NCBI GenBank assembly: GCA_013285985.1 | Contig: JABDGR010000010.1 | Span: 1-38,643 of the forward strand | Source: Verrucomicrobiota bacterium | Lineage (GTDB): Bacteria; Verrucomicrobiota; Verrucomicrobiia; Opitutales; JABDGR01 | Length of the DNA: 38,643 bases | Direction: 5' to 3' | In this document: piece by piece, positions 1 to 38,643 of the stretch | How positions within the stretch are numbered: position 1 is the stretch's first letter | Layout: the number at the start of each line of letters is the position of its first letter | Notes under the pieces: model-generated | What the model saw: the letters and a program-made list of their open reading frames with translations, nothing else | Told to the model about the DNA's origin: nothing | The model's database searches: none | Position numbers and translations under genes: made by a program

Positions 1-151
1 ATATAATGAGGATAATCATAAAACTCCTTTCAGTGGATGAGCGTTGGCGGGGTTGATGGAAAATTGGGTTACTCCATGCAGGATACGGGAAACGGCCCGC
101 GTCCGCTATGGGGTGTACACCCACGCCGAAAATTCCGGTGAACCGGCGGGG
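1..151. other. Window edge, no gene recognised
   Basis: This stretch lies beyond the 3' end of the minus-strand membrane gene that ends at 152. No open frame here looks like a real protein, and no convincing terminator hairpin was seen. Any gene upstream would lie outside the window. Confidence 0.5.
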
Positions 152-448
152 TTAAAATTTGGCAACCGCCTTATGCGCCTTCGCAATCAAGCCTTTGATC
201 CAGAGCGACGCGGCGGTCCGCGCATGGGGCTTGAACCCGCGCAGGCGATTCAGCCATTGGGGAATTTTTTGCAGCAAGCGCTTCGACCACGCATACTCCG
301 TGCCCAGGATGACCAGCCCCACGATAACGAGCGGGGTTCCGGGCAGCGGCAGAACGAGGCAAATCATCCCGAGCACCAGGATCCCTCCGCCCACTCCGGT
401 CACCACGACTATTCGAATTCGCTGCCGGGTGGGTTTGGTAAAAGACAT
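152..448 (-). CDS. PGPGW-type small membrane protein
   Basis: A 98-residue protein of unknown function, probably in the inner membrane. Residues about 12-46 form one long or two short hydrophobic segments containing the run LPLPGTPLVIVGLVILG, which resembles the conserved core of the PGPGW putative transmembrane family. A basic soluble tail follows (WSKRLLQKIPQWLNRL onward). It is the last gene of a minus-strand run starting near 2307; 88 nt separate it from the gene before it, so it may have its own promoter. The ATG at 448 has no Shine-Dalgarno sequence. The family call rests on motif resemblance only; the biochemical role is unknown. Confidence 0.65.
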   Translation of the reverse strand: MSFTKPTRQRIRIVVVTGVGGGILVLGMICLVLPLPGTPLVIVGLVILGTEYAWSKRLLQKIPQWLNRLRGFKPHARTAASLWIKGLIAKAHKAVAKF

Positions 449-536
449 CCGGATTTTCTCTGCGCGCCCGGATTCTAGACCAAAGGCCGTCCCCTTCCTA
501 TGGGGTATAACCCGCCCCGCCCAATTTCCGCGCGGT

Positions 537-1013
537 TTACTCCGACAAATCTTTCCACTCCCGGATGGTCGTGTAGATCATCAGCCCGGTCAGCCCCAGC
601 ATCAGCAGCCCGAGGAGCCCCATTATCGCCTGGCTGGCCGGATGTATCCAGGTTTTCGGCAAAAAAGGAATCGAGTTGAAGTCCCCGCCCCGCCAGAGGA
701 GCCAAAACGGCAGCAGGGCCCAAAAACCCAAGACCAGCACGGCCGCCAGGTTCTTCAGCAGCATGGTCACCCGGCTGGCACGCAGTAGCGCCGCGGCGAG
801 CACGCCCACCCCCGCCAGCGCAAAGACCACGGCCATGATCTTCGCCAGCCACTCGGGCATCGGCCCGCGGCCGGTGTAGTCATTGGTGGCGGGAACGAAT
901 TCCGGATGGTATTTATACGCCCACACCAGCGCGAACGCGAGTGCGCTCCCCATGAGGCACCCCAACCCCTTGAAGATCATGTTGCCCACTCGGAACGGTG
1001 ATGGATTGAACAT
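537..1013 (-). CDS. Hypothetical four-helix membrane protein
   Basis: A 158-residue protein with no family I recognise. Four hydrophobic segments are visible at about residues 12-33, 57-77, 86-108 and 127-147, so it is very likely an integral inner-membrane protein. A short hydrophilic loop (about 34-55) separates the first two helices, and the C-terminus ends in a charged cytoplasmic-type tail (REWKDLSE). The start is only 6 nt after the stop of the upstream paralogous gene, which suggests co-transcription with the tandem pair at 1020-2307. The ATG is preceded by CCCCC and no Shine-Dalgarno sequence. Confidence 0.7.
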   Translation of the reverse strand: MFNPSPFRVGNMIFKGLGCLMGSALAFALVWAYKYHPEFVPATNDYTGRGPMPEWLAKIMAVVFALAGVGVLAAALLRASRVTMLLKNLAAVLVLGFWALLPFWLLWRGGDFNSIPFLPKTWIHPASQAIMGLLGLLMLGLTGLMIYTTIREWKDLSE

Positions 1014-1019
1014 GGGGGA

Positions 1020-1670
1020 TTATTTCGCCGGGCCAAAGGAAACGCCGCCGGACGCGTAGGCCGGCTTTTCATACCACTTGCCGTTGATTTTCACAAAGTC
1101 GGTTCGCTCCTGAATGGTGGGGCCGGATTCCGTCAAGACCACCGTCCGCATATAAGTGGCTTCATCGCCGGCGGCATTAAGGGTTGGGGTCTGGTCGGCG
1201 AGGCTTTCATAAGACTGGGCGTCGCGATCGCCGGACTTATCCATAATCTCCTTCAAATGCGGATCCTGAGCGGCTTCGGCGTGCATTTGCAACTGGTTTG
1301 CCTGATATTGTCGAAAAATTTTCGGGTCAAATTCATCCGGCGGAGTGTAAGTTTGATAACGGGTGGCCACATCGCGGGCCCGGATCAAACGGGCGATATC
1401 CGCAAACGCGGTTTTTAAATCAGTCTGTGGGTCGGACGAATCGGACGGCGGCGTGGTGGCGGCGACAGGTGCGGAATCGGGCTTTGGCGCGGGTGGCGCG
1501 ACGGGTGGAGCGATGCTCGGTGGTGCGAGTGGTTTGGGTTCAGCAACCTTGGCTGGTGCTGGCACATCGGCAGTTTTTTCCGGCTTGTCCTTTGGCTGCG
1601 TGAAAAACCAAAGGCCCACGCCCACGAGGATGATAATGACAACGATCAAGATGGAGCGCTGGGGTTTCAT
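1020..1670 (-). CDS. Anchored secreted protein, tandem paralog B
   Basis: A 216-residue protein of unknown function. An N-terminal signal anchor (MKPQRSILIVVIIILVGVGL, residues 1-20) is followed by a Pro/Ala/Lys-rich linker to about residue 75 and then a soluble domain starting DPQTDLKTAFADIARLIRARD. The C-terminus carries FVKINGKWYEKP. The adjacent upstream gene has the same architecture, the same N-terminal MKPQR and the same FVKINGKWY and GPAK elements, so the two are a tandem duplication. I chose the ATG at 1670 because it begins the signal anchor, matches the paralog and lies 7 nt after that gene's stop. The soluble domain may have a DUF4440/NTF2-like or DUF3828-like fold, but this is only a guess. 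Confidence 0.75.
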   Translation of the reverse strand: MKPQRSILIVVIIILVGVGLWFFTQPKDKPEKTADVPAPAKVAEPKPLAPPSIAPPVAPPAPKPDSAPVAATTPPSDSSDPQTDLKTAFADIARLIRARDVATRYQTYTPPDEFDPKIFRQYQANQLQMHAEAAQDPHLKEIMDKSGDRDAQSYESLADQTPTLNAAGDEATYMRTVVLTESGPTIQERTDFVKINGKWYEKPAYASGGVSFGPAK

Positions 1671-1677
1671 GGGAGGA

Positions 1678-2307
1678 TTATTTCGCCGGGCCGAAATACC
1701 ACTTGCCGTTGATTTTGACAAAGGTCATGGCCTCCGGGATGACGCCTTGCACCATTTTCCCGTTGCTGAACGCCGGGGTCGCGTACTGATAAGTGGCTTC
1801 ATTGCCAGCGGCGCTAAAGATTGGGGTCTGGTTTTCGAGAGCTTCGAACGACTCCGCCATCGCTTCGTACTGCTGTTGCATAAACTGTCCATATTTTGGG
1901 TCTTTAGAAACATCAATTTCAGTTTGCTGCTGAACATCGCGCATCTTTTGAATATCACGCGGGTCTGCTTTGTCCGGCGAGGTGTAAGTTTCCCTAAACG
2001 TAGCCCAATCGCCAGCCCGCACTAATCGCGCGATCTCGGGAATGGCGGTTTTCAAATCGGCTTGGGGGTCGGAGGAATTGGGTGGAGCATCCGCGGACTT
2101 GGCGGTTTGGGATTTGATTTTGACCGGTGGGGCCAAGGGTTGGGCAATCTGTGTTGTCGGCCCGGCCGTTTTGGGCGTATTGGCCTTAGCCAGCGCCGGC
2201 ACATCGGCAGTTTTTTCCGGCGTTTCCGCTGGCCGTGTAAACCACCAGAGACTTGCGCCCACGATGACGGCGGCGAGAGCAATCAGGATAAAACGCTGGG
2301 GCTTCAT
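1678..2307 (-). CDS. Anchored secreted protein, tandem paralog A
   Basis: A 209-residue protein, first gene of a likely four-gene minus-strand operon. It starts MKPQRFILIALAAVIVGASL, a signal anchor, followed by a low-complexity linker (to about residue 80) and a soluble domain beginning DPQADLKTAIPEIARLVRAGD. It ends FVKINGKWYFGPAK. Its paralog follows 7 nt downstream. The soluble domain has alternating charged helices and then strands, consistent with a small extracytoplasmic domain, but I see no catalytic motif. The ATG at 2307 is preceded by GCCCCC without a Shine-Dalgarno sequence; an extension upstream would place non-conserved residues before the signal anchor. Confidence 0.75.
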   Translation of the reverse strand: MKPQRFILIALAAVIVGASLWWFTRPAETPEKTADVPALAKANTPKTAGPTTQIAQPLAPPVKIKSQTAKSADAPPNSSDPQADLKTAIPEIARLVRAGDWATFRETYTSPDKADPRDIQKMRDVQQQTEIDVSKDPKYGQFMQQQYEAMAESFEALENQTPIFSAAGNEATYQYATPAFSNGKMVQGVIPEAMTFVKINGKWYFGPAK

Positions 2308-2349
2308 GGGGGCAAATACTCGGAAGCCCAAAAGGGTGGGGCTTTGAGT

Positions 2350-2378
2350 TATGTAATCCCACCGAGCTCCAACGTCAA
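2350..2378 (-). promoter_or_regulatory. Possible sigma70 promoter for the tandem-paralog operon
   Basis: Read on the minus strand there is TTGACG (2378-2373), a 17-nt spacer and TACATA (2355-2350), 42 nt before the ATG at 2307. The -35 box matches 5 of 6 positions and the -10 box only 3 of 6. A 6-bp inverted repeat (AAGCCC/GGGCTT, 2324-2344) lies in the leader between the promoter and the start. Confidence 0.35.
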
Positions 2379-2415
2379 CTCTGGCGCGGACTGGGTAATG
2401 CCACCCGAAAATTGT

Positions 2416-3825
2416 TTAAGATTTCGCCTTTGTCAAATAGGCGGCCAACTGGTCGAGCGTTCCGCCCCAGCCCTGGTTCATGGACGGGTGGTTGTCGTCG
2501 AAGGTTTTGCGCTCCACTTCGTTCGCGTTATACGGGAGCCACCGGACGGTGAGCGTGGTTTTCCCCTTGTGCTCCGCGAAGGTAACGGTGGAGAACATTT
2601 CCAGCGGCCAGTTCGGGTTTCCCGGATGCCGGGTCAGCCCGCCCTTTTCGTCGGAAAATGAATTGATAAAGACCATGCGCTCGAGCGCGACGATCTCGCG
2701 GTAGGCAAACTTGCCCCACATGTCGTGGCCGTCCGGCGAGCGCAGGCAGTAGAGGTAGCTGCCGCCCGGGCGAAAATCCATCTTCACCGCCAGCACGGTA
2801 AAGCCCTTTGGCCCCCACCACTTCTTCATGTGCTCGGGGTCGGAAAACACCTGCCACACCAGTTCGCGCGGCGCATCGAATTCGCGCGAGATGACGAACT
2901 CTTTCGACAAGACTTCCGCCAAATGGCCGAGAACCATCGTCCAGCCGCTGGTGACGCGTTCACGGTAATCCGGCCAGACGCCTTCGTGCGTGAGGGTCAG
3001 CTCGCAACGCGCGCCGTGAGCTTTGATGTCCACGGTGACCCGCGTGACGGCGCTTGGGTTGGGCGTGCAACCGAATTCGAAGACGAGACGGCGCGGACGA
3101 TCAATCTCGAGGTAGGTTCCCAAGTGTTCGGCCAGCATTTCGCTGCGTTGCTCGGCGATGACAAATTTTCCGCCGACGCGGGCGTCAATCTCGACGCGCT
3201 TCATTTTGCCTTTCGGGGTGGCAAAAAGCCAGCGGCTGGCCACCGCGGGATCCAGCCAGGCGTCGAAAACCGTTTCGGCCGTCGCGTCGAACACGCGCGT
3301 GACGACGACGGTTTGCCCGGCCGGCTGCGCAGGGGGGTTTTTGCCCATTTGGGTAAGGTGTTCTCCGAGGCGATCCAGCGTCTGCTTTGCGCCCTCGACG
3401 GCGCCGAATTCCTTGACCACCCGGTCGCGATCCGCCGCCGTGGCGAAAACATGGCGGAGCGTAACCCGCGTTTTTTCACCCACTGCCTCGAAAGTCCACG
3501 TCATTTCAAAATGAATGCCGGGGCCGCCCTTTTTGCCGCCACCATGAGAATAAACTATGCGCTCCGGCTTCACGACTTCCTTGAAAATGCTTTTGTTGGC
3601 GTAGTCGGTGCCGTCGGGCCCGTGCATGGTGTGTTTCCAGACTCCGCCCGGTCGCACGTCCATTTCCTCGATGGTGATGGTGAAGCCGCGCGGCCCCCAC
3701 CAGTTGACGACGTGCTGCGGGTTGGTCCACGCTTCCCAGACGAGTTCGCGCGGGGCGTCAAAGACGCGCGTGGTGACGATTTCCCGGTCGGCGGTGGTGG
3801 TTTTATTTGCAGTTTCGGCGCTCAT
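2416..3825 (-). CDS. Three-domain SRPBCC (AHSA1-like) protein
   Basis: A 469-residue cytoplasmic protein made of three consecutive SRPBCC/AHSA1-type domains at about residues 14-160, 171-306 and 308-466. Domains 1 and 3 carry the family hallmarks FDAPRELVW and WWGP(R/K)GFT with RPGG; domain 2 is divergent (FDATAETVFDAW, SRWLFATPKG). These domains form a helix-grip hydrophobic pocket; bacterial members are usually single domains of about 150 residues, so a three-fold fusion is unusual. It is the last gene of the ArsR operon, 28 nt after the single-domain paralog. I chose the ATG at 3825 because it avoids overlap with that gene and begins just before domain 1. The ligand is unknown. Confidence 0.9.
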   Translation of the reverse strand: MSAETANKTTTADREIVTTRVFDAPRELVWEAWTNPQHVVNWWGPRGFTITIEEMDVRPGGVWKHTMHGPDGTDYANKSIFKEVVKPERIVYSHGGGKKGGPGIHFEMTWTFEAVGEKTRVTLRHVFATAADRDRVVKEFGAVEGAKQTLDRLGEHLTQMGKNPPAQPAGQTVVVTRVFDATAETVFDAWLDPAVASRWLFATPKGKMKRVEIDARVGGKFVIAEQRSEMLAEHLGTYLEIDRPRRLVFEFGCTPNPSAVTRVTVDIKAHGARCELTLTHEGVWPDYRERVTSGWTMVLGHLAEVLSKEFVISREFDAPRELVWQVFSDPEHMKKWWGPKGFTVLAVKMDFRPGGSYLYCLRSPDGHDMWGKFAYREIVALERMVFINSFSDEKGGLTRHPGNPNWPLEMFSTVTFAEHKGKTTLTVRWLPYNANEVERKTFDDNHPSMNQGWGGTLDQLAAYLTKAKS

Positions 3826-3853
3826 GATTTTCGACGAGTTGAGATTGACGAAA

Positions 3854-4339
3854 TTAATGTTTGCCCTCCACCAACGCGGCGAGCTTTTCCAGGCTTTGCG
3901 ACATGCCGGCCTTGAAGCCGCCAGTATAGGCCGCTGCGGCGGGGGTGGCATTGAGCAGGTGCGTCTTCATTGTGAGCAAGGTTTTGCCCTTTTGGTCTGC
4001 GAAAATAACCGTGTGGTGAAATTCAAAAATTAGTTTTTCATCCTGATCGAGCGCACCGCTGGTGTAGACCAGCCGCTCGGGCGCGACAATTTCCCGATAA
4101 ACACCCGCCATGGGGTAAATGGCGCCGTTGGGCGCGCACATGTCAATACGGATGCCGCCGCCGGGCCGTACATCCACCTCCCAGCGCGGATTGGTGAACC
4201 CGCGCGGCCCCCACCATTGCGCCAGGCGCTTCGGCTCCGTCCACGCCTGCCATACGAGTTCGCGCGGGGCGTCAAAGACGCGCGTGATCACGATTTCCTC
4301 GTTAATGGAAACTCCACCGGGTTTATTTTTTGTGGTCAT
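3854..4339 (-). CDS. SRPBCC (AHSA1-like) domain protein
   Basis: A 161-residue single-domain protein. TRVFDAPRELVWQAW (about residues 19-33) and WWGPRGF then RPGGG place it in the AHSA1/SRPBCC family, whose helix-grip fold holds hydrophobic ligands. It is closely related to domains 1 and 3 of the following gene, so that gene probably arose by duplication of this unit. The ATG at 4339 lies inside the 3' end of the ArsR gene (17-nt overlap) and is one of the few starts here with a Shine-Dalgarno-like AAGGA, 8 nt upstream, which suggests translation coupled to the repressor. ArsR-AHSA1 pairs are common in bacteria, but their ligand is generally unknown. Confidence 0.9.
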   Translation of the reverse strand: MTTKNKPGGVSINEEIVITRVFDAPRELVWQAWTEPKRLAQWWGPRGFTNPRWEVDVRPGGGIRIDMCAPNGAIYPMAGVYREIVAPERLVYTSGALDQDEKLIFEFHHTVIFADQKGKTLLTMKTHLLNATPAAAAYTGGFKAGMSQSLEKLAALVEGKH

Positions 4340-4673
4340 GATATTTTTCCTTCGCTTGCAGTTCCTTTAAGTAATCATCGAGGCGGTCAAAGCTCTCATC
4401 CCAGAATTGCCGGTAGTGTTCGAGATAGTCCACGGCGTCCTTCATGGGCAGGGCTTCGAGCCGGCAGGGCCGCCACTGGGCCTCTTTGCTGCGGCGAATC
4501 AGCCCGCAGCGCTCCAGGACCTTCAGGTGTTTCGAGATGGCCGGCAGACTGATTTTAAACGGCTTGGCCAGCTCCTGCACCGACGTTTCGCCGGAAACGA
4601 GCCGCGCGAGGATGGCGCGCCGGGTGGGGTCGGCGAGCGCGGCAAAAGTCAGGCTGAGGCAATCGGTGGCCAT
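4323..4673 (-). CDS. ArsR-family winged-helix repressor
   Basis: A 116-residue DNA-binding regulator, first gene of the SRPBCC operon. The N-terminal part has the typical ADPTRRAILARL segment (about residues 13-24), a helix-turn-helix with FKISLPAISKHLKVLE (about 43-58) and a wing around LIRRSKEAQWRPCRLE. The classical CxC metal-binding pair of ArsR/SmtB proteins is absent, as is usual in ArsR members linked to AHSA1 proteins, so the inducer is probably not a metal. A perfect inverted repeat 6 nt upstream of the ATG is its likely own operator. The last residues overlap the next gene by 17 nt. Confidence 0.93.
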   Translation of the reverse strand: MATDCLSLTFAALADPTRRAILARLVSGETSVQELAKPFKISLPAISKHLKVLERCGLIRRSKEAQWRPCRLEALPMKDAVDYLEHYRQFWDESFDRLDDYLKELQAKEKYHDHKK

Positions 4674-4679
4674 TATTTG

Positions 4680-4701
4680 TATTTAACCATTAAGTTAAAT
4701 A
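4680..4701. promoter_or_regulatory. Palindromic operator, likely for ArsR
   Basis: The sequence holds a perfect 8-bp inverted repeat with a 6-nt spacer: TATTTAAC, CATTAA, GTTAAATA. It lies 6 nt upstream of the arsR start codon in the divergent region between arsR (minus) and the MalY-type gene (plus). Size and symmetry fit a winged-helix dimer. Binding by the adjacent ArsR protein is inferred from position. Confidence 0.7.
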
Positions 4702-4719
4702 GAAAACGGTTTTTGTCAA
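4689..4719 (-). promoter_or_regulatory. Probable promoter of the arsR-SRPBCC operon
   Basis: A perfect -35 hexamer TTGACA is read on the minus strand at 4719-4714. The best -10 (CTTAAT, 4694-4689) is weak and needs a 19-nt spacer. The palindromic operator covers the spacer end and the -10 region, so a bound repressor would block polymerase. The leader would be very short, and no Shine-Dalgarno sequence precedes arsR. Confidence 0.45.
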
Positions 4720-4804
4720 GGGCGCTTTTGAAAATATTTCGTTACAGGAAGAGAAAACCGATTTTGCTTCATCCTTTTCCGTTCCTTCTACATCCTCTGA
4801 CCTT

Positions 4805-5965
4805 ATGCCGTTTGATTTCGATACCGTCCCCGACCGCCGCCACACCGGCAGTCTGAAGTGGGACAAATACCAGGGCCGCGACATCCTGCCATTGTGGGTC
4901 GCGGACATGGACTTCCTGTCGCCCCCGGCGGTGATTGACGCCCTGCGCGCCCGCGCCGAGCACGGGATTTACGGCTACACCGCACCCACGGACGAGGCCG
5001 CGCAGGCGGTGGTGGACTACCTGCGCCAGCAGTATGGTTACGCCATCAAGCCGGAATGGATCGTGTGGTCGCACGGGCTGGTGCCAGCGCTGAGCATCGC
5101 GTGCCGGGCGTATGCGAAGGAAGGCGAGGGCGTCCTCGTTTGCACTCCTGTTTATCCGCCGATGCTTTCGTGCCCGGTCAACATGAGCCGCCGGCTGATT
5201 CCCGTGCCGCTGAAAATCACGGGCGAGAAATGGGAATTCGACTGGCCCGCGCTCGAAAAGTCCGTCACGTCCGACACGCGCGTATTTATTTTGTGCAGCC
5301 CGCACAACCCGGTGGGCCGGGCGTGGACGCGCGCGGAGCTGGCGCAGGTCGCGCAATTTTGCGCGAAGCACAACCTCGTGCTGGTATCCGACGAAATCCA
5401 TTGCGACCTGGTAATTGACGATGGAGTAAAACACACGGTGACGGCGTCACTCGGGCCGGAAGTTGAGGCGCGGACAGTTACGCAGATGGCCGCGAGCAAG
5501 ACCTACAATCTCCCGGGCCTGGCGTGTGCGTTCAGTGTGATTGCAGACAAGAAGCTGCGCGCGGCGTTTGTGCAGGCGGCGGCGGGATTGGTCACCGAGG
5601 TCAACGCTTTCGGTTACGCGGGAACCATTGCGGCTTTCCAAAAGGGCGAGCCCTGGCGGCGCGAATTGATTGCCTACCTGCGCGGCAATCGCGATTTACT
5701 CTATGACTTCGTCAAGACCCGTTTGCCGCAATTGAAATTAGTGCCGATGCAGGCGACATATCTGGCGTGGCTGGATGCGCGCGCGCTGGGCGTCGATAAC
5801 CTGCAAAAGTTTTTTGAAGACGCGGGCGTGGGCCTGTCGCCGGGACATATTTTTGGCGACGCGGGGCGCGGCTTTGTGCGGCTGAATTTTGGCTGCCCGC
5901 GCGCGACGCTGGTGGAAGCCCTGAAGCGGATGGAGAAGGCAGTGAGCGCGCGGAAAGCAAAATAA
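4805..5965 (+). CDS. MalY/PatB-type PLP C-S lyase or aminotransferase
   Basis: A 386-residue fold-type I PLP enzyme of the MalY/PatB family, which cleaves cystathionine and other C-S bonds and is related to class I/II aminotransferases. The start (FDFDTVPDRRHTGSLKWDKY) and LPLWVADMDF are hallmarks of this family. PLP-binding features are YGYT (about 57-60), SPHNPVGR (about 165-172), SDEIHCDL with Asp196, and SKTYNLPG with the Schiff-base Lys232. Length is normal. Its promoter region is shared divergently with arsR. The ATG has a pyrimidine-rich leader and no Shine-Dalgarno sequence. A role in methionine or cysteine metabolism is likely; the true substrate is not visible. Confidence 0.92.
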   Translation: MPFDFDTVPDRRHTGSLKWDKYQGRDILPLWVADMDFLSPPAVIDALRARAEHGIYGYTAPTDEAAQAVVDYLRQQYGYAIKPEWIVWSHGLVPALSIACRAYAKEGEGVLVCTPVYPPMLSCPVNMSRRLIPVPLKITGEKWEFDWPALEKSVTSDTRVFILCSPHNPVGRAWTRAELAQVAQFCAKHNLVLVSDEIHCDLVIDDGVKHTVTASLGPEVEARTVTQMAASKTYNLPGLACAFSVIADKKLRAAFVQAAAGLVTEVNAFGYAGTIAAFQKGEPWRRELIAYLRGNRDLLYDFVKTRLPQLKLVPMQATYLAWLDARALGVDNLQKFFEDAGVGLSPGHIFGDAGRGFVRLNFGCPRATLVEALKRMEKAVSARKAK

Positions 5966-5988
5966 TCTTTCGGGCAGTTGCACTCGCC

Positions 5989-6756
5989 ATGGTCTCGAAG
6001 AACTATTTTTCCCACGCGAGTGCGGCGGAGCGTTACGCAAAGTTCCGACCGTATTTTCATCCGCTGGTTATTGAGCGGTTGGTGCGCTTCACCGATTGTG
6101 CAAAATTTGAAAGCGCGCTCGATGTGGCGTGCGGCACGGGGCAATCAACGCAGGCGCTGGCGGAGGTGGCCGAAAGGGTGGTGGCTGTGGACAACTCCCG
6201 GTCGATGCTGGCGCTGGCGCTGCCTTTGCCCAATGTCGTTTATTTGCAGGCCGAAGCCGAGGCCTTGCCTTTTCCCGGGGAAGCATTCGAACTCATCACA
6301 GTGGGCAAGGCATTTCACTGGTTTGACCAGGATGGCTTCCTGCGCGAGGCGAACCGGGTGCTCAAGCCGGGTGGCTGGCTGTTCATCTACAATAATGTCT
6401 TCATAGGCGGTATGAAGGAATGTGCCGAGTTAAAATCCTGGGTGGAGAAATCCTATCTCGCGAAATACGCCACCACGCCACGGGCGCGGAAGAAACTCAC
6501 TGAAGCCTATGCCGGCGAATTCGGCTTCGAGCTGGCCGGGCGCGATAACTTTTTCAACGACGTGACCATGACACCCGAACAGCTCGTGGGTTTTTTCCTT
6601 TCGCAAAGCAACGTCATTGCCACGGTGGAGCAGGGGAGCGAGACGGTGGCGGAGGTGGCATCCTGGATTGAGCACGACATTCGACCATTTTTCAAGCAGC
6701 CCACCGGCACCATGCAGTTCGGCAGCGATGTCTGGTATCTGCGGAAAAAGGGTTGA
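5989..6756 (+). CDS. Class I SAM-dependent methyltransferase
   Basis: A 255-residue methyltransferase with the class I Rossmann fold. Motif I is LDVACGTGQST (about residues 44-54), the acidic loop is VVAVDNSRSML (about 65-75), and the post-motifs include EALPFPGEAFELITVGKAFHW, typical of Methyltransf_11 members such as UbiE-like or trans-aconitate-type enzymes. FLREANRVLKPGGWLF is the conserved segment near strand 5. It follows the MalY-type gene by 23 nt and is probably co-transcribed with it. The substrate cannot be deduced. The start ATG is preceded by CTCGCC without a Shine-Dalgarno sequence. Confidence 0.9.
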   Translation: MVSKNYFSHASAAERYAKFRPYFHPLVIERLVRFTDCAKFESALDVACGTGQSTQALAEVAERVVAVDNSRSMLALALPLPNVVYLQAEAEALPFPGEAFELITVGKAFHWFDQDGFLREANRVLKPGGWLFIYNNVFIGGMKECAELKSWVEKSYLAKYATTPRARKKLTEAYAGEFGFELAGRDNFFNDVTMTPEQLVGFFLSQSNVIATVEQGSETVAEVASWIEHDIRPFFKQPTGTMQFGSDVWYLRKKG

Positions 6757-6829
6757 GACCACCCCTGATTTTTCGGCGTGCCAGAGTGCCGGGTTTGTGT
6801 TCTAATCAACCCTTTTACACCGACCAGCC

Positions 6830-7312
6830 ATGAATCCTGTCCTCAAATTAATGCTCGAAGGCGAGGCGCTCAGCACGGCCCAAATGGCCGAGGTGCTGCG
6901 CATGGATGCGGCGCAGGTGGAGAAGGAACTGGCGACCCTCAAAGCCCAGGGTGTATTGCTTGGCTGGCGCCCGGTGCTCAACCCGGACTATCTTGCTGAA
7001 AATCAAGTCTTTGCGGTCATCGAAGTCAAAATCAGCCCCGAGCGCGAGGGCGGGTTTGACCGCCTGGCCACGCGCATTGCGAAGTTCGAGCAAGTGCGCT
7101 CGTGCTATTTGATGTCCGGCGCGTATGACTTGATGGTGATTGTGAGCGCGCACAACCTGCGCGAAATAGCGGCCTTTGTGTTTGAGCGCCTGGCGACGCT
7201 GCACGGCGTGGTGTCCACCGCGACGCACTTTATGTTGCGCGCCTACAAGGAGCAGGGCTACCTGCTCGCCCGCGAACACGCTCCGGCGGACAAGCCGGCC
7301 GTGAGCGCGTAA
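6830..7312 (+). CDS. Lrp/AsnC-family transcriptional regulator
   Basis: A 160-residue regulator with an N-terminal winged helix (about residues 1-48; LSTAQMAEVLRMDAAQVEKE is the helix-turn-helix region) and a C-terminal RAM ligand-binding domain (about 60-145; FAVIEVKISPERE, YLMSGAYDLMVIV, VVSTATHFMLRAY). Lrp proteins bind amino acids and form octamers. It sits directly before an alanine-transaminase-like gene; from memory this pair resembles Bacillus subtilis alaR/alaT (yugG/yugH) in both sequence style and gene order. It therefore probably regulates that aminotransferase. The ATG is preceded by CCAGCC and has no Shine-Dalgarno sequence. Confidence 0.92.
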   Translation: MNPVLKLMLEGEALSTAQMAEVLRMDAAQVEKELATLKAQGVLLGWRPVLNPDYLAENQVFAVIEVKISPEREGGFDRLATRIAKFEQVRSCYLMSGAYDLMVIVSAHNLREIAAFVFERLATLHGVVSTATHFMLRAYKEQGYLLAREHAPADKPAVSA

Positions 7313-7401
7313 AGCTCGCCGCCGATTCCAGGAATGGGCCGTGGTTTTTTGCCCGTTCGTGAATTGGCCGAGATTTTCCTTTCTCATTCCTCTTTTTCTT
7401 C

Positions 7402-8592
7402 ATGTCCGACAACTCCCAGCGTTTTGTGGCGAAGCACGTGGCCAGCCTGCCCCGTTCGGGCATCCGCGACTTCTTTGCGGTCGTCGCGCAAATGCCGGAT
7501 GCGATTTCGTTGGGTATTGGCGAGCCGGACTTCGTCACGCCCTGGCATATTCGCGAGGCGGCGATTTACGCGCTGGAACAAGGCAAGACGCACTATACCG
7601 ACAACCGCGGGCTGCTCGCGCTGCGCAAGGCGATTTCCACGTATGTGGAAAAACATTTTCAGCTCGCCTACCGACCTGAGGACGAAATTTTGACGACCGT
7701 CGGTGTTTCCGAGGCATTGGACATCGCCCTGCGCGCGCTGCTGAATCCCGGTGATAAAGTCATTTACCACGAGCCTTCCTACGTTTCCTATCATCCCAGT
7801 GTGACGCTGGCGCACGGGCTGGCGATTCCGGTGGCCACTTCCGCGAGCGACCAATTTGCGCTCGACCCGGCCAAACTCGCCGCGGCGTGGCAGCCGGGCT
7901 GCAAGGCCCTCATCCTTAATTTTCCGACGAACCCAACCGGCGGCGTGGCCGACCGCGCGCGCCTGGAAAAGATTGCGCGCTTTGCCGTCGAGAAGGACTT
8001 GATTGTCTTGAGCGACGAAATTTACGCCGAGCTGACCTTTGAAGGCGAACACGTCTCGATTGCCACGCTGCCCGGCATGCGCGAGCGCACGGTGTTTTTG
8101 CACGGCATGTCGAAGGCCTTTGCGATGACGGGCTTCCGCCTCGGCTTTGCCTGCGGGCCGGCGCCGCTCGTCGAGGCGATGATGAAGGTGCACCAGTATT
8201 GCATGATGTGCGCGCCCATTCTTTCGCAGGCGGCGGGCATCGAAGCGCTGCGCCACGGCTGGGACGATGTTCAACGCATGCGCGAAAAATACCACCAGCG
8301 GCGCGACTACATCGTGAGCCGCTTCAACGAAATGGGCCTGCCGTGCCATTCGCCGCGCGGGGCGTTCTACGCTTTCCCCAGCGTGCAAAATTTCGGCCTG
8401 TCCTCGATGGATTTTGCCAAGCGCCTGCTGCAGGAGCAAAAGGTCGCGATGGTTCCCGGCACGGCCTTTGGGCCGGGCGGTGCGGGCTTTGTGCGCGCGA
8501 GTTTCTCCACGGGCTACGACCAGATCATCCAGGCCTGTGACCGCATCGCGAAGTTTTTGGAGACGGTGGCGGCGGAAAAAGGGAAAAAATAG
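7402..8592 (+). CDS. Class I/II aminotransferase, alanine-transaminase-like
   Basis: A 396-residue PLP aminotransferase. Features are ISLGIGEPDFVTPWHIR (about residues 35-51), YTDNRG (about 65-70), NFPTNPTGG, SDEIYAEL with Asp205, and HGMSKAFAMTGFRLGF with the Schiff-base Lys238; the final Arg is in FVRASFSTGYDQ. The sequence resembles Bacillus AlaT (YugH) and PatA, and the Lrp-type regulator upstream supports an AlaR-AlaT-like pair. It probably exchanges amino groups between alanine and 2-oxoglutarate, although aspartate, aromatic or N-acetyl-diaminopimelate activity is possible. The leader is a long pyrimidine tract (CTCATTCCTCTTTTTCTTC) and there is no Shine-Dalgarno sequence. Confidence 0.92.
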   Translation: MSDNSQRFVAKHVASLPRSGIRDFFAVVAQMPDAISLGIGEPDFVTPWHIREAAIYALEQGKTHYTDNRGLLALRKAISTYVEKHFQLAYRPEDEILTTVGVSEALDIALRALLNPGDKVIYHEPSYVSYHPSVTLAHGLAIPVATSASDQFALDPAKLAAAWQPGCKALILNFPTNPTGGVADRARLEKIARFAVEKDLIVLSDEIYAELTFEGEHVSIATLPGMRERTVFLHGMSKAFAMTGFRLGFACGPAPLVEAMMKVHQYCMMCAPILSQAAGIEALRHGWDDVQRMREKYHQRRDYIVSRFNEMGLPCHSPRGAFYAFPSVQNFGLSSMDFAKRLLQEQKVAMVPGTAFGPGGAGFVRASFSTGYDQIIQACDRIAKFLETVAAEKGKK

Positions 8593-8684
8593 GCAACTGG
8601 GCGCTTGTTTGCCGGCATTAGTCAGATTGCATTTTTATTATGCAGTCGTCTTTTCGGCCTTGGCGCCTTAATTGTTGATCATTC

Positions 8685-10220
8685 ATGTCTTCCATTCCGC
8701 GCAGTGTGGCCCTCGTGGGCCGGCCCAATGTGGGCAAAAGCCGCCTTTTTAACCGATTGGCCGGGCGGCGCATTTCCATTGTCCACGACCAGCCGGGGGT
8801 GACGCGCGACCTCGTCACCACGCAGGTGCCACCGGAGCGCGGCGGGTACCTGCTCATGGACACCGGCGGCATCGGCCTCACGCCCGGGGCGTCATCCGCG
8901 GCGATTGTCAAAGCGACGGAGGAACAGGTGGACTTCGCGCTGGCAGCGGCGGGGCTGGTGCTGTTTGTCACCGACGCCCATGCGGGACTGACGACGGCGG
9001 ATGAGCGCATCGCCGAAAACCTACGCTCCTTTCGCAAGCCAACGATCCTCGTCGTCAACAAGGCCGACGATATTCGGCGCGAAAATGAAGCAACTGGAGA
9101 ATTTTCCCGCCTAGGTTTCAAGCAGGTCGTTTACGTCTCCGCCGAGCACGGGCACGGCATCGACCCCTTGCTGAACATAATTTTCCAGATCATTGGCAAA
9201 ACGCCGGAAGCGGTGGCCCCGGTCGGCGCAGTTCCCGAGCGCGTGAAGTTTGCCCTCGTGGGCCGGCCCAATGTGGGCAAGTCGTCACTCGGCAACGCGC
9301 TGTTGAATGACAAGCGCCTCATCGTCAGCGAAGTACCCGGCACCACGCGCGACGCCGTGACGATTGACTTCGATTACGTAACGCCGGAAGGCGAAAAGTG
9401 GCCGTTTACGCTCTATGACACGGCGGGCATGCGCCACGGCTCGCGCGTGGACACCTCGGTCGAATATTTTTCCCAAAACCGCACGCGTGAAGCCATCGCG
9501 GAAAGCGACGTGGTGTTCCTCGTGCTCGACGCGCTCGACGGCGTAACGAAGCAGGACAAGATGCTCGGCGGCGAAATCCTTGAGCAAGGCAAGGGCCTGG
9601 TCATGGTCGTCAATAAATGGGACCTCGCGCAAAAGCGCTTCGAGCGCGAGCCGCTCGAGGGCTATGCGAACATCGGCGAGTTCCGGAAGTCGTTTTTACG
9701 CGCGGTGGAGTCGCAGATGTTTTTCCTGCCCGCCTCGCCGGTGATTTTCACCTCGGCGCTTGAAGGCACGGCGGTGACGGACATTTTGAAGGAGGCGCAC
9801 GCGCTATTCACCATGATGCGCAAGCCGCTGCCGACCTCACTGCTCAATCGCATGATTCGCGGATTCCTCGAGGCCAGCCCGCCCAAGTTTGTCGGCACCA
9901 AGCGCTTCAAGTGTTACTATGCGGTGCAGGTCGCGCGGCATCCGCTTACCATCCGCATGTATTGCAACCGCGCGGAAAAGCTGGACGACAGTTATGCACG
10001 GAGCCTGGCCAGCAATTTGCAAACGACCTTCAAATTGCGCGGCTGCCCGATGAAATTTGATCTGATTGGCAAACCCCCGAGGTCGGAACGGCCTTTGTTC
10101 CCCAAAAATCCCCCGCCCGTCAAAGGCACGAAAACGTGGGTCAGAGGAGCGAAACCCTGGGCCAAGGGAGCGAAACCGCAGCCCGGCAAGAAGCGTCTCC
10201 CGCGGACGGCGGAAGGGTGA
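8685..10220 (+). CDS. der: Ribosome-assembly GTPase Der (EngA)
   Basis: A 511-residue double GTPase needed for maturation of the 50S subunit. Two G domains are visible. The first has GRPNVGKSRLFNRL (about residues 12-25), DTGG and NKAD. The second has GRPNVGKSSLGNAL (about 192-205), DTAGMR and NKWD. A C-terminal KH-like domain follows (to about 465; PPKFVGTKRFKCYYAVQ). The protein is longer than typical Der because of a basic tail with near-repeats WVRGAKP and WAKGAKP and ending KKRLPRTAEG. In the first G domain the G1 serine/threonine is present (KS). The leader has no Shine-Dalgarno sequence. Der lies beside the ribosome-linked typA-rhlE pair. Confidence 0.96.
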   Translation: MSSIPRSVALVGRPNVGKSRLFNRLAGRRISIVHDQPGVTRDLVTTQVPPERGGYLLMDTGGIGLTPGASSAAIVKATEEQVDFALAAAGLVLFVTDAHAGLTTADERIAENLRSFRKPTILVVNKADDIRRENEATGEFSRLGFKQVVYVSAEHGHGIDPLLNIIFQIIGKTPEAVAPVGAVPERVKFALVGRPNVGKSSLGNALLNDKRLIVSEVPGTTRDAVTIDFDYVTPEGEKWPFTLYDTAGMRHGSRVDTSVEYFSQNRTREAIAESDVVFLVLDALDGVTKQDKMLGGEILEQGKGLVMVVNKWDLAQKRFEREPLEGYANIGEFRKSFLRAVESQMFFLPASPVIFTSALEGTAVTDILKEAHALFTMMRKPLPTSLLNRMIRGFLEASPPKFVGTKRFKCYYAVQVARHPLTIRMYCNRAEKLDDSYARSLASNLQTTFKLRGCPMKFDLIGKPPRSERPLFPKNPPPVKGTKTWVRGAKPWAKGAKPQPGKKRLPRTAEG

Positions 10221-10273
10221 GTTGTATAAAAGTGTGCAAATCGTTAATCGGAAAAGTGGCTAGGATTTCAGTA

Positions 10274-10675
10274 TCAAGATTGCGCTATCCAGTCTCTGAT
10301 AAAAATCAAACGTTCTTCCTCTGGCTTCTCTAAAACAAGTTTCTTGAATTTCGACCGTTTTGATGGATGAATAATTGAATCGGCAAATTTTCTAATAACC
10401 ATTATATCTCCGTTCCATAAGGAGGGTTCTTCGCCTGTAGGTTTCGTTAGCCCAATTTCCTTTAAAAAATTCCCATATTCCGGAGATGAATCAGGAAAAT
10501 TAACCCGGCCCGTTTTACTAGTTTCGCGTACAAACTCCATGAGTTTATCCACGGCATTTTCACCAATTTCCATTCTATTTGCTTTCTTGGTTGATTTTTT
10601 GCTTCTGCGGCGCACCGGTATTTCGATGGCAAACCTGATATTTTGCTTGCCTGGAGTGGTAGGGAAATGAGGCAT
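10274..10675 (-). CDS. Hypothetical protein of the low-GC islet
   Basis: A 133-residue soluble protein that I do not recognise. It has a basic segment near the N-terminus (PVRRRSKKSTKKANR, about residues 20-34) and then a mostly helical, charged region ending EERLIFIRDWIAQS. There is no signal peptide or membrane segment. The ATG at 10675 was preferred because it lies 10 nt after the stop of the preceding small gene; an ATG at 10723 in the same frame would overlap that gene by 38 nt. It would be the last gene of a three-gene islet operon. Low GC and lack of recognisable motifs leave the function open. Confidence 0.55.
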   Translation of the reverse strand: MPHFPTTPGKQNIRFAIEIPVRRRSKKSTKKANRMEIGENAVDKLMEFVRETSKTGRVNFPDSSPEYGNFLKEIGLTKPTGEEPSLWNGDIMVIRKFADSIIHPSKRSKFKKLVLEKPEEERLIFIRDWIAQS

Positions 10676-10685
10676 AGGAAAATTT

Positions 10686-10898
10686 TCAATCGTTAGATGT
10701 GGTAACAATATAAACAAGGCCATCTGATCGGAATGACACCCAGATGGTATGCTCCCTCCTGTAAATCCATATTTCAACAATCCCCATGTTTCGTATTGAG
10801 GGCTCAATTTGAGGCCCATTTTGGATTTCGTCAGGACGACCCATCGCTTGTAGAACTTGTTGGCTATTCAAGCGGGTTGGAAAACGTCGGGAACACAT
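10686..10898 (-). CDS. Small BamE/SmpA-like hypothetical protein
   Basis: A 70-residue protein. The pattern LNSQQVLQAMGRPDEIQ, then IVEIWIYR and HTIWVSFRSDGLVYIV, resembles the small beta-alpha fold of the SmpA/BamE superfamily: a helix with G-x-P, then strands ending in a DG turn. There is no lipoprotein signal, so it is not a BamE itself. The ATG at 10898 lies 5 nt after the stop of the Cys-rich gene and is preceded by ACC, as at many starts in this window; an upstream TTG at 10925 would overlap that gene by 22 nt. It is the middle gene of the islet operon. Confidence 0.5.
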   Translation of the reverse strand: MCSRRFPTRLNSQQVLQAMGRPDEIQNGPQIEPSIRNMGIVEIWIYRREHTIWVSFRSDGLVYIVTTSND

Positions 10899-10903
10899 GG
10901 TTT

Positions 10904-11158
10904 TTAAACAATCAACGTTCGCCAATCACGGCCAAGAACGGTGTAGCAATCGGGGCAAAATGGGTGACCAAAAGCAACTGGCTTGGGGCAACGAACGCAC
11001 TGCCAAGGCCTCCCGCTGTTATGTCCTTTAATCCATTGATCCATTGCGGGAAATGGATGTCCCCAATCAACACTTGCTGGAGAGACAATACACACTCCAG
11101 AGCAAGCGATTTTAGTGTACCCACACTTTCTGCAAGGATATGTGTGCGGGAAAAGCAT
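10904..11158 (-). CDS. Small Cys-rich zinc-ribbon-like protein
   Basis: An 84-residue protein with three CxxC pairs (Cys9/12, Cys54/57, Cys68/71) plus Cys19 and Cys23, enough ligands for two metal sites. The tetrapeptide GHPF occurs twice (WGHPF at 32-36, FGHPF at 63-67), which hints at an internal duplication. A role in zinc binding is likely from the cysteine spacing; DNA, RNA or protein binding cannot be told apart. It starts with one of the few real Shine-Dalgarno sequences in the window (AAGGAG, 11 nt upstream), and that site lies inside a small hairpin. It is the first gene of the low-GC islet operon. Confidence 0.6.
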   Translation of the reverse strand: MLFPHTYPCRKCGYTKIACSGVCIVSPASVDWGHPFPAMDQWIKGHNSGRPWQCVRCPKPVAFGHPFCPDCYTVLGRDWRTLIV

Positions 11159-11169
11159 TTTGGTCTAAT

Positions 11170-11186
11170 CTCCTTGAAACAAGGAG
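11170..11186 (-). promoter_or_regulatory. Hairpin over the ribosome binding site of the Cys-rich gene
   Basis: The plus strand reads CTCCTTG AAA CAAGGAG, a perfect 7-bp inverted repeat with a 3-nt loop. On the minus-strand mRNA the proximal arm contains the AAGGAG ribosome binding site of the gene starting at 11158. If the hairpin forms, it would hide the site, so translation could depend on unfolding, a bound ligand or temperature. Confidence 0.5.
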
Positions 11187-11282
11187 TATTTTCTTAACCT
11201 TTTAATGTTAGGCAAATGGTAAAAAACCGTGCAAAACCCACAGCTATTTTCAGACCTCACTACGCGAGGCAGCATTGTGAAG

Positions 11283-11313
11283 GGTAGGGACGGCTCTCCG
11301 AGGCGTCCCTACC
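11283..11313. repeat. Long hairpin after rhlE, REP-like or terminator
   Basis: GGTAGGGACG (11283-11292) pairs perfectly with CGTCCCTACC (11304-11313). Inside, after one G-G mismatch, CTC pairs with GAG around a TCC triloop. It begins 10 nt past the rhlE stop codon. No T run follows on the minus strand, so it is not a standard intrinsic terminator. It may be a dispersed palindromic repeat that ends or protects the typA-rhlE transcript; no second copy was noticed in this window. Confidence 0.55.
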
Positions 11314-11323
11314 TCAAAGAGAA

Positions 11324-12826
11324 CTACGGCTGCCAGCCGGAGCGGAAGCCGCCGCGGCGTTGGCGCTGATAATAGCTGCGTTTCGCGGAGCCGGGGTGCG
11401 GGCCTTGGCGGACGGGTGAATGGGCGGAAGGCCGATGTTCAGCGCGCGGGGCGTGTTCGGAGCGCGTATTGTGCTCGGTTCTGGGAGCATGAGCTTGAGA
11501 ATGAGAATGCACTGGGCGCCCATGAGTCGTGGTAAACCTGGGCCGGGAAGAATCCGGGCGATGATGTGAGGTCGCGGGACGGTGATGAGAGGATTCGGCG
11601 CGATGATGAGACGGGGCTGAATGAGAGTGAGCAGACGCGGGGCGATGCGATGTCGCGGCGGGCGCGTGTTTGGCGGGAACGTTTTCCGCCGGGGTGAACT
11701 CGATGGTTTTGACGGGAATGGTTTTGCGCAGGAGGCGCTGGATGCCGCGCAGATTGTTGCGCTCACCGGCATCGCAAAAGGCAATGGCCTCACCCATGGT
11801 GCCGGCGCGCGCCGTGCGGCCGATGCGGTGGACATACGCCTCGGGCTCGTGGGGAATGTCGTAATTGACGACGAGCGCGATGCCCTTGACGTCAATGCCG
11901 CGCGCGGCGACGTCCGTGGCGACGAGGACTTGCACGCGACCCGAGCGGAAGGTCTCGAGCGCGCGCTGGCGGGCGGCCTGCGACTTGTTGCCGTGGATGG
12001 CCTCGGCGGCGAAGCCATCGCGGCACAAATTCTTGGCGAGCTTATTGGCGCTGTGCTTGGTGCGCATGAACACGAGCACGAGGCCCTTTTGCTCGGTAAG
12101 CACGTGACGCAGCAGCGGATACTTCTGCCCGGAGGGGACGTTGACGACGCTCTGGTTGATGCCCTCGGCGGAGGTTTTCTCGGGCGTCACCGCGATGCGC
12201 ACGGGGTTGCGCACGACGCGGGAAGCGAGGTCGAGAATACTGGGCGGGAGGGTCGCGGAAAAGAGCAGCGACTGGCGTTCGAGCGGGAGCTTGGCGATGA
12301 TGCGCTTGAGGTCGGGCGCGAAGCCCATGTCCAACATGCGGTCGGCTTCATCGAGCACGAAAATTTCTACGCGGTCGAAGCGCACATGACCCTGGCTGGC
12401 GAGGTCGAGCAGGCGGCCCGGGGTGGCAACGACGATGTCGGCGTCGTGCGCGCCGCGGACTTGCGGGTGCTGGCCGACGCCGCCGAAAATGACCACATGC
12501 CGCAGGCGCAGATGCCGGCCATAGGCGGAAAAACTGTCGCCAATTTGCACCGCGAGTTCGCGGGTAGGAGTCAAAATAAGGGCGCGGGGCGAACGCGGAA
12601 GGCGCGGAGGCGTGGTGGCCGAAAGCAACTGCAAGATGGGCAAGGCAAACGCGGCGGTCTTGCCGGTGCCGGTTTGGGCGGAGCCCATGACGTCGCGGCC
12701 CGCGAGCAGGTGCGGAATGGCCTCGGCTTGAATCGGCGAAGGATGCAGGTAATTTTTTTCGGAAAGCGCCCGCAGGAGCGGCGCGGTCAGGCCCAATTGG
12801 GCGAAAGTGACGGTGGGGGGAGTCAT
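11324..12826 (-). CDS. rhlE: DEAD-box RNA helicase, RhlE-like
   Basis: A 500-residue ATP-dependent RNA helicase. The Q motif region is FAQLGLTAPLLRAL with PSPIQAEAIP, motif I is AQTGTGKT, then PTRELAVQI (Ia), VLDEADRMLDMGF (II), SATL (III), ATDVAARGIDV (V) and YVHRIGRTARAG (VI). The core ends near residue 370. The remaining tail of about 125 residues is low-complexity and rich in His, Ser, Arg and Pro, with repeats such as SHHRPA and SEHAPRAEH; about 19 histidines fall in some 95 residues. Its start lies 5 nt after the stop of typA, so the two are one operon, consistent with ribosome assembly or cold adaptation. The start ATG lacks a Shine-Dalgarno sequence. Confidence 0.95.
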   Translation of the reverse strand: MTPPTVTFAQLGLTAPLLRALSEKNYLHPSPIQAEAIPHLLAGRDVMGSAQTGTGKTAAFALPILQLLSATTPPRLPRSPRALILTPTRELAVQIGDSFSAYGRHLRLRHVVIFGGVGQHPQVRGAHDADIVVATPGRLLDLASQGHVRFDRVEIFVLDEADRMLDMGFAPDLKRIIAKLPLERQSLLFSATLPPSILDLASRVVRNPVRIAVTPEKTSAEGINQSVVNVPSGQKYPLLRHVLTEQKGLVLVFMRTKHSANKLAKNLCRDGFAAEAIHGNKSQAARQRALETFRSGRVQVLVATDVAARGIDVKGIALVVNYDIPHEPEAYVHRIGRTARAGTMGEAIAFCDAGERNNLRGIQRLLRKTIPVKTIEFTPAENVPAKHAPAATSHRPASAHSHSAPSHHRAESSHHRPATSHHRPDSSRPRFTTTHGRPVHSHSQAHAPRTEHNTRSEHAPRAEHRPSAHSPVRQGPHPGSAKRSYYQRQRRGGFRSGWQP

Positions 12827-12831
12827 CAGGT

Positions 12832-14652
12832 TTACGCGACGCCGGCCAGTTGCTTGGCGTTGCGTTTGCGGTCTTCAGGATTAAGGAATTTTTTGCGCAG
12901 GCGCAGGCTCTTGGGCGTAGCTTCGACGTATTCGTCGGGTGCGATGTATTCGATGGAGCGTTCGAGCGTGAGGCGGATGGGGGGCGTGAGCTGGATGCCC
13001 TTGCCCTCGCCCTTGGAGCGCACGTTGCTCAGTTGTTTTTCGCGGGTGGGGTTGATGGGCAGGTCGTCAGCGCGCGGGTTTTCGCCCACGATCATGCCTT
13101 TGTAAACTTCCTCGCCGGCGGTGATGAAGAGTTTGCCGCGCTCCTGCAACTGGTCGAGCGCGTAGGAAGTGGCGACGCCGGTGTCTGTCGAAACCAACGT
13201 GCCGGTGAGGCGCGAGGTGATTTCGCCCGCGTGTGGCCGGTATTCAAGGAAGAGGTGGGACATCACGCCGCGGCCATTGGTCAGGTTCATCAGGTCGAAC
13301 TCAAAGCCGATGAGCCCGCGCGTGGGGATGACGGCCTCGATGGTCACGCTGTGCGGGTGGGTTTCCATCTGTGAAATTGCGCCTTTGCGGGCGGACAACA
13401 CCTTCATGACGCTGCCGATGGTTTCTTCCGGCACTTCGAGCCAGAGCGATTCAAAAGGTTCAAGGGTTTTGCCGTTTTCGCTATGGGTGATGACAACGGG
13501 TCGGGAGACGAGCACTTCATAGCCCTCGCGGCGCATTTGCTCCACCAACACGGCAATCTGCATCGCACCGCGGGCCGAGACGTAATACACGCCGGCGCGC
13601 TCGGATTCCTCGACGAAAATGCTGACATTGCCCTTTTTCTCGCGGTCGAGCCGCTCGCGAATCTGGCGGGAGGTGACGAGCTTGCCCTCGCGACCAACGA
13701 AGGGGCCGTCATTGACGGCGAATTCCATGCGGATGGTCGGCGGGTCAATTTCAACGAAGGGGAGGGCAGGTTGGTCTTCCAGGGCACAGAGGGTTTCGCC
13801 GATGTCGATATCGGTAAAGCCGGCCAGGCCGACGATGTTGCCGGCGATGCCGAGGGCGGAATCGTTGGTCTGGGTGCCGCTGTATTCGAACACCTTGGTA
13901 ATCTTGCAGCGTTCGCGGGTGCCGTTTTTGAGGACGCGGAAAATCTGGTCGCCGGTCGTCACCTGGCCGCCGATGATTTTACCGATGGCAATGCGGCCCA
14001 CGTAGTCATCGTACGCGATGTTCGAGATGAGCATGGTGAACGGCGCGGTTTCATCCGCCACGGGCGGCGGAATATGCGAAAGGATTGTTTCCAGCAGCGG
14101 AATCATGTCCTTGTGCGGGTCGCCGAGTTCGCGGACGGCAAAGCCATCGCGGGCGCTGCCGTAAAGGAAGGGGGCAGCGAACTGCTCTTCGGTGGCGTGC
14201 AATTCGAGGAAAAGTTCGAGCACCTGGTCGTGGACCTTCTTGGGGTTGCTATTCTCTCGGTCAATTTTGTTGATGAAGACGATGGGGCGTAGGCCACTTT
14301 GCAAGGCTTTGCGCAGGACGAAGCGCGTCTGCGCCTGCGGGCCGTCATAGGCGTCCACGACGAGCATGACGCCGTCCACCATCTTCATCACGCGTTCGAC
14401 CTCGCCGCCGAAGTCCGCGTGGCCGGGGGTGTCCACGATATTGATGATTTTGTCGCGCCAGTGGACAGAAGTGTTCTTGGCCTTGATGGTGATGCCCTTT
14501 TCGCGCTCGAGGTCCATGCTGTCCATCACGCGTTCAGCGACGACTTGATTGGCGCGGAAGGCTCCGCCCTGGCGCAGAAGCTGGTCCACGAGCGTGGTTT
14601 TGCCGTGGTCGACGTGCGCGATGATGGCGATATTGCGGATGTTCTGGTTCAT
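12832..14652 (-). CDS. typA: Translational GTPase TypA/BipA
   Basis: A 606-residue translational GTPase, the normal length for TypA. The G domain has [15 protein letters not shown] (about residues 10-24), the switch region [25 protein letters not shown] (about 72-88) and NKIDR. Domain II and the EF-G-like domains follow; [12 protein letters not shown] and [12 protein letters not shown] near the C-terminus are typical of TypA. It binds ribosomes, and family members help 50S assembly and growth at low temperature. It leads a two-gene operon with the RNA helicase. Its leader contains a 7-bp hairpin 16 nt before the start, and CCTCCG precedes the ATG where a Shine-Dalgarno would normally be. Confidence 0.97.
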
Positions 14653-14668
14653 CGGAGGATGAAAGAGG

Positions 14669-14685
14669 GCGGGTTCGAAACCCGC
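14669..14685 (-). promoter_or_regulatory. Hairpin in the typA leader
   Basis: GCGGGTT CGA AACCCGC forms a perfect 7-bp stem with a 3-nt loop, 16 nt upstream of the typA ATG at 14652. A possible -10 box GATAAT (minus strand, 14714-14709) lies just upstream, without a good -35, so the hairpin would sit near the 5' end of the mRNA. It could stabilise the transcript or control initiation; either role is inferred. Confidence 0.4.
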
Positions 14686-14838
14686 TCAAAGGGTCAGATT
14701 GGCAGGCAATTATCCAGGAAGCGAGAGGAAAACAGCCCATTCTTGGGTTAAGTTTTGGCAAATTTTCAGTTTAAGCTTCCGGTTTGCCCGGTCTTTTTTC
14801 ATCCTTTGGCCTTCATTGGCCGTTTTGTCCTTTGCCCC

Positions 14839-15783
14839 ATGATTACCTCAACTAAATTCCACGGCTGGAACGCTCTAGCTCTGGTGACGGATCGGGTGGA
14901 ACTCATTATCCCGTTGGATATAGGCCCGCGGGTGATTTCGTGCACGCTTGATGGTGGCCCGAACCTGTTTGCCACCGTGGGCACGGAACTGGGCAAAAGC
15001 GGTGAAAAGGACTGGAAAATCCGCGGCGGCCATCGCCTCTGGCATGCGCCGGAAGTGCCGCCGCGCAATTATCAGCCGGATAACGCTCCCATTGCGGTGA
15101 CCAAACTGCCCGGCGGCAAGGGCCTGAGGGTCGAGCAACCCGTCGAGGAAAAAACGGGCATCCGCAAGAGTTTCACCCTCGAAGCTCTGAGTGACGTGGA
15201 TTTCAAGGTTACCCACACGTTGAAGAATGAAAACATGTGGGCGGTTGAGCTTTCGCCCTGGGCGTTGACCGTCATGGGGCGCAATAGCTACACCGCGATT
15301 CCGCTCAATCCGAAAATTCCGCATGGCCAGACACTGGTGCCGGACTACGCCGTCGTACCGTGGACCTATACGGACTTTACCGATCCGGTCTGGGACTGGC
15401 ACCGCGACTATATCGGCATCCGGGTGGATCGCGGCACCAGCCCGCAAAAACTCGGCCTGACCAGCTTTCCGGGCTGGGCGGCAAACTGGCAAAAAGGCGG
15501 GACGTTTGTGAAGTTCTGGGAAGTCAAAGCTGGCGCGGTGTATCCCGATTTTGGCTGCGCGTTTGAGACCTATGTGTGCGATTTTATGAACGAGCTCGAA
15601 TCGCTGGGGCCGCTGGCCAAGGTCGAGCCCGGCGCAACGGCGACGCTCATTGAGTACTGGGGGCTCCTGGCGGATTTGCCCAAGCCGGACAAGGACGGCG
15701 TTTTTTCGGAAAAATTTCGCCCCGTCATCGAAGCCTGGCTCAAAAAGACAGCGGCGGAAAACCGCCGCCCGAGGTCAGTTTAA
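14839..15783 (+). CDS. Aldose-epimerase-like protein (DUF4380-like)
   Basis: A 314-residue protein resembling galactose-mutarotase-fold proteins of the DUF4380 type. Visible pieces are ELIIPLDIGPRVISCTLDGG (about residues 20-39), RGGHRLWHAPE (about 69-79), VELSPWALTVM and VYPDFGCAFETY; conserved His and Glu residues lie in a beta-sandwich pattern. Mutarotase relatives act on sugars, but the substrate is unknown. No signal peptide is present, so it is likely cytoplasmic. The ATG at 14839 was chosen over an in-frame ATG at 14755 because the family-like sequence begins there and the intervening sequence is a C/T-rich leader as seen before many genes here. Confidence 0.75.
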   Translation: MITSTKFHGWNALALVTDRVELIIPLDIGPRVISCTLDGGPNLFATVGTELGKSGEKDWKIRGGHRLWHAPEVPPRNYQPDNAPIAVTKLPGGKGLRVEQPVEEKTGIRKSFTLEALSDVDFKVTHTLKNENMWAVELSPWALTVMGRNSYTAIPLNPKIPHGQTLVPDYAVVPWTYTDFTDPVWDWHRDYIGIRVDRGTSPQKLGLTSFPGWAANWQKGGTFVKFWEVKAGAVYPDFGCAFETYVCDFMNELESLGPLAKVEPGATATLIEYWGLLADLPKPDKDGVFSEKFRPVIEAWLKKTAAENRRPRSV

Positions 15784-15810
15784 AAATTTCGACAGTCGCA
15801 GTTTCCTCCC

Positions 15811-16788
15811 ATGCGTATCGCTTTCTTTGGTTCCGATGCCATCGCCCTGCCGGCGCTGGAGTATTTGCATTGGGCGGAAGGGGTGGAACTGGCGGCGGTC
15901 ATCTCGCAACCCGACCGGCCGGCGGGCCGCGGCCGGCACTTGCATGCCAATTCCGTGTCGGCCTGGGCGGTGGCGCATGGCGTGGCGTTGCTCCAGCCGG
16001 AAAAACCCGGACCGGAGGAAGCAGCCTGGTTGCATGCGCAGCACATTGATTTGACGTTGGTGATGGCCTATGGCCACATTCTGCGACGTGAATTGCTCGA
16101 CGTGTCCTTGCGCGGGACTTGGAACCTGCATGGATCGTTATTGCCGGCCTACCGCGGAGCGTCGCCCGTTGAGGCCGCATTGGTGGCAGGTGAGACGGAG
16201 ACCGGCGTGTCGCTCATGGGTATGGTGAAAAAGATGGATGCCGGGCCGGTGGCGGCCACGGTACATGTTCCCATTCATAAAACGGACACTTCGCCGGTTT
16301 TGCGCGAGCGCATCGCCCACGCCTGTGTGCCGCTTTTGCAACGGCATATGACGGCATTGGGTGGCAGCACCTGCCGCACGGTGCCGCAGGACGAGTCGCA
16401 GGCGACCTATACCCGCAAGCTAATCAAGGCCGATGCCCAGGTGGATTTTTCCGCCGCGGCGGCGGAACTGGAACGTCGCGTGCGCGCGTTACAGCCCTGG
16501 CCGGGAGTGGCCATTGAACATGGTGGACAGTCGTTAAAAATTGGAGAGGCGGCGGTGTTGGCGGAAGCAGTTTCGGCCGCGCCGGGCACGGTGCTGCATG
16601 CGGGTGACACCGGCGTGGATGTGGCCACGGGCTCAGGTGTACTGCGACTGCTGACATTGCAACGCTCCGGCGGCCGGATGTTGCCGGCGACGGAGTTTTT
16701 GCGGGGTTACCCGCTTAAGGCTGGCGAATGCCTGTCCAGCCACCCGATGCGCCCGCTGGTTGCATCCAAGCCATTTCCCAAAGCTTGA
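15811..16788 (+). CDS. fmt: Methionyl-tRNA formyltransferase
   Basis: A 325-residue enzyme that formylates initiator Met-tRNA using 10-formyl-tetrahydrofolate. The N-terminal Rossmann domain starts MRIAFFGSDAIALPALEYL. The catalytic segment NLHGSLLPAYRGASPVEAAL (about residues 105-124) has Asn105 and His107, and Asp143 in KKMDAGPV completes the expected triad. The C-terminal OB-like domain (about 205-310) contains RVRALQPWPGVAI, typical of Fmt. It lies 27 nt after the aldose-epimerase-like gene, probably co-transcribed. No peptide deformylase gene is visible next to it. The ATG follows TTTCCTCCC rather than a Shine-Dalgarno sequence. Confidence 0.96.
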   Translation: MRIAFFGSDAIALPALEYLHWAEGVELAAVISQPDRPAGRGRHLHANSVSAWAVAHGVALLQPEKPGPEEAAWLHAQHIDLTLVMAYGHILRRELLDVSLRGTWNLHGSLLPAYRGASPVEAALVAGETETGVSLMGMVKKMDAGPVAATVHVPIHKTDTSPVLRERIAHACVPLLQRHMTALGGSTCRTVPQDESQATYTRKLIKADAQVDFSAAAAELERRVRALQPWPGVAIEHGGQSLKIGEAAVLAEAVSAAPGTVLHAGDTGVDVATGSGVLRLLTLQRSGGRMLPATEFLRGYPLKAGECLSSHPMRPLVASKPFPKA

Positions 16789-16790
16789 TT

Positions 16791-16818
16791 TTGACACTCG
16801 GCGGGAAAACGGGATAAT
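16791..16818 (+). promoter_or_regulatory. Strong sigma70-type promoter for the LysM gene
   Basis: A perfect -35 TTGACA (16791-16796), a 16-nt spacer and a -10 GATAAT (16813-16818; 5 of 6) lie directly after the fmt stop codon. Transcription would begin near 16825, leaving a leader of about 18 nt before the ATG at 16843. It is the best promoter match seen in the window and may drive the LysM gene and parB. Confidence 0.7.
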
Positions 16819-16842
16819 GCCGTTTTAACCGACTATTCCGCC

Positions 16843-17517
16843 ATGAACATTTCCCATAAAACAATTTGGCTGCAGGGCGCCGGCCTGGCCCTGGTGCTGG
16901 CGGCCACGCTGACCCTGCCCGGCCAGACCGCGCCGGCTTATGCCCAGCCCAGCGCACCGGCTTCCAATGGCACGCTGGCCGCCATGAGCGAGGACATTCA
17001 ATCGCTCCAGCGTCTCGTCGGCCAATTGCGGCTGGATGTCTCGGCGTTGCAACAGGACAATGACAACCTGCGCAAGCAACTCATCACCCAGACGGATGTG
17101 AACGCCACGGTGCAAAATGCCCTCGCCAAAAACCGCGACGAAACGAACAAGGCCAACGCCGATTTGCGCAAGGATATCGTGGCGGAATTCACCAAACAAA
17201 TTGAGGCGCTGGCCCGGGACACCAATGCCCAACTGCAAACCCTCGCCCAAGCCATGAACAAGCCTCCGCCTGCCACGGCGAGAGTGACGGCCTCCGACCC
17301 CAACAAGCAGCCGGAAAGTTTTGGACAGGGGGAAGTGTACGTGGTCAAACCGGGCGACAGTATTTCAAAAATTGCCACGCATTTCAAAGTGCCCGCAAAT
17401 GAAATCATGCAGGCCAACCATCTGACGCCCGCCGACGCCAACAAGATACGTGAGGGCCAGCAGCTTTTCATCCCGCTTAAAAACGGCTCGTCAGTGGCGC
17501 CGGCTTCGACAAACTAA
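16843..17517 (+). CDS. Exported coiled-coil protein with C-terminal LysM
   Basis: A 224-residue secreted protein. Residues 1-32 form a signal peptide (hydrophobic GAGLALVLAATLTLPG, then Ala-rich cleavage region). Residues about 45-130 are predicted coiled coil (MSEDIQSLQRLVGQLRLDVS, QQDNDNLRKQL). Residues about 165-212 are a LysM domain (YVVKPGDSISKIATHFKVP, then ANHLTPADANKIREGQQLFI), which binds peptidoglycan GlcNAc chains. It probably links or organises the periplasmic cell wall. A strong promoter lies just upstream and parB begins 24 nt downstream, so both may share a transcript. Its partner is unknown. Confidence 0.9.
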   Translation: MNISHKTIWLQGAGLALVLAATLTLPGQTAPAYAQPSAPASNGTLAAMSEDIQSLQRLVGQLRLDVSALQQDNDNLRKQLITQTDVNATVQNALAKNRDETNKANADLRKDIVAEFTKQIEALARDTNAQLQTLAQAMNKPPPATARVTASDPNKQPESFGQGEVYVVKPGDSISKIATHFKVPANEIMQANHLTPADANKIREGQQLFIPLKNGSSVAPASTN

Positions 17518-17541
17518 GTCCTGCAATCCGCGACCCATCCC

Positions 17542-18474
17542 ATGACCACCACAAAAAACCGTCTGGGCCGCGGCCTTGGCAACCTGATCGCCGGGGGCAA
17601 AAGCACACCGGTCGTTAAGAAAGCGGAAGCTTCGACGCCCGTTGCCCCGGCGAACGCCGGATTGAAGCCCGCCGGCGGCCTGGCGGGATTCATGGAGATT
17701 GCGGTTGCCTCGGTCGAGCCCAGCAAACACCAGCCGCGGCGCAGTTTTGACGAAGCGGCCTTGCGGGAGCTGGCTGATAGCATCCGGTCCGAGGGTCTGA
17801 TGCAACCCATCGTTGTCAGGACAGCGGGAGCAAAATTCCAATTGATTGCGGGGGAACGCCGTTTGCGCGCGTGCCAGTTGCTCGGGCTTAAAATCATTCC
17901 GGCGCGCGTGGTTGAGGCCGGTGATGCCTCGTCGGCCGTGATGGCGCTGATTGAAAATTTACAGCGCGCGGACTTGAACCCGATTGAGGAGGCGCTGGGT
18001 TATGCCAGCCTGCTGCAGGATTTTTCGCTGACCCAGGATGCCACCGCGGAACGCGTGGGCAAGGCGCGCACCACGGTGGCCAACGCGCTGCGATTGCTTT
18101 CCCTGGATCGTGAAGTGCAAGGCTATATCGCAAAGGGGCTTTTAAGCACTGGCCACGCGAAGGTACTGCTGGGTTTGGCGGAGGAGGCCCAGCGCACGCT
18201 CCTGGCCCGGCGGACACTCGAAGACGGCTGGAGTGTGCGCGAACTCGAACGCCAGGCGCGCAAATTGAAAGCCGGGACAACAGTTCGCGCCGGCGGACCA
18301 AAAGGGCCGGAGGCGGAAAACACCGCCATCCGCGACGTGGAAAAGCGCCTGGCGGCCAAGCTGAACACGCGAGTTTCGCTTAAACACAGCCCGAAACATG
18401 GCCGGATTGTCATCGAGTATTTTGGCAACGAAGACCTGCAGCGTATCATTGAACGGCTGGGCGTGTCGACGTGA
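17542..18474 (+). CDS. parB: Chromosome partitioning protein ParB
   Basis: A 310-residue ParB/Spo0J-type protein that loads at parS sites, binds CTP and spreads to guide chromosome segregation. It has a ParB N-terminal domain with HQPRRSF (about residues 60-66), LRELADSIRSEGLMQPIVVR, and the GERRLRACQLLGL box (about 103-115), and ALIENLQRADLNPIEEA (about 136-152). The central helix-turn-helix region (about 160-190; AERVGKARTTVANALRLL) is present, with a C-terminal dimerisation region ending YFGNEDLQRIIERLGV. No parA and no recognisable parS site were found nearby. The leader has no Shine-Dalgarno sequence. Confidence 0.94.
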   Translation: MTTTKNRLGRGLGNLIAGGKSTPVVKKAEASTPVAPANAGLKPAGGLAGFMEIAVASVEPSKHQPRRSFDEAALRELADSIRSEGLMQPIVVRTAGAKFQLIAGERRLRACQLLGLKIIPARVVEAGDASSAVMALIENLQRADLNPIEEALGYASLLQDFSLTQDATAERVGKARTTVANALRLLSLDREVQGYIAKGLLSTGHAKVLLGLAEEAQRTLLARRTLEDGWSVRELERQARKLKAGTTVRAGGPKGPEAENTAIRDVEKRLAAKLNTRVSLKHSPKHGRIVIEYFGNEDLQRIIERLGVST

Positions 18475-18507
18475 TGAAATCATTGAGGGGCTAGGGGATG
18501 ATAAACG

Positions 18508-18615
18508 GTGAACAAGAGCTATTTTTTCATTCTCAGCGGCATTGGCGTCCTGCTTTTCGGGCTTGCCTGTGAAGCGGGAAATGCCCATTTTGGCCGATTC
18601 ACACCTGACTTTTGA
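18508..18615 (+). CDS. Possible 35-residue membrane peptide before secG
   Basis: A short GTG-started open frame of 35 codons. It reads as a charged start (NKSYFF), one hydrophobic helix (ILSGIGVLLFGLACEAG) and a short polar tail ending FTPDF. A single membrane span is typical of real small proteins. Its TGA stop overlaps the GAGGA Shine-Dalgarno-like sequence of secG, which would couple translation. It is short and I have no family match, so it may not be translated. Confidence 0.4.
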   Translation: MNKSYFFILSGIGVLLFGLACEAGNAHFGRFTPDF

Positions 18616-18625
18616 GGACAGTGCC

Positions 18626-19075
18626 ATGTTTAATATTTTCATCTCCATTTCCATGTTTGTCCTGCTGCTGGTCTGCGGGTTGATGACCGTCATCATCCTG
18701 ATGCAGAAGCCCAGCGCCAACGCCGGCATGGGCGCGGCCCTGGGCGGCGGCGCGGCCGAGTCCGTCTTCGGCGGCGAGACGGCCAACGTGCTGCTGAAGT
18801 ATACGGTGCGCGTCTCAGTGGTGTTTTTTGTGCTTTCGTTCATACTTTATTTGGTGTGCATCGCGCATAACAACGCGGCGCCGTCTACGAGCATTGCACT
18901 GCCTTCTCTGGGTGGGGCCACATCGACCGCCCCGGCTGCCGGTGTGACTCCCGCCAAAACCACGACATCGACAGCGACGGCCACGCCAGCTACGGCTAAT
19001 GGAACCGCGGCCCCGAAGGCTCCCGCGGCCAGTGCTTCAGCGGCTTCCGTGCCTGCTCCGGCTCCCAAGAATTAA
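18626..19075 (+). CDS. secG: Preprotein translocase subunit SecG
   Basis: A 149-residue SecG, part of the SecYEG channel in the inner membrane. Two transmembrane helices (about residues 3-25 and 52-76) flank the typical cytoplasmic loop, with the hallmark MQKPSANAGMGAALGGG and the ESVFGG segment. A C-terminal tail of about 70 residues, rich in Ala, Thr and Pro, extends beyond the usual SecG length. The ATG at 18626 begins the first helix and is one of the few starts with a Shine-Dalgarno-like GAGGA, 7 nt upstream. secG usually follows tpiA in other bacteria; here it follows parB instead. Confidence 0.92.
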   Translation: MFNIFISISMFVLLLVCGLMTVIILMQKPSANAGMGAALGGGAAESVFGGETANVLLKYTVRVSVVFFVLSFILYLVCIAHNNAAPSTSIALPSLGGATSTAPAAGVTPAKTTTSTATATPATANGTAAPKAPAASASAASVPAPAPKN

Positions 19076-19162
19076 TTGTCGTGCTCGAGTGGCAGGGGTG
19101 ATACTTTTATGAGGAACCGTGGGCTTGTGCTCGGGTTTTTATTATAATTCATGTCCTACCCC

Positions 19163-20041
19163 ATGAAAAAAAGCCGGCGGTTTTTTGGCGAAATTTTTGC
19201 GGTCTGGCTGGCGGGCGTAACCCTGGTGATGGCGGGGCCGCGGCACAGCCCGGATATCGGTTCGTTGCCGCCGGTGCCCTACAATGCGGCGGAAGCGGCC
19301 AAATACCTGGAAAATTTTCGCTATGCCTGGCTGCTCAGTGATACGGCCATAACCTTCGACTTTGTGCACCGTCCCCGCCATGGCGAAGAGACGCGCTATT
19401 CGGGAATCGGCTGGACGTCCACCAACAGTGCAGGCCCGGTGACGCGCTTTCAATTGGCCAAGGTGCCGGCGAACAAAGCGGACAAACCTGAGGTATGGGA
19501 ATGGCTGCTCCAAAACGGACCGTCGCCCCACGTGTGGGTGATTGCTCCTGGCGAAACCACCGCCCGCGAAGTTCCGGCGGAAAAATGGCGCGATCCCTTG
19601 CTGCCCGGCATGATTTACACGCCATTTGACTTGATGATGCCGTTTTTGTTTTGGGCCGATTACAAATACGAAGGCACGGCCCGGTCGGCGGGCCGCGGGC
19701 TGGATATTTACACCATGAATCCGCCTCCCGCTGAAAAAGCCGCCGGCCTGGGCCCGGTTAAGCTTTTTCTGGACCGCGAGTTGAACGCGCTGTGGCAGAT
19801 GCAGCAACTCGACGCCAAAGGCGCGGTCGCGGTGCAGTTCAAGCTGGGCAGTGTGGCCAAGATTGAGGATCAGTGGATGTTCGAGGACTGCCAGTTGGAG
19901 AACATGCTGAGTCACGATTACGACAAGTTTGTGGTCAAGGCCGTCGCCCTGAAGTTGAAATTTGACCCGGCGTTCTTCGACCCGGCGAATTTGGCCAAGC
20001 CCATGCCCTTGCCGCCGGCCGACGCCTGGCACACTATGTGA
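19163..20041 (+). CDS. Secreted LolA-like hypothetical protein
   Basis: A 292-residue protein with a signal peptide (MKKSRRFFGEIFAVWLAGVT, cleavage near AGP). The rest is beta-rich, with segments such as WVIAPGETTAREVPAEKW, YTPFDLMMPFLFWADYKYEG and LFLDRELNALWQMQQLDAKG, which resemble the outer-membrane-lipoprotein-sorting LolA-like superfamily; its function is unknown. The pattern suggests a periplasmic half-barrel binding a lipid or lipoprotein. The ATG at 19163 (after CCTACCCC) fits the leader pattern of this window better than the ATG at 19151. A TATAAT box at 19143-19148 would give a very short leader. It is separated from secG by about 87 nt. Confidence 0.7.
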   Translation: MKKSRRFFGEIFAVWLAGVTLVMAGPRHSPDIGSLPPVPYNAAEAAKYLENFRYAWLLSDTAITFDFVHRPRHGEETRYSGIGWTSTNSAGPVTRFQLAKVPANKADKPEVWEWLLQNGPSPHVWVIAPGETTAREVPAEKWRDPLLPGMIYTPFDLMMPFLFWADYKYEGTARSAGRGLDIYTMNPPPAEKAAGLGPVKLFLDRELNALWQMQQLDAKGAVAVQFKLGSVAKIEDQWMFEDCQLENMLSHDYDKFVVKAVALKLKFDPAFFDPANLAKPMPLPPADAWHTM

Positions 20042-20131
20042 GCGTTGGCAGAGAGGCTGGAGCAAAAGTTGTTGCCAAGCCGGAAGATTTGACAAGTATC
20101 GCCCCCTTACGCACTTCACGCCACACGCTCC

Positions 20132-21358
20132 ATGTCACAAGGAACCGGGGAACCTGGGTTATCCATCTGGGCGCGCCAAATCGCGCCATCACCGACTTTG
20201 GCCGTTGACGCCAAGGCCAAGGCTTTAAAAGCCGCCGGCAAGGACGTCTGCGTCTTCGGCGCGGGCGAGCCGGATTTCGACACGCCGGACTTCATGAAGG
20301 AAGCCTGTGCGAAGGCCCTGCGCGATGGGCAGACCAAATATATTGCCACGGCGGGTTTGCCTGCCTTGCGCGCGGCCATCGCGGCGGACTACCAGGCGCG
20401 CGGTTTCGGCGAGATAAAGGACACCCAGGTCGTCGTCAGCCCCGGGGGAAAATTTTCGTGTTATTTGGCCATTTTGGCGGTGGTTTCACCTGGTGACGAG
20501 GTCGTCGTCCCCGCGCCGTATTGGGTAAGCTACCCGGAAATGGTGAAGCTGGCCGGCGGCACCCCGCGCATTGTCTTTGCCGGCGATGAAACGGGTTTTC
20601 GCCTGAAGCCAGAAAAATTGCGCGCGGCCATCACGCCCAAGACGAAGCTGGTCATTTTGAACAGCCCCTCCAACCCTACGGGCGCCGTTTATCCACGCGT
20701 GGAACTGGAGGCGTTGGTGAAGGTATGCGTCGAAAAAGGCGTTTATATTTTATCCGACGAAATTTACGAGCAACTGACTTATGACGGGGTCAAGGCCTCC
20801 AGCCCGGCGACATTTTCTCCAGAAGCTGCCAGACTGACGCTCACAGCATCGGGTTTCAGCAAGACTTACGCGATGACCGGCTGGCGGCTGGGCACACTTG
20901 TCGCCCCGCAGAAAATTGCCTCCGCTGTGGCAGATTTGCAAAGTCAGACGACTTCGAATGCAACCTCCTTTGCTCAATTCGGTGCGTTGGCGGCGTACCA
21001 GCAGCCAGACAAGGCCCGTGCGGCGGTGGCCGCGATGCTCCAGGTTTTTGACCGTCGTCGTTTATTGTTGTGGAAGGGACTTAATGCATTGCCGGGGGTC
21101 CGTTGCTTTCGCTCGGAAGGCGCGTTTTATCTTTTCCCCAACATTAGTGCGCTGGGCTTGGGCTCGGATGAATTTGCCAGCCGCCTGCTCGATGAGGAAC
21201 TGGTTGCCCTGGTGCAAGGCTCGGGCTTTGGCGCGGACGATTACGTGCGCCTGAGCTACGCCACTTCGGATGAGGTCATCCAAAAGGGCCTCGAACGCCT
21301 CGGGCGTTTTTGTGCGCGCCTGGCGGAGAAACGCAAACCAGCCCCGGTTCGCGCCTAA
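20132..21358 (+). CDS. Class I aminotransferase, aspartate type
   Basis: A 408-residue fold-type I PLP enzyme of the aspartate aminotransferase Ib group. Features are [13 protein letters not shown] (about residues 42-54), the phosphate-binding [15 protein letters not shown] (about 177-187), [12 protein letters not shown] with Asp209, and [15 protein letters not shown] with the Schiff-base Lys244; YVRLSYATS near the end supplies the substrate Arg. It probably interconverts aspartate and 2-oxoglutarate with oxaloacetate and glutamate. The next gene, isocitrate dehydrogenase, makes 2-oxoglutarate, a sensible partner. It ends 17 nt before that gene. The ATG follows CGCTCC with no Shine-Dalgarno sequence. 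Confidence 0.93.
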
Positions 21359-21375
21359 AAACTTATTTTCGAACC

Positions 21376-22701
21376 ATGAGCTACCAGAACGTTACCCCGC
21401 CCGCCGGCGGCCGCATCACCATCAATCAGGGCCGCTTGACTGTGCCCGACCAGCCCGTGCTGCCTTTCATCGAGGGCGATGGAACCGGGCCCGACATCTG
21501 GCGCGCCTCGCAACGCGTGTTTGACGCCGCCGTCGCCAAAGCTTATGGCGGCAAACGCAAAATTTCGTGGTTCGAAGTTTACGCCGGCCAGAAGGCCTTC
21601 GATAAATTTAAAAACTGGCTGCCGGAAGACACGCTGGCGGCGTTCCACGAATTCCTGGTCGGCATCAAGGGGCCGTTGACCACCCCGGTGGGCGGCGGCA
21701 TCCGCTCGCTCAATGTGGCATTGCGGCAGGAGCTGGACTTGTTTGTCTGCCTGCGCCCGGTACGGTACTTTCAGGGCGTCGAAAGTCCGGTCAAGCGCCC
21801 GGAAGATGTAGACATGACAATTTTCCGTGAGAACACCGAGGACATTTACGCGGGCATCGAATACGCCGCCGGCACGGATGAGGCTGCCAAAATGCTGGCG
21901 TTCCTCGAAAAGGAATTTCCCAAGGGGTTTGCCAAAATTCGCTTTGGCACCGCAGCCAAAACCTCGGAGTGGCAGCGCCAGCTCGAAGCCATCGGTGCGC
22001 CCAAGCGTGAATTGCCCGTGCAGGTCGGCGTCGGCATCAAGCCGGTCAGCTACCTCGGCACGGAGCGCCTCGTCCATAGCGCCATCGGTTTTGCCATCAA
22101 GCACAAGCGCAAGAGCGTGACGCTTGTGCACAAGGGCAACATCATGAAATTCACGGAGGGCGGCTTCCGCGACTGGGGCTACCAGGTCGCCAAAAATTTC
22201 TTTGGCGCCGTGGAAGTGGACGGCGGCCCGTGGTGCAAGATTCCCGACGGCAAGCCCGGGGCGGGCCTCATCATCAAGGACGTTATTGCCGACGCCTTTT
22301 TACAGCAGATTCTCACCCGGCCCAAGGACTACGAAGTCGTGGCGACGCTCAACCTCAACGGTGATTACATTTCCGACGCGCTGGCGGCGCAGGTCGGTGG
22401 CATCGGCATCGCGCCTGGGGGCAACATCAATTACGTCACGGGCCACGCGGTCTTTGAGGCCACGCACGGCACCGCGCCGAAATACGCCAATCAGGACAAG
22501 GTCAACCCCGGCTCGGTGATTCTCTCCGGCGAAATGATGCTGCGCCACCTCGGCTGGAACGAGGCGGCGGACGCCATTGTCAAGGGCCTCGAACGCTCGA
22601 TTGGCGACAAGGTTGTAACTTACGACCTCGCCCGCCTGATGCCCGGCGCGAAAGAAGTCAAATGCTCCGAATTCGGCACGGCGATCATCGAGCGGATGTA
22701 A
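21376..22701 (+). CDS. icd: NADP-dependent isocitrate dehydrogenase
   Basis: A 441-residue TCA-cycle enzyme that converts isocitrate to 2-oxoglutarate with NADPH. It resembles E. coli Icd along its length: [11 protein letters not shown] near the start, [18 protein letters not shown] (about residues 100-117), [42 protein letters not shown] and [12 protein letters not shown]. Ser111 in IRSLN matches the serine that AceK phosphorylates in E. coli (Ser113). No aceK gene is in the window. The ATG at 21376 gives a standard length; an extension upstream would overlap the aminotransferase gene. The leader (TTTTCGAACC) has no Shine-Dalgarno sequence. Confidence 0.96.
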
Positions 22702-22758
22702 CCAGGCACAGCTAATTTTTTATTTCCAACCCGCAAAAACCGGCATGGGCCTTGCGCC

Positions 22759-24378
22759 ATGAATTCATCCACCATTCGCAGATTTGCGCTGCCGACGATC
22801 ATCGTTCTCGGCGTGCTGCTGCGGATTTATTGGTTTTGCTGCAACCCGTCGTTGTGGATTGATGAGGCGGCGGTGGCCAATAGCATTGTCAAGTACAGTG
22901 CCGGCCAGTTGTGTGTAAAACCATTGGATAACGCGCAGATGGCGCCGGTCGGGTTTTTGCTGGTGGAGAAGCTGTTTGGCTCCCTGGGCAATTATAGTGA
23001 ATCGTCTTTGCGCCTGTTTTCTTTGCTCAGTGGGATTGCGGCCCTGGTGATGTTTTGGCGGCTCGCCCGCCAGTTGTGCGATGGCCTCCCGTTAGTTTTC
23101 GCGGTGGCGTTGTTTAGTTTTTCCGGCCCATTGATCTACCACTCCAGTGAAGTGAAGCAGTATGAAACGGAAGTCCTGGCGGCGGTGGTGATATTGTGGC
23201 TGGTGGTGCGTCTACGCGATGGCTTGACGGCGAAGCAGGCTCTGGCCGCGGGGGTGGCCGCTGCGATCTGTGTGTGGTTTGCCTTCAGTTCCATTTTTGT
23301 CATTGCCGGGGCCCTGGCCACGCTGTGGGTGTGTTTTCTGTCCAAAAAGGAATGGCAAAACGTGGCCCGCATCGCCGGCATCGTGGGTTTGGCGCTGGCT
23401 TCATTTGTCGCTTATTATATTTTTATTATCCGGCCCAGCGCCAACCTGGCGGTGCAGCAATCGGCTTACGAAGGGCATTTTGCACCCTGGCCGGTTTCCC
23501 TCCGGGCCTTGCTGTGGTATGCGCGCACGGGGTATCTGGCGCTGGGGGACCCTTTTGGTGTTTCCCTCGACGTAAACCTGCCTTTTTTGCCGCATTCTGC
23601 GACGCTGAAATACCTGGCGACGTTGTCTTACCCCGCCATCGCGCTCTGTGGTATTGGAGTGTACCAGTTCTGGAAGGACAATCGCACCCTGGGCTGCCTG
23701 CTGGGCTCGCCTCTGGTGCTGGCGTTGGTGGCTTCGCTGCTGGGCAAGTATCCGCTGCTAGAGCGGCATTTTCTGTTTTTTGTCCCTTCGTTTTGCCTCT
23801 TGCTGGCCAAGGCGGTTGAGGCAATGGCCGTGGAGGCCAAAGCGTGGCCTGGCAAAAGACAACTGATTTCCAGGGCGCTGGTAGTCTGGACCTTACTGTA
23901 TGTGGTGGTGAATCTCGGCGCGAAAGTTGCGCGGCCGGCCTTGTTCGGCGGGATGAAGCATTCGACCATGCGCGAGGCGATTCGCTACATCAACGAGCAC
24001 TACCAGAAAGGCGACGAAGTTTATATTTTATGGAACGCTGTTCCGTTTTACACGTATTACGGTTATCGTTATGACTTGAACTGGAGCCCCCAGATTAGCG
24101 GCGACCCCCGGATTGGCGCTCATTCGCTGGACGAAATCCGGGCCCGAGTAAAACACGATGTGCAGGCCGGTGTCGCGGGGCACGCCCGCACCTGGTTTTT
24201 GATGGAGGAGGTTTATTCCCTGATTAACTACACCGATGAGAAAGGCGTGACCCACGACATCGAAACGCCGACCGCCGATTTATACCAGGAAGTTTTGAGC
24301 ACCGATGACAAGGGGAAAATTCCCGCCAAATTCATCGGCCACGGGGCGGCGGCGTATTTGGTGGTGAACGAGAAATGA
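22759..24378 (+). CDS. GT-C type membrane glycosyltransferase, putative
   Basis: A 539-residue inner-membrane protein. The N-terminal helix is followed by LWIDEAAVANSIV (about residues 31-43), the acidic loop typical of GT-C enzymes such as the ArnT/PMT and GT39 families, and by about ten hydrophobic segments up to about 385. A soluble periplasmic domain of about 150 residues follows. These enzymes move a sugar from a polyprenyl-phosphate carrier to a protein, lipid or polysaccharide; the acceptor is unknown. A GT2 enzyme that could make the carrier-bound sugar is encoded 2.2 kb away. Its stop codon directly abuts that of the convergent prolyl oligopeptidase gene. Confidence 0.82.
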   Translation: MNSSTIRRFALPTIIVLGVLLRIYWFCCNPSLWIDEAAVANSIVKYSAGQLCVKPLDNAQMAPVGFLLVEKLFGSLGNYSESSLRLFSLLSGIAALVMFWRLARQLCDGLPLVFAVALFSFSGPLIYHSSEVKQYETEVLAAVVILWLVVRLRDGLTAKQALAAGVAAAICVWFAFSSIFVIAGALATLWVCFLSKKEWQNVARIAGIVGLALASFVAYYIFIIRPSANLAVQQSAYEGHFAPWPVSLRALLWYARTGYLALGDPFGVSLDVNLPFLPHSATLKYLATLSYPAIALCGIGVYQFWKDNRTLGCLLGSPLVLALVASLLGKYPLLERHFLFFVPSFCLLLAKAVEAMAVEAKAWPGKRQLISRALVVWTLLYVVVNLGAKVARPALFGGMKHSTMREAIRYINEHYQKGDEVYILWNAVPFYTYYGYRYDLNWSPQISGDPRIGAHSLDEIRARVKHDVQAGVAGHARTWFLMEEVYSLINYTDEKGVTHDIETPTADLYQEVLSTDDKGKIPAKFIGHGAAAYLVVNEK

Positions 24379-26523
24379 TTAAAATCCATCGGGCAGTTTC
24401 ATCCCAAGTTCTTTAAGGAGGAACGCATACTGGTCGGCGGTTTCGGCGATGAGTTTATCGGTCGGTTTGCCCGCGCCGTGTCCGGCACGGGTTTCAACAC
24501 GGATGAGGATGGGCGCGGTTCCGGCCTGGGCCTTTTGCAACGTGGCGGCAAACTTGAAGCTGTGCGCGGGCACCACGCGGTCGTCATGGTCGGCGGTGGT
24601 GATGAGCGTCGGCGGGTATTTCGTGCCGGGGTGGATGTTTTGCAGGGGTGAATAGGCGTAGAGCGCCTTAAACTCGGTGGCGTCTTCCGGCGAGCCGTAG
24701 TCACTCATCCAGGCCCAGCCGATGGTGAATTTGTTGAAGCGCAGCATGTCCATCACGCCGACATCGGGAAGGGCCGCGCCGAAAAGATCGGGCCGCTGGG
24801 TCAGGCACGCGCCGATGAGCAGGCCGCCGTTGCTCGCGCCGTTAATGGCCAGCCTGGGCGTCGAGGTATAGTGGTGGTCAATGAGCCATTGGGCCGCGCC
24901 GATGAAGTCATCGAAAACATTTTGTTTTTTCAATTTCATGCCGGCCTGATGCCAGTCCTCGCCGTATTCGCCGCCACCGCGCAGAGTAGCCACGGCATAC
25001 ACGCCGCCCATTTCCAGCCAGACGAGGTTGGCGACGCTGAACCAGGGCGTGATGTTGATATCGAACCCGCCGTAACCGTAGAGGAGGGTGGGGTTCGTGC
25101 CATTGAGTTTCAGGCCTTTCTTATAGGTGAGGAACATGGGCACGCGCGTGCCGTCCTTGCTGGTGTAGAAAACCTGGGTCGTCTCAAAGTCCGCCGGGTC
25201 GAAATCCACCTTGGGTTGGCGGAAGATGGTGCTGGTGCTCGTGGTGAGGTCGAGGCGGTAAATCGTTCGTGGTACGGTGAAACTCATGTAGGAATAAAAC
25301 GTTTCGGTATCGCTGCGCTTGCCGGTGAAGCCTGCGATGTCGCCAATGCCAGGCAGCATGACTTCACGCTGGAGCTTTCCATCCAGCCCAAAGATTTTCA
25401 CCTGGCTGTGCGCGTCCTTGAGGTAGGTGCAGACAAAGGAATTGTTTAGTGCGGAAACGCCTTGGAGCGTTTCCGGGGCTTCGGGGACGATTTCGTTCCA
25501 GAACGCGCGGGCGGGCTGGGTCGTGTCGATGGCGATGATGCGGCCATGCGGGGCGTTTTGGTTGGTCTGGAACCAGAACACTGGCCCGTCGTTGTCAATG
25601 AAGGCATATTGCGCGTCAAAATCGTCCAACAGCGGCGTGACTTTCGCCCCGGGCTGGGTGAGGTCGAGGTAATAGACGCGGTTGCGCTGGTCGGAGCCGG
25701 TGGAGACGTTGATGACGAGATAATGGCCGTCGTCGGTGACGATTTCGTCAAAGCCCCAGTCGTCATGGTCGGGGCGTTCGTAAACCAGCTTGTCCTCGGA
25801 TTGTGCGGTGCCGAGTTTGTGGTAAAAGATTTTCTGGAATTTATTGAGGCTCGTCAGCGCATCGCCCGCCTTGGGCTCGTCAAAACGGCTGTAATAAAGG
25901 CCTGTGCCGTCGGTCGTCCAGGCGGGAGAGGCGAATTTTATCCATTGCAACTTGTCGGGCAAATCCTGACCGGTGCGGGCATTGCGGATTTTCCAAATCT
26001 GCCAGTCGGAGCCGGCCTCGGCCAGGCCGTAGGCCAGCAGGTTGCCGTCCTTGCTCACGGAAGTATCGGCGAGCGCGACCGTGCCGTCGGTGGAAAGCTT
26101 GTTCGGGTCGAGCAGCAGCGTCGGCGTCGCGTCGAACGAAGTCATCGTGTAGAGGACGCTTTGGTTTTGCAGCCCGTCGTTTTTGGAAAAGAAATAACGC
26201 CCGCCGACTTTGTAGGGCACGGCGTAGCGCTCGTAGTTCCACAATTTGGTCAACCGGTCGCGGATGGCTGCGCGTTCGGGAATCTTTTCGAGAAAGCCGA
26301 AAGTGACCTTGTTTTGTGCCTCGACCCAGGCCTTGGTCTCGGGCGAGTTATCGTCTTCCAGCCAGCGGTAGGGGTCGGCAACGGTCACTCCATTGTAATC
26401 ATCCACCTGGGCAACAGTGCGGGTGGCGGGGTAGGACAAAGTTACAGGCATTGAGGAAGAGGCGCACCCGGCCAGCAAGGCCGGCATCGCCACGGCGGTT
26501 ATCCAAGGCAGGGAATAGCGCAT
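24379..26523 (-). CDS. Prolyl oligopeptidase (S9A), lipoprotein
   Basis: A 714-residue serine peptidase that cleaves peptides after proline. The signal peptide ends in the lipobox LLAGC (Cys20), so it is probably lipid-anchored in the periplasm or outer membrane, unlike the usual cytoplasmic mammalian enzyme. The beta-propeller (about residues 80-440) is followed by the alpha/beta hydrolase domain. The catalytic residues are visible: Ser564 in NGASNGGLL, Asp647 in HDDRVVP and His682 in AGHGAGKP. DPYRWLEDDNSPE near the N-terminus is a family hallmark. Length is normal. The gene faces the GT-C gene and has no spacer between the stop codons. The start is preceded by GTGCC. Confidence 0.95.
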   Translation of the reverse strand: MRYSLPWITAVAMPALLAGCASSSMPVTLSYPATRTVAQVDDYNGVTVADPYRWLEDDNSPETKAWVEAQNKVTFGFLEKIPERAAIRDRLTKLWNYERYAVPYKVGGRYFFSKNDGLQNQSVLYTMTSFDATPTLLLDPNKLSTDGTVALADTSVSKDGNLLAYGLAEAGSDWQIWKIRNARTGQDLPDKLQWIKFASPAWTTDGTGLYYSRFDEPKAGDALTSLNKFQKIFYHKLGTAQSEDKLVYERPDHDDWGFDEIVTDDGHYLVINVSTGSDQRNRVYYLDLTQPGAKVTPLLDDFDAQYAFIDNDGPVFWFQTNQNAPHGRIIAIDTTQPARAFWNEIVPEAPETLQGVSALNNSFVCTYLKDAHSQVKIFGLDGKLQREVMLPGIGDIAGFTGKRSDTETFYSYMSFTVPRTIYRLDLTTSTSTIFRQPKVDFDPADFETTQVFYTSKDGTRVPMFLTYKKGLKLNGTNPTLLYGYGGFDINITPWFSVANLVWLEMGGVYAVATLRGGGEYGEDWHQAGMKLKKQNVFDDFIGAAQWLIDHHYTSTPRLAINGASNGGLLIGACLTQRPDLFGAALPDVGVMDMLRFNKFTIGWAWMSDYGSPEDATEFKALYAYSPLQNIHPGTKYPPTLITTADHDDRVVPAHSFKFAATLQKAQAGTAPILIRVETRAGHGAGKPTDKLIAETADQYAFLLKELGMKLPDGF

Positions 26524-26568
26524 GGCACGACGATAGAGAGTCTGGTTGCGACGTCAAAACATCCGTGA

Positions 26569-26584
26569 AAAATAACGTTATTTT
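26569..26584. promoter_or_regulatory. Perfect 16-bp palindrome between divergent genes
   Basis: AAAATAACGTTATTTT is a perfect 16-bp palindrome in the 101-nt region between the prolyl oligopeptidase gene (minus) and the GT2 gene (plus). It is flanked by more A and T. Position and symmetry fit an operator bound by a dimeric regulator acting on one or both genes. The protein that might bind it is unknown. Confidence 0.5.
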
Positions 26585-26624
26585 AAGCTTTAACCCACTG
26601 GGTGAAAAGCACTACCGTAGGACG

Positions 26625-27317
26625 ATGCAGGTCTCTGTAGTTGTCCCCGTCTACAATGAAGAACGCACGGTCGTCACGCTGCTCAAGCGCGTGCTGAACG
26701 CAGGCATGAACCTGAAGGAAATCGTGGTCGTGGACGACGGATCGAAGGATTCCACGCGTGCCAAAGTCGAAGAACTGGCGGCCACGGATGCCCGGGTGCG
26801 CCTGTTGCCACCCCGGGAAAATGGCGGCAAAGGCAAGGCGCTGCGGGTGGGATTTGCCGCGGCGACGGGGGATATTGTCGTCGTCCAGGACGCCGACCTC
26901 GAGTACAACCCGGCGGAGCTGCCGCGCCTGCTCCAGCCCATTTACGATGGCCAGGCGGACGTGGTGTTTGGCTCGCGTTTTATTGGTGCCGGCCCCCACC
27001 GCGTGCACCTTTTTTGGCATATGGTCGGCAACAAAGGGCTGACGCTCCTTTCGAACATATGCACGAACCTGAACCTCACCGACATGGAGTGCTGCTACAA
27101 GGCCTTTCGCCGCGAAGTCATCCAAAGCATCGTGCTGGAGGAGAACCGTTTCGGTTTTGAGCCGGAAGTGACGGCGAAGGTGGCCAAAAAGCGCGTGCGT
27201 GTGTATGAAGTCGGCGTCTCGTATTTCGGGCGCACTTATGCCGAAGGCAAGAAAATCGGTTGGAAGGATCTCTTTCGCGCGCTTTACTGCATCGCGAAAT
27301 ACAGCTTTTTCCGGTGA
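26625..27317 (+). CDS. GT2 glycosyltransferase, polyprenyl-phosphate type
   Basis: A 230-residue soluble GT-A enzyme resembling dolichol/polyprenyl-phosphate sugar synthases. It has VSVVVPVYNEERTV (about residues 3-16), VVVDDGSKDST (about 34-44), the nucleotide-binding VQDADLEYNP with DAD at 89-91, and FGSRFIGAG. Members transfer a sugar from a nucleotide to a polyprenyl phosphate, which GT-C enzymes then use. The next gene encodes such a GT-C-like protein, and its GTG start overlaps this gene's TGA stop (GTGA), so both are translationally coupled. The ATG at 26625 starts exactly at the family N-terminus; longer versions would run into the peptidase promoter region. Confidence 0.9.
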   Translation: MQVSVVVPVYNEERTVVTLLKRVLNAGMNLKEIVVVDDGSKDSTRAKVEELAATDARVRLLPPRENGGKGKALRVGFAAATGDIVVVQDADLEYNPAELPRLLQPIYDGQADVVFGSRFIGAGPHRVHLFWHMVGNKGLTLLSNICTNLNLTDMECCYKAFRREVIQSIVLEENRFGFEPEVTAKVAKKRVRVYEVGVSYFGRTYAEGKKIGWKDLFRALYCIAKYSFFR

Positions 27318-29176
27318 ACGATAACGCAGCTCCGCCGCCGCCGGCCGCGAGCACCCCGCGCACGCGGCAGCAACGGTTTGCCCTCGGAGTGGCCTTGGCC
27401 GTGGCGCTCTACGGGGTCGCTTATCTCATCTGGTATTTGCAGACGCCGCTGGGCCGCGCGCCGCAGTTGGACGGCGCGGAAAACATCGCTCTCGCCCGGC
27501 AGATTGCCACCGGCACGTTGCCACACGAGCCGTTTTACCGCGCCATGCTCTATCCGGCGGCATTGGCGATTCCGTTAAAACTCTGTTTACCCGCGGATGA
27601 TCTGCCGGCATTCGCGGCGATTTTTGGCCTGTTTTGCCATTTCATCATCACCCTGGGCGTGGCGCGCCTGGCGGCGCGGGTTTGGGTTGGCCCCAGGGAA
27701 AAATGGGCGGCGGTGCTGGCGGCGGCGTTGTGGGGGTTGAATCCCGTGGCGCTGTTTTATGCAGTGGATGTACTCGATACGGTTCCCTCGCTGGCGCTGG
27801 CCGTGTGGGCGCTGGTTTGGTGGACGCGACCGGGTGCGCAACAGCACGACGCCTGGGTCGGCGGGGTTTTGCTGGGATTGGCGGTGGCGGCTCGACCACA
27901 TTTTTTGCCACTCGTTTTTGTCGCACCGTTGGCGCGGTCCTGGCTGGCGGGTCGCTGGCGGCCGCAGTTGTCGGATGCGTTGGCCTGGGCCGGGGCGGCG
28001 GCAATTTTACTCGGAGTCGGCATGGTTAATGGCTGGTACGGCGGCGACTATGCGGTTCTTCCTGCACAAGGGCCCTACAATTTCTATGCCGCCAATCGGC
28101 CGGGAGCGAACGGGAAGTATTACGCACAGGAATTGTTTTTCTCCACTCTGGCGCCCGGAGAAAATCCGGCGCGCAAGGAAGAGGAAATGATGTTTGCTGA
28201 GGCCAAAAAAACTTTTTCCGGACCGGCCGATGTTTATTGGAACGAAAGGGCGGTGCGGGCCATCAAGCAAAATCCCCGCGCCTGGCTGAAACTGGAAATT
28301 AAAAAAGCCTATTACCTCCTCAACGACTTCGACCAGTATAACAACAAGACTTACGCCTGGCACAAGGCGGAGTCGCCATTACTGCAGTGGAACTTTTTAG
28401 GGTGGGGGATTTTATTGGTCTTTTCCGCGGGCCTGCTGGCGGTCCGAGGCCGCGGCCTGGGGTCGGTGGTGGCAGACTTCAACTGCCCGATGGTGGCAAG
28501 CATGCTGCTGGTTTTCTGCGTCTATGCCGCAGGTGATCTCATGTATTACGCGAGTGGCCGTTTTCGTCTGCCGTTAATAACCTTGCTGTGTGTTCTGGCG
28601 AGTGGCTGGACGACCTGGCCGGGTTGGGCCGCGATAAAACCAAGGCAAATTGTGCTCGGAGTTTGCGCACTGCTAATGGCGTCGTTCGTCACCTTTTCCA
28701 ATTTCTTTAATGCCCATGACGAGTCCACGTTCATTCAGGATGATCTGCTCTCGGCCAACGCCGCCGCCCAAGTGGGCGACGACGCGCAGGCTTATGCACT
28801 GGCCGGGCAGGCCTTGGCGCGCGATCCACTACGTGCGGATGCCCGGCGGATTGCGGTGATGAGTTACTTCAACCTTTCGGTCGGCAACGTCGAAGGCTAC
28901 GACACGCTGGCCGGCTGGAAACAGCAGTTGGGGCGCGTCAACGGCTTGGAGTCGCAGGATGCCGGATTGGCCCTGGCCGCCGGCGTCGCGTCATGGAAAA
29001 CCGGCGATCAAGAGCAAGCGGAAAAAATTTGGGAGAACGGCGCTGCACGTTTCGGACCGGATTCAGCGCCGGCCAGAGCACTGGCGGCGGCGCATTTTTT
29101 GCGCGGTGAAACCGTTGCGCCATCTTCCCCGTCCGAACCAGCCCTGGTGGAATACTTGAAAAGAAACGCCAGCTAG
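27314..29176 (+). CDS. GT-C-like membrane protein with TPR-like C-terminus
   Basis: A 620-residue protein. The GTG at 27314 overlaps the stop of the GT2 gene (GTGA) and begins a Pro/Ala-rich N-terminus. About ten hydrophobic helices follow to about residue 460. The first periplasmic loop holds [19 protein letters not shown] and ends FYRAMLYP, the loop pattern of PMT_2/GT39-like enzymes. After the last helix a soluble region of about 140 residues with repeated Ala-rich helix pairs ([38 protein letters not shown]) looks TPR-like. It probably uses the polyprenyl-linked sugar made by its partner GT2. Its stop codon overlaps that of hpt on the other strand. Confidence 0.8.
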
Positions 29177-29769
29177 CGCCGCGAGGCCGGCTGCTCATCC
29201 TTGCGGGCGGCGCACCAATTCGGCGGATTTTGCAGTTCAGGCTTGAGCACGCCGATGCAGGGCAGGTTGCGGTAGCGTTCGGCAAAATCCAGCCCATAGC
29301 CCACCACAAAATGGTCGGGAATTGTGAAGCCCACGAAGTCCGGCGCGACTTTATTTTCCTTGCGGCGCTTTTTATTGAGCAAAACGCAGGTGTGAAGGGA
29401 GGCCGGTTTTTGCGCGCGCAGAATGCGGGTCACCTTGTCCAGCGTGCGCCCGGTGTCGAGAATGTCATCAATGAGCAGGACGTGCTGGCCGGTGAGGTCG
29501 AGGCGAATCTGGTCAATGATTTCCGGCTCGGTGACCGGGCGGTCTTCGTCCTTGTAGGAGGAAACGCGCACGCAATCCATGCGGGCATGCAAATTAAAAT
29601 GGCGTAGCAGGTCGGCTGCGAACATGATGGAGCCGTTGGTGATGCAAATAGCGCTGATCTCTTCTACTCCCTTCTTGCGATAGAGTTCAGTCAGCTGGCT
29701 GCCGAGTTCGGCAATGCGGTGTTTAATTTCGTCTTCGCTGACGACAATTTGGGCTAAATCGCTTTTCAT
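29173..29769 (-). CDS. hpt: Hypoxanthine phosphoribosyltransferase
   Basis: A 198-residue purine-salvage enzyme that joins hypoxanthine or guanine to PRPP. The PRPP-binding motif [14 protein letters not shown] (about residues 97-110; Asp101 and Asp102) is diagnostic. [10 protein letters not shown] and [12 protein letters not shown] belong to the earlier PPi and flexible loops, and [20 protein letters not shown] is the typical base-binding C-terminal region. Length is slightly above the usual 175-185 because of a C-terminal extension. Its ATG overlaps the stop of the TPR protein gene in the order ATGA, so that gene is coupled downstream. The C-terminal stop shares CTAG with the GT-C-like gene on the plus strand. 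Confidence 0.94.
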
Positions 29770-30527
29770 GATGCTTTGGCCAGGGGTAGGGCGGACGGGA
29801 ATTTTGCGCGGGCGGTTTTCAACAGGTCAGCTATTTTTGGGCCAAGTGTGTCCGTGTCAGGCGGCGGGATGGCTTCAGCTTGTGCAAGCAATTGAACCGC
29901 AGCGGGTTCACCATGCTCAAGCAAAAACTTGCCGTTGAAGTAATAAATCGTTCGCAACAGGTCCGGGCTGAAGTCCTTGGGGTCGCTTTGGATGCGCTTC
30001 AGCAGCCAGGCGAAATCCTCGCGGGCGAGATCTCCACGGTCAAGGAACCCGGGGACTTGTGCGGAATTGATGGCGCGGGTAACGCGAACATCAATATCAT
30101 CGGGGGCGGCCTTTTCAGCGGCGTCCATGTAATTAAAGCCTTCGTGCACCCAGCTCAGTTTCGTGAAGATGGAGGAGTACTGGGCGTAGATGGTGCAGGC
30201 GTTGCCGTAGAAGGCCAGGATTTCCTCGTCCGCCGGCTGTTCCTTATGCAAGGTTTTCAGAAGCTCGACGGCGGCGTTGGAGGCGTCTTCATCACCGAAC
30301 GCGCCCAAGTCGCTCAACACCCGGCTCAGTTGTTTGCGCAAAGTCACGTTCTTGGGGTCGGTGGCGAGTGCTTTTTCCAGTTTTGCGCGTGAGGCTTTTT
30401 CCGCGGCAATTTCGGCGGGGCTGGCCTTTACCACCGTATCGAGCGCGCGCAGCGCGGGTGCGGTCAGGGCCATCAGGCCCAAACCAGCCACCAGTGTCCG
30501 GACGGCGTTTTTTATGCGGTGTCGCAT
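29766..30527 (-). CDS. Periplasmic TPR-like protein
   Basis: A 253-residue protein of unknown function. A signal peptide (about residues 1-29; [20 protein letters not shown]) is followed by helical repeats: [20 protein letters not shown] (about 49-68), [20 protein letters not shown], and [20 protein letters not shown], in a TPR-like arrangement. Transcribed leftward, it comes before hpt, and its TGA overlaps the hpt ATG by 4 nt, so the two form an operon. Such a mixed pair of periplasmic TPR and purine salvage genes gives little hint of function. The ATG is preceded by CTCCCACCC without a Shine-Dalgarno sequence. Confidence 0.75.
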
Positions 30528-30661
30528 GGGTGGGAGACAACTCTCCCGGTGTGCAGAGTCAAGAACCTAACGTGTAAAACCCCGCGGACTATTGTAACAA
30601 TTCTGCGAGGAGACTGGCGATTGGCTTTGACTCGCAGGCCGTTGCCCGCACTTTCCATGGC

Positions 30662-31732
30662 ATGGTCGCGGTGCGCGTGGAGCAGGTAAGCAAGCGTTTC
30701 GGCGCGGTTACGGCGCTGGAGGGCGTCAGCCTGGACATTGAGTCGGGCGAGCTATTTTTTCTACTGGGCCCCAGTGGAGCGGGCAAGACCACCCTGTTGC
30801 GCTGCCTGGCGGGTCTGGAAAACCCCGATGAAGGCCGCATCACTTTCGGGGGAGAAGATGTCACGCGGGTCGAGCCGCACCTGCGGCAAACCGGCATGGT
30901 TTTCCAAAACTACGCGCTCTGGCCGCATCTGAATGTCGCCGATAATGTGGGTTTTGGCCTGAAACAACTTCGCCGGCCACGCGAAGAAATCAGCGAGCGG
31001 GTGCAGAAAGCCCTGGCGATGGTGCGGCTGGCCGGACAGGAAAACGCCCGCATCCACCAACTTTCCGGGGGGCAGCAACAGCGGGTGGCCTTGGCGAGGG
31101 CGCTGGTCATCCAACCGCGCTGTTTGCTGCTGGATGAGCCGTTATCGAACATCGATGCCCGGCTGCGCCAGGAATTGCGCGGGGAAATCCGCCGCGTGTG
31201 CAAAGAGGCCGGTTTGACGGCGATTTATGTGACCCACGACCAGAAGGAGGCGCTTTCGCTGGCCGACCGCGTCGCAGTGCTCGCGGCGGGGCGGGTTCGC
31301 CAGGTCGGGGCACCGCGCGAATTGTACCGCCGCCCGCGCGACCGATTTGTCGCCGACTTTATTGGTGAGACGAATTTTATCGAAGGCGAGGTCGTGCATG
31401 CGGAGGCCGGTGCGGCCTTGGTGCGCACTGCAGTAGGGGAGTTCCACGGCGCACTGGCCGATCCGGCGGTGTTGCCTGGGGCGGGAGCAAAAGTCGTGGT
31501 GTCGATTCGGCCGGAATGTTTGCGCCTGCTCGAAGACCCCGCGGAGGAAAATTGTGTCACGGGCCGCATCGGGCAGGTGGCCTATTTTGGAGAAGTGGCG
31601 CATTATGAATTCGAAGTGGCGGGCCAGCGTTTGCGGATTTGCGAACTCAACCCGCGTTCCTGGGAAGGCCGGCGCGAAAAAACCCACTACGCCTATGCGG
31701 ATCCCGACGATGTCGTGGTGCTGCCGGCGTGA
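30662..31732 (+). CDS. ABC transporter ATPase, MalK/PotA/FbpC type
   Basis: A 356-residue ABC ATPase. The nucleotide-binding domain has Walker A GPSGAGKTTLL (about residues 37-47), the Q loop VFQNYALWPHLNV, the signature LSGGQQQRVALARAL (about 135-149), Walker B CLLLDEPLSNID and the H-loop TAIYVTHDQKEAL. A C-terminal TOBE domain (about 240-355) is typical of importers for sugars, polyamines, iron or thiamine (MalK/PotA/FbpC group). The next gene, 4 nt downstream, encodes a BtuF-type binding lipoprotein, but no permease gene is in the window. TOBE-bearing ATPases rarely pair with BtuF-type proteins, which makes the pairing unusual. Confidence 0.93.
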   Translation: MVAVRVEQVSKRFGAVTALEGVSLDIESGELFFLLGPSGAGKTTLLRCLAGLENPDEGRITFGGEDVTRVEPHLRQTGMVFQNYALWPHLNVADNVGFGLKQLRRPREEISERVQKALAMVRLAGQENARIHQLSGGQQQRVALARALVIQPRCLLLDEPLSNIDARLRQELRGEIRRVCKEAGLTAIYVTHDQKEALSLADRVAVLAAGRVRQVGAPRELYRRPRDRFVADFIGETNFIEGEVVHAEAGAALVRTAVGEFHGALADPAVLPGAGAKVVVSIRPECLRLLEDPAEENCVTGRIGQVAYFGEVAHYEFEVAGQRLRICELNPRSWEGRREKTHYAYADPDDVVVLPA

Positions 31733-31736
31733 CGGC

Positions 31737-32654
31737 ATGAAAGTCTTTAGGCAATTTTTGCGGCGGGCCTCCGGGCCGGTTTTGCTGGCGGTGGCCGGAA
31801 TTCTGGCGGCCTGTGGCAAACCGGCGTCATTGTCCACGGGTTCCGGGGATGCCGGCTCCATTCACACAATCACCGATGGCGCCGACCGCATCATCACACT
31901 GCCTCCTGCGCCGCAACGCATCGTGAGCCTTTCCCCCGCGGCGACGGATATTTTGGTGGCGGAGGGCGCGCATGGGCAAATTGCCGGGGCCACGCGCTAC
32001 TGCAATATCCCGGTGGAGGATGAAAAACGGGTCGTGCGCATTGGCGGGGTGATGGATCCGGATTTCGAACGCATTTTGGAAAAACTGGCCGCGCTGGGGT
32101 TGCCGGTGCTGGTACTGCATCCTGAGGGTTTGCCAGGGGTGATCGACGACCTCCGTCTGGTTGGAAAAGCATCGGGCCATGAAGCCGAAGGCGAGGCGAA
32201 GGCAAAGACTATTGAAAATATTTGCGCCTTCGCCCTGAACCGCTGGAAAGATATGCCACCGGAAAAACACCCACGAGTTTTGATCGACATGGAGGGTGAA
32301 AGCCCCGCGCCCGGTTCCTATGTCGATGACTTGCTTACCGTGGCGGGCGGGCGCAATGTTTTGCCGCGCGGCAACAAGGCTTGGGTGGAAGTCTCGCCGG
32401 AGAGATCTCTCCAGCTCGCGCCGGACATGATCATCGAGATTCCATCCACTGACCAGCTGGCCAATCCTGAAGCAAAAGCAGTTGTGGCAAATTCAACACG
32501 AGTCGTGAAACTGGCGAATGGATCAATTTTTTATCACCCCGGGCCGGACTTGGGCCTCGCCCTCTGGGATTTGGCCCGGGCCATAGACCCCGCGCGGTTC
32601 CCCGAGGCAACACCTCCGCTCACGCCCCAGATTGACGGAAATGTCCGGCCTTAA
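31737..32654 (+). CDS. BtuF/FepB-type substrate-binding lipoprotein
   Basis: A 305-residue lipoprotein. The signal peptide ends in the lipobox LAAC (Cys25). The mature part matches periplasmic binding proteins for ferric siderophores or cobalamin (BtuF, FhuD, FepB): PQRIVSLSPAATDILVAEG (about residues 58-76) is the family hallmark, with VGGVMDPDFE-like IGGVMDPDFE and SYVDDLLTVAGGRNVLP later. It would deliver the ligand to an ABC permease. The ATPase gene lies 4 nt upstream but the permease is missing. The TAA stop overlaps that of the small minus-strand gene at 32651 (TTAA). The start ATG has no Shine-Dalgarno sequence. Confidence 0.9.
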   Translation: MKVFRQFLRRASGPVLLAVAGILAACGKPASLSTGSGDAGSIHTITDGADRIITLPPAPQRIVSLSPAATDILVAEGAHGQIAGATRYCNIPVEDEKRVVRIGGVMDPDFERILEKLAALGLPVLVLHPEGLPGVIDDLRLVGKASGHEAEGEAKAKTIENICAFALNRWKDMPPEKHPRVLIDMEGESPAPGSYVDDLLTVAGGRNVLPRGNKAWVEVSPERSLQLAPDMIIEIPSTDQLANPEAKAVVANSTRVVKLANGSIFYHPGPDLGLALWDLARAIDPARFPEATPPLTPQIDGNVRP

Positions 32655-32842
32655 TTGATTTTTGCGCCGCGAGCTTTCAACTGCCGGGCGATGGCCCGCG
32701 CAACCATTTCCCGGAACCGCCCGGTGTGGGGCAGTTCCTTGGTGATTTCTTCGAGGTCAATTTCCCGGCCCTTTAAATCTGCGGGCAGGCTCAATTTCTC
32801 GAGCCAGGAGATCGCTTCGGTTTTGGCGTCTTTCCAAGACAT
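32651..32842 (-). CDS. Small hypothetical protein
   Basis: A 63-residue soluble protein, mostly helical and charged (MSWKDAKTEAISWLEKLSLP at the start, ARAIARQLKARGAKIN at the end). No signal peptide, cysteine motif or recognised domain. The ATG at 32842 was chosen because the sequence upstream lacks coding character. It converges on the binding-lipoprotein gene, sharing the stop bases TTAA. It could be a small regulator or chaperone-type protein; the function is unknown. Confidence 0.6.
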   Translation of the reverse strand: MSWKDAKTEAISWLEKLSLPADLKGREIDLEEITKELPHTGRFREMVARAIARQLKARGAKIN

Positions 32843-32883
32843 GTTCGACAAGCAGCCGAGGGAGCTGAATGCTTGCCGAGAAT

Positions 32884-32936
32884 CCCTGGCGCCGGGGTTG
32901 GAGGTAAATGTTGCCGATATCGACCCTGGCGCCGGG
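32884..32936. repeat. Two 13-bp direct repeats, 40-bp period
   Basis: CCCTGGCGCCGGG occurs at 32884-32896 and again at 32924-32936. Each copy is nearly self-complementary around GGCGCC. The repeats lie in the divergent region between the small minus-strand gene (start 32842) and the SCO1-like gene (33110). A binding site for a regulator is possible but not shown. Confidence 0.5.
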
Positions 32937-33109
32937 TACGCATGCAACCTACACCGCATTTGCCCAATTTGTCAAAAGCAGTTTTGGGGGGTTGACCTGA
33001 TAGTTCTAACGGCGCCAAGTGCATAATCACGGCTAATCGCTCCATTTTGGGGTGCTTTTAACTCGGGGTGAACCTTGCCACTCCTGGGGGGAAGTGTTAA
33101 TGCTGGCAA

Positions 33110-34048
33110 ATGGGCCTGACGATTTTTAGTTTTGGCAGACAGGGTCTGCCGCGCCATGGCGCCACCGCGATAATTCTCGCGGTGGCGGGCGTGCTCTCCG
33201 CCTGCGGACAATCGGGGCCATCGACGGCTGCTTCGGGCGCAGCTCCAACGGGGGTCGTCACACTCACCGTCGTCTCATCCGATCCCAAAGCCTCCACCTT
33301 GACGGTCAAAGGGCCGGGGTTGCCCGCGCCGGAGAAGGATGGCTCGGAAGTTTTGCAGGTCGTGCGAGGTGACGCCTTGGTGGGCTATGCCGGCCATCAG
33401 ATTCAGGGCGAATTGGGCAAAAGCGAAGGCGCCTGGCGGCTCGACAATGTCTGGCCCGCTGATTCAAGCCTTGTTACTACGACGGCGGATGCCGCCAAAG
33501 AGGTTGGCGGTGACCTCGTGGAACTCGGCCGCAAGGCCTACCGCGACGTGGGCGACACGCTGCCGGCCTTTGCGCTCTACAACCAGAACGGCGAAATCAT
33601 GCGCCCCACTGCGCTGCGCGGGCGGAGGCTCGTCATCAATTTCATTTTCACCAATTGCACCAATGCCAACATGTGCCCGGCCAATTCCCAGCGCATGGTC
33701 CAGCTCGAGAAAGAGGCAAAAAAGGCCAACTTGGACAATGTAACCTTTATTACTATCTCCTTCGATCCGGAACGCGACACACCGGGCGTTCTGCGCCAAT
33801 ATGCGGACTCCCTTGGCATGGACCTGGCCAATTTCCAACTGCTGACCGGGCCGCCGGACGAGATGAAGGTTGTGCTCCAGGAGTTCGGCATCCTCATCAA
33901 GCAGGAAAACGGCACGCTGGTGCATTCGATGGCCACGCTCATCGTCAGCCCCGAGGGCCGCATCACCTACCGCAAGGAGGGCGAACTGTGGACGGTGCAG
34001 GAATTTCTCGACCGGCTCACCCCGTCCAAGCCCGTGGCGAAATCCTGA
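33110..34048 (+). CDS. SCO1/SenC-family lipoprotein
   Basis: A 312-residue lipoprotein (lipobox LSAC, Cys32). Residues about 45-120 form a small beta-rich domain in the position where relatives have a CusF-like copper domain, but the usual metal-binding MPAMTM motif is absent. The SCO1 thioredoxin-like domain covers about 145-305, with NFIFTNCTNANMCPAN (Cys183 and Cys189, spaced C-x5-C instead of the classical C-x3-C), SFDPERDTPGVL, and His272 in LVHSMA, together the copper-binding set. Relatives assemble the CuA site of cytochrome oxidase or act as thiol reductases. The downstream gene encodes an HxHP-motif protein, a likely partner. No cytochrome oxidase gene is in the window. Confidence 0.88.
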   Translation: MGLTIFSFGRQGLPRHGATAIILAVAGVLSACGQSGPSTAASGAAPTGVVTLTVVSSDPKASTLTVKGPGLPAPEKDGSEVLQVVRGDALVGYAGHQIQGELGKSEGAWRLDNVWPADSSLVTTTADAAKEVGGDLVELGRKAYRDVGDTLPAFALYNQNGEIMRPTALRGRRLVINFIFTNCTNANMCPANSQRMVQLEKEAKKANLDNVTFITISFDPERDTPGVLRQYADSLGMDLANFQLLTGPPDEMKVVLQEFGILIKQENGTLVHSMATLIVSPEGRITYRKEGELWTVQEFLDRLTPSKPVAKS

Positions 34049-34072
34049 GCGATAAAAACCAGACTATCCAAA

Positions 34073-34960
34073 ATGCGCACGACGTTACAGATTGGTTTGC
34101 TGACCGCCTTTTTTGCCGGGGGCTATTTCGCCCTGCGGGCGATTCCGGCTTCCAACTGCAATTTTCTCCATTATGAACAGACCCCGGTTTATGCCAACGG
34201 CATGCAGTTTTGCGGCTCGGGCGCGGCGTATTTTGTAGATTTGGACAAATTGCCGTTTCCGGTGACGGTCAAGCTCACGCCCGACCGTGCGCCGGCGCAA
34301 GGGGTCGAATCGCACTACACCCTCTCGCTGGAGCCCGTGGGTGGCGAAATTTTCCGGCCTTCGCAACTGGCTCTGACGCAGACACGCCTGCTGCATCTAT
34401 TGCTCGTGGATGCGAATCTGGAGGATTACCAGCACATCCATCCCGAACCGGTCGGCGATACCGGCGAATGGACTTTTGCCTTCACCCCGCACGGCGGCGG
34501 ACCTTACCGGGTTTACGCGCAATTTATCCCGTCGCTCTCGATGCGCGAGATGATTGGCGAGGCGCAACTGAGTGTGAAGGGCGAGGACGAACCCGCCGTG
34601 CACCGCGGCCTCGCGCCGTTCAAAGATGATGGCTATGTTTACAATCTCAACTCATCTTCCAAATCCATTGCTGCCGGGGCAGACGCGACGCTGACGCTTT
34701 CCGTGCAGCGGGCGGACGGCGGCAAGGTGGAGTTGCAACCGGTCATGGGCACACTCGCACACCTGGTGGCCTTTGACCCAACTCGCAATGGCGTCGCCCA
34801 TTTGCACCCGACCTTGACCGGCAAGGAAACGGACCCGACGCATCCCGAGTTGTCGTTTGTCATCAACCTCGCGCAACCCGGCCGCTACCGCATCTGGGGT
34901 CAGGTAAAACTTAATGACCGCGAACGTTACGTGCCGTTCGATATTCAGGTCACGAATTAG
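34073..34960 (+). CDS. Anchored protein with duplicated HxHP domain
   Basis: A 295-residue protein with an N-terminal membrane anchor (about residues 5-22). Two similar halves (about 76-170 and 194-293) each show L-x-H-L, then an aspartate, then H-x-H-P: LLHLLLVD with HIHP (121-124), and LAHLVAFD with HLHP (243-246), followed by a strand with YR(V/I)(Y/W)(A/G)Q. These paired histidines look like metal sites. The gene follows the SCO1-like gene by 24 nt and is probably co-transcribed, so a role in periplasmic copper handling is likely. I know no named family with certainty. It ends 1 nt before the dnaE stop codon. Confidence 0.7.
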   Translation: MRTTLQIGLLTAFFAGGYFALRAIPASNCNFLHYEQTPVYANGMQFCGSGAAYFVDLDKLPFPVTVKLTPDRAPAQGVESHYTLSLEPVGGEIFRPSQLALTQTRLLHLLLVDANLEDYQHIHPEPVGDTGEWTFAFTPHGGGPYRVYAQFIPSLSMREMIGEAQLSVKGEDEPAVHRGLAPFKDDGYVYNLNSSSKSIAAGADATLTLSVQRADGGKVELQPVMGTLAHLVAFDPTRNGVAHLHPTLTGKETDPTHPELSFVINLAQPGRYRIWGQVKLNDRERYVPFDIQVTN

Positions 34961-34961
34961 C

Positions 34962-37900
34962 CTAGCGCCCATTCCTCGGCCAGCGGGATTCCGCCACCGG
35001 CGGTGGGGAAAAGTCGACGGTGACACCGCAGACGGCGGCGTGCTGGCGCAGGGCACGGTAGGAGGGTAGTTTGAGAATCGTTTTCGAAGAGGCGGGAAGT
35101 TCGAATTCCAGCAACTGGCCATCTTCCTGCTGAAAGGCCACCTGTGCGGCGGTCGAGCCGGGGTAATCGCGGATTTGCGCGGCGAGCAGGCGCAGGAATT
35201 CCTCGGCGCGCGGCTCGGGCCGTAGCACCCATTGCACGCGACGCAAGAGCGTGGGCACTTTGTCCTCAATCGTGGCGATTTCCTGCGCGGTCAGGCGGTT
35301 CTCATTGCGCAGTTCGTCGCGCCGCACCTCGCCGTGGACCAGCACGGCCACGCCGTCGCCGAGCTGCGCCTGGTATTTTTCATAAGTATCCGCAAAGACG
35401 TTGACCGGAAAATTGCCGTGGCGGGTCGCCAGGGTGAATGACGCCCAGGGCCGGTTGTCGCGCTTCGAAATGCGTTTCACGACGGCGGTGACGATGCCGC
35501 AAAGGCGGAAGGGCGTGCGGTCTTTAGTGGTCGGCAAAGCGGCTTCCGTGACCGTATCGAGAAATTCATCCAACCCGGCCAACACATTAAGCGGGTGGCC
35601 GGAGGTATAAAAGCCCAACAGTTCATGCTCGGATTTAAGACGGTCCGCCAGCGCCATCACCGGCCCTTGGGTGTTGACGCGCACGGTGTGCGAGCCGCCA
35701 GCCTGGCCATTGTCGCTTGCTCCCGCGCCACCCAACGCATCGAAGAGCGAGCCTTGCCCGGCGGCCTGGTCTTTTTGATGCGAGGCCGCGTCGCCCATGA
35801 AGGCATCCAGCGAATCGAGGAGGTGCTGGCGATCCGTCTGGGTGTAATCGAAGGCGCCGGTGCGAATAAGGCATTCCAGCACACGTTTGTTGACGGCCCG
35901 GCCGTCCACGCGGCGAATGAAATCCGCAAAATCGGCGAACGGTCCGCGGGCGTCGCGTTCTTCAAGAATTTTTTTCGCGGCCACATCACCCACGCCTTTG
36001 ATGGCGCCCAAGCCGAAGCGAATAGAGCCGGGGGTGGCGGGATTCGCATTCGGCGACAGGTCGGGCAGGGGAGTGAAGTTTTCGCGCGACTGGTTCACAT
36101 CCGGGCCGAGCACGGCGATGCCGAGATTCGCCGCTTCGGCAATAAAGTGCGCGACCTTGTCCGAATCGCCGAGTTCATTCGAGAGCACGGCCGCCATGAA
36201 CTCGACCGGGTAATTGGCCTTCAGGTAGGCGGTGCGGTAGCTGAGAATGGCATAGGCGGCGGAGTGCGACTTGTTGAAGCCGTATTGGGCAAATTTCTCG
36301 AGGATGGCGAAAATGTCCTCGGCTTGTTTTTGCGGAATCTGGTTCGTCTTGGCCGCACCGGCGACGAACACGGCCTTTTGCTTCGCCATTTCCGCGGTGT
36401 CCTTTTTGCCCATGGCCCGGCGCAAAATGTCCGCACCGCCGAGGGAATAACCCGCGATGCGACGCGCGGCCTCCATGACCTGTTCCTGGTAGACGAGAAT
36501 GCCGTAAGTCTCGCGGCAGACTTCCTCGAGCAAGGGGTGCGGGTATTTGATGGCGGCGGGATTTTTTTTGCCCGCGACGTATTCCGGGATAAATTCCATC
36601 GGGCCCGGACGATAGAGCGCAATCAAAGCAATTATTTCATCGATGTTTGAAATGGAAAATTGCCGGCAGAGGTTTTGCATCCCGCCAGATTCAAGCTGGA
36701 ACACGCCGATGGTGCGCGCCTCATTCAGGAGAACGAACGTCTTGGCATCCTCAAAGCCAACGTGATCGGCATCGAAATTTGGCAGCTGGCGGGTGCGGCG
36801 GACATTGTCCTGCGCGTCGGCAATGACGGTCAGAGTTTTCAGCCCGAGAAAGTCCATCTTCAGCAGGCCGAGTTTTTCAACGGGGTCCTTGGGATATTGG
36901 GTGGTGAGCGCGCCTTCCTGGAGGGTGACGGGAATCAACTCCGTCAACGGCCGGTCGGCGATAATGATGCCGGCGGCGTGGGTGCCGGCATTGCGCGCCA
37001 TGCCTTCGATGACCTGGCCCTGCTCGATGATGAGCTTCGCGATGGGGTTGACCTTCACTTCCTGCTGCAGTTCGCTCGACTTGGCGAGGGCGTCGGCCAG
37101 AGTGATGTTTAGATCGTCGGGCACCATCTTGGCAATGCGGTCCGCCTCGGCGTATTCGACGCTGTTCACGCGGGCGAGATCGCGCACAATCATCTTTGCG
37201 CCGAAAGTACCAAAGGTGATGATGTTCGCCACGCAGTCCTGGCCATATTTTTGGCGCACATATTCGATGACTTCGCCGCGCCGCCGCATGCAAAAGTCGA
37301 TATCGAAGTCCGGCGGAGACACGCGCTCGGGGTTGAGAAACCGCTCGAAGAGCAAGCCAAAGCGCAGTGGGTCAATGTCGGTGATTTTCAGCAGATAAGC
37401 GACGAGGCACCCGGCGCCGGAGCCGCGGCCCGGCCCGACGGGGATGTTTTGCCGCCGCGCCCAGTCGATAAAATCCCATACGATGAGGAAGTAATCCACG
37501 AAGCCCGTCTTTTCGATGACGCTGATTTCAAAATTAATCCGGTCAACCAGTTCACGTCCAAAGCCGGGTGGACGGCCGGCAACTTGCGCATCCGGTTTAT
37601 TGAAATCAACTCCGTAGCGCGCCGCCAGGCCCCTGATGCACAGTTCGCGCATGAAATCGGTGTTCTTGGCGAAGCGGGGTTTCAATTCGAAGGGCAGTTT
37701 GAAGACCGGATAGTTGTTTTTCCCGAACGGCAATTGCAGGTCGCACATTTCGGCGATGAGCATGGGCTGGAGGATGCTCTCGGGCACTTCGGCGAAGAGG
37801 CGTTCCATCTCCGCGCGCGATTTCAAATAAAACTCATGCGTGTCAAAGCGCATCCGGTTCGTCTCGATAAGCTTGGTGCCGGTCTGGATGCAGAGCAGCG

Positions 37901-38573
37901 AATCATGGGGCGCCCAGTCGCCCGCATTGACGTAATGCACATCGTTGGTCGCGATGGTCTTGAGGTTGAATTCCTTGGCCAGGCGCAACAGGCCGGGGAG
38001 GACGCGGCGCTGGTCGGCGATGCCGTGGTCCTGCAGTTCGATAAAAAAGTTTTCGCGACCAAAGATGTCCACCAGCTTGCCACAGGCGGCACGGGCGTCT
38101 TCATCGCGGCCTTGCTGGAGCATTTGCGGAACCCACGAAGCCAGGCAGCCGCTGAAACCGATGAGGCCTTTCGCATGGCGCGCCAGCATGTCGAGGTCCG
38201 TGCGCGGGCGGTAATAGAAGCCCTGCGTGTGGGCATCGCTGATGAGCTTCGTCAGGTTCTGGTAGCCGGGGAAGTCGCGGGCGATGAGCCCGAGGTGGTA
38301 GATGTGGTGCTTGGAACGCTCGGGCTTTTCCGTGCGGGCATGGTCAGTGACCAAGTACGCCTCACAGCCGACGATGGGTTTGAGGCCGTGTTTTTTGGCC
38401 TCAAGCATAAAATCCACCACCCCGAATAAATTGCCGTGGTCGGTGATGGCGATGGCCGGCTGGCCGAGTTCCTTGGCGCGCTGGCACAGCACGTCTATCC
38501 GGCTGCAGCCGTCGAGGAGGCTGAAGTCCGTGTGGACGTGGAGGTGGACGAAGGTGGGGTCGGCGCCGGCCAT
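34962..38573 (-). CDS. dnaE: DNA polymerase III alpha subunit
   Basis: A 1203-residue replicative polymerase. The PHP domain (about residues 8-280) has HLHVHTDFSLLDG and ITDHGNLFG. His12, His14, Asp21, His46, Glu71, His93, Cys143, Asp211 and His213 line up with the metal ligands of active PHP domains, unlike E. coli, so it may proofread. The palm has PDFDIDF with catalytic Asp424 and Asp426 and GPGRGSGAG before it. Thumb, fingers (YQEQVMEAARRIAGYS, FNKSHSAAYA) and HhH domain follow, then the OB-fold (about 1000-1090). Normal length for a DnaE1. No dnaQ is near. The ATG at 38573 begins just before the PHP domain and has no Shine-Dalgarno sequence. Confidence 0.97.
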   Translation of the reverse strand: MAGADPTFVHLHVHTDFSLLDGCSRIDVLCQRAKELGQPAIAITDHGNLFGVVDFMLEAKKHGLKPIVGCEAYLVTDHARTEKPERSKHHIYHLGLIARDFPGYQNLTKLISDAHTQGFYYRPRTDLDMLARHAKGLIGFSGCLASWVPQMLQQGRDEDARAACGKLVDIFGRENFFIELQDHGIADQRRVLPGLLRLAKEFNLKTIATNDVHYVNAGDWAPHDSLLCIQTGTKLIETNRMRFDTHEFYLKSRAEMERLFAEVPESILQPMLIAEMCDLQLPFGKNNYPVFKLPFELKPRFAKNTDFMRELCIRGLAARYGVDFNKPDAQVAGRPPGFGRELVDRINFEISVIEKTGFVDYFLIVWDFIDWARRQNIPVGPGRGSGAGCLVAYLLKITDIDPLRFGLLFERFLNPERVSPPDFDIDFCMRRRGEVIEYVRQKYGQDCVANIITFGTFGAKMIVRDLARVNSVEYAEADRIAKMVPDDLNITLADALAKSSELQQEVKVNPIAKLIIEQGQVIEGMARNAGTHAAGIIIADRPLTELIPVTLQEGALTTQYPKDPVEKLGLLKMDFLGLKTLTVIADAQDNVRRTRQLPNFDADHVGFEDAKTFVLLNEARTIGVFQLESGGMQNLCRQFSISNIDEIIALIALYRPGPMEFIPEYVAGKKNPAAIKYPHPLLEEVCRETYGILVYQEQVMEAARRIAGYSLGGADILRRAMGKKDTAEMAKQKAVFVAGAAKTNQIPQKQAEDIFAILEKFAQYGFNKSHSAAYAILSYRTAYLKANYPVEFMAAVLSNELGDSDKVAHFIAEAANLGIAVLGPDVNQSRENFTPLPDLSPNANPATPGSIRFGLGAIKGVGDVAAKKILEERDARGPFADFADFIRRVDGRAVNKRVLECLIRTGAFDYTQTDRQHLLDSLDAFMGDAASHQKDQAAGQGSLFDALGGAGASDNGQAGGSHTVRVNTQGPVMALADRLKSEHELLGFYTSGHPLNVLAGLDEFLDTVTEAALPTTKDRTPFRLCGIVTAVVKRISKRDNRPWASFTLATRHGNFPVNVFADTYEKYQAQLGDGVAVLVHGEVRRDELRNENRLTAQEIATIEDKVPTLLRRVQWVLRPEPRAEEFLRLLAAQIRDYPGSTAAQVAFQQEDGQLLEFELPASSKTILKLPSYRALRQHAAVCGVTVDFSPPPVAESRWPRNGR

Positions 38574-38643
38574 GATTTAAAGTTGTGCCTGAGGCGCGGC
38601 AGCGCAAGAAAATCCGTACGAACGGCCGTGCGCTTCAACCTTG
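38574..38643. other. dnaE upstream region, no gene recognised
   Basis: The last 70 nt lie upstream of dnaE. No clear promoter, terminator or open frame was recognised. Read on the minus strand, TTGCGC and TTTAAA occur but are 20 nt apart, too far for a good promoter. Confidence 0.4.

Follow-up and report, generated by a model that had tools for sequence, protein, structure and literature searches.

We propose that the AT-rich islet between der and rhlE is a small accessory set of three ORFans, probably gained laterally from a phage or another mobile source and placed behind the aminotransferase-der gene pair. The window, meaning the whole 38,643-nucleotide stretch of DNA that was analysed, contains this islet in the 1,103 bases that separate the stop of der (10220) from the stop of rhlE (11324). 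Three reading frames of 84, 70 and 133 aa lie there, all on the minus strand and separated by gaps of 5 and 10 nt; their coordinates agree with the three small, tightly spaced genes of the preliminary description:

10904 to 11158, minus strand: ORF1, 84 aa, Cys-rich and double zinc-ribbon-like, from the ORF list and the Cys pattern
10686 to 10898, minus strand: ORF2, 70 aa from an ATG (79 aa if it starts at the TTG at 10925), from the ORF list
10274 to 10675, minus strand: ORF3, 133 aa from an ATG, pI 9.9, from its coding-like composition and its model

The longest stop-free run in the islet spans 197 codons; when the islet was simulated 3000 times with a Markov-1 model, 8 of the simulations reached this length. 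A plus-strand ORF of 154 aa (10733-11197) was considered as a further gene and rejected as antisense, its composition being at the level of random sequence (-0.082 per aa). Scanning the window for Rfam families and tRNA genes gave no matches, and the islet yielded neither an integrase nor a transposase.

The composition of the islet differs clearly from that of its surroundings. The low GC described for about 1.1 kb between der and rhlE is borne out by windowed GC, which is 0.423 at 10221-11250 vs 0.591 for the whole window (42.3% vs 59.1%), 0.434 over 10221-11323, and lowest in the 500-base profile at 10251-10750 (0.398). In 445,423 bases sampled from this genome, the window among them, 30 of 4255 1-kb windows have a GC at or below the islet value of 0.423, and these 30 include the islet's own as well as those in a 2,500-N run. 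The islet ORFs have a GC3 of 0.38-0.42, whereas der, rhlE and typA have 0.77-0.79.

Other AT-rich segments (<48% GC in 500-base windows) number 16 in 406,780 bases, one N run excluded; these bases come from 21 further stretches of the same genome, i.e. 19 contig starts taken by number plus contigs C24 and C42, which were sampled because of matches. The islet is therefore far from the only AT-rich accessory segment in this genome, and some of the others carry defence genes. When ten ORFs from nine of these segments were scanned, four matched McrBC-type, DndB/DpdB or methyl-directed REase models and six were without a match in both Pfam and PADLOC. Pfam recognises an AAA_5 protein beside an McrBC component, plus a DndB protein; DpdB and the methyl-directed REase come from PADLOC. 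As to individual loci, L085 (3366-6703) encodes McrB-like AAA_5 and McrC-like proteins in an AT-rich segment, followed by an AT-rich ORF (8317-8874) without a Pfam match; L098 (8314-9956) encodes a DndB/DpdB-like protein next to a membrane-like one, the segment having 43.7% GC; and L087 (9505-11916) encodes an 803-aa AT-rich protein with no Pfam or PADLOC match. On C42, a transposase-like ORF, IS1-type by eye, lies near an AT-rich segment (L048 2587-3540).

The islet had been placed inside a ribosome-assembly region, and this holds only in part. The genes der, rhlE and typA are real by NCBIfam models, Der and TypA scoring over the cut-offs and the helicase matching RhlE models below theirs; the der-rhlE adjacency, however, is unseen in the relatives examined. 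The der gene is present in 124 of the 132 genomes of the order, this one included, and in no other genome do der and RhlE lie within 10 kb of each other, judged by eye among the matches listed, the nearest pair being ~15 kb apart (G008). Thus, no conserved der-rhlE region is demonstrably interrupted. We then compared flanks of up to 1.5 kb at 29 der loci besides the window, the best-scoring of the 124 and none of them from the same family. An aminotransferase gene precedes der at 26 of the 29; behind der, one other gene family is common to 14 loci, and the remainder differ. Neither rhlE nor the islet ORFs follow der at any of these loci of the order (0/29), so the islet is absent from this place in the related genomes compared. 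Five typA rows at these loci were taken as GTPase cross-matches inside der. With the pair kept upstream and varied genes downstream, the islet thus lies at the end of the conserved pair, in a place of variable gene order. It is at a synteny break, as acquisition predicts.

A native origin has to be weighed at this point: the genes may be old in the family and may have become AT-rich through drift, as weakly expressed accessory genes do, the foreign look coming from the lack of a closely related sampled genome. The collection contains no second genome of the family and AT-rich segments are frequent in this genome, both of which fit such a history; the difference between GC3 values of 0.38-0.42 and 0.77-0.79 is nevertheless large for drift alone, and the break coincides with the end of a conserved gene pair. 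We therefore regard a native origin as unlikely.

Searches with the three proteins returned no convincing relative for any of them. Against Pfam, NCBIfam, PADLOC and PHROGs, with E up to 10, the three ORFs have sub-threshold matches at most; the PADLOC anti-phage models match none of them up to E 10, and PDB sequence searches gave no E below 0.1. In the genome collection, the window alone was recovered with ORF1 and ORF3 in the order (177 genomes each, E <= 0.001), with ORF3 in the class (384 genomes, E <= 0.001) and with ORF2 in the phylum (288 genomes, E <= 0.01). The best order-wide rows outside the genome itself have E values of 0.0031 (ORF3) and 0.0047 (ORF1), and the weak order-wide rows for these two ORFs (E up to 1), many with stops, were dismissed as noise. 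Peptide patterns run over contigs of 84,980 species gave nothing for ORF3 and one false match for ORF1, a Martelella locus (L047) where the match covers only 22 residues and is antisense to an ABC-transporter-like ORF. A candidate ORF1 paralogue on C42 (L048 921-1052; E 0.0037, 34%), which sits amid long overlapping GC-rich frames, was likewise rejected. The collection includes no second genome of this family, and the genome itself is 50.2% complete; the ORFan status could stem from divergence or from poor sampling. Bacterial ORFans are treated in the literature, for example in PMC1559721 and PMC2245933.

As for a donor or mobile relative, phages gave nothing convincing for ORF1 and ORF3 (six ORF1 rows at E 0.4-0.8), plasmids no convincing relative of ORF1-3, and viral contigs no convincing match. 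Two features of a lateral islet are present, namely a composition unlike the genome and absence from the same place in relatives (0/29). The earlier suggestion of transfer, made from composition, thus gains from the odd composition, the lack of relatives found and the synteny break; it fits yet falls short of proof, because no donor, same-family relative with an empty site, integrase or clear boundary was found.

The reading frames themselves differ in how well they are supported. The eight cysteines and paired GHPF motifs first noticed in ORF1 are there, with Cys at 9, 12, 19, 23, 54, 57, 68 and 71, forming CxxC, CxxxC, CxxC and CxxC pairs, and GHPF at 33 and 64. Four C-x(2,3)-C pairs, a pattern picked after ORF1 had been seen, occurred in none of 50,000 simulations of 86 codons; the sample has 3826 stop-to-stop frames with 60 aa or more, and two of these, one being ORF1 itself, carry the pattern. 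A Shine-Dalgarno-like AAGGAG lies 11 nt before its ATG, within a small hairpin. The amino-acid composition of ORF1, at -0.20 bits per aa, is below that of random frames (mean -0.09). We attribute this to its content of Cys, His, Trp and Pro, and as it stands it is evidence against ORF1; the case for a real gene therefore depends on the Cys pattern together with the Shine-Dalgarno-like site. The second half may be read as a zinc ribbon from its cysteine spacing, though under Pfam cut-offs: C54/C57 and C68/C71 form two CxxC knuckles within the expected distance of ~10-20 residues, and neither Zn_ribbon_3 (PF13248; E 0.026, 14.4 bits) nor DZR_2 (PF18912; 12.7 bits) exceeds its curated cut-off of 27. 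The likeness to these families lies in the C-x2-C-x10-C-x2-C of the second half; the first half differs from them in its CxxC-x6-CxxxC and a long spacer with GHPF.

ORF2 had been called BamE-like, and this is not supported. By eye, it shows the helix pattern V-L-x-x-x-G-x-P-D and the strand pattern W-x-Y ... G, which we take to resemble BamE/SmpA; a difference is that ORF2 shows no evident signal peptide, by eye. The PF04355 profile misses ORF2 up to E 10, on which we reject the identity, and a fold search with the low-confidence ORF2 model (pLDDT 53.8) likewise gave nothing at E <= 0.001. Nor do Pfam, NCBIfam, PADLOC and PHROGs, searched with E up to 10, offer any other match to ORF2. PF04355 itself has two matches in this genome, both on contig C7 and none on C10, the contig of the window; another gene is thereby found at 23.6 bits, the cut-off being 23.2. 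The composition of ORF2 (0.03 bits per aa) is above 99% of random frames of 150 codons and only slightly above random.

ORF3 has a coding-like composition (0.058 bits per aa, where 99% of the 150-codon random frames are below -0.006), and six long AT-rich genes have a higher average (0.095 bits per aa) than either ORF2 or ORF3. An alternative ORF3 of 181 aa would start at the ATG at 10819 and overlap ORF2; its 48-residue N-terminal extension scores -0.062, and the start at 10675 is therefore favoured. The predicted model (pLDDT 60.7) has five helices, with a basic, low-confidence N-terminus and a C-terminal part predicted to be helical, and has no fold match in PDB or BFVD at E <= 0.001. The AlphaFold models of ORF2 and ORF3 were made without alignments and are poor.

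Considering that the composition of ORF1 is below random, that of ORF2 is only slightly above it and no mobility gene is recognisable, the islet may instead be a decayed relic of a larger element, in which at least one frame, ORF1 or ORF2 above all, is no longer a functional gene. However, the three frames are intact and tightly ordered, ORF1 has retained eight paired Cys and a Shine-Dalgarno-like site, and ORF3 has a coding-like score (0.058 bits per aa); we consider decay to be quite improbable.

Four sequence elements were noted in the islet and at its edges:

11170 to 11186, minus strand: perfect 7-bp hairpin CTCCTTG-TTT-CAAGGAG, which holds the AAGGAG of ORF1
10224 to 10240, plus strand: left copy of an imperfect 17-nt direct repeat (14/17), weak
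11219 to 11235, plus strand: right copy of the same repeat, 995 from the left copy, weak
11283 to 11313, no strand assigned: REP-like palindrome GGTAGGGACGGCTC/GAGGCGTCCCTACC, one of six genome copies

The hairpin is also terminator-like on the plus strand; it folds with a z of -1.86 (13 of 200 shuffles fold as well) and has no second copy with 2 or fewer mismatches in the 445-kb sample. GTTAGGC, which we take to be the attC core of integron cassettes, occurs at 11207 on the plus strand, on the start side of ORF1. Equally good repeat pairs turned up in 46 of 1500 zone pairs taken from the genome and in 14 of 1000 shuffles, the zones having been picked after the repeat was seen; a flanking direct repeat that is weak and within the post-hoc chance range speaks against acquisition.

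The REP-like family (GGTAGGGACGNCTC...GAGNCGTCC) has its other copies in this genome (G000) at C12:8670, C24:371, C35:6273, C46:117 and C65:5636, and those on C12, C24 and C46 are longer, forming a double palindrome with CCCTACC at its end. It is also found in 3 of 34 other genomes scanned, with clusters at about 135-144 nt spacing in G032. Five of the six copies have a bin of <=45% GC within ~1.25 kb, as do 581 of 2950 positions drawn at random and 32 of 142 intergenic gaps. The threshold of this test was post hoc and n=6, and the sixth copy is 371 bases from a contig end. The proximity of these palindromes to AT-rich segments is a lead only. Close to the copy on C65, at ~5172-5303 on the minus strand (L004), is a broken Y1-transposase (RAYT-like) frame, and two more weak Y1_Tnp matches are on C15 and C44.

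Two possibilities involve these elements. First, a cassette may have moved site-specifically between the 17-nt repeats (10224 and 11219) or beside REP-like palindromes. With up to 3 mismatches allowed, the 445 kb contain no match to the left repeat copy besides itself and the right copy, and the 5/6 against 32/142 ratio points the same way; yet a repeat of this quality falls in the range expected by chance post hoc, the sample has no second islet with it, and the REP threshold was chosen after the data had been seen, with n=6, which leaves such a cassette highly improbable. Second, REP-like palindromes of the family at 11283-11313, with Y1/RAYT-type remnants in the genome, might mark entry or exit sites of AT-rich islets, with 10221-11250 as one unit; we hold this to be very unlikely. 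If the link between REP and islets were true in complete genomes, it would offer a simple route for accessory genes to settle beside housekeeping genes in this order.

Lateral acquisition is the explanation that we favour. The composition, the frames with their spacing and the synteny break are observed; origin, operon and function we infer. The islet would have been acquired from a phage or other mobile source, then settled behind the conserved aminotransferase-der pair. ORF1-3 would be read as one short minus-strand operon from upstream of 11158, because of the tight spacing and the one Shine-Dalgarno-like site. ORF1 is a predicted zinc-binding protein and ORF3 a putative basic helical protein, and both may act on nucleic acid. 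The products are probably nucleic-acid-binding and of phage or mobile-element origin, and the best-supported guess is that they bind nucleic acid or have a regulatory role within an accessory module of the defence or phage type. Since other AT-rich segments include defence genes, a defence or counter-defence function may be offered as a tentative guess.

On the whole, this resembles a commonplace acquired accessory islet, of which the genome has many. Its significance is mostly slight: three ORFans are added, with a structural hint for one of them, ORF1. Bacterial genomes contain short, AT-rich ORFan islets. The present islet is alike in being short, AT-rich, without detectable relatives and beside conserved genes; there is no essential difference, and the Cys pattern of ORF1 adds the structural hint.
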